The notes under the pieces are model-generated. The model was not told the DNA's origin, ran no database searches, and worked only from the letters and a program-made list of their open reading frames with translations. Below, piece by piece: positions 1-64,000 of a stretch of 64,000 nt of DNA (position 1 is the first letter of the stretch; each line of letters begins with the position of its first letter). The position numbers and the translations under genes are program-made. Origin of the DNA: Protula sp. h YS-2021 (Eukaryota > Annelida > Polychaeta > Sabellida > Serpulidae); assembly GCA_949752745.1 (NCBI GenBank), contig OX457033.1:17591907-17655906 (forward strand), read 5' to 3'.

Positions 1-247
1 ACGTCATTTGAGGGTTACGGTTTTTCCCGATTACTTAGTTTTTTACGCTGCTAAAAACATCGTACTAGGAACATAAAAGTAAGAGTAATTATTGTTGCAA
101 GCTATTATTATTGCAATTATTATTATTTTTATTTTCATTATTATTGGTTGACAGTATCGCTTAGATATCTGCAGCAATGTGGGTGCTTCACATTTTTATG
201 CGAATACTTTCTCATATAACATACCGGTCTTGTTCTGCTTCCCTTAG

Positions 248-2676
248 CCTATTGCTACAGAGAGAGGCAAGGGGGCAAAGCAGGAGACTGCAACGCCAAA
301 GACGGCAACCCGTTTGATCCTTTCTGGGACACGTTCAACATAGAATTTATCGGCTCTGAATTTCACGGTGGTTTGGGATATTCCACGAACTTGTTCAATA
401 CAAGAAAAGGTTAGGAGCAGAGGTAAGTGAAAATTGATGACGAAATGTAAATATGCGTATCCGAGAAGCAGGTTTTCGTGGAATTTGCGATTTGAATCAT
501 TTTCAGAATTTATATCAGTTTTATATCACAAACTGTAAGGGAAATATCCCAGCCGTGACGAAAAGTAAGATGCTGGCCAAAAGAGCTTGGGCTTGAGTTC
601 AGTTAACATCACTTAACGGACTCACGTCCACTGCACTCATTGACTATATATGTTATGGATAAACTCTGGATTTAATGAAGCAAATGACCCCAGGTTATGC
701 ACGAAGCAGCCGAAGCGGTTTACGTCGGCACGAAGTACTAGTTATCTTACGTAATCCTTTCATATCAAGCCGACATCTCGTTACCTGTTGAAACACTGAA
801 ATCGGTGCATAATCCATGCAGTGATTTTGCTGTAAATACAAAGTAGCCGTGCACTTTTGTCGTGCTCGGTTTTAGGAAAAATCTTGTGTCATAACTAGAG
901 GCAAGGCATTTACAAAAGCTCATGTGCTGCAGAGACACACTTTTTTCCAAATTCTCAGTGTAAACACTTAAAAACCCTTCTGTTCTTTGCGCAGATTCCC
1001 CGTAAAGGAGCACCCGGTGATCGCGTTCACGGGTGCACCTGCTGTCTTCCCCGTGGCCGAGGCTCACGTGACGCTACACCAGTACCTGGACTGGTCCGAC
1101 AGCATCGACGCCAAGGCGGAGACGTTTATTCGCCAGAACCTCAGGCGCCCCTTTCTCGGCATACACATGAGGAATGGCATCGATTGGGTAGCTTTACCTG
1201 ATATTTCAGTTTCTCGTTGAATAAGAAAAAAATCTACTGTGAATCTTCAGTGAATTTAGGTTTAAAAACCACATGTCGCCTTTTGCTTAGCTTATTTAGT
1301 TGAAAGCTGCTATTTTGGTGCCATATTTGTTGAAAACTTACATTGTATTTGCCATTAGCATTTAAAAGTGTAACAAAGGTGTAATAAATAAGTAAATCTT
1401 TGTTTTTTGGCTTAAAAAATGACTTCACAAACAATGCTGCAGAAGCCTGTGTATTCTGGGAATGGAACCAGTGAAGACAGATACCCCCTCCCTATTCTCC
1501 CCCCCGCCCCACTGCTTTTGGCAAATATGTTTCAGATTTGGGCAATTCTATTCGTAGCAATTATGGATGCATTGTTAGGGCCTAATTGTTAATCGGTTGG
1601 TGCTATTTACGTAATTAGTTATTTTGCGCATGCGCAGAAAAGAGCTTGCGAGCACGCTGACGGCAGCAGTTCGCGGAACTTGTTTGGATCGGCTCAGTGC
1701 CTCGGCTACCGCCTAGAGAACGGCGCTGTCACACATGACCTGTGCTTCCCGCCAGAAAACACCATCGTTAAACAGGTGAGGTGGGCTGGAAGGAGGAGGG
1801 GGCGGGGGTGGGCGCTGGCGTGAAAAATCGGGGCCTGAGAAGATGCTGGATGTGTAATATCGAGGAACAGTGTTGTGAGGGGAGATGATGAGAATTGCCA
1901 CCAGCACTTGTCATGGGAAGGGGGTGGTGGTTAAGTGTGAAACAGTACGATCCGACTTACTGGACAAAAGGCAAGTAAGAGGTGTGTACTTAGTTGAAGC
2001 GAGGCGTGAACTTGATTACATAAAGGCAAGTTCTGGAGCCGAGTTTGTGGTTTGAAGGGTAGGTATATGGCGGTATTTCCATGATTCGGTGATCATACGT
2101 AGATTCTAAATGGCCGGTCCGGTGCTAAGGAATTGTGAGTGGAGAGAAAAAAAAGAGAAAAAACGAATCTTGTTCTTATCTTTTTTGTCTGATAAAAAAA
2201 ATAATGAACGATGCTGGTGGACTACTTTTTGTAGGTGAAAGCAGCGGTGAAGAACCTGAAGGCGGAGTTTGTGTTTGTCGCTGCCGACAGCGACCATATG
2301 CTTGTGCAGTTCAGGAAAGCCATGAAAAAGGTGTGCGTTGATCGAGATAAATGAAGGAAAAGCAACTTTTAAAATTAAGTTAATCTTTACGTTTTTATGG
2401 CTCAGTAGCACTATTAGTAGCAATAAGAATATTAATAAATAACAACAACAGCAACAATAATAAGTTCAAGGTGCGTGTTTTGTTACGCATCAGGTGACTT
2501 TCGTGAAGCTACCCGAAGCTAGCCCGCACGTAGACCTTGCCATTCTGGGCCGCGCCGACCACTACGTCGGTAACTGTGTCTCCACCTTCTCGCACTTCGC
2601 CACCCGCGAGCGCCGCGCCAAGGGCAGAAGCGTCGAGTTTTGGGCATTCCCGCAGAAATCTCATGATGAACTTTGA
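248..2676 (+). CDS. POFUT1: GDP-fucose protein O-fucosyltransferase 1, 3' exons (partial)
   Basis: ER enzyme that transfers fucose from GDP-fucose to Ser/Thr in EGF repeats such as those of Notch. The exons I can join are 248-422, 995-1187, 1638-1775, 2235-2330 and 2494-2676 (TGA). Together they give about 222 residues of a family usually near 390, so the 5' exons lie left of the window. Family landmarks seen: [12 protein letters not shown] and IEFIGSEF in the first exon; [12 protein letters not shown] and [10 protein letters not shown] (GDP-fucose-binding loop) in the second; a QCLGY block in the third; [12 protein letters not shown] in the fourth; [19 protein letters not shown] (conserved GNC-S-F acceptor region) in the last. 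The protein ends KSHDEL, a KDEL-type retrieval signal, as expected for a soluble ER protein. Splice phases agree (2,0,0,0). One oddity is an in-frame TAG at 412-414 in the first exon, 8 bases before a consensus AG|GTAAGT donor. It could be a null allele, a sequencing error or an alternative splice. The neighbour FIRRM is convergent. Confidence 0.93.
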
Positions 2677-5024
2677 CCCCATTTCCCCTCTAGTAGGTTG
2701 TTAGGTCTGAACATTTATCGGCAGTTGTGCAGTTGTGATATGATTTGTCATGGTCATGTTTTAGAAATTTATCAGTTTGTTCTTTAAAAAGCAACGAAAT
2801 GCATGTATTGATTGGTGATTACTTATGTACAACTCATGGTTCAATTACAATGACAGAAACACCCAGCCCTGTGCAAACACTGGCACAGGATATCAGTGAA
2901 GTGGTCCTCCTGTTAGGGTACGTTTGTTGGGGGACGAGGGAGGGGGGTCGGGGTGTGTTGAATCCAAATCGGCGTGACGCGGGGATTTTCTCAAGGATAA
3001 TACGGACGCTTAAGAAAAAACTGATCGAAGCTTTAAAAAGTTGTCCTGTAGCGAAACGTTTTAGCACATGAAAAGAAGGAAGGAATAGAAGTTTCTCCCT
3101 GGTTTCACGTGCACAGGAAGATTTTACCGTAATTCATGTTACTGTCAACCCAGTTATTTATTTATTTTTTTTTGGTCTGCTAATAGATGGCCATAGAAAC
3201 TTGAACATGCAGCAGTTGAGAAAATATTCAGGCGCTTTTAAGTTTCGAGGAAAGTAGGAAGATTGAATCAGTACATAGATGCGAAGACTTCAGACAAAGT
3301 TACGAACAAATTTGATAAAGTTTTAATGTGAGCCATATGATAAAGTGATCATTGTGTATGAAAAAAAAATGAAAAAAAAAGAGAATAAAAAATTTGAAGT
3401 AGTGTTCTGTACTTAGTTTTGAAGACTGAAGGTAGAATTTGTTTGTTCCAATTACAGCGAAGAGTATTTTTTTAAATATTGCAAACAAAACCTGTGATAT
3501 TCACTTTTTTTGGTTAATTTTGTTATAATAAATGTCCAGTCACTGCCTAATGTGAAGTTGTGACGTTCTGTCATAGATCTGACGTGTGTAGAACACTAAC
3601 GCTAGGCATGTTTTTGTTATTGCCTTAAATCAAGTGCTTTGAAATTGTTGTGGCATGCTGTCAACTCGTCTTTTATTTGGTGTGGTTATACCTCACAAAG
3701 TGATCAGAGGCTGTATTAGCGCTGCTCTGGAATTTTTTTTCACTTTTTTGATACCATCTCAACGATGTCTTATGATCTATTTTTTTGTTATTCCTATTGC
3801 TGTGTTTTCTCGCATCAAGTGTCCAGGCTCAGCCTAGCTGAGTGGCATGTATGTATATTGAAACATTTCTAAATATTCCGAAATTTAGGGCTTAGTGATA
3901 GATTTAGTTCTGATTTACGTTCAGTGAGAGAATCATCCCCAGGGAAAAATATCTGGAAAGACAAGAATATCGACGAAGGTGCTTGAAATCCCGTTGCTAA
4001 GATTAGAATATTAGAATCTGTATTATATTTGGTTCTTTTCTTTGTTATTTCTGTGTGAAAAAAAACATGATCAAAAGCTTTTATTTGAGTAGAGAGTTGT
4101 ATACAATATTTTTGATACATATATTTATACACCAGATTAAGATTATATATTCGGATTCTTGCGGTGCTCTGAATCTCAAAAGTAAAAAAAATCAATAAAA
4201 TAAAATAATAATAAAAGAAATAAAACAAATAAAGTTTACTAGTTCAGCATCGCTTCAAGCCTTATGTTTTTGTAGAAGCGCTCAAGGAAAAATATTTAAA
4301 CGCTATTGTTACTCAGAGCTTATTGAAAGAATAAAAGTTGAATATGAAGTTGTTAGTGTTTTTTTATGTCGAGGTCACGAATGCTGCCATCAGAGGACCT
4401 GCATCGGCCTACCAAGCCGTATTTAAGGGCCCGTGTCGATCGTGAATTTTTAACAATTGTATAAAAGTTAAATAGATTCATATGATAACATTTGAAGTAG
4501 AATATAGTAAGATTTATTCGACAGTGGGATAACTAATGATCTGACTGTGAACTAGAGCCGCCAGTGTACAATAATTCAGTCACACCCTCACATATCACAG
4601 CCTTCAGTTTTAGTTAGCAGCTCTTAACTACGATTACCGTAGTATTTCTTCGGAAATTCTCTCTGTGAGAAGATGGTGGGAAGATCGCGACAACCTCCAC
4701 ATCGTCAAAACTCTCCATGATACCAAGCCTGAAATGGATAACGCCTGCGTAGGTTTACGCGAACGAGTTATTACATCGGTGCATCTATAAAGAAAGGATG
4801 CAGTGAAGCTCAATCTATATCAAGTTTGCTGGTTTAATGATATTTTTTTCTTGGGGTAATTTTTTTTTCAGTGATCAAAGCTCTTTGTACCTTTTATGAG
4901 AAAGGGAAAAAAGTTATTTACCTTTGTCAAATGCAAACTAAAATCACACCTACTGCCAAATTTCAGTCACTACAAATCAAGTGAAAACGCAGATAAAATG
5001 TACATCGCGTACTACTGTTAATAA
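2677..5024. other. POFUT1 3' UTR and convergent intergenic spacer
   Basis: No coding signal seen on either strand. AATAAA hexamers at 3384-3389 and 3537-3542 are candidate POFUT1 poly(A) signals, and others occur further on. The rest is AT-rich unique-looking sequence up to the 3' end of FIRRM. Confidence 0.55.
3384..3542 (+). terminator. Candidate POFUT1 poly(A) signals
   Basis: Two AATAAA hexamers (3384-3389 and 3537-3542) lie 0.7-0.87 kb after the POFUT1 stop. In such AT-rich DNA these are weak evidence; cDNA ends would decide. Confidence 0.35.
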
Positions 5025-5030
5025 TTTATT
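5025..5030 (-). terminator. Candidate FIRRM poly(A) signal
   Basis: TTTATT on the + strand reads AATAAA on the - strand, about 90 bases after the FIRRM stop codon at 5116-5118, in a suitable position for 3' end processing. Confidence 0.5.
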
Positions 5031-5115
5031 AAATCAAAGGCAAATGCCGACAGCGTTATGTACTATTTTCAAAATTAAATGTATACATGTTTTGATATTC
5101 AATGTCCATTTTTCT

Positions 5116-8100
5116 CTATACTTGGGGCACAATATTCTTTAAAGTGTTCGCCACGTTTTTCAGATCAGTGTTGAGCCAGTTGGGTACGATTGTAATCCGT
5201 GACATAATCTGACTGAGCTCTGACGAATCTGACTTCAATCGCGTCACCAGTAAACGCACACGCTCCTCTGTGGCTTTCTGTAAAAAAACACATATCAACA
5301 GAAAAAAGCCGTTAACCCACGAAAAAATTAAATGTCACTACCTAAACATTTACTGAGTATTGTTGTTATGGAATCCCCCGGTGGGTCGGCGGAACAAAAA
5401 GGCCTAACACACAACAGACTGAAACACACAACAGAGGTTGGCCTTTGGTGAATAACGTGCAGTACAGATGATTCAAGTTCTTATGAGGACAAGTATGGAC
5501 GCTGACTGAACACGACACGGACAAGTATGGACGCTGATTGAACACAACACGGACAATAGAGACTGATTGAACACAACACGGACAAGCATGGACACTGATT
5601 GAACACGACACGGACAAGTATGGACGCTGACTGAACACGACACGGACAAGTATGGACACTGATTGAACACGACACGGACAAGTATGGACACTGAATGAAC
5701 ACGACACGGACAAGTGTGGACGCTGATTGAACACGACACGGACAAGTATGGACGCTGATTGAACACGACACCGACAAATATGAACGCTGATTGAACACAT
5801 GAGCTACTTACATCGAGCTCCCCCTCTTCTAGTTTTTGTCTCTTTGCTTCAGGCTAAAAATAAATAAAACGCTTGTCTTTGGTTTTATTTTAAAACGAAG
5901 TCATTCTATATAGTTGCTCATAAGAGTTGAAATAAACGTTTGGTTACAACTGAGATTTCACACAGATCCAAAAACAAATTTGATACAGCAAAAAAATTAA
6001 GAAATAAATTTAGCCAAACTGCATTCCAGAATTCTCTCCAATAGTAACACAGCTGTGTCAGAACTCCAAGAAAAGGTTCAATGTATAGACAACAGCAATA
6101 AAAAAATGATCTAAGTATTACGTATAAATATTAACCTCCTGTAAAGAGTTCTCCTCAAAGCAACGAAGTGCAGAAAGAGGAGGATAAATAACATCACTGT
6201 GCAGCCGCCAGAACTGTTGGACTGTGTCGTACTGGCACTTCACGTCATCCAAAGTCGCACTACTTTCCATCGGCCGACCCTCTGAAATCTACAACAGTAA
6301 CACTAATATTCCAGTGGTGAACAAGTTCTGCCAAATCAAATTACTTTTAGAGAGCCCGTTCCAATAAGGAAAGTAATTGAAACACCTTGATTCCATGCGA
6401 AAACTATACGAAAATTTATTTAAAATGATCTTAAAAAAATATAAAAAATTCTCCATCCTCCCGACCCCTTGTTCAGCTGGGCGACCGCAGCGGCCTGTGA
6501 GGTCTCTCTGCCCCTTACCCCCGCCCTACTACCGCTGTCCCAACCCATCATCTCTTAGAGCAGGCGGCCTCTGGTGTCTCGACATGAGCCATGCACGCCA
6601 ACACCCCCGTCCACCTCCCCTCCCCCCTCGAGCACTGGCTTGTTGAGGTAGGCGACCACAGCGGTCTGTAGTGGCTCGCTGCCTCTCCATACACGACGGC
6701 ACCACCGCCCCCCTCCCACCCTCTCCCATCCCCCCACCACCAATACCTTACAGAGGTAGACGACCACGGCGGTCTGTAGCGGCTCGCTGTCCCCCATACA
6801 CGCCGGCCTCACCGTCGCCCTCCCCACTCTCTCTCATCCCTCCACGACCAATACCTTATTGAGGTAGACGACCACGGCGGCCTGTAGTGGCTCGCTGTCC
6901 CCCATACACGCCGGCACCACCCCCCTCCCCACCCCCCGCATGACCAATACCTTATCGAGGTAGGCGACCACGGCGGCCTGTAGTGGCTCGCTGTCCCCCA
7001 TACACGCCGGCACCAACCCCCTCCCCACCCCCCGCATGATCAATACCTTATTGAGGTAGGCGACCACGGCAGCCTGTAGCGGCTCGCTGTCCCCCATACA
7101 CGCCGGCACCACGCTCTCGTGACTCGTTCTCTCCGCGAAGTGCGCGAATGCGCTTAGACTCTGCTGCTTAACAACGGCGTTGTCGTCACTTAGCAACCGC
7201 CTGAACAGTAACGCCAACAGCTCCATTATGCGAGGTTGCTATAGAAACAAATAAATATATTAAAGGTTAATAGCATTTAAAACAAAACCAACTGACAGCA
7301 ATAAATCCGCAAAAATGATTGCAAACGAAACAGACGTTTGCTGACGAGACCAATATTCCCTATATTGGAAAATCAATTTGTAAGTTACTCAGTAACTCCT
7401 TCTGGTACTTGAATGTTCATCCAAGAAGCTTGCAATAGCGAAATTACACACAATACTGCTGTTAAATGTAATATCTTTACATATTTTTATTCACCCTCAA
7501 TTCAGGATAAAAAAATGGATATAAGAAGCGTTTGGGTACAGCCACAGGGCGGTGGTTATGTACCTGCGGACAGGATGGGAAAGTCATGCCGGCATACGAT
7601 GCCGCAACAGCTAGACACGACAGTTTCATATCAGCTGTCACCGGTCTCTCATCCAGCTGCAGCTGCGCTATAAATTCCAATACCTGAAAATAGATTTACC
7701 AGGTGTACCGCCAACAGTGAAAGACAAACGCAATCTCAATAAGCAATAAGAAGAAAAGGAGAAAGACATTTACACAACTTAGGTATAATCGAGGGGAGGC
7801 CTTTACGTAAACTACTTTTACAATGAACGGATGAAGTCATAACTTTGTCGTAAAAAGGGAGGGTCGAAATATCCGACAAAAATTTTGCGTAAGTACTTTA
7901 TGGACGACGTCATGTTTACTCAATGACACAAAGCGTCTATAGGACAAATAACGCTGGTCTTTGTAACCGATTCTCCGCAACAATTTCCACATGGATCACA
8001 TAGTGCTGAGAGCTTGTTTTCCAGCCCGTCACGTGTTCACACAGAGCTCAGGACTTGTTTTCCAACCCGTCACATGTTTACCTGAACAAGCTCAGTATTT

Positions 8101-11100
8101 GTCATGGCGTGGCATAACCTAGCGGCAAGCTCTAGGACAGCACTCACGCACTGACGGACGAACGGTAGCTCCTACACAACAGACCAACGCCAATCAATAG
8201 TACACAATAGTGTTATCAGCTATCGCAAACACGTCCTTTCTCGTTATATGATTCAGTGAGTTAGAAACGGATTCAAGGCCACACGCAGCACTAGGTTTTA
8301 AAGTCAAGAACGACTGTTGAAAGTGGAAGCAAACACAATGGTTCAAATAAACAACAAGCAAACAATATAAAAGGGTTTGCCTTCTTCGGTGTAGCTTATG
8401 TTATCTAACAGTCACATTTCGGCATCAAACTGTATTTATAAAAAGGGAAAGAAAATGATACACTGATGTGCTTAAGGGCTTGTCTAAAGCCTATTCCTTA
8501 CTGCGGTCATATCGCAACTTGAAAACAGCACAAGGAGTGACGTCACTTCCGGTATCAACTCCCTCATATGTGACGCAGACACGTGACTCTCAACAACAGC
8601 TGGGTGACGCAAAAGGTTCACTGAACACTGCAGAATTCTTTTCTACAAACAAATTCCCCTGTTACTAAATCTGGTTCTTAATTTCTTTACCAAATTTGAA
8701 TCTCGACTTGCAGGTTTTACATTCCCGATATATTTGATAAGCATGTCGCTGATGCCACCCCCTCCACTTATATCTGTTGCGTAAACGCAGAGTAAAGAAG
8801 GCTTACGAGGTGTAGGAGTTGCGCGGGGGTGTGGGGGGCCCAGGAGTACGCTTCGGTGGTGAGCCGTTTGCAGTTCTTCACGATTTTATCTGTGAATTCG
8901 CAGTGAAAACATGTAGAGGCAGAATACTCCACAACTGCGGATACTTATCCACACTGAATTGCTGCAGTCTCTCTGTAAAGAAAAAAAGGGAAAATACATT
9001 TATTCAACCAACTTTTTTAAAAAAAAATCTGCCCGTTACTAAAGTGACGCAGGTATTGGATGATGGCAACTGAGCAAATATCGTGTATATTTTTTTCTGG
9101 GAGAATCATGAGCATTAATTTTGCAAAATGTTGTAATTTGAGCTTCGTTCTTCAGACATATGGTGCACAACTGAAGGTTATAACTACCTGGTGTTCCGGA
9201 GCGAGGAACTTTACAAGCCTGGCGAGTAACAGCGCCAGATGGCAGCATGCCTGCAGGATTGCCATGGAGACGTGAAGTGCGGTGAGAAAATCACAGTGAT
9301 CGCGGCAAAGCTCCGCGCTTCCAAACCTGCCACCAACAAACAGACCGTTCCAATTTTCCGAGTTAATTTATTTTACTCTTCGAATTTTTTTTTGTTGGGG
9401 GGGGGGGCAGTTCAGAAATCAGATCTAACTTTTACTCATCACGGGTAAAAATGTGCTTGCCTTTGACTGGTATTCGTGCATTACAACCGCTAGCTTAACT
9501 GTCGAGTTATACTTTCAGTATGTGTGTATGTGTGGGTGTACATATGTATGAACATGACGTCAAGGTGGGGTGGAGATATCCTTATCCATGTAGGTTGATT
9601 TGTATGACGTAATGAGTGGACAGGGGGTGGGGAGCAGTCACCTGGCGAGGAAGCACCACACATCTATAGCCAGAAGAGCTTTGTGTCGCTCTCGCCTCAA
9701 AACATTTTCTAAAAGACAAGCCTTCTGCAACATAATCACATTTCATGTACTTAAAAAAAAACGCGCAAAATATACGGTATTTGAAAATAGTCATATACTA
9801 TGTACAACCGCACCTAAGACAGAAATCAAGTCATTCCTTAGTATAACGCTACGACAGAATTCTTCAAGTCATGAAAAAGGAGGTCCTCGTTCTCTGGCAG
9901 TCCTGCACAGACCATGCCATCAATGCAATGTGAGTCTCGACTTACCACTGCGCTGAAATACTGCGGAGGGCATGACGCTACGAGAGCGCATAACTTGACC
10001 ACAGTGCACTCGTACACTGTCACGTCACGCTGCGCTTGTCCTGCCAACTGCACTCCTGGTAACGTTACCCTTGTGCCTGCGCACTTTCACATACAAACAA
10101 TAACATTTTATTCCGTCCATTTTGATCACGGCATCTTCACAGTATAAAGTATACATCAAGCGTATGAAATTTTTAACAGGCCTACTTAACTAACTAAAAG
10201 TGCAGCATATATTTTGCCTGATTTCTTTTCATATTAAATTCACATTAATTTTAAAATTTTGATTTTAAAGATTTTTGATTAAATGATACAAAAATGCAAA
10301 AACTGAACAGTTTTTTATCTTTTCTTATAGTTATACTTTAATATAAAGGATAAATATGAAATATTGCAATATCGCTCTGTTTAAACAAAGAAAAGTTTAA
10401 AAAATTGTTTTACAAGTTCATCTACAAACTGTTAAGGTGTAAAAAATAGAACGTGTGGGACAACATACCTCCACGTAACAGAGAGAAAAAGCTTCGAAAA
10501 GGGCATGAAATAAGGAACGCCAGTCGCCACGAGGATTGCAATTAGAATCTGCATTGATCGTCTGAACTGGAGCAGTGCTGGCGGTGGCAGGAGATGGCCC
10601 CAGCCCATCAGCTCCCGTGTGAGAGCTCTGCGTAGGAATATAGTTGAACCACATATGTGCTGCGCCGCAAGCTAGACGGTGCAGGCTGTCGCTTGTGTGC
10701 AGCAGTAGTAACAAGTGCGCGAATCTACTCTCGTCTGCGTGAAACAACAAATTTTAACTTAAACGAAGTCAAAGTCAAAGTAAAAAAAAAAAAGCACTGC
10801 AAATTACGCGTTACGCGTTTATACCTGAATTGTTTGTTGCTTTTTTATACTTCAAATAGTTAACACTTTGAAAAGGTTACAGTGCATTTTCTAAACAAAA
10901 AGACATGCGTCATGTATGAGCCATTATTTGGATCTTGTTAAGCCCCTTGATGTCAGAGCATTTATTTTTATTGGCATTTTTATTCACTCAAACATCGAGC
11001 ATTTAAAGCATTACAATTAAATTAAAACTATTTATTTGTAGTTAGAAAAAATCTCAAGACCTTAGCTATTAAAAAGATTAAAAAGATTACGTGACATTTA

Positions 11101-14100
11101 CCATTGGGTTCATAATTTAAAGCCAATGAGCAGAAATGGGACAGGGGAGCTAAGTGGCGTAACAGGCACGGTACTGCATTCGTCAACTGGCTCTCCAGTT
11201 CTGCGACATGGTCGGCTCCTAGGCGGTAACTCCGCAGACCAGGCGGTGAAGACCTAAAGCCCAATAAATAAATAAATAAAACAGTGACCAACTTAATGAA
11301 GATTTCAGGCCACTGGTACAGGACGTGTATCTACAGATTTACAGAATATATAATATAAATACTCGCATGTCATGAAATTTTTGGAACGCCCCAATAAATA
11401 CCACAAGCCTCTTTTTACAGCAGTGCTCGACCAGGCATTCTCCTCTCTTGCAAAGGCCTGCTATTGCAGTATCATCCTGGTCACAGCACTACAGCATTCG
11501 TGGGATACAACTTCACACGTAAATACTGATTGTAAATTTAAAATATAAGTTCCAGAATGAACTTCATTCAAGCTGGAATAGTGTTTGCTTTCTTGGCTGT
11601 TGCCACGGGCAATGCTATGGCAGTCGATGCGACACGTGACTCGCCATCCGATTTGAAGTCGTTTCTAAGCAGCCAGCACGTTGAACTTAAGCAGCTTCTC
11701 AATGCTATGGCAACGAAATTAGACTCACCTCTACACGATGGTAAGAGTTCGATTTTGTAATGTTACATCTTTGCTTACAATCTTTACTTATTATTCCTTG
11801 TAGTTTTATCTCAGTATTTATTTCATCAGATACCTGATGGTCATAATATGTAAAAGACATCATAAAAATTATTCGTTAGGGCGCTCGTTAAGTTTTTGTT
11901 ATTGTTCCTATTTTACATCAATTATACCTTAATTTGGAAGAATTTTTGAATCACTGCGTTGCATGAAATAAATAAAACAAAATTGACACCGCGTATATTT
12001 CTATCTACTTTCACATCAAATTAAGCGATAGAAAGTTGTGATTTTTTATGAATTTTTCCCCTCGCTATTTAATGTAGGGTGCGTTGGAGATGGTAACGGC
12101 CAAGCGGGTGCCAAAAACAACGCTTCCGGTGAGGTGGGCGTGAATTACGTACGGTGGGGAAGGATTTCCTGTTCCGACACGGCTGAGAAAATTTATGACG
12201 GTACGTGAAAATAACACCGCAACAGGTCAACAGAATTCTGTTCTTAAAGTTATTTATTTTACGTAGTTTATTCCTTCAAATAAATTAAGCTGCCCATTAT
12301 TTCAACAATAGTAGAATTTATGTCGAGCTGTCTATTATTTACAGATACAGAGTGTATATTTGAAAACAAAAACAGAAAAATAAACGGCTTAATATCTCAT
12401 TGGACCATACTCTTCAGATTTAATCACGTTGAACAAATAGGCCCAAGAGATAGCAAGTGGCAGCAGCCGCCCACAAAAAAGGGAAGAGTTTTTCCCTTTT
12501 ATGTAGTGTGTCAACACCACTATTAGCCACTACAGTCCGAAGCGGGTATATGTCTATGTTTATAGGATATGTGGGTAAATCACACTACACTCACGGCGGA
12601 GGTGTTAACTACCTATGCCTGCCCAGGGACCCGGAATTCCCCGCGGACGCCGCGAGCGGTCACCAGTCCAACGCTTACATCTACGGCACTGAGTACCAGC
12701 ACAATGGTTCGCCCGTGCTGCAGGCGAGTCTCAACGACAACGATGTCCCGTGTGTCGTGTGCGAAGCCAGTGGTCGCAGCCAGGTGCTCATGGTGCCCGC
12801 TAAGGCAACATGCCCCGCGGGGTGGAACAAGGAGTACCAGGGCCTGCTCATGTCGCAGCACTACACCGAACACGGCTCCGACTTCATCTGTGTGGCCGAC
12901 GGTATGGAGAGCCTGACCGGTGGCGCCACTAACCACAACGGCGGCCTGCTGTATGTGGTGGAGGCCGTCTGCGGCTCGCTTCCCCGCCCGCCATACAGCA
13001 ATGGCTACGAGCTCACCTGCGTCGTCTGCACCAAGTAAGGTGCTAGTCGTCTGCGGCGGAGTCGCGAAATAAACCCCAGTAAAAAAAATCACTCTAAAAA
13101 AATCGCCAATCGCTGGGGGACATTTATGGGCTAGGTTCATTTGAACGGGCATGAGTTATATATTTTGTGGCAACATCCCTTTGGCATCATAGCAACATTC
13201 TCGCACTACTGCAACAGCATTTGCGCTCTACTGTGCCCTTTATAATTTGTTTTATATTTCACAACAGCAACTGAAAATGTCCTCTGAGTCACTCGATTAG
13301 ATTTAGGCATCTACAGGAGACAATACCGTACTGTGGGTGGCGATTGGTTCTGCACCCCCCCCCCTTCCTCCAAACACACACACTGCCCCACTGCGATCCT
13401 GAATGCAGCGCAAAGTTTTCCAGCTCATAATCTTATCTCAAAATAGTAAGTTGCCTGTGTTGAAAGCTATATTGTAAAAGTAAATGTGTTGCATACGTTA
13501 AAAACATAAAGTATTCCTGTCACAAAATTGCCGTGCTATTTGAGAACAATTTCACTGTATTTACTGCATAAAACCTACTACATGTGCAAGCTCACTTAAT
13601 GGTACTCTGATTACTCTTATACTGCGTTTTCTTTATACTTGTTTTTTTTTCAGAGAAATTTCAAAACTGGTGCACATCAAGAATGTATCATTTTCCCATG
13701 TAGCAGCTGGAATTAACATTTTCTTGAATGTTAGAAGGAGGGGGAGGGGGTAGGTGAATTTTATCACACAGACTACATGTAGCATCTTTAATATTCCCAT
13801 GAAGTTAATTGCCTGTTGGCGAGGGGTCTCTCAGTTCAATTGCAATCCCCCTCCCCACCCCAACCAATCCCGGGTCATTTCCTTTTCTCTGGGCAGGGAG
13901 GAGAGGGTGGGAGAGGGGCTATCAAAACTAAACTTGAGCTCGCAAGCTGGCTGTGAATACCCTGCCTGTGTTATACTGACGGCAGGATAAGAATGCCCAA
14001 CTTGTAGGCGTGGGCTACACAAGTTTGACTGAAGCACGGGCCATACTCTTCTGTCAGGCGCACCAGCATTTTCATTTGAAAGCCAAGCACCTTCAGTGTT

Positions 14101-17100
14101 TTACTCACTCCCTTATCACTTGCATTCTAAAAAAGTGAATAAAAGGCAAACGGTTCAAGCAAACTTAAATATGAATGAAAAAGTAGTTACAACTGATCGC
14201 AAACATGTGCGACAAATAGATAGCAGAATTTTGATCGCCATTAGTTTAGTCCATTCTACAACACCACTACCATATTTAACATGCATTTATGGAAATGCAT
14301 TCAATCACTGCCCAACATACCAAGTAAAAATAATTCCTATATTTTTTAAAACGCAGCCCGCATTTGACGCCTTTGTTATGTTTGAGAAGACTTACTTGAC
14401 CGTGTAGGAGGTCAGGTAGATATTCAAACGATGACGTCATATTTTCGCAGAGCGAGCTTAGTACGTGGGAGATGCGCAGCTTGTCCCTGACGTAATGCTT
14501 ATACTGACACGCCAGTCTGAATTGTAAAACAAAGAACTACTCCAGACTGGTGACAATAAAATGTTTCCGCATTTCATTTTTCATACACTGACGTGTTACT
14601 GGGAATTTGGGCACTCAGCAAAGATACTGGCAAAGCTCTTGTATCTGTAGAAATGTTAAGAGCAGGAACGTGAGCGCTATGATCCCTTGAAAATTGTGAG
14701 CGCCTTGCAAAAATCCACTACCCAGTAGGAAGCTTTCACACTATTTCGATTCACATAAAAAATCCCTTTTACAGCAACTTTATGTTAATAAATACGAGCA
14801 GCCCAACAACTGTAGTCCGGAGTAATGTTAACCCGGCAAATTGCAGTAAGGAAGTGATAAGTCATGAAATGTTCGGCAGCAGCTGGGAGTCAAGCCGTAG
14901 GCGGGAGACTTTGAGAACGCTTTCCACAGCGTGACGGTTAACTTGACGTCCAGGTCTCGGGCGAGCACCGCTATGTCGTGAAGACGATGCAGGACTGAAA
15001 ATGAAGAGTGTCACCTCGCTGAGCAACCCCCCCCAACCCCGCTCCACCACCTCCCTCCCACTGTGCTACTGGTTGTGCACGGAACTTAAGTGAAGAGACG
15101 AGTGGAGAAGGTTTGGGAGTGTGGGTGGTTGGGGTCCATATATAAGCAGCTGGGAACTAACCCTACCCTGTCCAGTTTTTAAGTCTGATTCCTTTTATAG
15201 CGTTTTAGAACCGATGTTCTAAACTCAAATCGTTTGTACGAAATTTTATTTCCCTTTTCTTCTTTCTTTCTTTTTTTTTGCACATTGTTTTCCTTTTATT
15301 TGCACATACGGTAAAATGCGGGTAGTGAGTTTTTCTCTCATAAATTACAGTTGTTTCCCAACATCAGACACGTCATGGTTTATATATCACACAAATATAT
15401 AACTATTAAACTGTTTTGAACAGTACGTGACTATCGCCATGTGTTCATGTCGACTGCATCGTGAATCGGCGTTTAGAATACCAGACGGGGGGCATATCCA
15501 TGAGAAAGATTGGCAGTCAGCTCTGATGTATCGACAGTCCGATAATCCCCTCCCCCTGCCATATCCAAATGAGCACTGGTGACCTTTGGAAGGCACGCTC
15601 CACCCCCTTCTTACCGCAAATATAGTAAATATCAAATACACCGGATGAAGATAAATAACATACAATGATGTTACTAGCATTAATTTTCTAAAACAGACAA
15701 AACTGTTTATGAATGCCATGTGCTTCGGGCCCAACGGAGTGCACCAAAATGCATCTATTACGAGCATGGAGTTTGCTGACAGGGAAGATTTTCGTTCCTC
15801 CGTCTGTCAGTAATCACGGACCGTATTACCAATATTATCTGATGTTGTGTTTTGAACCGTCATAGAAAACTATATAAACTAAATACCATTTTTTGACAAA
15901 TTCAGATACTATTTATGATTTTAATATATAACTGCAAAATGTAAAGTTGAATTTAGACATCATTCATTTGATTTTAAATATTTTTATTATGTTAGAAAAT
16001 CTAAGTGATATTCCATATAAGCAAAAGCCCAGTATAAAAGTAGAACACAACGCTTTTTGTTAAACAAATAATTATAAAAGTAAACAGTAAAGAGTTAACA
16101 AAATGGACAATGTAAAAAATAAACTGCTGAGGACAAGAAGCTTTTAGTGGAAGAATAACATTGATTATTACACGGATCGCCCGAGGCGTAGAGGTAAGGT
16201 CGACGCGTAGGATGCTAAAGGTTACAGGTTCAAACCCAGGTAAGTACGATTCGTCAGTTGTTAAGCAAAATCAAGATGGTGGGTTGTAGTGTAGTTTGAA
16301 AGATTACTGGTCAGTCAATGGTTAAATTAATGGTCAGGCGAGATGTTAAACGGGATTTTACGAATTGTTGCAAATTTATTTTGGAACATTGGCTGTTCCA
16401 AGCATAGCCAACGTGGGACAGCCCACGTGGGCTATACGTCGGAACGTGGTTCAAAATCGCCAAACGCCCACGTAATTTCGTGGGACATCCCATCTAAAAC
16501 CTACGTTGGCTATATGTAGGCTGTTCCATGTATTGCCAACGTAGGACAGCCTATGTATAGCCAAGGTCGGACAGCCAACGTGGGGTATACGTCGGAACGT
16601 GTTTCAAAATCGCCAAGCGCCCACGTTATTATATGGGACAACCCACGAAAAGCACACGTATTGCCGACGTGGACTATTTGTTGGGGTGCTAACTGGGCCG
16701 TTGTCTGTATGTATGTAAACTTTATTACGAGGCAAAGAACATTCAAATTGAATAGCACATCTTCGCCTACATTCGTCAGTGGCTTGTACCTATCACTATT
16801 GGGCTCTCGGTCGTCCGTTTTGTGTGTATTGAAACAATTTTTTAAACATTATTCCTTCTACATTTTGGTCTAATTGCTTAGATATTTGGCAGCAATGCTC
16901 CCTAGCTATTCACTACATGGCTTGTTTTGCTTTTTTTCTTTTGTTGTTTGGGTTAGTCGTGGTTGCATTACTCTCGATATATCCTGTGTAGCTGTAAAAA
17001 TGTTCCGATCCGCCTAAAAACTGTATATTTTTGAAATTATTTTGAATCTCTTTTAAAGTGTTACTGCTGTTACATTTTTAATCGGATTCCTAACACATTT

Positions 17101-20100
17101 GTTGCGTTGTTTCATAAATCAAACTAATGGTAAATATAATACAGGCAGCTAGATAGCTTTATTATATTCCAACACTCAGCGCTTTTTGCTATGGTGGGTT
17201 CCACTACTTCAGAGTGCTTGCATGGCGATTTTTTATGCAACGAACAGGCGCTCTCCGGTGGTAGCACAGCGCTCGTTCACTGTGCTCATTTCTGCTTATA
17301 CTGTGCTCATTAATGCTTATACTGACACGCCAGTCTGAATTGTAAAACAAAGAACTACTCCAGACTGGTGACAATAAAATGTTTCCGCATTTCATTTCTC
17401 ATACACTTATAGAGGTGACGTATCACTGGGAATTTGCGCACTCAGCAAAGATACTGGCAAAGCTCTTTTATCTGTAGAAATGTTAAGAGCACGGACGTGA
17501 GCGCTATGACCCCTTGAAAACTTGTGAGCTCCTTGCAAAAATCCTATAACCAGTAGGAAGCTTTCACACTATTTCGATTCACTTAAAAAATCCCTTTTAC
17601 AGCAACTTTATGTTAATAAATACGAGCAGCCCAACAACTGTCCGAACAAATGTAGTCCGGAGTAATGGCAACCCGGCAAATTGCTGTTAGCAAGTGATAA
17701 GTCATGGAATGCTCGGCAACAGCTGGGAGTCAAGCCGTCGGCAGGAGACTTACTTAGAGAAGGCCTTCCACAGCGTGACGGTGAGCTTGACGTCCAGGTC
17801 TCGGGCGAGCACCGCTATGTCGTGAAGGCGATGCAAGACTGAAATCGAAATCAAGTACATTAATACTTCGCTGAGCCTACCTCCCCCCCCCCCCGCTCCA
17901 TCACCTCCCTCCCACTGAGCTACTGGTTGTGCACGGAACTTAAGTAAAGAAGGTTTGGGAGTGTGGGTGGTTGGGGTCCATACATAAGCAGTTGGGAACT
18001 AACATGACACTGTCCAGTTTTTAAGTCTGATTCCTTTTATAGCGTTTCAGAACCGATGTTCTAAACTCAAATCTTTTGTACGAAATTTTATTTGCCTTTT
18101 CTTCCTTCTTTTTTTTCTTTTTATTTGCACATGCGGCAAAGTGCGGGTAGTAGGTTTTTCTCTCATAAATTATAGTTGTTTCTAACAACAGACACGTAAT
18201 GGTTTATCCATCACACAAATATATATAACTATTAAACTGTTTTGAACAGTACGTGACTATCGCCATGTTTTCATGTCGACTGCATCGTGAATCGCCGTTT
18301 AGAATATCAGACGGGGGCATATCCATGAGAAAGTTCGACAGTCAGCTCTGATGTATCGACAGTCCGATAACCCCCCTCCCCCACCCCCTCCATATCCAAA
18401 TGAGTACCTTCCTACTGGTGACCTTTGGACGGCATGCCCCCACCCCCTTCCCCACTTTCCGCAAATATAGTAAATATCAAATACACCAGATGAAAGTAAA
18501 TAACATACAATGATGTTACTAGCATTAAGTTTCTAAAAGAGACTAATCTGTTTATGAATGCCATGTGCTTCGGGCCAACGTAGTGCACCAAAATGCATTT
18601 ATTACGAGCACGGGAGTTTGCTGACAGGGAAGATTTCCGTTCCTCCGTCTGTCAGTAATCACGGACCGTATCAATTTTACAAACACTTTGTAGAAAAACA
18701 AACATCTTTTCAATTAACAAACTAAAACCATTTCCTTTTTTTAAAACAGGACTTGATTTTCGCACCCAGGCAAATGTCCTCCACGCTTGTTTCGGACTCC
18801 TTTTCTTGCACTGCCATCTTTTCCAGTAATCCCAAGAAGACCTGGCAAATGAAAGCAATATCTCACTACTTATAAAACCCTAACAGTACTTTATGTACCC
18901 ATCTAGATTTTTGCACTAAATAAAAAAAACCTACCATTTGAAGACTACGGACTTGTTTGAACAAAGCAGATAGCTGCTGAGAAAAGGCTCAAAGAAGCTC
19001 GCCGTATTGCGCCCCGCTTTGCTGCAATACACAACACCATTCATTTTTCTCAGTAAAACCCTATGTTTGTACTTGATACTGAATGATTCAAAGCTTAATG
19101 CACTTTAGGCTGTTTCATTCTTTTACTGAAGACTACCTGCTGTCAAGAAATACACTTCCAAATTTAAACGTTAATAAACTTTAAAGGTTAACAAAATTAC
19201 ATATGCTCTTGCCGCCAATTAAATACATAAAAATATAGCCAATAGCGAAATCTTAGATCATTTTTCGCTTTAAATGAACGATATATAATGTTTTAGACCA
19301 GCAAAAATAGGATTAAAGGTGTACTTACCTTGCAGTGCTCATAAGACTTGTGTATGACGTATGTTGTGACAGGAAGTAACGAGTGCACGTCACTCACGCG
19401 AAGCTCCGCCCCCGTTGATACAATTCCACTTATGCACTCTTCCAAACATCCGATCATGTCCACTGCATTCTATGAACGTTCAAAAGTCAACTTGAAATGC
19501 TACTCGGGGGCTTTAATGGTTCTCAGTAGTTGATTATTTCACAACAATCACTAATGCTATCATTTTAAGTTGGTTTTCAAATTCATTTCCAAGTCACAAC
19601 GATATGTGACGTCATAATTACCTGCAGCAGTGAGTGGATCCGTTGCTTTTCATCGTGGAGCCGTGTACTCGACTGCACAAGGGCTACGATAGTGTCAAGG
19701 ACTTCCGTAAACATGCGCTCAGTCTGCAAGGAGAAGCGCGATCGCTCTTTGTAAATCATTTACTTATGGCGAAACATCTACCACCAGCGAAATCAGAAGT
19801 TCTGGGAAGGTGTTTAAGAAGTAGGTAAAAACAATCACGCCTTATTTTCTAATACCAGGAAGAAAATAAGGTCACTGTTTTTTGCCGAAAATTAAGAGAA
19901 AATTTACCCGGTCAATTCAACTTGGGCAACACTGCTTAAAATTCTTGTGCATCTTTCTTTTGTTTTTCTTTCTAAAATACTTTTCGTAATTAATCTGGAA
20001 AAGATACTGTATTCAAGAAGAACTGTATACATTATTTACCACCACATGGTAAGAAATAACATTATATGTTTCTGGGTGTATTCACACAATACCTGCTCTG

Positions 20101-20789
20101 CAATCTGACTGAAGATGAGAGATTCCATGTGCCTAACACCAGCTGCCACAACAAACTTAGTATACAGCATTCTCAGCAACCCTGAACGACACATTTATTG
20201 AAAAACAAGTACAATTGAGGTCACACCAAAGCGAGCAGATCCACGTTTTAATTGCATAAAACAAAGCTAGCGAAGTTCTTTAGTCGATCACGTTGATTAT
20301 ATATTTGGCTGTAAGACCTGTCAGAAAAGGGCAAAGGTAGTATTACTTTGAATCGTAAAGGTTTATTGCTGGGGGATGATCTCGACTGCCACAAAACATA
20401 TACTTACCGAATGGTTTCTCTGTTACTTTTAACTTTGACTGAAAGATTGTCAAGGTGGCTTCATACAAACAATTTATGACTTCAACAAAGAAGATAACTT
20501 TGACAACAATGCACACATAAATGTAAGCAATATCGTACTTACGATCTGAAAAAAATGGCACCTAAAATAATTTTTAATTCACAATGAACATATAGACGAG
20601 AGATTTTCTATCATCTCGAAGACAAGACGAATATGCTTTCAAGAAAGTTATAATAACGGAACAGTTCACATGTTGGTAGGAACATACAAGCAAAGATACG
20701 ATAAGCTCCGGTAAGGCACAGCTTAGCTGTCGCCTGCAGTCATCCACGCTCCACCCGCGTGCTTCTTCGACCATGCAAGTCTGCGACAT
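5116..20789 (-). CDS. FIRRM: FIGNL1-interacting regulator of recombination and mitosis (C1orf112/FIRRM, DUF4487 family)
   Basis: Known family role: partner of the AAA ATPase FIGNL1, acting on RAD51 in recombination and on mitosis; a nuclear helical-repeat protein. Exons read in coding order: 20789-20684 (ATG; donor uncertain), 20545-20408, 20181-20093, 19723-19622, 19469-19329, 18841-18766, 17838-17754, 14486-14396, 11253-11102, 10734-10469, 10047-9946, 9724-9642, 9326-9188, 8961-8882, 8171-8082, 7683-7564, 7238-7047, 6279-6136, 5853-5812, 5277-5116 (TAG). All joins are in phase except at two places (14396 to 11253, and 8882 to 8171). There a family segment of roughly 50-80 residues was not found. 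These exons give about 800 codons against about 850 residues in vertebrates. Diagnostic blocks: DVWCFLARFGSAELC across 9642/9326, SLLPVTTYVIHKSYEHCK, SLCENM, LSAFAHFAERTSHESVVP. The C-terminus has a short EAKRQK exon, then PNWLNTDLKNV. The gene hosts an antisense gene in the 11253-14396 intron and several minisatellites. Identity rests on matching my memory of vertebrate FIRRM. Confidence 0.86.
5488..5795. repeat. 32-bp minisatellite in last FIRRM intron
   Basis: About nine to ten copies of a 32-base unit (GACAAGTATGGACGCTGATT followed by GAACACGACACG). It lies in the intron between FIRRM exons 5812-5853 and 5116-5277 and starts about 16 bases inside the intron from the donor at 5811. Because 32 is not a multiple of 3, repetitive open frames appear in all three - strand frames; these are not genes. 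Confidence 0.9.
6465..7120 (-). repeat. Tandem copies of a FIRRM exon end plus its splice donor
   Basis: Exon 7047-7238 ends VVPACMGDSEPLQAAVVAYL-NK followed by a GTATTG donor. The last ~60 coding bases, the donor and ~35 intronic bases are repeated downstream about five more times. The CAATAC donor landmarks on the + strand are at 7041, 6945, 6849 and 6741, with a further GAGGTA copy at 6645 and a worn copy near 6470. Periods are 96, 96, 108 and 108 bases, all multiples of 3. Three copies therefore read through in one open frame (6834-7226), and each of the better copies offers its own GT donor. Confidence 0.88.
11557..13038 (+). CDS. Secreted short-chain-collagen-C4-like domain protein, copy 1
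   Basis: Three coding exons: 11557-11740, 12078-12200 and 12566-13038 (TAA). Phases are 1 and 1, and the product is 259 aa. The N-terminus MNFIQAGIVFAFLAVATGNA is a clear signal peptide, followed by a short helical linker (residues ~25-62). The rest is the cysteine-rich domain often annotated 'short-chain collagen C4-like' in molluscs, other lophotrochozoans, amphioxus and cnidarians. Landmarks: NYVRWGRISC, GGGVNYLCLPRDPEF, YIYGTEYQ, NDNDVPCVVCEAS, CPAGWNKEYQGLLMS, GSDFICVADGMES and a final ELTCVVCTK. No Gly-X-Y repeat is present, so it is not itself a collagen. Biochemical function is not established; extracellular matrix or lectin-like roles are guesses. It lies antisense inside a FIRRM intron. 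AATAAA follows the stop at 13068. A paralogue with the same third-exon length (473 bp) lies at 32309-33123. Confidence 0.85.
13068..13073 (+). terminator. Poly(A) signal of copy-1 secreted gene
   Basis: AATAAA 30 bases after the TAA of the secreted-protein gene, the only such hexamer close to the stop. Confidence 0.6.
14493..15826. repeat. Younger 1.3-kb duplication, copy A
   Basis: Begins TAATGCTTATACTGACACGC and ends at GTAATCACGGACCGTAT. It is highly similar to 17311-18671, with the same start and end motifs, and contains the disabled FIRRM exon copy at 14910-14994. The - strand has several long frames here, but none looks like a gene. Confidence 0.88.
14910..14994 (-). pseudogene. Duplicated FIRRM exon with destroyed splice donor
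   Basis: An 85-bp near copy of FIRRM exon 17754-17838 (reads LHRLHDIAVLARDLDVKL then TVTLWKAF). Its acceptor TTTTCAG is intact, but four bases at the donor are missing: the functional copy has CTAA|GTAAGTCTCC and this one has CAAA|GTCTCC. Since the exon enters in phase 1 and leaves in phase 2, including both copies would break the frame. It is therefore dead or at most mutually exclusive. Confidence 0.75.
15828..17294. mobile_element. 1.47-kb dispersed element E, copy 1
   Basis: Almost identical to 24116-25583. Shared edges are ACCAATATTAT and TGTGCTCATTTCTG; flanks differ. It holds a tRNA-like pol III block (16180-16240), then hairpin-forming motifs built from CCACGT/ACGTGG (16390-16680), and no open frame of note. 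Likely a non-autonomous, possibly composite SINE/foldback element. It lies exactly between the two copies of the 1.3-kb duplication, inside a FIRRM intron. Confidence 0.75.
16180..16240 (+). other. tRNA-derived pol III promoter in element E
   Basis: Box A-like GTAGAGGTAAGG near 16188 and box B GGTTCAAACCC at 16227-16237, spaced as in a tRNA. No acceptor stem closes around it, so it looks like a SINE head and not a working tRNA gene. Confidence 0.55.
17311..18671. repeat. Younger 1.3-kb duplication, copy A'
   Basis: Partner of 14493-15826. It carries the FIRRM exon copy with intact donor (17754-17838), so this is the copy in use. It ends just before FIRRM exon 18766-18841. Confidence 0.88.
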
Positions 20790-20916
20790 CTTCTCCCGTA
20801 TGTACACTAAAAAGAACCACAGCTCAGGAAGTAACGCTGATTGGCCAACACGAACAGTACTGTTACAGAAATACATGAACAGTACAGCTGCTTATGAAGT
20901 ATTCCAAGAGGGGCTT

Positions 20917-21530
20917 ACCTAGAGAAGAATGTTACAAAACTGGAAAGAAATTCAATCAAAATTGTGGGAGGAGACGCATTTTCAAAATTAAACAAAAATA
21001 AATTAAAAAATGCCCCATATTTAGCAGACTTTTGGCGGATCACCAAAAAAGCAAGTTTTCAAGAGAGTCCTACCCAGAAAACATTCGTACAAAAGATAAA
21101 GAAAATATGAACGAAATTGTGGGAGAAGCACTATGAAAACTGGCAACCAAATAATTATAAATATCCCAATTTGGCCAATTTGGGGGAGATCGCCAAAAAA
21201 AGTAAGTTTTCAAAAGAGGCCTACCTAGTGAACATTGTACGAAATTGGAAAGTAATCCAATCAAAATTGTGGGAGAAGAAGCCTTTTGTTAACTGAACGG
21301 CAATAAATTACAAAACGCCCCCCCCCCCCCGACTTGGCCAATCTTTGGCGGATTGCCAAAAAAAAGTGATTTTTCAAGATTAATTCTGTGGGAGAAGCAT
21401 TTTGCAAATTGGCATAAAAAATTTTGAAATGCTCCCCATTTGGCAAATTTTTAGCGGATGGCCACAAAGTTATTTTTCTAGAGAGACCTACTTAGAGAAC
21501 ATTGGTATAAAATTCGAAAGGAATCCAAGA
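20917..21530. repeat. ~152-bp tandem repeat upstream of FIRRM
   Basis: Four degenerate units marked by CCTAC(C/T)(T/C)AG near 20917, 21069, 21220 and 21487, each with a near-palindrome of the form TGGCGGATTGCCAAAAA. A related TTTGGCGA/GCCAAAAA motif recurs at 36.64-37.5 kb. No gene is seen between the FIRRM start and here apart from the promoter-proximal sequence. Confidence 0.6.
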
Positions 21531-23611
21531 AATCCAATAATGTGTATTTAGGTCGACAGGGTTGCAAAACTTGCAGCTGGCTTATTTAGTGTAGTTGCAA
21601 CTTCGCACTTTGTTGTAACCAATTACGATCTACTCTAGTCAATTCTGTCTCTTCTCCCTGGTAGAACAATCCAACCTATTGTGATAACTTTACAATAACT
21701 TTTACTTGTTGGCTGCACTGCTTTTATTTTTACTCCTTGCGTGTTTATGTTCTACCAGGAAATGTAATTGCGGTTCATTCTTGCGGACACCTTCATGCAA
21801 TGCATTGTGGGTAACTGAGGGTATAATGAGCGATATATGGAGTTTCTCGAACTGTTTTATACCAATGCAAATTCTTCGATGTTTAAGTTAAGAAATAAAA
21901 TTTTTCTAAACGATAAAAACTATTCAAAGAACTAACTTCCTGACATGTGACAAGCAGGCCAAAATGTATGCAATCGGCCCAGAACAAGAAAAATACCCTG
22001 TTATATTTGGTATAAAACAGTGAGAAAATATGCGTTTTGCCCCGACGCAAGCACTGGCACTTTTTGATCACGTGATGAAAATGTTCTCATTGGTGTATGC
22101 AAGGTTGCGACGCGTACTCGTCCTCAAGAATCGCCCACTTACTGGGGACGTGTGTCTTTGCAATCGACCTGAGGCAGGGCAAAATGTTTTAGGTTTTAGA
22201 CAGTTTTAACCTCTACGAGTAGTAAGAAATATACTGTCACATTTTATTTCCTAACCCCAAATTTCATTATAAATTTGTTATTAAGCAATATATTAGTGTG
22301 TGCGTCAGGTCGTTTGCATTTTGATACATTACGGCATGTGTCTCAGGTCGTTTGCTGAAAACATCTCCGATTTAATGGAAAGATACCATTAAACCTTATT
22401 TTATCGCCCTCTTGTGAATAACGTTTACAGCGTACCGGTGAATATAAAAACTCAATTACCCTGCTGACCAATGGTCATAAAAGGCTCCTTTGATCCGAGA
22501 CTATTTTAACTGAAAGCTTCAGCAATCGTGTTACTTTTTTTGCAAAAACACGACGGCAGTGCTAAAAACCCTTGGGATCGGCTATATATCGGTCAAAATC
22601 GTTTGCTGTTATTACATCACATCTTCCATCGTTAACAGATGGCCTCTGAGATTCGTCTGTTATGTACAAATACAGAGCGGATAGATATCTTAAGAGAGTA
22701 GTCCTTCTCTTTATGAGTAAATTGGTCCCACAGGTATTATCTAAAGCAGCTTTGGCATCGGCTAATTTTTCAAAATGGCTTAAAGGTGTCCGATCTCAAT
22801 GACATGGGGAAATGATTTCCAGGTAATTGAAAGAAAACACAACAAAAGAGATAGAAAATGTTAAGAGATAAAATGCACCTGATTCCTCTGCTTTTAGTTT
22901 ATTTAAAAAGTACTGCCATGTTGGAAATACTGTAATATTGCATAAATACTGTACTATCGCCTAAAATCTACGATCTCGCCTTCTTGAAATGAGAGTTTTT
23001 AGATGTTTTTAGTTGTCGATGGCTTTAACAGTGAGTTCTTTGTTTAGTGACTTTTTTAGTATACTATTTTACTGAGTCTTAAGGCTGTTGCTTTGAACAT
23101 TTTGCCCTATATAAGCATCTCTTGCCCGAGGACTTGGTTCCGAGTTAGCTTCTCTCTACTTTAACTCCGTATAAGCCTAAGCACACTTTGAGTGTTTCGA
23201 ATACATTTCGATTTTTTTCGGCTGCAAAGGGACCGGGTAAAAATTAAAAAAAAGACTAATAGAAGAAATGTGGCAAAAGCAGCTCACACATTGAACATAG
23301 AAGAAATTGAAACTTTTAACTATTTGCTAAAACTTGAAATAAATTTTAAAACAGCATACGGATTGTTAAAAACACTATTGATCTTTGTTGCAGAGATATT
23401 TGGAATTTAGGCGAAATCTCTCTTGTTTCTTTCATTTTTTCCCAGTTAGTTTGTATTTAAACACAGAAATTTTGCGAATTTTATTCGGAACGCCCAAAGT
23501 GTGATTTGGCTTTGATCTCTCCATTAGAGCTACAATGCCTTCTATTATTTAGTTGACTGGGTTCTGAGACTTCACCAAGACGGTCAAGCATCCCCAGTTA
23601 GCACAGGATTT
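21531..23611. other. AT-rich intergenic stretch, nothing recognised
   Basis: Only short chance frames (up to 72 aa, without homology I recognise) and no RNA gene seen. Confidence 0.4.
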
Positions 23612-24095
23612 TCTCCCACGTATAGCCGAGATTGGCATTATGTCGGCTTTACGTGGGATGTGGGACGTGGGACGTCCTACATCGGATACACGTGGACTAC
23701 ATGTGGGATGTCCCATTTACACTTTGTGCCACGCAATGCCTACGCATAGCCGACATGGGACAGCCCACGTACAGCCCAAGTGGTACAGCCAACATCGGCT
23801 ATACGTCGGCATCAAGAAGGATGTCCCACGGTGGGACATGCCCTCTTTTTCCCACGTATAACCTTCGTGGGACAGCCCATGTGTAGCCCACATCGGCTGT
23901 CATACGTCGGCTTCAAGTGGGCATTATGTAGGATGTCCCACCGTACTACGCCTCCTCTTACTCCCACGTATAACCTTCGTGGGACAGCCCATGTGTAGTC
24001 CACATGGGCTGTCATACATCGGCTCCAAGTGGGCATTATGTGGGATGTCCCACTGTCGGATGACCCCTCTTACTCCCACGTATACCCAACGTTTT
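23612..24095. repeat. Palindromic CCCACGT/ACGTGGG repeat cluster
   Basis: Overlapping inverted motifs (CCCACGTATAACCTTCGTGG, GGGACAGCCCATGTGTAG, CATACGTCGGCTTCAAGTGG) with a ~112-bp tandem period (23851 and 23963). The same motif family lies inside element E and directly abuts its second copy. Frames of about 75 aa on both strands are by-products of the repeat. Confidence 0.7.
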
Positions 24096-24115
24096 GCACT
24101 GGAGCATTATGAAAA

Positions 24116-25583
24116 ACCAATATTATTTGATGTTGTGTTTTGAACCGTCATAGAAAACTATATAAACTAAATACCATTTTTTGACAAATTCAGATACTAT
24201 TTATGATTTTAATATATAACTGCAAAATCTAATGTTGAATTTAGACATCATTCATTTGATTTTAAATATTTTTATTATGTTAGAAAATCTAAGTGATATT
24301 CCATATAAGCAAAGGCCCAGTATAAAAGTAGAACACAACGCTTTTTGTTAAACAAATACCTATAAAAGTAAACAGTAAAGAGTTAACAAAGTGGACAATG
24401 TAAAAAATAAACTGCTGAGGACGAGAAGCTTTTAGTGGAAGAATAACATTGATTATTACACGGATCGCCCGAGGTGTAGAGGTAAGGTCGACGCGTAGGA
24501 TGCTAGAGGTTACAGGTTCAAACCCAGGTAAGTACGATTCGTCAGTTGTTAAGCAAAATCAAGATGGTGGGTTGTAGTGTAGTTTGAAAGATTACTGGTC
24601 AGTCAATGGTTAAATTAATGGTCAGGCGAGATGTTGAACGGGATGTTACGAATTGTTGCAAATTTATTTTGGAACATTGGCTGTTCCAAGCATAGCCAAC
24701 GTGGGAAACCCCAGTTGGGCTATACGTCGGAACGTGGTTCAAAATCGCCAAACGCCCACGTAATTTCGTGGTACATCCCATCTAAAACCTACGTTGGCTA
24801 TATGTAGGCTGTTCCATGTATTGCCAACGTAGGACAGCCTATGTATAGCCAAGGTCGGACAGCCAACGTGGGGTATACGTCGGAACGTGTTTCAAAATCG
24901 CCAAGCGCCCACGTTATTATATGGGACAACCCACGAAAAGCACACGTATTGCCGACGTGGACTATTTGTGGGGGTGCTAACTGGGCCGTTGTCTGTATGT
25001 ATGTAAACTTTACTTACGAGGCAAAGAACATTCAAATTGAATAGCACATCTTCGCCTACATTCGTCAGTGGCTTGTACCTATCACTATTGGGCTCTCGGT
25101 CGTCCGTTTTGTGTGCATTGAAACAATTTTTTAAACATTATTCCTTCTACATTTTGGTCTAATTGCTTAGATATTTGGCAGCAATGCTCCCTAGCTATTC
25201 ACTACATGGCTTGTTTTGCTTTTTTTCTTTTGTTGTTTGGGTTAGTCGTGGTTGCATTACTCTCGATATATCCTGTGTAGCTGTAAAAATGTTCCGATCC
25301 GCCTAAAAACTGTATATTTTTGAAATTATTTTGAATCTCTTTTAAAGTGTTACTGCTGTTACATTTTTAATCGGATTCCTAACACATTTGGTGCGTTGTT
25401 TCATAAATCAAACTAATGGTAAATATAATACAGGCAGCTAGATAGCTTTATTATATTCCAACACTCAGCGCTTTTTGCTATGGTGGGTTCCACTCCTTCA
25501 GAGTGCTTGCATGGCGATTTTTTATGCAACGAACAGGCGCTCTCCGGTGGTAGGACAGCGCTCGTTCACTGTGCTCATTTCTG
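24116..25583. mobile_element. 1.47-kb dispersed element E, copy 2
   Basis: Near-identical to 15828-17294. Box B GGTTCAAACCC is at 24515-24525. This copy has the palindromic cluster 23612-24095 immediately to its left, which the first copy lacks, so the cluster is probably a separate insertion. Confidence 0.75.
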
Positions 25584-28500
25584 TCATATGCAATATATAT
25601 TTTTTATATACTCTATATATATTCCACAATTTAGGCAGAGAAAATTTGTTCGAATGTTCCTTGGAAGTTTGCCTTTCGAAAATTACTATTTTTGGGTATT
25701 CTGCAAAATGGCCAATTGACGGCATTTTAAATCTTTTTGTTCTGCAAATGCGTTGCCAGGTGTGGTTTGACTCGATATATTCGATCTTTTAGAATATTAC
25801 TCTTTGTATAATGTTTTCTTTAACATTTTTTGCCCACCTCAAAAAGTTTGCCTCATGCCGCCGTTTGAATGTTTTCGGATCAAGTTCTTCAAAATAGTTC
25901 TTCTGTCAGTAATTTTAGTCAGATTGCTTTCATTTTAGGCATAGTCTGCATTTGGGGCATTTGAATTTACTTTTTTGAGATTAGGCAAAAGTCAGATTTT
26001 GAAAAATTTTCAGCTAATGGTTTTCAAACTATGACTACCACTTTTTGGCGTCTATACAAGCCTTTTGATACTTCATTCACTAGACTTCTGCTGGTAACAA
26101 TGTTCCTTGACATTTTTGTCATTAGTATGTAGGACTTCTCATGATACCGCTTCTGTCCAGTGAGGAAATTTTAGTGGTCGTTGTTTAACATTTTACTGGC
26201 AATATGTTGTATCTTAATATTTATCAGTGTCGTTTATTGCACAAGAAATCGCTATGTAAGCACTCAGTGGGAGTTGAACCCACAATAGCAAACAGCAAAA
26301 AATACTGACCAAAACATACATCTATGACCCTTTTCAATTTCTTTACCATCTTTAATATTACGCCAATTGTTTTTTAAATATCGCCAAAAAGGCACTTTTA
26401 AAGAAAATACTATTTGAAGAGCATTCTTCTAAAAGTTGGAAGAAATCCAAGCAATACCAGAGGAGATGCCGCATTTTAAAAATGTGAATAGATTTTGTTT
26501 GCAAATCATATAACGAAGAGGTTATGGGAATTACCTTAGTATTATTATAGCTAGACCGGGTTCGAAAAATCTAATATTGCGCCTCTTAGTTGTCTATAAA
26601 TATTTTTCAATTACACCATTGCTCTCAGTGACACTTTTCCAATATTTTACAGCTGTATAATCTCGCCCACATTAAATAGGGGCACTGGTTATAAGATGCC
26701 CTCACCATTCTTGTTGCTGTCTTCTATGACTTAGACATAGCACTACATTTGCCTCTGTCATTTTTGATCATGTAAAAATTCACAGCGAGGACTAAATCCG
26801 CATTTGGTTTGTGGTAGCACTTTGTAGGTCAAGATGGAGTCGGCGTTCTAATACCAGATAAATAGAATATAACTACTGTTAATACAATGCACTACGCGTT
26901 CTATTTGGTACATGTTGTGACCCTGATTATTAGGGTCACTTGCCATTAAAGTTAAAAGTTTGCAAATTCAAAAAGAAGGGCATTTATTAGAATTTCTATT
27001 TTATGTGGAAACTGAGAAGTAGTCCTGATTGACCCATAGCCCACTGGGTGGAAAAGAGAGTCACCCGGGATTAAAGACGATTAAATCTACACACATAGGA
27101 AGTGATAAGAAAATGGTACAGCAACATCCTGTGCTTTAAATGGAAAACGATTGTCTAGTTCCAGGTGACTTTCCCTCCACACAATCCGGGTAGGACAGGT
27201 GGCTGGACTTAGGTCACTCAGGATGTACCTGGACTAGGGTCACGAGGAGCTAATGGGTTTGAGCTTTTGTGTTTATTTTGAACTGTTGCAGTTTTGTTGG
27301 TGCAGTCCACAGTTCAAAGACGGATTGAGTACCGTTGTCTTCATTAGTGCTATTTTGCGCAAAATCCCTAGTGGATCTGCGGAATAAAAGGTGAAAGGTG
27401 TCACTCACCACAGTCCGAACCAGAGGTTAATGCCTTTATAAATATCAGTAGCACTTAGAGTTGATTTGATGTTTTGCTGGTTTATTCAGTTGTCCGGGTT
27501 ATAATGGCGAAATTTGTCCGCTGGACATTGCATAAATAATTAGCCGTGAAGTAATTGACCAATTTTAATCAGTTTTCTACATTAAAAATTATTACACAAG
27601 CTTGGTATGTCATAATTTTAAATTTTTGCTTCTAAACCTCAAAATATTAATTCTAATTCTATAGCCTTTGAATAATCGCGCCATTTGTACATTTGAGCAA
27701 GCTTAATGCTTCAGAGATTTGATACTCAATTTATGGTTCACTAGTTGCAGAACTGGATTGACCAGTGAAATGATATAAAATGTATTATTTAGGCGATAAT
27801 GGAATTTTATTAATATGTCCATGCAGAAAGGCAATTCCCAATTAAGTCGTGTTTTTTTTGCATTCTTTTTTGGTTACCATTCGCAAACTTACGTAAAGTA
27901 AAAGACAAAAGGGTCTTTATAGAGTTTCTTTTAAAACTTGCATCAAGGCAATGAAATTGTTAAAGAATCTATTTACTAACTTTCCCCGTAAATTCCTTTT
28001 ATTTGCCAAGCAAAAGAAAAAATAGTAATGAAATTAAAATTTTTAATTATCAATGCTTAAGTTTTTGATGATTTAGAGAATTTCTTGTGGAAATGAGGCA
28101 CAAAAATGCCCATAATTTGTATAATATTTATAAATTAGGAATTTATTCTTGTCACACTTCTGAAGGTTTAATCTAGTAAAATCTTTACCGTGTTAGCATC
28201 TTTTACATGTAAAATATTATAGAATAATTGGATGCAAAAGCAGCTCTTAAGAAGTCATTAACATTCGAACTCAATCCTGATTCATCCTGAGGGTTTATTT
28301 TCAGAATACAGCAAAGGCAGCAGTTCCACTTAACAACAAAATATTATATTTGACGTAAAATGCAATTAAAGCAAAGCTTTATACACGACTGTTAAAATTT
28401 TTAAGAGATATAAAAAATGTTGCAACAGCAGACTAGTTGCTATGACATTGCACTATTGAAGCATAATGTCCTGTAAGGAGGTTTACGTTCATGTCACATA

Positions 28501-31500
28501 TTGAAAAGTTATTTTAAAGGGTTGGATAAGGTTGCTTAAGTCATTATAACACCGTTAAAATACTAATTAGAACGCTCTTGTTTGGCTTTGTATCATAATG
28601 GACTGAATGTGCCATGCTATGACTTCAAATGGTGCTGCTACTTGTACTTTGATTTGAATTAGAAGAGATGTAGTCTTGTGAAGTTAAACTTTCAATTAAA
28701 AAACAAAGGTGCCATACATCATTTTACGTAACAATAAAATAGAGGTTGTAAACATGCCACATAAAATCCATGTTGACACATAATGAATACGTTTGGGTTT
28801 ATTATGAAATCAGAATTATTATTTCAAACATCTGAATTCATTGCAATGTACTAATATGTCATAACCCAAATTATCTAAAACAAAAGTCCTGTAGTCCGGC
28901 AGGGTTTATCGTGAAAAATATTAGTGCTACATTATTTTTTACATGTAAGCCAAGTCAAATTGACAATAAATAGTTATCATTTTCCGGCTAGAACAAGGTT
29001 AATGGATAATCTACAATTAGAGCATTGTGTTGTGGAAGAACCAAAAGAATTTTTTCTTGGCTAATCCTACCCATAATGTTGGTACTAGACATTCTCACTT
29101 ACTTATCCCCAAGAAAAAGGTACAGGCAACTTAAAACTAAAACAGTTCTGTTTGATACACATGATATACACATGCATTAAAAGATAGGAAAACACTAAAC
29201 GCCTTGGAACAGTCTGCCATTGATGTTTAATAAACCTTGCAAATCTCTTTGTAGCACCATACTGCTACATTTTTAGTAAAGCATGGTACCTAGTCTGCAG
29301 TACTTGTGGTGTATTTTGTCGATGGTGTATTTTTCTCGGCCACATCGCATTATAACTTTAAAAGTGTTCTTGTGTTAAAATGTTTTTAAAAAGTATTCTT
29401 AAGGCCAGCTACTAATTTTCGAAATTGATGAAATGAATTTAGAGGGTCTCCGTTGCACAACATACTCTGCAATAAAATGTGTTTTGGATCGTAAATTATC
29501 GGAATGACAGGGAATCGCAACCAGTTATTGCAGGTTGGCTATTTGTTTTAAAAGCTCTCAATTAATCATGTCTTCAGAGAGTCTATCGAGCGTTCAGTTC
29601 AAATAAATTTAACGGCATATAATGTCTGCATACGGCGATAATTCGTATTTGCAATCCAGGTTGACCAGTATACATCAACTGCAATTGATCTTTCACTTTA
29701 ATCAAGCTTAAATTGGGAATAAATGATAAAATATGATATTGGAAAAATGAAGATCGGGGCTTTATACTACCTGTGAAAAACTGAGAGGCAGAACATTGAC
29801 TAGACAGTGCGTGGGGAGGGTTTCAGCCTGCGTTACCAAAAAAAGTTCATAGAAAAAAAAGCAATAGAGAACAAGAGACGGTTATTAAGTGTAATATCTC
29901 CTTTCAATGCGCAGCCTGGAAGATGGAAAATTTTCTAGGCAATTCTAATACAATTTTACTGTTAAATAACTTGAAATTGAAAGAGTTAATCTCGTGACGA
30001 TTTTTGTACTTCAATCGCAGCATGTTGGTTGTCTTCTTTTGAGATATGTTGATATTTTTACAAGGTCAGTTATGTGTATTAGTCTTTATGCCACCAGGAA
30101 TGAGTGCAAATAAAAAATAATAGACCATGCAACTCTATCCCATCGATAACAATATAAGACTGCATTTATCGTAAAAGAATCTTTCTTGAAAATAGGTGTT
30201 ATCTTTGACTCTGCCAAGAATCACCAATTACTTGCAGTGATGAAACATAAGAACTGGTATGAAGAAAAAATGAACAGTATCTTGCACTTTATCATTTACA
30301 GCTTCAAAACAATTGATACGTGCCGTGACCTTGATTCTACTTGTTTCTTTTTGCGGATAACGTTGTGTACTTCTTAGAAAAATACATTATCAGTAAGTTG
30401 AATAGCACGGTTTGTATGTTGTATTGGCAATCTGCATTATTAAAACACTAGAATCGTGTACCCACATATCTGCAATGGGCGAATTTCCCATAAAAACGGG
30501 TAATTCTTAGAAGAATTTTGTCGCATCGAGGTACGAAAAGGAAGTTTAAAACTCCATATGAAATACTCCTTAAAACATCCCCAAGAAAATTCCCCTGTAT
30601 GCAACGCCACAGTTAATAAAATTTAACACCTAACTAACTGAATGACACTTTTCATTAAAATGCCAACCAAAATAGCAATATAATACTTACAAATTTGCAA
30701 TTCTTCTGCATTGATTGCTCTTTATGCACAATTACAATTTTGTTTTCAACTGTAAGTGTAATATAAAAAATGAAATTCTCATCTTCGAAAAGAATTATAA
30801 TTGCAATAATTCTAAATGAACTGTACTTTTATAACAGATATAGACTTTTGCTCGTAGTAATTTAAGGTTAAGAAAAACAGAGCGACAACCTCGAAACTTT
30901 TAGTGTTACATGGAAAGAATTTTGGAAGCTCAGTGGCATGCATTAAAGTTAAGAATGTTCAGTATATTTCCTGGATTATTATTTATGTTTAGAAAAAAAT
31001 CACTTTAATTAAAAACTGTAGTGAGAGGAGTATTCCAGATGATTGTTCTGAAAGTCCTCTTGTAGGGGTAATTTGTTTCAGGATTTTATTGCGAGTACTT
31101 ATCCTGAGGGTGTTTCAGGAAATTTATTTTTACATATAGATAACAATTTGCGAATAAATTGTACTTTTTTGTTTAATATGTAAATCAAATGGCCTATTTT
31201 TATTAATAAACACTGTTGTGCAAATAATTTATCCATAAAATATTAAATGTTTTGTTCTGGGATATTTCACCGGCTTGTGAAACCTATACTATGTTCGTTG
31301 TACTATGTACTATGTTCTTTCCGTTTTTGAATATTATAACCATAACTTGAGTAACACCAAATCTAAGTAGTAAACACAAAGTACAGCTGCTTAGCAAATG
31401 TATCTATTGCATTTTTTTTGAAAAAATATAATCATTTTCAAATAATTTGAAACTTGATGTTGCCTCAATAGGGATATTATGTAGTGTGCCTAATATTTAA

Positions 31501-31990
31501 CAGAAAACCACCAATAAAGAATTATAACATTAGGCTTTATACAAAAGACCATAACAGCTCTTATACGTAAATCATATAAAAACCGAAGTAAGTGTTAAGA
31601 TTATTGCGAATAATAACTGACAATATATCTAAACAAATGGATTTGTAACTTTGGAGAAATTTTTCCAGAAATTCGATGCTCTGCCACAAAAAGCAGGTAG
31701 ATTTGTCATTTCATATGTCATCAGTTTTTAGAATTACACTTTATTGTTAATATAACTGTGATATAAAAAGCAAAAAGGAACTTTCTAAAACAAAACTTAA
31801 TATTGCTGCCCATACTATAAAAATACCATTTATTATAAAATGATACTGATAATATTACATTGACAATGAAATTTATCCTCAAAGAATTGCTGAAATGATA
31901 AAAAGTAAAGTTTTCTTTGGCATGTCACATTATATACGATAAGAGGGGTGGGCTAGAATACAACATAAACATAACAGCGATATAACTCGT
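25584..31990. other. AT-rich intergenic part of unit 1
   Basis: No coding exon found. From about 27.5 kb onward it is collinear with 35.8-41.3 kb. Since that partner segment holds exon 1 of the acyl-CoA-binding gene, a decayed copy of that exon might be expected near 29.7 kb, but I could not find one. Confidence 0.45.
26267..26283 (-). other. tRNA T-arm-like motif (SINE relic)
   Basis: On the - strand GTGGGTTCAACTCCCAC forms a perfect 5-bp stem with a 7-base TTCAACT loop, as in a tRNA T-arm with box B. No convincing D-arm or acceptor stem is seen at the right distance, so it is most likely a tRNA-derived repeat remnant. Confidence 0.35.
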
Positions 31991-32308
31991 ACTCGGTCGA
32001 TGCTATGCATTGATGTCGACATCAATGCGACACTGAAGGAAGATGGAGAAGGGAGTGGGCAAGGCTATAACTGTGGTGGGCAAAAAGAACATGATATATA
32101 TACTTGCCTGTGGAATTTTCGAAACGGCCCCAAACAACAAAACAAGCCTCTTTTTATACCAATGCTCAGCGAGATATTTTATAGCAGGCTTAGCGAGGTA
32201 TTCTGCTCTCTTTTAAAGTGCTGCTATCAGCGTGAGCAAAGCATAACAGTATTTTCGTGGAATACATCCTCACACGTAAATACTGATCGTAAATTTAAAA
32301 TACACAGA

Positions 32309-33123
32309 ATGAACTTTATTCAGACTGAAATAGCGTTTGCTTTCGTGGTATTTGGAATTGGAAATGGTCAAGCAGGTGCCAAAAACAACGCTTCTGGTGC
32401 GCTAGGCGTGAATTACGTGCAGTGGGGAAGGCTTTCCTGTCCCACCACGGCTGAGATAATTTATGGCGGTAAGTTAAAATAACACCTCAACAAGATATCA
32501 AAGTTCAACATGTCAAAATAGTTTTACTCATATTTTTTTATTTAGATAAACGAAATTGTACTCTGTTCAGTAATATTAGAATTTATGTTGAGCTATTATT
32601 TATAGAAGTGTATTTTTGAAAATAATTTAATCACGATCAATAATTTACAGGATACGTGGGTAAATCACACTACGCACAAGGCGGAGGAGTCAACTACCTA
32701 TGTCTTCCCAGGGATCCGGAATTCCCAGTGGAGGCCGCGGCCAACTACCAGTCCCGTTCATTTATCTATGGCACTGAGTACGAGCAGAACGGTTCGCCCA
32801 TGCTAGAATCCAGTCTCAACGATAACGATGTCCCATGTGCCGTGTGCGAAGCAAGCGGCCACAACCAGGTGCTCATGGTACCCGCTAAGGTAACATGCCC
32901 CTCGGGCTGGAGCAAGGAGTACCAGGGCCTGCTCATGTCGCAGCACCAGAATCAGCACGGCTCCGACTTCATCTGTGTGGCCGACGGAATGGAAAGCCTT
33001 GACGGTGGTGCCTCTAGCCTCGATGGCGCTCTTCTGTATGTGGTGGAGGTTGTCTGCGGCCCGCTTCCCTGCCCGCCATACATCAACGGCTACGAGCTCA
33101 CTTGCGTCGTATGTACCAAGTAG
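32309..33123 (+). CDS. Secreted short-chain-collagen-C4-like domain protein, copy 2
   Basis: Two coding exons, 32309-32468 and 32651-33123 (TAG), giving 210 aa. The domain matches copy 1 closely: NYVQWGRLSCPTTAE, GGGVNYLCLPRDPEF, NDNDVPCAVCEAS, CPSGWSKEYQGLLMS, GSDFICVADGMES and ELTCVVCTK. The difference is at the N-terminus. A deletion has removed the end of exon 1, intron 1 and the start of exon 2. The signal peptide (MNFIQTEIAFAFVVFGIG) now runs straight into NGQAGAKNNASG, with no helical linker. Frame, last-exon length (473 bp) and cysteines are kept, so it looks functional. The upstream ~180 bp (from 32127) is shared with copy 1. An open frame extends back to 32000 but lies in that shared non-coding flank, so the ATG at 32309 is the better start. 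Confidence 0.84.
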
Positions 33124-33384
33124 GCAGCAATTCGTCTGCAATGCACTCACTAAAATATCTATAATAACATGCAATCCAGTGTACGATAAAAGTGAATTTC
33201 TCTTACCGGTGAATTTCTCTTACCGGCGAGGCCATACAAAACAGGCACGGGCCTGGCTGTTCTGTACAATATACTGCAAACATTTAGTTCAACCCATTCT
33301 ACACCACTATCGTATTTATTTATATATTCTGGAAATGCATTCAGTAATGAACTTTTAAACATACTTTTTATATTCAGTTAAAAA

Positions 33385-33470
33385 AGATATTCGAATGATG
33401 TCATATTTTAGAACAGCAAACTGAGTACCTGTATGATGAAGAGTTTGTCAAAAACAATGCTTTTGCCTAC
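33385..33470 (-). pseudogene. Decayed relic of FIRRM exon 14396-14486
   Basis: GATATTCGAATGATGTCATA and following bases align with the exon and flank at 14412-14500, but the frame and acceptor are not kept. Confidence 0.55.
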
Positions 33471-33849
33471 ATGCCAGTTTGTATTGTATTCAAAGAAGTG
33501 GTCCAGATAGGGAAACTTTTCCCATGAATAATCAAATGTCTTTATAAAGGTGATGTGTTATTGCAAATTTTTGTATTCAGCAACTGAAAGCACTAATAAG
33601 AGCACGCTCGTAAACGTTTTTGGCCCTAGAGACCAGGGAATGCTTTGCAAAATTCTGAGCAACCAAATAGAAGCTTCACACTTGTATTCTCCCATTCACA
33701 AAAATCCTTTTTACAGGAAATCTATTTCAATTAATACGAACAACTCAACCCACTGTCAAATATGCTTCCGAGCAATAGTGACATAAAAATTTCATGATAC
33801 ATTGCATTTAAAAATAAACAGCCTATTGAATTCTTGACAATTGCTAAGA

Positions 33850-33945
33850 GTCAAGCCGTCGACAGCAGACTTACACGGGAAAGGCTTGTCACAGCGTGCC
33901 GGTGAGTACCGCCGTTTCGTAAAGAGGATGTTGGGCGAAAAGGAA
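33850..33945 (-). pseudogene. Decayed relic of FIRRM exon 17754-17838
   Basis: CAAGCCGTCGACAGCAGACT...TTGTCACAGCGTGCCGGTGA aligns with the exon's 3' part and flank. The middle of the exon (the ARDLDVKL part) is deleted. It lies outside the FIRRM transcription unit, upstream of its first exon. Confidence 0.65.
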
Positions 33946-35129
33946 AATAAAAAACAGTGACACCTTGCTTCCACTGTGTTACTGGTAATACGTTGAACGC
34001 AGTCCAAGAGAGGAGGGAAGAAAGTTTGGAGATGGGGGTTATTGAAGTGAATACATAAGCAGGTGGGAATATGGTAATCCAGCATACACCACAACTGTTC
34101 ACTAAAACTACTAAATGGGCAGAAGCTTTAAATATGTGACCCAATACAGCCTCTAATTTTAAATTTGTTTAGTTTGAACTGTTGTTTTTAAATGTTTTTA
34201 AATCCCGTATGATATATAGCTGTGTGTTTTTCAGTATTTAGGGTTTTTGAACTGATTTTCTAATCTGTTTATTTTATCTTTTTCTTTTCTTAAATGCATT
34301 TTTTTCCTTTTTATTTGTATATGGGGTAAAATGCGGGCAGTGAGTTTTGCTCTCATAAATTTTAGCTGTTTCTAAGAACGATGTGACAGACACGTCATAG
34401 CTTATATATTACATAAATATATAACTATCAACCGAATTTTGAATAGTACGTGACTACCACCATGTGTACTGTGTTGTAAATTGACGTTTAGAATACCAGA
34501 TATATGCATTAGAAAGTGAGAAAGTTAGTCAGTTCTAATGTACCGACAGTCACGTAACAACGGTCATATCCAAATGACTACCTTCCTGGTGGTGGCCTCA
34601 GGACGAGAGGCTATTGTAGGGACTATAATCAACCACTTACCACCTATATTAGAAAATATCAAATATACAAGAAAAGTAAACATCAGAAAATGATATATTG
34701 GAAATTCACATTATCTTCCTAAAAGGCGAAGTGAAAGTGGTTATGAATGCCTGCTATTTTTGGCCACGCACTAGAATGAATCTATAGCATGCATGGGGGC
34801 TTACTGACACAACCAAGCACGACTTTATTCCCACTTGGTATTGAAAATACCAAATGGGGATGGAATGCCTCGAATTCTTCACCTTTTTTTCTCCCTTTTT
34901 AAAATGCTTTTCTTCTTCTGCCGAATCGGTTTTTATACATCTCCTCTAAGACCGCTGAAGCTAGACCAAGCAAACTTGGCACATGTACGGAAGGTCATCT
35001 GAAGTGGTGCACCTGATAAAAATTTTTGACCTTGTTCATTTACCCATCCAGTTTTTTGGCATTACTCTCAATTCGATTTAAAAACCAAGCAAATCCATTT
35101 GAAGACGGTGGACTTGTATAAATATGTGT

Positions 35130-35240
35130 GTTTTAACAGGAAGTAACGAGCACAACTCATTCACGCAAAGCTCCGGCCCGTTTATGCAATTCCACTTATG
35201 CACTCATTGGAATACTGCATCCACTGCATTCTATGAACTA
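35130..35240 (-). pseudogene. Decayed relic of FIRRM exon 19329-19469
   Basis: Shared blocks ACAGGAAGTAACGAG, CGCAAAGCTCC, CAATTCCACTTATGCACTC and CCACTGCATTCTATGAAC match the live exon. Small deletions break its frame. Confidence 0.72.
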
Positions 35241-36760
35241 TCAAATATCAAATATCTCTAACGATGCTTAAGAAGTGGGTAAGCATCACATCATTCAAAA
35301 CCAGAAACAAAATTAGGACACTGGTTTTTACCAAATTTATCAAAAATAATTAAATTGCAAACAATTTAAACAGAATCAATCAGAACAAACTTTTGCCTCA
35401 CAAATTTTTGCAATTACTGTGTATTTTTATTTTTTTCTAAAATACAGTTTTTAATTACATAAACCGATCATGATAGGTTATTTTGTCGTCACCTTGATTA
35501 TCTGTGCTTAGACGGTTTCCTCCATTTGCTCACGACATCAATAGATTTTGTTCTTTAGCCTTAGCCGACAATTCAGGGCATTATCACCAAACTCAAAAGT
35601 TTTGTTCATTTCACAAACCAAGTTGGGAACCAGGAAAAGATATCAGTCAACTAAACCAAGCCAGCCTTAGCTTATTGATATTTGAAATTATCTTTTCTCT
35701 GAAGAAGAAACCTTACGGATAATAATATATGCAACAATATAATGATACCATTTCAGCTTCCATATTTTACTAGAAGCCCAAACAGTAGTAATGAAGTAAA
35801 CAAGATTCGTGGCCAATTTCAATCAACTGCCTATATTAGAAATAAATTATTATGCATGTCATGATTTTAAATTTTGGCTTTGAAACTTTAAAATTTCAAG
35901 ACAATCAGATGCTTTTACTATATTTAAGCATGATTAATAATTACTCTGTTGGTAGATTTGAATTCGATTCATGCTGTTCTATTTAGTGATATAATGTAAC
36001 ATGTAAAATTTTTGATGTTACCTTGTGGGAAAGTCAACAAAAAATAAAGACAAATGCGTTTTTATAGAGCTTCGCCAAAAAGATAGATATGATAACTTAC
36101 CCAAAGAAAACAAAATTGTTAAAGAAGCTTAATTACTTACTTTCCTGTCACTTACGCTGTTTCTAAATGACAGAGTAAACAAACACACTGTTTACAGAAT
36201 TCAGAGTAGTATAAGGATGGATAAATAAGGCTTAGTGATTTCAGTATAAAATATTTTTTATAGAAAGATTTTAATTGCATCATTACACCTAATTAAGCCA
36301 ATGTGAATTTGCAAAGTTAAACAAACAAGAATAATGGAATCAAAGTTTTGAATCAGTGATGCTTCAGTTTTTTTTAATTTAGAGAATGTATTTTAGGAAC
36401 TAAATAACAAAAGACTGAACATGATAAGTAAAATATTTATAAATAGAAATTATAATTTATGTCTGGCTTCAGGGTTAATCTAATAAATTAAAAACTGTAT
36501 AAGTACTTTTACGTGTAAAATATTGTAGGACAATTGAATGCGAAAGAAGCTGTTGATAAGCATTCAGCAAATTCCATCCTAATCTAAGGACTTATTAATA
36601 GAATACATCAACGCCAGTAATTTCTGTAAGACGCAAGAACTTGGTGCCTGGAATTTTTTTCCATAATTTGGCGAACCACCAAGAAAAATACCAGCTTGGT
36701 AAGTACTAGTCTCCACTCTGCATTTTTCTCCACTTTCTGACAGTAACATTATATCCCTAG

Positions 36761-37504
36761 CGTTTGCTAAAGAATTGGTTTTTGGCCAAAATTTCTGCCA
36801 TTTTTTTCGAATTCCCAAAAAATTGTTGCAAGTTGATTACCAATAACCGCTATCATAACGAAAATTTGATGTCGGTTTCTGTGGCCGGTTTTAACTGAAA
36901 AATTATTTTCTAGCAAATTTTTGGTAAATAAAAAATATTCAGATAGTAGCCACGAAGGCAGTTATACTACCTTCATTTAGAACGTTTACATGAAAAAAGT
37001 AAGAGGTACGTTTTAGGGAAAATTGGTTTTTGGTCAATATTTCACATTTAAGTTTTGGCGAGTTGCCTAAAAAGTAATAGCCGGGTAGCAATATATCAAC
37101 ATCAACAAAAGTTTCCGGATATTCAGGTTTAGCGTTTGCTAAAGAATTGGTTTTTGGCCAAAATTTCTGCCATTTTTTCGAATTCCCAAAAAGTTGTTGC
37201 AAGTTGATTACCAATAACCGCTATCATAACGAAAATTTGATGTCGGTTTCTGTGGCCGGTTTTAACTGAAAAATTATTTTCTAGCAAATTTTTGGTAAAT
37301 AAAAAAATATTCAGATAGTAGCCACGAAGGCAGTTATACTACCTTCATTTAGAACGTTTACATGAAAAAAGTAAGAGGTACGTTTTAGGGAAAATTGGTT
37401 TTTGGTCAATATTTCACATTTAAGTTATGGCGAGTTGCCTAAAAAGTAATAGCCGGGTAGCAATATATCAACATCAACAAAAGTTTCCGGATATTCAGGT
37501 TTAA
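36761..37504. repeat. 372-bp tandem duplication
   Basis: Two near-identical copies (36761-37132 and 37133-37504), so recent. Each holds TTGGTTTTTGGCCAAAATTT and GGCGAGTTGCC(T/A)AAAAAG motifs related to the repeats at 20.9-21.5 kb. The two - strand frames here (79 and 91 aa) share GNSKKWQKFWPKTNSLANA only because of the repeat. Confidence 0.85.
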
Positions 37505-38174
37505 AACCTAGTAAGAGATATGAATTTTTAACTTAAAATTGAACATTCGCACAAAGGCACATAGGCACACTTTCAATAACTGCTATAGTCAATGCTTGTA
37601 CAAGAAGCTGGTTGCAAAAAGTTTGTGTTAAAAATGTTTTTAAAGTAAATTTTATTCTTATGGATGTAGAGAAATGTGGAAAATAATTGTTGATGCCAAA
37701 TATGAATTCGATTACTTTAATTTTTATCGAAGATATCTAACCCAGTTTTTTTTTAAGTAGAGCACATTTATCATATCATTTGCTTTACTTGAGGATTGAT
37801 TTTCTCAATCCGGGTGGACCTATAGAAATAATTAGAGGTACTCGTAAATGCCTACTTATGCATTTTAAATAAGTTGGACTGGAAGAGTTCAAATTCTGTG
37901 GCCGATTGGATTAATGTACCCTTCAAATCTTCTCTTCTCTTGTTTCAAAATGAGCAGTACTGTTTTGTCGAGATGAAAGAAAACTCAATCTCTATCCCTT
38001 GACTCTTTCATGAGTGCAAGACCAAATGGCAGCATTTATGAAATCTTTGATTTTAGCTCAGGCATTCCCTAATATCCGTATGAAACTTGTCATTTGATTT
38101 TTCACAAAGTTTATATAGGCGTACCGCTCGACTTAATTGTTCAAGTGTCAATTTACAACACCTGTTAGAAATTG

Positions 38175-38251
38175 CAAATAGAGAGATACAGAGAGAGAAA
38201 AATAGAAAGAAAGAAAGAAAGAAAACTGAAAAATAAAACAGAGAAGAAGCC

Positions 38252-38298
<47 letters not shown>

Positions 38299-38347
38299 GA
38301 GAGAGAGAGAGAAACAGAGACAGAGAGAGAGAGAGAGAGAGACAGAC

Positions 38348-38429
<82 letters not shown>

Positions 38430-38430
38430 G
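38175..38430. repeat. (GA)n purine tract
   Basis: About 250 bases of nearly pure GAGA on the + strand, with GGGA and GAAA interruptions near the left. The Ser/Leu open frame on the - strand is a by-product. Confidence 0.95.
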
Positions 38431-39105
38431 GATAAATAGTTAGACATAGGTAGATAGAGATATAGAGAGATGGTGGATAGACAAACTAATATACGGTTAT
38501 GAAATGTCTGTATGTTTTTTTTTTCAGAACATTCCTTTAGGCTTTTATAACATATTAACAAAAATATGATTAAATATCGCTGGTTAATAGAGCATTTTAT
38601 GACTGGCCATTAAACATACAACTATCAAGGCCATCTTAGATATAATTTGAACAGGAAGTTTATAGATTTGTTAATCTGTGCTTCACATATTTTCAGGGTA
38701 GAATTAGGAGCATAAATACAAACAGTGTGTCTTCTGTTACATTTAAACACTAGAAAGTAACTTAATATCAGTCAGTCTAAATGAAAGTGTGTAACTTACG
38801 TCCCGCTACTGACATATAACTTTGTGTACATGCAGATTAGCATGAATGCACTAAGCTTCACATCTTGAGACAGTCTGCAAACAATGAAACGTCAATTAAG
38901 TTTGTTACTTATGTGTAAGAAAAATGTATTTGTCATTTGACATTGTGTCTATATGGGACAACAAGCATTTCTGTCTGGCAATTCTCCGTTTGTTAATACA
39001 ATATCAAACAGTGTGTCACTGTGAAAGATCCTCTTTTGGATACAATTTAAATATCATTAGCAGAATTTATTTATTCATACATATACTTAAAATACATTTA
39101 TAATT

Positions 39106-42100
39106 ATGCCTGCATCGTTAGACGAACAGTTTGCCAAAGCCGTAAAACTCATTCAAAGTTTACCCAAAGAAGGTAAGCTTAAAAAATCTGTTTCTTGTGG
39201 ATAAATTGTAATTGCTATTAAACTTAATTACTGAAGTTACTCAAATAGAGAAGTTTTCTAAGACGATTTATACAATATAGCTATTTAGCATTCAATATAG
39301 AGCAGAAGGGGAAAAACGACATTGGACGTTAAATAAATTTAATAAATTGGTGTTTTAAGGCATCCAGGTATGTGTATTAATCTTTAAGTCCCCAGCAATG
39401 AATACAAATACAAGTAACAGAACACAAGATTGGCAGAAATAGTGGACAACGCTATCCTGTCAATTGAAATAACACATCATTTATCTTAGAAGTGTTTTTG
39501 TTGAAAATAATCGTCATCTGTGATATTTCCCAGAAATACTAATTAGTTGCAATAATGAAAAGTTTTAGAGGATTTGAGGAAAATACACGACAAGTATTTT
39601 GCACTTTATTGTTCGCGGCTTAAAAAATAAATTAGTGATACGTGATGGGATCTTGCCTCTTTTTTCAGATAGCGTCCTGTACTTTGTATTTAAATACTTT
39701 ATCGATAGGCTGGATGACACGACTGTGATAATGTCGAGGCAACCCGCATTATTACAAAACCTTAACAACGTATCATTATTCACAAATTCATAGCAACAAA
39801 ACACACATAAAAGCAAAAACAAACCAAAAAAAAAAAACAAAAGCAAAGGACAAGTGACAATTCATGTTAGTACACTATTGTATTGAGGTACAAATGGGAG
39901 TAAGAGCACTCTAAAAGGAATGCTCCTCTGGAAAGTTTTCCCTTGAACATCCACCGTAAGAGACGCTACAATTAATAATTTGCTGTGAAGCATAATGATA
40001 CACTTTTTATTGAAAGTAGCAACTGTAATTGCAATATAATACTGATATAGTTTTTAAGCTTTCTCTGTGGATTAAAAGGCGGCAATTTAGTTTTCAATCT
40101 TAATGTAATTTAAATTAATAGACAAAATTCTTATCTTCGATAAGAGGATGTAACTGCACTAATTTCCGATGAATTGTCTTGATCTTTAGATATAAACTTT
40201 TATTTGCTGTAATTTAAACTACGAGAAACAGAACGAACATTCTATGTGCAAATTTTGACTGTCACGAGGGCCATTTTTTTTCAGAACGCTGGCAAAAATG
40301 GAAGTAAACGACGTTCAATACATTTTCTAGATTATTTTTTATGTTTGAAAAAAAAAATCATTTTTTTTCTTGGCAATGTTGACATAAATAAAACAAATAA
40401 ATTCATTTTTTCTCTAAGCAATGCCGACATATTTGGTTATATTTACTAACTGGTTGAAATGACCTCCAACTGATAAAACATTATCAACAGTAGTCATCAG
40501 TTGGTAAAAGCAATATCACCAATAGTCACCAAGTGGTAAAACAACACAATCAATAATCATCAACTAGTCATCAACCGTTTTTATTCATGAGGTCACATGG
40601 CAGAAACCATGTACTATTTACACTGTAATACGCACTATGGATCGCATTAGGATATCGGTCTTGATTTGAAATAATAACAATAATATCTAAGTGTAGAATC
40701 AAATATGGTTGAGGTAGAAACTATGAGAACTGCTTGTCTTCTGTATAAATTTTAACATAAATTTATCAAAGCACAAAAAATTCGTTGGATAACATTATGT
40801 TCAGAAATTTGTTTTATCTGTCAATCTACATGATATTTAATCTGTAGAATTACACCTTAAATTAACTACGCGATCATTTTCACTTTTTCGAAGTATTAAG
40901 GACTTGGCCAAAATAAAATCAGCATATGAGTTTTTTCTCTTCGAGTAACTTTTTAAAACTTTTTAGCGAACCTTTAGTTCGCTTTTCTTCTACAGACACG
41001 CCAGTTTTAAATCAACTTTTTTGACAGATTTGCTACTAACTGCATGAAACTGCATATATATATGACGTCTTTGTGGTGCCAGATGTTAATATATATCTAT
41101 GACGTACAAGAAGCAGAAACAAAAGCAAAACTTACTATTGCTATTGCTGTAAAATGTCAATACTAACATTTAGGATAAAATGACATTGTTAAAATAACTT
41201 TGACAATAAAAATCAATTTTAAGAATTTCAAAAATTATATAAACAAATGTCTTTTGTGAAAATAAAATACGTGCGGTATATCGTCCTAAAACGCTACTCA
41301 AATACCTTTTGATTCAGTTTCTAATTGCATTTTAGGACGAACTCTTAAAACATTAAGACTTTTAATTGAGTATATGCATTGTATCTATAGATGAATATAA
41401 GAATATAAGTTTACTAGATGCACTTAAGTACTGAAAATATTCTGTAGGGTCACTTGTACCAGACACATCTACAAAATTAAAGTATTATGCGTTCTACAAA
41501 CAAGCGACTGTTGGCAAAGTGAATATACCACAGCCTGGGATCCAAGACATAACTGGTAGAGCTAAATGGTAAAACCTTTTTAGTTAATTACCTTAATATT
41601 TTGTTACAGTTTTTTTTAAACCAATCTACAACATTCACTGAATTATGTTTTACTAAGAGTGTATTTCAAAGGTAAATATATACCAATGATTTAAGGAAAT
41701 TATCATTAGTATTGCGAGAAAAGGACTTCTTAAGTTATATCTTTATTCTTCATAAAGTAATTTTGTGGTGAATATAAACTCATTTTATTAAGCCAATACT
41801 CCGCGATGACAAAACAATGACTTCTTTTAAAATCTATTTTTATGGTTAACTGCGCTGTTAGTTTCATAACTGACTTGTTATATCAGGGATGCATGGAACG
41901 GTCTCGGCGACATGTCAAAAGAAGCAGCAAAGCAAGGATATGTCAATGAATTAGCCCAGGTTGTATTCATTTTCAGGAACCAATAATTGAATTTAGCTCA
42001 TGCCATGCATAATGGCAATATAATTAGCGACCTTTCTCGTCATGACAGTGACCTCACTCCGCTGACAGAAGGTGTAATTTTAATGGAGACATTCGATGTT

Positions 42101-42629
42101 GTTCATAAAAAAAACAGCTATCTGTCTCGTCTTTGAGTTGTGTTTTTTACAAATGCACAAACACTTGTTAATGTTTAATTGAATAGTGATTTTGTTATGT
42201 GTAACAATCTGGTCTGTCTGTTAGACTGGAAATTCAAGGGCACCTTAAATTAATAATGTCAAATTTTACGGTTAATTTGAAATAATTGCGCTGCTTACGA
42301 ATAAAAACCTGAAAAACGTTTTAACCGTTCTGTTCTGTTCATAGTTGTTGCATTTATTAGCAAAATGAGCAGAACGTATATTTTCTTGCATATTTCATGA
42401 GATGATATTCTTATTCAGTTGACATGGCATACTTTGTATTTTGTTCTATTATTGTATTCCTTTGTATTTCATTTATTTACTCCGTATGTTAAATGAGATG
42501 CGTGATTGCATAATTCTTGCAATGTCAAAAATGTTGTTAATTTTTCAGGGTTTGGTAGAACCTGAGTCAGACACAGACGCAGAAATTGTTGAACTTCTTA
42601 ACGACTTCAGATCAGCTGTGGGAAAATAA
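39106..42629 (+). CDS. Acyl-CoA-binding protein (ACBP domain, ACBD-like)
   Basis: Four exons: 39106-39172, 41448-41568, 41887-41959 and 42549-42629 (TAA). Phases 1, 2, 0 agree and the product is 113 aa. The ACBP fold binds long-chain acyl-CoA esters in the cytosol. Visible landmarks: QFAKAVKLIQSLPKEG (helix 1), LKYYAFYKQATVGKVN (helix 2 with the Y-x-x-YKQAT-G ligand motif), GRAKWDAWNGLGDMSKEAAK (KW-AW-L core) and GYVNEL (helix 4). The loop PQPGIQDITG replaces the common RPG-D--G. The tail (EPESDTDAEIVELLNDFRSA) is acidic and lacks a membrane segment. The VIQSLPK-like first helix and LGDMSKE resemble the ACBP domain of ACBD5. The absence of a coiled coil and tail anchor makes it a short stand-alone form, so I give no symbol. 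The first intron (2.3 kb) crosses the right edge of duplication unit 2. Confidence 0.88.
40465..40580. repeat. ~31-bp minisatellite in ACBP intron 1
   Basis: Three to four degenerate units of the form CAACTGGTAAAACAATATCA followed by CCAATAGTCAT. Short and intronic. Confidence 0.55.
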
Positions 42630-43051
42630 CTGAGAGATTGCTGGTTTAAGCACTTGCTGCCTAATCTACGAAAATATTTCTGTTTCACTGACTATTTTAC
42701 CACTATAGCAATAAGGCTATCTTAGAAAGGTTGATGTTATCAGAAATACGTATTTGTAACAGGTTGGTGCTCAAAAATTCATGACTATGTTTATTTTAAC
42801 AAACAATAAAACATTAGCGCATTTGTTTTTCTTTATGTGATTTTTAAAATTAAAAGTTCTTAAAGGACTTATAAAACTGATAAGACTTGGCAGAGTAGCA
42901 TAACTGTTTCTTTGTATATTTATGTATAGAGATAGGGTGTTGTAAAAATTCCTCAATGGAAGGAAATTTAAATATCTATTTAAGATAGCTCTCTTCATTG
43001 TTTGAACAATGACTTTTTTAATGTTTATAATTCACCTCGTTTTGATAAAAG

Positions 43052-43057
43052 AATAAA
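43052..43057 (+). terminator. Candidate ACBP poly(A) signal
   Basis: AATAAA about 420 bases after the ACBP stop. A second nearby hexamer at ~42805 (AACAATAAAACA) is an alternative. Confidence 0.4.
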
Positions 43058-43059
43058 CG

Positions 43060-44465
43060 CTCTTTAATTCATTTTAAAGTCTTTGACAGGCATGACTGTA
43101 CGATAATAATTGCGAGTTTGTCAAGTACGACTGGTTTGTTAATTTCATTTCAAAGGTTTTATCAGGTGTGACTTTACAATAACAGCTGCAAGCTCATCAA
43201 GTACAACTGATTTGTTAATTTTGTGCTAAATCAAAAAAGGGACGGTTAAATTCGTTGTGTTTTATTAATAGGAAAGCTAAATGAATAAATTTTCGGTGAG
43301 TATTTTCAACATTCATGATAGGCTGATTAATCAAGTAACAAGTCAAATAAATGCCATTGGTTGTCTCACAAACACCTATACATTACTTAACTTAAACAAA
43401 ATTTTGTTTTGCTTTGCAAAACATTTACATCTGATCTTTTTACTTGTTATGATGTACAAGTTTGCTAATGTTAAGTTATGATTCTTTCACACTTTGAAAT
43501 TTAGGTAACAGATAAAAGTGATATAATATCATTAAACATCCAAATGTTAAGATAAGATAAGATAATCAGAAAAAAATGTGTATCATCACAAGGGGAATAC
43601 AAATATTGGGCAATTATTTACAATTCACAAGACTACTTGTTTTATTATTCTGAAGATTTTGACTGTTATTCTAGAAAAAAATTTAAATAGCAAAGCGACT
43701 AATGCCTGATAATATAAAGACACCCAAACATCTGCACCACACATGATCTGTCCCTTCTTAAAATCCAGCTCAAGATAAAATTTGATGCTTTAAGGCTTTA
43801 AGAAATGTTTGGCTGTGATATTTTTGACCTGCTTGCATTCTGCATTTTGTTCTGCAGGTACACTAAGATTTTAGTTATCAATCTCTTTATTAGACCAATT
43901 TCTCGAATGTGAATGGAATTGTATATATTCTAAAGTAATAATTAACTTTAGGTAAATAATATATGGACAGAGTTTATTACGAGCCGAAGGTCGTCGATTC
44001 AGGCATCGTCAAGCCTACGACCCACAACTTTTAGAATCCTACAGATTTTTAGAGTTATACGCTATATTTGTATATACAGTAGCAACAAACAAATATTCTC
44101 CACTCGAATGCTAATAAAAGAAATACATAAATGAGTTTAAATAGACAAGAAATCGAAGTAAAATTTGTTCTAAATTTTAAAAAAGCACAGAAAATAAACA
44201 AATATGAATGACGAAATGTACATTATTCAGCCTTTAAAACACCAGTGAGAGCACCTTTTTCTTTTGTTGAATTTTTTTCTGAAATGAAGTTGAAACGTTG
44301 TTATAAAACAGCTAACCTTTGAGTTAGAGCTTGGCTTTTGGACAACAATCGATGGTTTCCATTATATAAACTCTAAAAGCATGTTTTTGTCTAATATTTA
44401 CCTTACTTCAGATCATATATAGCTTTCTTCTCTAAAGGCAGACATACAGAATTTTGGTGGGATAA
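43060..44465. other. AT-rich intergenic stretch, nothing recognised
   Basis: No exon, RNA gene or repeat that I can support. One 66-aa open frame at 43281-43481 has no recognisable features. Confidence 0.4.
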
Positions 44466-44469
44466 TTTT

Positions 44470-45160
44470 AGGGAACGTCTAAATACACGCCGGAGGTATA
44501 TAAACCAGAATCCAGTGTTACATACACGCCAGGTTTAGACAATCCCACTGCGTGTTACAGCTGCGTCTGGAACAACAACACATGGATTTTCAAATAATTT
44601 CAAGATTTTTTATCCAATAATGGTAATTTATACATTGTTATGAACGATAAATAACTCTTTCTTACTAATCAAATCCTTATTTATTCATTAAGTTACCATG
44701 ATCTATTTAAAATTAGTCCTTTAAAAGTACTGTGTTATTTCTTCTAAAAATGGTGGTAGACATACGGCATTTCTATCGTGGTCAGTGGTGTATTTGGAAG
44801 AGCATAAGACTTTACAAAGTACATAATACCCCGGGCATGTATATAAGAACCAGTTCAGTGTTATATACAGAACCTATGGCAATTAATTAAGATGTTACTC
44901 ATTCTTATATACACGCCATTGCTTTGAATAGAATACAAACAAATTCCATCAAACTTGAAGTAAATGCTGGCGTGTAAATGCGTTTTGGAGTTATATACAC
45001 GCCAGAATGTGTGGTGTTTAAATAAGATGTCACACTATATTATACGCACACCACAATAGATTAAATATAGAACACCCATAATTACGCGATTTGCATGCTG
45101 AAAATATATATAAAAACACTAAATATACAAAATAATTTTAGTGGCGTGTATATAAGATAA
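44470..45160. repeat. Cluster of GGCGTGTATA / TATACACGCC ends
   Basis: Copies of the 10-mer in both orientations near 44483, 44522, 44912, 44967, 44996 and 45143, spaced 30-400 bases apart. They look like ends of small inverted-repeat elements of the family described at 45171-48082. Confidence 0.6.
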
Positions 45161-45170
45161 AAATATCTCT

Positions 45171-46056
45171 TATATATGTTACAGTCAATCTGTGTATTCA
45201 GTCAATACATGTACTGACTGAAATTTTTATGCAAAATATTTGACTGTGAACGAATAACAAAGTTGTTTTTCTACTAAAATTGCAATAATAAAATGAACGT
45301 TATGTGCTGGGTTAAAAAATATTGCAATTAATGCAAAAATAATCGTGTGTAAGTGACCCAATCATTTTTATGTCCAGAGTAACTAAAATTCTGAGCAATT
45401 AAGTACCCATTTACCTTGTTTTATTGTTTAATCCCGGAAAACATAAGCCATTTCCACATTTCACTACTACGTAGAAATAAGTAATTATCTTTTGGCACAT
45501 CGGTGACATCATTATAGATATTGTTCTAATATTCAGTAATTAATTACATTCTAAGAAGCAAGTCTATCTTTTCACTTAATTGCAATCGAAAAATATGTAT
45601 TGATGTGTAATTTTGTAATTATATTGATGTGCAATTATGTGATGAAGTATTTATATTTTGTTTTTTTTTAGTCAATTGCAACTTCACCGCTATTCAGATT
45701 ATTTGCATTCTAAGAATTGAGTATATCCATTGAATCTTTTGCAATCTCACATTATGTACCGATGCATATTTGTAATCGTGTACTTTAATGGATGTGCAAC
45801 TAAGAATGGAGGCATTAATATGTTATGTAATTATTGTCAAACAACTTAACAAGATGAATAAAATAACAACAGTTTTGTTTCAAATATTGAACAAAGTACT
45901 TCAGGCAATACGTGTATTGAGTGGTTTCTAATTTCAGTCAATACGTGAATTGCCTGAAAATTTTAGTCAGTGCACGTATTGTCTGACCTTTACAGCCAAT
46001 ACATGTATTGCCTAGAAATTTCAGTCAATACACGTATTGACTAACATATACACGCC
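45171..46056. mobile_element. Inverted-repeat element 1 (CAGTCAAT type)
   Basis: The left end reads TATATGTTACAGTCAATCTG and then a near-palindrome around CAGTCAATACATGTACTGAC. The right end, on the - strand, reads GGCGTGTATATGTTAGTCAA followed by TACGTGTATTGACTG. The two ends share the same TCAATAC-type palindrome. About 0.9 kb with no open frame; a non-autonomous DNA element is my best reading. Confidence 0.6.
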
Positions 46057-46287
46057 AGATTTTGAAAAGAAATGGATTTTTGTGAGTTGCATTTGTTACT
46101 ATTAGGATGTTTAAACTTAAGTTCTTCAATGTGTAAAATAATGGTGGAGTGTATATAACAAGCATTTGAGTGTTATATACACGCCAGAATAGGACCAGTT
46201 ACAACGATTCGTACATAAGGTGGCGTGTAAAAAGCACATATATATATATATATATACGCCCACGTGTATATTAGGCACAATTTGCTT

Positions 46288-46313
46288 TTATATACACGCC
46301 GGCGTGTATATAA
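46288..46313. repeat. Perfect 26-bp palindrome
   Basis: TTATATACACGCC followed directly by its reverse complement. It appears to be the head-to-head junction of two element ends. A 20-bp version lies at 48063-48082. Confidence 0.9.
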
Positions 46314-46321
46314 TTTATATT

Positions 46322-47588
46322 TGAACCGGCGTGTATATGTTACAGGCAATTTGAGTATTCAGGCAATTCGTGAACTGCCTGAAATTTTCAGGCAATTCGT
46401 GAACTGCCTGTAGGGATCAGGCAATTCGTGAATTAACTAAAATTTTCAGGCAGTTCGTGAATTGCCTGCAATTTAGGGGTTCCTTGTTTACAAATTGCCT
46501 AAAGTCGTTTCAGGCAATTTGTGTATCAAAATATTAACTGTTTAACAGAGCCAAATTTGTTAATTTTTTTTCTTTATAATCGAAATAGTTGCAATTAAGG
46601 CATGTACTTGGGGAAATATAACAGGGGGTCTTAGTATACGTGTCTTACCTGACCATGTTTCATAACTGCAATTATGGCTTGAGTAAAACATTGTCCTATG
46701 GGCTCCAGTTTCCGGAATAGATCAATGGCCAATAATGTTTCTCACCGGAGTAGGGAATCAACTAAGTGGCCTATCACTTTCCTTCCAAGTTACTCGGAGG
46801 TTTAGGTCTTAAACTATAAAAGTAACAACAAGTTACTTCTGTCGTTATTTGAAAGCAGGTCTAAAAATTGCAAGTTAATTTCTTGTGATAAATTTAAAAT
46901 CCAAGATTTTAACGAGTCTGTTATTTCCAACCGGATGAATTGCAAGAAAACTGAAGGATTAAATTTATTTCCAAATAAACCTCTGTAATTAAACACAATC
47001 CAATCTGTTGTGGGAGTTTATGGTTTAGAATTGCAATTATACATTGATGTAACCGCTATATAAGTATGGTGTATGCCTTTTTCTTGATACAATTGCAATT
47101 AACGGGCATCAGAGTGGAGTGCTATTATGCAACTGAGTTCGTGGTGAAATGCATGCAAAGTGATTCTTTGATGTAAAGATAAACGCTAATTACTTGTTAT
47201 AATTGCAATTAACACGCAGCAGAGTGCTCTTTTATGGTGGTAATGAAGTGGGATGTTTTAGTTCAAATAACCAGTAGATGAATGCAATTTATGATAAAAA
47301 AATAATTATCAACGGAGTTTCTGATGTACGATTGATGTAAATATGAACGTTTAATTCTTGTACAGGCAACTATTGCTTTATAACTGCCTATGAAATTTAG
47401 CAATAAATAGAAGAAACATTAAAACTTGTTCAACATCTCTTATAAAACATGTTTCAGGCAATTCGTGAACTGACTGGTCCCTAATTCCAGGCAATTCGCG
47501 AACTGCCTGAAAATTTAGTTAATTCACGAATTGCCTGACCAATTCACGAATTGCCTGAATACACAAATTGTCTGTAACGTATATATGT
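46322..47588. mobile_element. Inverted-repeat element 2 (CAGGCAAT type)
   Basis: The left end (46328-46381) reads GGCGTGTATATGTTACAGGC, AATT, a spacer, then the near-palindrome CAGGCAATTCGTGAACTGCC. The right end (47544-47588), read on the - strand, is CATATATACGTTACAGACAA then TTTGTGTATTCAGGCAATTC. Arms of about 48 bp match at roughly 90%. The palindrome is repeated three to four times just inside each end (46360-46470 and 47455-47565). About 1.27 kb, non-coding. Confidence 0.65.
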
Positions 47589-48082
47589 TACAGGGAATCT
47601 GTGTAATTTCGGATTTCGCGAAATCATTAGGGAATTCGTGTAATGAATAAGCTCATGTTGATCATAAAACTATTTTGAAAAATTATCCATTCAGAAAGGC
47701 TGTTCAGTGGTTCTTCAAACTGTGTATCCCTTTTCATATCGAAAGAAATTGGAATTTATAACATTACCATCCAAAATAACAGAATTTGACGTAAAATGTG
47801 ACGTAAGTTACATAGGATAAAAAATGTCGCTAAATTCGGGTACTGCAGGATCTCATGAATGATGGTTTGGCAATCGAGTGCTTTGAGTATATTAATTCAA
47901 AATCTACTATTAAATTCGGTAAAATACTACATTGCAAACATGAAAATTCTCAATAGAAACATCGAAATTGATTGAGCAAGTTATTACACGAATCCACTAG
48001 GGATTTCATGAAATCCCTAATTTCACAGATTCCCTGTAACATACACAAGATTGATTTCGGAGTATACACGCCGGCGTGTATA
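47575..48082. mobile_element. Inverted-repeat element 3 (CAGGGAAT type)
   Basis: The left end is TATATGTTACAGGGAATCTG then TGTAATTTCGG, followed by a TTTCGCGAAA palindrome. The right end on the - strand is GTGTATGTTACAGGGAATCT then GTGAAATTAGGG, followed by the palindrome GGGATTTCATGAAATCCC. It closes with TATACACGCCGGCGTGTATA at 48063-48082. About 0.5 kb, sharing its left boundary sequence with element 2. Confidence 0.6.
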
Positions 48083-48644
48083 TAGCTTCACCCATAATTT
48101 TTTGGGCGATAATTGCAGTTTGTTGTAGACTTACGGGAAGATAGCAAATGAATGTTTCCACAGGTAAAGACAAGTTGTTTCACCAGAAGGAAAAATAACA
48201 ACAAAACCGAACCAGAAAATGGAAAAGAGCTTGAAAATGGAAGTTTACTCGTACCAATAATTTAGCTCTAAGTCAGCCCTTCATTATTTTTACTTGATAT
48301 ATTTCTTTATCATACGCCAAACCTCAGGTGTAGGTCGTTTCAAGGACCTACCATTAACTGTAAAACCCTCGGTGAGAAAAACCGATAATAATATACCATC
48401 ATTTGCAGACTGCAACTTTTTTTGTCAGCTGTTGTACTTTTTTATTTATAAAATCAGGACTTTCTCTACACGTAAGGGTTCAAGAAAACAATTAGCCTGG
48501 AATTTCCTTCATATTTCTTGTTCTGCAGTTCTGTTGTATATCGTGATATATGCACGGCCTGTGCAACAAGCCAGTTCACGGTTTCGAGTGAGCATGCTCA
48601 GTAGAAGAAACTCACAGGCTTCTATTTTGAAAGGTAAACGGAAC

Positions 48645-48725
48645 AGACCCCCCCCCCGGAACGGACCCCCCCGGAACAGACCCCCCTTTTTTGCAGTGGT
48701 AGGAACAGACCCCCCCCCCCCCCCA
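48645..48725. repeat. GGAACAGACCCCCC tract, left arm
   Basis: Several units of GGAACAGAC followed by runs of 6-14 C, with TTTTTTGCAGTGGTAGGAAC between them. The reverse complement of this sequence occurs at 53464-53572, so the two tracts bracket 4.8 kb of tandem arrays. Confidence 0.85.
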
Positions 48726-48732
48726 TTTTTAG

Positions 48733-48759
48733 CCCAGCTTACGTTACACGTAAGCTGGG
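48733..48759. repeat. Hairpin CCCAGCTTACG/CGTAAGCTGGG
   Basis: An 11-bp perfect stem with a 5-base loop, next to the C-rich tract. It is followed at 48790-48812 by a (TTAG)n run. Confidence 0.75.
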
Positions 48760-48834
48760 GTATTCCTATCGGTTTGCGGGCGGTGTCCGTTAGTTAGTTA
48801 GTTAGTTAGTTGTTTATTTAGTAAACTTTGGTTC

Positions 48835-50330
48835 AAAATGCATCTCCTCCTACAATTTTGATCCGATGTCATTTATTTTTGGTGTGAGGCATCCCGAAGG
48901 GGTCGTGCATACGGCTTGTGCTTTTCTAGTCGATCGGGTGATTTTTGAATTTTTGGCGAATTTTTAAAGAAAAAATTTTAAAATGTATCTCCTCCTACAT
49001 TTTTGACCGGATGTGATGTATTTTTGGTATGAGGCACCCCTAAAGTGTCGTGCATACGGCTTGTGCTTTTTTAGTCGATCGGGCAATTTTTGTATTTTTG
49101 GGGAATTTTTTAAGCAAAAATTTAGAAAATAATTCAAAATGCATCTACTCCTACAATTTTGATTCGATGTCATTTATTTTTGGTTTGAGGCATCCCTAAG
49201 GGGTCGTGCATACGGCTTGTGCTTTTTTAGTCGATCGGGTGATTTTTGAATTTTTGGGGAATTTTTAAAGAAAAAATTTTAAAATGTATCTCCTCCTACA
49301 TTTTTGACCGGATGTGATTTATTTTTGGTATGAGGCACCCCTAAAGGGTCGTGCATACGGCTTGTGCTTTTTTAGTCGATCGGGCAATTTTTGTATTTTT
49401 GGGGAATTTTTTAAGCAAAAATTTAGAAAATAATTCAAAATGCATCTACTCCTACAATTTTGATTCGATGTCATTTATTTTTGGTTTGAGGCATCCCTAA
49501 GGAGTCGTGCACACGGCTTGTGCTTTTTTAGTCGATCGGGTGATTTTTGAATTTTTGGGGAATTTTTGAAGAAAAAACATTTAAAATGTATCTCGTCCTA
49601 CATTTTTGATCCGAAACCTCTCAAAGATCCGATGACCCTAAAAGGTCGTGCATACGGCTCGTGCTTTTTAGTCGATCGGACAATTTTTGTATTTTTAGGG
49701 AGCTTTTGAAAAAAAAAAAACTTCAAAATGTATTTTCCCCTACAGTTTTGATCTTTCTCTCTCTCTCTTTTTTTTTTTTTTTTTTTTTTTGGTTTGAGGC
49801 ATCCCTAAGGGGTTGAGCATACGGCGTGCGCTTTTTACTCGATCCGATAATTTCTGTATTATAAGGGAATTTTTGAAAAAAAAACTTCAAATGCATTTCC
49901 TCCTACAGTTTTAATCCGATTTCATTTATTTTTGGTATGAGGCATCCTTAGGTGGGTCGGGCATACGGCTTGTGTTTTTTTACTCGACTTGTGAATTCTT
50001 GATTTCGATAGGGAATTTTTGATGAAAATACCTCAAAATGCATCTTCTCCTGCAGTTTTGATCAGACATCATTTAATTTGGGGCTGAGGCATGCTTAGGG
50101 TGTCGTGAATACGGCCTGTGCTTTTCGAGTCGATCAGAATTTTTGGGGAAATTTTGAATAAAAAAACTTCAAAATGCATTTCCTCCTACTGTTTTTATCA
50201 GATTTCATTTATTTTTTATACAAGCCGACTTTAGGGGGTCATGCATACGGCTTATGCTCTTTGAGTGAATTGGAAAACTTTTGAATTTTTTTCGGAATTT
50301 AAAAAAAAATAATAAATGAATCTTCTCCTG
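48835..50330. repeat. Tandem array with 301-bp dimeric higher-order unit
   Basis: Nine to ten units beginning AAAATG(C/T)ATCT, at 48835, 48980, 49136, 49281, 49437, 49583 and on to ~50173. Spacing alternates 145 and 156 bases at the left, giving a 301-base dimer, and decays to the right. Each unit has TCGTGCATACGGCTTGTGCT and AGTCGATCGGG. Confidence 0.9.
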
Positions 50331-52690
50331 CAGCGCATAAACGCAAGTTAAATGAACTTGCGCAGTAGTCAGATTTAACAACCGCACATCGACGCAAGTT
50401 AAATAAACATTCGTATTGGTCCGAAATGTGAACCATTGACAGAAGATAAACATGCAAACTGGTCCAAAATAAGCACCGCGCATCAACGCAAGTTAAATAA
50501 ACATGCGCAATGGTCCGCAAAAAAGAACTACGCGTCGACGCAAATCGAATAGACATGCGCAGTGGTCCGAAATGCGGATCGAGCATCAACGCAACCTAAA
50601 GAAACATGCGCACTGGTCCGAAATGCGAACCGCGCATCAACGCAAGTTGAATAAATATGCACACTGGTCCGAAAAAAAGAACCGCGCATCAGCGCAACCC
50701 AAAGAAACATGCGCACTGGTCTGAAATGAGAACCACGCATCAACGCAAGTTAAATAAACATGGGCAATGGTCGGAAATGCGAACCGCGCATCGATGGATG
50801 TTAAATAAACATGCGATCCGGTCCAAAATAAGCACCGCACATCAACGCAAGTTAAACAAACATGCGCACTTGTCCGAAAAAAGAACCACACATTGGCGAA
50901 AGTTGAATAGACATGCGCAGTGGTCTGAAATGAGAACCTCGCATCAACGCAAGTTAAATAAACATTCGCAGTGGTCCGAAGAAAGAACCACGAATCGACG
51001 CAAGTTGAATAGACATAAGAGTCGCACTTCGACGGGACTGAAATAAACATGCGTTCTGGTCCGAAATGCAATTCGCGTGTCAACGCAAGTTAAGTGAACC
51101 TACGCACTGGTCCGAAATGCGAACCTCGCATGAACGCAACCTAAAGAAACAGGTACACTGGTCCGAATTTCGGACCGCTCCTCAGCGCAAGTTAAATACA
51201 CATTTGCACTGATCTAAAATAAGTACCGAGCACCAACACAAGTTAAATAAATATGCGCACTTTTCCAAAATGCGAACCACGCATCAACACAAGTTAAATA
51301 AACGTGCGCACTGGTGGAAATGCGAAACGTTCATTAACGCAAGCTAAATAAACAAACACACTGGTCAGAAATGGGAACCGAGCATTAACGCAAGTTAAAT
51401 AAACATGCGCACTGGTTAGAAATGCGAACCGAACTGCGCATTAACGCAAGTTAAATAACGTGCGCACTATTCAAAATAAAAACTGCGTATCAACGCAACT
51501 TAAATAAACATGCGCACTGGTCCAGAATAAGAACCGCGCATCAACTCAAATTAAAGAAATATGCGCATTGGCCTGAAATAAGAACCGCACATCGACACAC
51601 GTTAAATAAACATGCGCAGTGGTTCGAAATGCGAACCACGCGCCAACGGAAGTTAAATAAATATTTGCACTGGTCCAAAATAAGCACCGCGCATCAACGC
51701 AAGTTAAATAAACATGCGCACTGGTCCAAAATTCGAACTGCTCATCAACGCAAGTTGAATAAACATGCGCACTGGTCCAAAATGCAAACCGCGCACCAAC
51801 GCAAGTTAGATTAACATATGCACACGTCCAAAATAAGCACCGTGCATCAACGCAAGATAGATAAACATGCAAACTCTTCCGAAATGCGAACCGCGCATCA
51901 AGGCAACCTAAGGAAACTTGTACACTTGTCCAAAATAAGTACCGCTCATCAACACAAGTAAAATAAATATGCGCACTGATCCGTAATAAGAACCGCACAT
52001 CAACACAAGTAAATAAACATGCGCATTGATCCGAAAGAAGAACCGCACATCAACACAAGGTAAATAAACATGCGCACTGATCCGAAATAAGAACCGCACA
52101 TCAACACAAGTTAAATGAACATGTGCACTGGTCCAAAATAAGCACCGCGCATCAACGCAAGTTAAATAAACATGCGCACTGGTCCGAAATTCGAACCGCG
52201 CATCAACGTCACTGAAATAAACGTGTGGAGTGGTTCGAAATGTGAACCACGCTCCAACGCAAGTTAAATAAACATTTGTACTGGTCCAGAATAAGCACCG
52301 CGCATCAATGCAAGTTAAATAAACATGCGCACTGGTCCGATATTCGAACCGCGCGTCAACGCAAGTTAAATAAACATGCACACCGTGCAAGTTATATAAA
52401 CATGCAAACTCTTCCGAAATGCGAACCGCGCATCAAGACAACCTAAGGAAACTTGTGCACTTGTCCAAAATAAGTACCGCTCATCAACGAAAGTAAAATA
52501 AACATGCGCATTGGTCTGGAATAAGAACCGCGCATTAATCTTTATTAAGTTAAATGAATATGTGCACGGTTCCAAAATGAGAGCCGCGCATCAACGCAAA
52601 TTAAATAAACATGCGTACTTGTCTGAATAAGAACCGCGCATCGAGGCAAGTTACATAAATATGCGCACTGGTCCGAAATGCGAGCGTTGT
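50330..52690. repeat. 51-bp satellite array
   Basis: About 45 copies of a 51-base unit (ACGCAAGTTAAATAAACATG CGCACTGGTCCGAAATGCGA ACCGCGCATCA). As 51 is 17 codons, open frames of up to 160 aa arise on both strands, with a 17-residue period (AHVYLTCVDARF-type on the - strand). Frames are broken many times by indels, so I read it as satellite DNA and not coding. Confidence 0.92.
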
Positions 52691-52696
52691 TTGAAG

Positions 52697-52732
52697 GTAT
52701 CTATGGCAGACTATCCAGTCTACCATAGATAC
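52697..52732. repeat. Hairpin at the end of the 51-bp satellite
   Basis: GTATCTATGG and CCATAGATAC pair, with AGACT/AGTCT extending the stem after one mismatch and a 4-base loop. It marks the right end of the array. Confidence 0.8.
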
Positions 52733-53463
52733 AAAAAATCTGTTTCCCATTTTCACGTAAAGAAATCTTTGTATGCATTTATCGGTCTATGTTCTGGTCC
52801 GGTGCTAAATTAATTATTGAGCTAGCTCTTTGCCGTCTCATCTTTTGAAGCCCGATATTTCAGGGAAATTCCTTCGCTCATGCACGCTGGAATGGGTCTT
52901 ATTGCTTTTCGTAAGCTGGGACTTTGTCCTTGGACAAACTTGTTTATTATTATAATAATGTTTCAGTATCTCTGTGAAATTAAATTTTAAAAAATCAAGT
53001 TATTCTGGGGATAACAGAGCAGCGAGCAGATATCCAGAATCACTTTCACTTTCTATTGAATACATCTCCGGCTCTTGGGTCGGGGTGTGGGTGTTTCGCT
53101 AATCTGCAGATTGAATCTCCGTTAATTGTTTTGTCAGAGAGGTTTTGATTGCATTTGAGTTCTGTAATTGTGTTATTTGTGTGATCTCACAGTCATTAAT
53201 TGTGCTATTGCTAATAGTTTTATCAAATTGCAATTGCGATGAAGCAACATCAATACATCCTTTCATCCCTTTCATTATGATGAAAGGACATTGGCACATG
53301 TTTTCATCGTGATGAAAAGGTGTTGCCTTACTAATAAATACGCAATTTAAAATAATAAGTGAAAATTGTAAAATACAGAAAAATATATACATATAATAAA
53401 AAAAACATTTAAAAAAATATATCTCACTACATAATATATATATATATATATATATATGTAAAT

Positions 53464-53572
53464 GGGGGGGGGGGGGGTCTGTTCCTGGGGGGGTCTGTTC
53501 CTACCAAAAAAGGGGGGGGGGGGGTCTGGTCCGGGGGGGGGTCTGGCCCGGGGGGGGGGGGGGTCTGTTCCT
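53464..53572. repeat. GGGGGGTCTGTTCC tract, right arm
   Basis: Runs of 7-14 G separated by TCTGTTCC/TCTGGTCC, the reverse complement of 48645-48725, including CTACCAAAAAAGGGG. It could form G-quadruplexes. Homopolymer lengths may be unreliable. Confidence 0.85.
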
Positions 53573-53726
53573 ACATTCATTTTGAAAATATATAGACACA
53601 AACAAGATAAATAAACTAAATGTTATTTTTTTCTACCATGCTTTATGTATAAACTGTCAAAAGTTTATTGGAACGCGGGAAAAATTATGTATGACATTAT
53701 TATTTATGTAATGAGTTCCCAACGTT

Positions 53727-53972
53727 CTAAATTTGCTCTGTATCTATTTTAAAGTATATTTCTCCATTGACTTCTATGTTTCCAAGTTTCTCTGCCTCTG
53801 TGTTTACCCCCCTAAACTTGAGTCCTGTTTTTTTTGCGTTAATATCGCAGACGAAACTGTGGATCCGCTTATAGATACTAACAAAGGAATAAGTAAAGCT
53901 CTCAGATGCAGGTTCAGAGTGTATTAAATTGCTCAGGGCATGACTGTGAACAACTTTCGTTTTTGCATCCAT
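53727..53972 (-). CDS. Hypothetical 81-aa open frame
   Basis: ATG to TAG, charged and not low-complexity (starts MDAKTKVVHSHALSNLIHSE, ends IYFKIDTEQI). No signal peptide, membrane segment or motif I recognise. It lies just outside the G-rich tract and about 200 bases upstream of the zinc-finger gene, on the opposite strand. It may be a chance frame or a fragment of a transposon gene. Confidence 0.2.
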   Translation of the reverse strand: MDAKTKVVHSHALSNLIHSEPASESFTYSFVSIYKRIHSFVCDINAKKTGLKFRGVNTEAEKLGNIEVNGEIYFKIDTEQI

Positions 53973-54173
53973 GTTAGCATCTGAAGGGTGCTAATCTGCG
54001 TTCTGAGCTGCAACAGAATTGAGCAAATCTAATGTTAAGTGAATCTTGAGTATATGAATAAGTATAAAAAATGTTTTACAGATATAAGGCATTACATTGC
54101 CATGGTGTTTTGAATTACCATCATTTGAGGTTTTCAAGACGCTGTGTTTGCTCTTTTCTGTAGTTTATACCCT

Positions 54174-57164
54174 ATGCCTTGCAAATGTATCGGATGGACT
54201 GGTAAGTGACTAAAGTTTATTAAATGTATTTTGATTTAAGATAAGATTAGCCAGTCTGAGCTGTCCATGGCCATGGGCAAAGCCGATGTGACATTTACAT
54301 GTAAGTTATGCAAAGACGTTTCGCATTCATTGGAACAATTTCTGGAGCATCTCAGAAATGGCTGTGAAAAGTGCAAAGGTTAGTAATGAAGCATCTGATT
54401 TGTATTTGTGAAATGAACATAAAAAGATTGCGAAATCCGGAAAGTCAGTAGTAAGGTGGAAAAAAAGTAACAAAGCATATAAAAAGGTAGGAATAGGTGG
54501 ATATCCTCAGGATAACTTGTAATTTTCTATTCATGGCAAAAACCAATATTTTGAAAACAATAATTGTGAGACATAAAGGATTATAACAATATCTAGAGAT
54601 TCTTTTATGGTGAATAAAAAAAAATCTGTTAAATGTTGAAACAGAAGCAGAAGGCAGTATTCCGAAGAAGAAGCGAGGAAGACCACGCTTGACAGAAGAA
54701 GAACGCGAGTACAGGAGGACTGCTGCCTACAAACAGAGCAAGACTAGGGGAACAGTTCACCAGTCTGACAAGCCCTTAAATTTACAAAATGTGGAGGTTG
54801 GATTTACAGAAAAAAACTGTCATTATATTTGACGAACACTTTTTACAAGTTGAACTTTCTGTTTGAGACAGAATTGTTTTTAAAGATAGGCATTCCTGTG
54901 CGAAAGATTGGTATTTAGTATCTGAGTTCTTTGTGACGTGTCCAGTAATGAGTTTTGCATAAATAAAATGTACGAACTGTTAAGATGAAACTTTGTTAGT
55001 TGTATACAGGGCACTGAGGTTATTCAAGCTGCATTAAAGACACTAAAAAGTGTAAAAGTTCTGGTGCCTTTAGTAAAAAAATGGGACCCCCTCTAGAGTA
55101 GTGTCTCTGGCACTGAAAGAAAGACTAAATAATTTTTTAGTTATATTGGTGCATGTATTGCGGTTTTACAGTGGAGCGGGGTGGCCTTGTGGTTTCAGGC
55201 GTCAGGACACAGCACACGGTGTAGAACTGGCGCCATAAAGCGCAGGAGCGTGGCTGAGATAGTGTGTCAAAGAAGCGGCGATATGAGTGCGGAGAGTGGC
55301 GAGAGCAGCCTGGTGTCGACGCGTACATACGCCTACAGTACAGGTATATCTCATCATCTAACGGACTTACGCCCCCAGTACAGCCTCGAGCGCTAGACGA
55401 GTTGATGAAATGTCATCGCTTGTTGCAAATTTTTCGTAAGCACATGAATAAGGTTTGACATTGTCAGTTGAGGCAGGAATATGTATGTGCTAAAATGGAG
55501 TTATGCATACGCATTTTTTTTACAGCATGCCTACTTAAAAATGATGCGTATTGTATTTGCAAGTAAGGGTAAAGAGTGTACTCCGTATTTAATAACTTTG
55601 TTTTTAATAATATGTTTACATGTATTGAATAGATGCGGTAGAAGAAGACCGTGTTTTGCCTACATCAGTAAGCTAAATCAGAAAATAAAGTTTTTCTAAT
55701 TTGTTCTATTTTTTAAATGGAATTAAAAACCTGAAGTTCAAGTGAGGATATCAAATAAAAATGTTTGTAGTTAGTAAGTCAGCGGATAATCATTGGCACT
55801 ATTTATGTATGTAACAATTTAAATTGTTACATGACTTGGGTAAATACTGTATCTGGCCAGCCGATTCCCAAGTCAATATTTTTTCAGTTTTGACTGGAAC
55901 GCAAAAGGTATCACACTTATTTGCTATTGAATGCCACTTAAGTGTTGTAACAAGGCATATATCGACTTAATTGTTGTCAACAGTAGGGGATTTTGGAACA
56001 GCTACAAAATTGTTGACCTAAAGATACACATGTTCTTGCTGGTCGGTAATGCTTCGTGTTATCTCAAAAGAAGCCAGTATGTTAACACAAAGAACAATAC
56101 TGTGACTGTTTATTTGTTTTTTTTTTTTCAGGATCGACCTAGTGACGCACTTCCGGCGCTGCAGTCAGGTAAAGTCCGAAATATAGAGCATTGAGGAATT
56201 CAGAATCAATGCCCATCGAGATTTGGATGCCCCGTACTAAGAAAAAAGAAACAAAAAACAAAAAAGTAAAAAAACGTTATAGATGCCTCAAGAACATTGT
56301 AAGTCGTTGTTGGTTAAGAAATTATATCCATCTAACACTCACCGATTCTTTTTACCTCAGTCGCAATTATTCAAGGACCAGCACGTTGCTTTTAACCCGT
56401 ACATTTTCAGCTAGCTTTGCAACCCAGCATGGCTGTTAGATGCCAAGTTTTTAGTGGTTCTTATTCCCCTCACTTTCTCGGGGAGTGTAAGGCCAGAGTT
56501 TGTGCTATGTCACAAGACTTTTGGGCACCTGGAAATAAAACTTGGGACTGGGGTTCCTCTGAAGTATGATTTTTGCATTCACTAACAGTTCTATGAGTTG
56601 ATTTTGGATTGGTATTGTAATGCAGGGTCGCCGGCTAAACGGTCAAGGACGGATGTCACGTGTTGTCCTAAAGCAAGTAAATCTTCAGCGCAGAGGAGAA
56701 AAGAAAAATGTTTAATTAAAAAAGCTGTGAAGAAATTCGGCTGCTGTAAGTTTGACAACTAATTTTGTTCTTTAGTCAGGTGGTTGGTTAACTGACACTT
56801 TACCATGTGTATCAGTATGAACGGCAAGATATTGATATAAAAATTGTTGTGGGCACAGAGAGTAAAGTTTCTACGAGAGTTTTGTAAATAAAGGTGGTCG
56901 TGCGTTCAGCCAAGAGTACGGTTATGGGAATAATGGCAGTGGTTGGAGGTTGAAAAGAAGTACAGACAGATCAAAGTCATTATTTGGTTTGAATGTTTTG
57001 CCAATGTACAGTCTTAACATTGTAGCGAGAGTTGTGGCAGTCCCTGAATTCGACGATTTCACACTCGACCGAATTGAAAATGTTCAGGTATGTTCTTTTA
57101 ATTTGCATGTGTTTTATATTTTATGCAATAATAATAACTATAACAATAATAATAATAACAATAA

Positions 57165-57206
<42 letters not shown>

Positions 57207-60200
57207 TATAATAATAATAATAATAACAATAATAACAATAATAATAATAATAATAATAATAGTATAAAAAACTAATCATAATGATGATGTTGAGGTTTAT
57301 AATCAGCTCTGTGCCCATGAATCGTTTTGAGGTGACCGAGCATTCTTTGACTCTGTGTACTTGTGTCTATGTATCTGTTATCACCTTTGTGAAAATGAGG
57401 ATTTTAAGAGACTTCTTGTGTGACGTATCACTTGTCACAATGTGTGACCTGTCAAGGTCATCCCTTTTTGTTTCCTACATTTGGACGTCTTGGCACAGGG
57501 GGACATCAGCTCGATGATCGCAGAGATGAACGCCATCTTGCGGGGCGTGGGCTTCGTCGGTCACGTGGCCGTGAAAGACACGAACCAGGTGTGGCGCCTC
57601 AGCGACCAGCAGCTGCAGCTGGTAGCTGCCGATCCGCACAAGCTGGATGAATCCGAGTCCGATGAACATTTAACGGATTATTACAGCGAGTCGGATGACG
57701 GCGAATTAAAGCCGATATTTAACGGAAGAAGACAAGGTGAGGTTTCACAACATAAGGGAAAAGTATAAGTCTACAGTTATTCAAAGTGGACAAAGGTTTG
57801 CCCGAGAATAAAGGTATGGTATCAACACATATGATGTGTTTGTGTGCAGTTTATGTGCAGATGAAGTTATTCTCGAAACAAAAATAACACGTGCTTTATT
57901 GTGACTTTTAACTGAAATCGTTCAACTGAAGGAACGAAAAATAAAATGGTCTGAGAGTGGATTTCGTTCCAAGCAGAATACGCTTTCACTTTTTGTATCA
58001 CTTTTTCAGAATATTCAGAAGTGGTCACAGCGGCGAAGACACCAAGGAAGGACCTCCAGGTGCTGCCTTACGCGTGTGCGCGCTGTAAAACCGGTGCTTT
58101 TGAGACCAAGGTGCGCACATTCTCTCTACCCACGTTCAGGAGTGGGCAGAGTTTGTACAGTGATCACAGCGATGTTCATACCTATAGTTGTGTGGATGCC
58201 TCGCTGCCATGTTATGTCAATCAAATAGTAACTTTGTAGTCATTTTTTTTTTATTTCCGGGTTGAGAAGAGGTTTGATAATCTTAAGGTAAAACGATGTT
58301 TAAAGTCTTCAGTGAAAAGAACTAATTTATTTAAAATGTGCGTATGAAATGAAATAAATGGTTCGTTATCGCTCGATGTACAATGTACAATCTTGCGCTC
58401 AGTCAGTTTTCTTTGTTTTGCATCCCGCCGTACCCCGCCACATCCCGCCGTACGCCGCTGTTCTCTGTCTCAGGTTGAACTGGACGTTCATCTGCAGTGT
58501 CACGTGATGAGCGGCCAGCCAATGAACGCGTACCATTGTCCTCTGGGCTGCTGTACGAAAAAGAGTTATGTATCACTACTCGAACACCTAATCACGCACG
58601 AGCAATTCAAGAGACAACTTGAGGTGAGTGTAACCGCTTAGATGGAGAGCAGGAAGGCGCATAAATCAAAGGTAATGGTAAGACTTTGATCTGCGTTTAC
58701 ACTGAAAATTGATCAAACCCAATATTAATGTAAATATACAGGTCTCGGATAGTTCTTTTTCTTTCGTTTGTGTTGAATGGACTTCAGTGTTAAGATGACT
58801 AATTGTGGAAACGTGGTTATTGAAATAATAGAAAAAAATGGTGGTGAAAGAGTGAAAATTGGATTGCTTAATGAAGCTGTGAAACGTGATTGGTAACCGA
58901 GAGTGGTATAATGCGAAGTAAATACCGTAAGCACATTTGTTGGCATGGTTTTTATGCATGCAGAACGACGTTACACGTGGTTGCAGGGCACGCGATCATT
59001 AGGGCGGGTGCATGGGAAATTCACCTGTTCTATATGCAAGCTTCTGTTCAGCCTCAAGTCCCAGCTGAAAAGGCATTTGGTCCGTGCACACTTGTCCAGA
59101 ACAATTCGCTGCCCGGATTGTAAGCAGGTAAATACATGGAGAATAATGTTTTATAAATTGTACTTTTTAATAATGTGGGATGCTGTGTATAAATTGTATA
59201 TTATATTAAAAATGGCGATGACTATGATTCGTTCTGTGAATAATTTTTCGCTGGAGTCACGTGACTTTGAAGTTTGGACAAATTAATAGAGCTTAAATCG
59301 AAAAAAAAACAAGTGACCTAGTTTTGTTCCTGTTCGATACACAGGATGTAGCGGAGCGGCGGATGGAGGAGCACGCCCGCACGTGCCACAAGGATGAGTT
59401 CCACTGCAGGGGCAAGCAGAAGATTGAGGAAGGCTCACGCGTACATACGGGTACTTCCCTACCCTCACCCGCCCCCCCCCCCCCCCCCCGCCTCGTCCTC
59501 CCCGTCATCTTCTACATTAAATCATTCTGAGAAAAACAAATATTTACTGCAATATGTTTTCTAAAGCGATGCTAAAAGGTAAATTCATAGAGCTGAAAGA
59601 AATCAGTGCAAATAAATGTTGCTGATGTACTGCTGATGTACTGCTGACGTACTGTTGAAGTACTCTGATGTACTGCTGACGTATTGCTGATACAAAGTTC
59701 GTTTACTGCTGACGTACTGTTGATTTAAAGTTCATGTACTGGTGATGTATTGCTGATGTACTGCTGACGTACTGTTGATGTACTGATGATTTAAAGTTCA
59801 TGTACTGCTGATGTACTGATGTGCTGCTTCTTCGCAAGCCTGGGGCTGTGTTTTGTGCGATAATATGTTTGATGCCCTTCCTCTTGGTTGATTCTCGCTT
59901 TGGTGTTATTGGCCAGGCGGAGGGTTCACTTGTTCAGTGTGTAAGAAGGTGTTTGCTAACAAGTCCCTGCTACACGCGCACGTCAAGCGACATGTGACCA
60001 GCTGTCAGAGGCGCTTTGGCTGTGACGTATGCTTGACGCGTTTCGCTACCATGGACGCGCTCAAGAAACACAACAGGAGGTGCTGCTTTGATTCCTGGGG
60101 TTTTAAGGCTATAAGAATTTGGGGTATTAGGACCGATGGTGTGGAGCTCATTTATGCAAAAAAAAACAAAACAAAAAAACAACAAAACAAAAAAATAAAA

Positions 60201-63200
60201 ACAAAGAAAAAAACATGATTTTCCTTGTTATTTTCTGTAGTGTTTAACTTATTTTACTTTAAGCTTGAAGATAAATTTTCATTTTTGTATGTGTTTAATT
60301 GTAAAAGGAAATATGCGCATAAAAATATGATTTTGTTCGGTGATGCTATGACGTCAGAGTGTTGATCTAATGACGTAATGGGTCGTCTTGTTTTTATTTT
60401 GGCACGACAGATTCCACGAGGACGTGGAGATGCTGCCGTGTCCCCATTGCCCCTACACATCCAAGATGGCGGCAGACCTGAAGAAGCACGTGATCACTGT
60501 GCATGAGAAGCGTTTTCACTGTCGGGTCGGTTGGAGGTCTTTTATGTCATTTTTTTTTCGTGTGCGCTTTGTTAAATCGGTCGTTTTTACATGCAAAACT
60601 TCCTTATGTGTATCCGTAACAGTAGGTGCCAATGAGCGACTTGCAATGCACTTACGCTGGTACCATCCCCTCCCCCCTCCCCTTCCCTCACGCAAACAGT
60701 CAGTTCATTGTTTTTTTTATATGTTATTTGCTTGGCAATCATGTTAAGATATCGAAAGCTTTTCAGAATGGTTGTGAAATATCTTCTGCGTTAATGTTCG
60801 AGATTGACAGCAAGCGTACAGGTTATTTAATTGTTACTCGAAATGACTAGTAAAAAAAAATATACCGTGTGCAACGCGGACTATGACCTGATGCGTCAAG
60901 TGTTTGATGTTACAGGAGGAGGGATGCTCTTTCTCGACAAACAAAAGCGAGCACCTGGACAAACATCTACAGAACTACCACAATCCACAGAACACCTATG
61001 CGTGTTCCTATGAAGGCTGTTTCTTCAAGGTAAAGGTGAAAAAAAAATACCCGTGCATGTCCCTGTGAAGGCTTTTACTTCAAGATAAAGGTAAAAAAAG
61101 GAAAAAAAAACCCGTTAGTGTCCCTATGAAGGGTGTTCTGCCGGGTTAAGGTGAAGGAAAACATGCCTCTACGATGTGTGTTTCTGCAAGGCAATGGTGT
61201 AAAAAATACCCATGTGTGTGCCTGTGAAGGATGTTACTTCAAGCTAAATGTAAAAAAACACCCCATGTACGTGAAGGGTGTTACTTGAAGATAGAGGTCA
61301 TGTCGCATGCGGCCGGCTGTTCCATTTCACTGTCATGGAAACGGCTTAAGAAATTGCAAAGATTTTCAGCGTTGGTCTTGTCATCAATAATAACATCAAA
61401 TTGAATCGCACAGAATGGGTTAATTTCGGTATTTGGCAGACTTATAACGACAGTGCTAGCGTTCTGCTGGACACGTATTTGGACGCGCACGTGAAAGTTT
61501 TTTTATGCGCACGCGACTTTATTTTTGTTTTGTTTTACAGGCGCCTGACCCTGACACGTGCGCCGAGCACCTGCGCAGTGTCCACAACGCGGGCAGCAAG
61601 CACAGGTGCCCCGTCTGCTCCAGGCTGTACAAGAAAAAGACGCACATGGTACGCCACCTGGTGTCGCACACAGGTAACACCACGTGACGTATACGCAAAA
61701 ACTTCCCCGCGTCATGATGAGGGAAACGTTTTCTTCGTTTTGAAAGGGTTTATAAAAGGAGCAAATATACTTTAAAGTTGATTTTTCTGTGTAAATGAAT
61801 TGAGTTATTTGCAGTAGTAAAACATGTATGTGTAGTCATTATCTGACGGAAACTGCACAATAAATAAACAAAATAAATAAATAAATATAACATGACCAGT
61901 GTTGTGGTAGTAGCTGTTTGGTGATGGTAGGGGAGAAGGTGTACAAGTGCGGAGAGTGCCAGGCGTCGTTCTTCTGTCACTCGTCCTACTACCGTCACCG
62001 GCACAAGACGGGCCACGATCGCGGGCGTGAGGGCGTGGTGAGCGTGCCGCAGAACGTCGTACTGCAGTACGTGGACGCCGAGTCACGTGAGCTGTGCCAC
62101 GAGGAGACCATAAACCCGCCGCCACCACCGCCACCGCCGCCGCCGCCGCCCCAGCAGCAGCTGCAGCTGCAGCAGCGTACGTGTTCACGTGTGGGTTAAT
62201 CAAACCCAAATGTCCATCCGAATCGCATGTCTGGTTCAGCCACGTGTCTAGTCCAAACACTTTTCTGTCACGTTAGGGCCCATCACGTGTTTCATTCAGT
62301 CATGAAAAAAGTAGCAAAAATAATAAATAATAAAAACAACAAATAAAAAAAGGGCGCAGAGGTTTCCTTTCATTGCAGCCCACGATTTAGAGATAATCAG
62401 TGAATGTGTAGGGGTAGCTATCATGGTTATATCAACGGATTTATTTAATAATATATTTAATAGAAAGTTAGAGGAATGAGTCAAATTATCTTTTTTAAAA
62501 GGCGTACTACAGAAAGTTTGTTGTAACATATCGTGATTTGATGTTACAGGGGTGGCGGGGATAGAGGATGTGGCGGAGGCAGGGCACGAGGCCTTTGTGT
62601 TCAGTGTCGTGGATGAGTGCAGCGGATCGCAGTCAGTGCAACAGGTACCACGTCTATTTATGATGGGCAAGGGGGTGGAGGTGGGGGGAGGGGGGTACGT
62701 AGGGGAGGTGGGGAGGGATAGTGGCCATCAGATACAAAGGCACGGAGGGAAAAGGTGAAGGCGGGGGAGGGGGGTGGGGGTGGTCAGGGGCCATTCATGA
62801 AATACATAGGTGCGGGACGACAGGGGGAAAGCGGGGGTGGGTTGGGGGGTGGAGAGGGGTGGTGGTCAGGGCTATTCATGAAATACATAGGTGCGGGACG
62901 AAAAGGGGAAGGCGGGGTGGGGGGGGGAGTGGGGGTGGTGATCAGGAGCCATTCATAAAATACTCACGGAAAAGGGGAAGCAGGAGATGTTGTAAGGGCC
63001 CTTTATAAGGTACAACCTGCACAGTGGTGAGGAGGTCGAAATATTTTCGGACGCTTTGTTTTTAATTAAGAACTGAAATTATAAAATGTTGATTAAAAAT
63101 GTTGTACGAACAGCGAAACTTGGCCTTGTTTCAGATCACGGTCGACGAGAACCAGCTGGAGTTATTAAAAACCTTCAGCAACCAGGCAAGCATGGCATTT

Positions 63201-63380
63201 CCGGAGCAGCTGTGTGCACAGCTGCAGCAGCAGAAGATGCATGACAGCAACAGTATTACGGCACTGACTGTGCCACAGGACAGAATTCTTTTGAGTTCAG
63301 ATCCAGACAGAGAGAAGACCTGTGAGATTCAATTTATGGTGGACAGTGACGAAGCAACGCACCTGCAAGTCAATACGTGA
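54174..63380 (+). CDS. C2H2 zinc-finger protein with AT-hook, 20 exons
   Basis: Exons: 54174-54201, 54241-54378, 54645-54796, 55172-55343, 55379-55452, 56132-56168, 56626-56745, 57026-57087, 57499-57736, 58010-58110, 58474-58623, 58987-59127, 59345-59450, 59917-60079, 60411-60525, 60916-61029, 61541-61673, 61931-62176, 62550-62644, 63135-63380 (TGA). Sum 2631 bp = 876 aa, and every phase joins. Domains: an atypical N-terminal finger (FTCKLCKDVSHSLEQFLEH, ~25-48); an AT-hook KKKRGRPRL (~60); an acidic stretch (DESESDEHLTDYYSESDDGE, ~320). A block of about ten C2H2 fingers, some degenerate, spans ~355-710 (e.g. FTCSVCKKVFANKSLLHAHV, FHCREEGCSFSTNKSEHLDK, HRCPVCSRLYKKKTHMVRHL, YKCGECQASFFCHSSYYRHR). 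Then come Pro11/Gln-rich and acidic tails. A nuclear DNA-binding regulator is inferred. The finger spacing resembles HINFP, but I cannot assign an orthologue. Start uncertain: 54174 or 54267. Confidence 0.85.
57125..57265. repeat. (TAA)n microsatellite
   Basis: About 140 bases of AAT/TAA units with a few interruptions, in the intron after zinc-finger exon 57026-57087, about 40 bases from the donor. Confidence 0.95.
59620..59825. repeat. TGATGTACTGC minisatellite
   Basis: Degenerate 12-bp-class repeat (TGATGTACTGC / TGACGTACTGT) with ATTTAAAGTTCATG insertions, in the intron before exon 59917-60079. Confidence 0.8.
60998..61300 (+). repeat. Tandem copies of a zinc-finger exon end plus donor
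   Basis: Exon 60916-61029 ends TGTTCCTATGAAGGCTGTTT CTTCAAG, then GTAAAGGTGAAAAAAA. This block of roughly 50-65 bases is repeated about five more times downstream as variants (CCCTGTGAAGGCTTTTACTT CAAGATAAAGG, and so on), with growing decay. It mirrors the FIRRM exon-end array at 6465-7120. Confidence 0.8.
62660..62985. repeat. G-rich minisatellite
   Basis: Three to four units of roughly 75 bases with CATTCATGAAATACATAGGT GCGGGACGA then GGGGGAAGGCGGGGGTGG. It begins within 20 bases of the donor of exon 62550-62644. It has strong G-quadruplex potential on the + strand. The glycine-rich frames are not coding. Confidence 0.85.
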
Positions 63381-63662
63381 CAGCAGAATATTGTTAAAAT
63401 GGTTATCGATTAGGCAAGCTTATGTGAGGCATAGGGATCGGCTTAGTATAGGGAAGGTTTCCGTAGGACTATCCTTTTCTCCAAAAAATTAAGTGATAAT
63501 TTTTTTTTTTTGATATTATTAAGAAAATTAATCGATTTCTTAAAATGTTTGTCGAAATTAGGTGTGTTTCCATGTGTGCAAAATTTCTTTTATGAGCGGT
63601 TTCATAGTTTGACGAATTTTAAGACAAGGTATATCAGGATAAAACCATTCCTCTGTCGTCCT

Positions 63663-63753
63663 AAGTCGGTGTCTTAAGTCGGTGTCTTGAGTCGATGTCT
63701 TGAGTTGGTGTCTTAAGTCGGTGTCTTGAGTCGGTGTCTTATGTCGATGTCTG
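63663..63753. repeat. 13-bp minisatellite in 3' UTR
   Basis: Seven copies of AAGTCGGTGTCTT with small changes, 280 bases after the zinc-finger stop codon. Confidence 0.9.
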
Positions 63754-63955
63754 ACACTAACGCAGACCTTCCTCGCATAGGTCTGTTGTACATCATTTCT
63801 TTTATTGGAGCTCGGCTAATCTTGGTTGTCTTATTTTAGATTTGAGTTGAAAACATCACTGAAAACAATCGCTTCGTTTTTTTTAAGAACCATAAAATGA
63901 CAGTGCCAATGCCTGTGATTTAGTTGCTCAACAGAGAGCAGAAGTCGTTAAGTAA

Positions 63956-63961
63956 AATAAA
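63956..63961 (+). terminator. Candidate zinc-finger gene poly(A) signal
   Basis: AATAAA about 575 bases after the stop, followed by GTGCTT and a T-rich tail near the window end. Confidence 0.45.
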
Positions 63962-64000
63962 GAAGTGCTTAGAATTGCAAGTCATTTTGTATTCGTTCGC

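What the first reader, a model, noticed from the sequence alone, without database searches (positions are those of the whole stretch)
45171..48082. Neighbouring inverted-repeat elements with matching, element-specific palindromes
Three adjacent non-coding elements share an outer end (GGCGTGTATATGTTACAG). Just inside, each carries its own palindrome at both ends: a CAGTCAATACGTGTATTG type (45.2 and 46.0 kb), a CAGGCAATTCGTGAATTGCC type (46.36 and 47.55 kb) and a GGGATTTCATGAAATCCC type (47.6 and 48.0 kb). Left and right ends of one element agree with each other but differ from the neighbours in the same few bases. That looks like co-evolving recognition sites (transposase or another DNA-binding protein), or gene conversion between arms within an element. 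I know of no named family with this pattern. The inference that they are elements rests only on the paired ends.
Basis: partly seen in the sequence, partly recalled or inferred. Interest (0 to 1): 0.8.

Follow-up and report, generated by a model that had tools for sequence, protein, structure and literature searches.

The report
Transposon families with matching palindrome codes
Three neighbouring pieces of mobile DNA belong to one large transposon lineage in which many families keep a common end layout but each uses its own palindromic sequence, repeated along both ends, most likely as the address label that its own transposase reads.

Summary
A (45177-46046), B (46338-47579) and C (47586-48041) are real inverted-repeat elements. 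The shared outer GGCGTGTATA is not theirs: it is target DNA, a 40-bp palindromic unit of a MULE-like element X (44471-48093). The elements start TGTTACAG; A and B duplicate TATA.

The palindromes are site arrays inside collinear terminal inverted repeats. In the same 863-Mb genome the end pattern occurs 3,423 times (29 for the reversed control). I separated 11 end families, two of them closely related. They share a register of sites about 23, 52, 81 and 110 bp from the tip, more or less decayed by family; two families have a first gap 9 bp shorter. The letters differ by family, match between both ends of an element, and are mostly echoed in the terminal half-site. Eight families flank an integrase gene or relic.

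Ends, duplication, target and protein domains fit non-autonomous Ginger2/TDD-like transposons. Best explanation: the palindromes are transposase binding sites whose specificity switched in concert across sites many times. Pairing and linkage are shown; that the transposase reads the palindromes is inferred. In the papers searched I saw no account of such arrays in Ginger2.

The parts
44471..48093 (.). Host element X: MULE-like non-autonomous repeat, about 1.05 kb without A, B and C, with ends GGGAACGTC...GCTTCACCC and several 40-bp palindromic GGCGTGTATATAA units
   Evidence: Homologous copies and ends in L010, L011, L012, L014; coordinates and length
44462..44470 (.). 9-bp target duplication of X, left (ATAATTTTA)
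   Evidence: L011 has TATTTTTTA on both sides
48094..48102 (.). 9-bp target duplication of X, right (ATAATTTTT)
45143..45176 (+). Left part of the 40-bp palindromic unit of X in which A sits; ends in TSD TATA 45173-45176
   Evidence: flanks joined give a 40-bp palindromic unit; L010 and L011 continue without A
45177..46046 (.). Element A, 870 bp, non-autonomous, palindrome arm CAGTCAATAC
   Evidence: TSD TATA/TATA, ends TGTTACAG...TAACA; arms aligned
45199..45220 (.). Palindrome unit of A's left arm
45902..46043 (.). Five palindrome units of A's right arm at 29, 29, 29 and 33 bp pitch
46146..46185 (.). Intact 40-bp palindromic unit of X without insert
46338..47579 (.). Element B, 1242 bp, non-autonomous, palindrome arm CAGGCAATTC
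   Evidence: TSD TATA/TATA; arms aligned
46338..46530 (+). Left arm of B: tip, half-site and palindromes at 46360, 46389, 46418, 46447 and a decayed one about 46480
47430..47579 (-). Right arm of B, collinear with the left arm, with a gap of about 38 columns against it
47580..47585 (.). TATATA between B and C: overlapping target sites of two tandem insertions
47586..48041 (.). Element C, 456 bp, member of a family of mostly 457-bp MITEs, palindrome arm TAGGGATTTC; integrase-bearing relative in L069
47998..48019 (.). Perfect 22-bp palindrome TAGGGATTTCATGAAATCCCTA in C's right arm
48042..48072 (.). Right part of the X unit that received B and C

Best explanation
A, B and C are non-autonomous Ginger2/TDD-like cut-and-paste transposons of three families, inserted at TATA inside palindromic units of an older MULE-like element. 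Their ends are built on one scaffold: TGTTACAG at the tip (cleavage and strand transfer), a half-site, then about four to five 20-22-bp palindromic sites at set distances. Each family's own integrase-type transposase most likely binds these palindromes as dimers and so finds and pairs only its own ends. When a lineage changed its DNA-reading specificity, the sites of its element changed with it, at symmetric positions, while tip, spacing and most spacers stayed. This gave at least 11 separately labelled end families in one genome (two closely related). Shown: the scaffold, end pairing, class-specific sites, tip echo in most classes, and linkage of eight classes to integrase genes or relics. 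Inferred: that the transposase itself reads the palindromes, with which domain (C-terminal CXC-like or N-terminal helical domain), and that non-autonomous copies are moved only within class.
Against: No binding data. No intact autonomous partner was found for A or B; L085 is a one-ended relic with half-A, half-B sites. In TCg and TCa the tip does not echo the palindrome arm, and TA only partly. Sites are imperfect in TA, and in TCg, and once in C, outer letters differ between units of the same arm. The Mantel correlation is modest with nine classes. Copies within a family share descent, so shuffles test clustering, not independent events. The CXC-like domain stays below Pfam's cut-off (best 0.0035) and matched no solved chain.
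Confidence: 0.72

Rival explanations
1. Concerted evolution without specificity: palindromic units in each element are homogenised by gene conversion, hairpin-templated repair or unequal exchange, as in satellites, and differ between families by drift.
For: Units within an element are alike. B's arms share private changes position by position, as expected if one arm copies the other.
Against: Position-specific features survive while half-site position 9 changes in nearly all units. The register is recognisable across divergent families, the partial terminal half-site changes too in most classes, and class tracks the integrase.
Confidence: 0.15
2. The palindromes bind a host protein (chromatin or transcription factor), and families differ because they recruit different host factors.
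For: A second, class-independent motif (ATTGCAAT, AATTGCAA or TTGCAATT) is about 12 times commoner in element bodies than a first-order Markov expectation (122 against 9.8, maximum 16 in 30 runs), so host-factor sites may exist.
Against: Palindromes sit at set distances from the cut end on both ends, their letters mostly recur in the terminal half-site next to the cleavage site, and class follows the integrase tree.
Confidence: 0.08
3. The palindromes act as single-stranded hairpins or cruciforms during transposition or replication, and only self-complementarity is selected.
For: Arms are self-complementary with a two-base centre. In TCg, and in the second unit of C, outer letters differ from sister units while much of the self-complementarity is kept.
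Against: In most classes the same letters are shared across 4-5 units, both ends and the tip, which self-complementarity alone would not ask for. Integrases of this fold act on double-stranded ends (established knowledge, recalled). No folding test was run.
Confidence: 0.05

Closest known systems
Ginger2/TDD DNA transposons (Bao, Kapitonov and Jurka 2010, PMC2836005)
   Same: TGTNR ends, 4-bp TSD within RTATAY, TIRs of tens to under 200 bp, H2C2 zinc finger plus DDE integrase core, non-autonomous derivatives
   Different: The paper's main text has no occurrence of 'palindrom'. Here the TIRs are arrays of family-specific palindromes on a common scaffold, with at least 11 end families in one genome and a C-terminal CXC-like domain
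piggyBac and piggyBat ends (PMC11707139)
   Same: Cysteine-rich C-terminal transposase domains pair on palindromes near the ends; specificity differs between relatives
   Different: Different superfamily (TTAA targets, recalled). In the passages I read: 19-bp palindromes set asymmetrically in piggyBac, three imperfect ones on one piggyBat end; no radiation of matched classes in one genome
CACTA/Spm and Ac/Ds subterminal repeats (recalled)
   Same: Multiple subterminal transposase sites, family-specific
   Different: Short, mostly non-palindromic motifs in irregular positions and orientations
Micron of rice (recalled)
   Same: Insertion into TA-rich microsatellites
   Different: No palindrome array; unrelated ends

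Membership tests
Ginger2/TDD | Termini TGTNR | tested here: met
   Window ends and ends flanking integrase genes start TGTTACAG or a one-base variant. In some searches the search pattern itself required these letters
Ginger2/TDD | 4-bp TSD in RTATAY | tested here: met
   A and B: TATA/TATA; C has TATA/TACA. With only the left end in the pattern, 7 right-end-like strings were found in 8 loci: 6 are followed by TATA; the seventh (L005) lies in internal sequence without palindromes, and L004 showed none in the stretch held. The larger set required TATA by pattern
Ginger2/TDD | TIR about 50-180 bp (TDD-4 and TDD-5 longer) | tested here: met
   C about 61 bp; B alignable over about 190 columns with a 38-column gap, weaker after about 135; L058 identical over the 140 bp printed
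Ginger2/TDD | Transposase with H2C2 zinc finger and DDE integrase core | tested here: met
   P0002: PF00665 2.7e-8 and PF17921 2.5e-6, both above cut-off; P0003 matches both below cut-off; P0001, a partial relic, only weakly. P0002 is a TCg-class gene; C's relative L069 holds the same protein in pieces
Ginger2/TDD | No GPY/F or YPYY motif | not tested
   Motifs not scanned
Ginger2/TDD | Groups with Ginger2 transposases in a tree | not tested
   No Ginger2 reference protein was used; many named homologues are called KRAB-A domain-containing protein 2-like
Ginger1 | CCGG or CCGT target duplication | tested here: not met
   Duplication is TATA; defining feature as in PMC2836005
MULE (element X) | 8-11-bp TSD (recalled) | tested here: met
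   9 of 9 in L011, 8 of 9 in the window; other copies not checked for TSD
MULE (element X) | MuDR-type transposase in an autonomous copy | not tested
   No autonomous X was sought
CXC (Tesmin/TSO1) domain at the transposase C-terminus | Pfam PF03638 above cut-off | tested here: inconclusive
   8 of 9 segments match weakly, best 0.0035; member 1 scores 16.7 bits against a cut-off of 23.5

The most novel reading that the evidence does not exclude
One animal genome holds a natural library of at least 11 mutually separate transposase-end specificities on a single end scaffold. Palindromic sites and transposase switched together repeatedly, through intermediates with one old and one new half-site (L085), so that the DNA-reading code of a Ginger2 transposase can be deduced from sequence alone.
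Probability: 0.5. Interest if true: 0.8.

Novelty: new variant of a known kind. Interest (0 to 1): 0.7.

Why it matters
How a DNA-binding protein and its several sites can change specificity together is an old question. Here many sites per element, two ends, a terminal half-site and a linked protein gene have changed in register across many families in one genome, with a possible intermediate. That makes specificity-determining residues testable by sequence and by simple excision assays. It would also explain how related transposon families avoid cross-mobilising each other, and add palindrome arrays as a diagnostic feature of these Ginger2-like ends.

Tried and rejected
Outer GGCGTGTATA as an element end: rejected, it is target DNA of X. 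Specific targeting of X by these elements: rejected as a general rule, because 0 of 24 elements from the C1 list lie in X-type units and 12 of 24 touch a TA run of 8 bp or more; GGCGTGTATATGTTACAG has 11 matches in the genome against 3,423 for the wider pattern. The first eight loci lie beside GGCGTG because the search pattern asked for it. Pogo/Tc1-like reading with a TA duplication: considered and dropped, since it leaves longer odd empty sites (reasoning). Rfam: no match in the window at gathering score. Viral contigs: no exact match to the palindrome pattern or the 40-bp unit pattern. Solved chains: no match to the CXC-like profile. The structure model (of P0012, from the protein search) has mean pLDDT 65 and pTM 0.38. 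Its N-terminal part (three helices and a hairpin, block pLDDT 86-94 for residues 11-80) was not folded or searched alone, so no fold is claimed for it. No full autonomous B was seen: facing B pairs in the 100 listed of 160 places are all under 2 kb. L066, L075, L076 and L080 (4 of 20 integrase loci) showed no end in the stretch held and were left out of class comparisons. Only 20 of 132 scored integrase matches were looked at as loci, plus L085. Of 27 facing pairs, 24 were read; three were not fetched. In one search one arm per class was chosen for completeness and unit positions were set by eye: A's fourth unit at 139 (143 in other arms), TA, TCg and GGCC positions partly below the automatic threshold, and B's fifth left unit placed at 33 bp by analogy (one search supports it). 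In one search the TCa arm is from L072 and its integrase from L073.

Novelty searches: (listings and abstract beginnings seen; open-licence library only). PMC2836005: passages and section 6; PMC10045372 and PMC11707139: passages only. CACTA, Ac/Ds, Micron, the MULE rule and what CXC proteins do are recalled.

Full report
What is in the window. Three inverted-repeat elements lie at A 45177-46046, B 46338-47579 and C 47586-48041. Their ends read TGTTACAG...CTGTAACA, with small deviations (A's right tip has a deletion, B's right end reads CTGTAACG). A and B are flanked by TATA on both sides, C by TATA and TACA. TATATGTTACAG with at most one mismatch occurs in the 64-kb window only at five of these six ends. 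Taking A out leaves a 40-bp palindromic unit GGCGTGTATATAAG...CTTATATACACGCC, like the intact one at 46146-46185. B and C sit in tandem in another such unit, separated by TATATA.

The target, element X. Copies elsewhere in the genome align with the window from about 44466 to 48102; in L010 and L011 they run through A's insertion point without A, a paralogous empty site. X has ends GGGAACGTC.../...GCTTCACCC and a 9-bp target duplication, perfect in L011 and 8 of 9 in the window. It looks like a non-autonomous MULE of about 1.05 kb; no MULE transposase was sought.

The palindromes are site arrays in long TIRs. The arms of B align collinearly over about 190 columns with a 38-column gap, the second half more loosely. 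Those of A align over roughly 100 columns past a 19-column tip deletion, loosely towards the inside, and those of C over 61 bp at 85%. In A's right arm the units have a 29-29-29-33 pitch; B's left arm has 29-29-29 with a decayed fifth unit at 33, and B's right arm 28 and 33. With the class-specific columns left out, the true order of A and B units reaches the highest score of 120 permutations, which 4 of 120 (itself included) reach, so the arrays look older than the A/B split. Yet half-site position 9 differs at 9 of 10 half-sites against 33 of 135 other sites (P 6e-5). B has T in 16 of 16 half-sites and A has A in 10 of 12.

Genome-wide. The window lies in an 863-Mb assembly. The pattern TATATGTTACAGNNAA has 3,423 matches, against 29 for the reversed pattern. 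Among the first 100 listed places (one contig, 0-25.6 Mb) there are 27 facing pairs under 6 kb; 24 carry the same NN at both ends (shuffle mean 7.5, largest 18 in 100,000). The three unequal pairs differ by one base within one family (L039, L049, L052). Twenty-four of the 27 were read in full, and all 24 have both ends nearest to the same class; the right ends of L049 and L050 are decayed and only narrowly so (27 against 24 and 27 against 23 of 44). Over all 42 elements tested, some of which served as class references or were chosen by their ends, 41 agree, and the exception is window A with its damaged tip. Strict A-type ends number 36, with tip bases TC in 35 and GC in one. Strict B-type ends number 160; of the 100 listed, 98 have GC, one TC and one AC.

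One scaffold, many codes. I separated 11 classes with these palindrome arms: A AGTCAATAC, B AGGCAATTC, C AGGGATTTC, TA AGGAATTTC or AGGAATTAC, GCA AGGCAGATT, CG AGCGAATCT, GGGA AGGGAAACT, GGGT AGGGAGATT, GGCC AGGCTATGT, and the related TCg and TCa around GCCATTTC. With an automatic threshold (8 of 10 pairs) units start at 23, 52, 81 and 110 or 111 from the tip in B, C and CG; at 23, 52 and 81 in A (with further units at 139 or 143); at 23, 81 and 110 in GCA; at all four in TCa over its two arms; at 23 and 111 in GGGT and TCg; in TA only at 81 and 143, its other sites being imperfect; at 23, 43, 72 and 102 in GGGA; and at 23, 43 and 72 in GGCC. Spacers of the AAAATTT or AAACTTT kind follow units 1 and 3 in six of the eight 29-bp-pitch classes, not clearly in TCg and TCa (by eye). 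Units differ by 2.7 of 20 bases within an element and 9.0 between classes; no shuffle of 5,000, plain or stratified by position, came as low. The half-site next to the tip repeats the arm of its own class (40 of 44 letters, half of them at the near-constant AG, against a permutation mean of 30.3; 0 of 20,000). The two class letters are identical in 8 of 11 classes, the exceptions being TA, TCg and TCa. TCg is the least uniform class: its units differ in their outer letters.

Interpretation. The ends, the TATA duplication in RTATAY and the domain layout are those of Ginger2/TDD (PMC2836005, section 6). What I did not find described is the regular palindrome array with family-specific letters. 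The simplest account is that the arrays are dimer binding sites of the family's own transposase, by analogy with piggyBac-type cysteine-rich domains on palindromes, and that shifts in specificity dragged the sites along. Gene conversion between units may have supplied the changes; selection by the transposase would have kept matching sets. Binding, cross-mobilisation and the reading domain remain untested. Family copies are related by descent, so the large counts show linkage of class features, not many independent events; the independent evidence is the number of classes (11, two closely related) and the A/B comparison.

Noticed in passing
element interiors, e.g. 45177-46046, 46338-47579; L074, L069, L058: ATTGCAAT/AATTGCAA/TTGCAATT is strongly enriched inside elements of many classes (122 in 46.7 kb against 9.8 expected from a first-order Markov model; rest of window 21 in 60.4 kb), and absent from the short C-type copies tested. 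It may be a shared host-factor or regulatory site.
   Followed up: partly
44471-48093: X carries a series of 40-bp palindromic units with variable centres, partly in direct tandem with ACACGCCGGCGTGT junctions, so palindromic arrays also occur in an unrelated MULE-like element.
   Followed up: partly
48832-50251 and 50446-52677: Long tandem arrays with 136-301-bp and 51-bp periods to the right of X.
   Followed up: no
12454-13038 and 32644-33123: Two related open frames (GYVGKSHY...GGGVNYLCLP...) about 20 kb apart, likely paralogous exons.
   Followed up: no
L057:1743-3536 (minus strand): A 3.5-kb TCg element contains a 598-aa reverse-transcriptase-like frame, apparently a retroelement fragment inside it (identity by reading, not searched).
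   Followed up: no
L081:3066-3079; 47580-47585; L049:953-958: Elements of different classes insert directly beside each other at shared TATA runs.
   Followed up: partly
L085:107-230: Palindromes with one A-type and one B-type half-site, a possible evolutionary intermediate; the A pattern also hits two similar places nearby (C3:1381811 and C3:1393403).
   Followed up: partly
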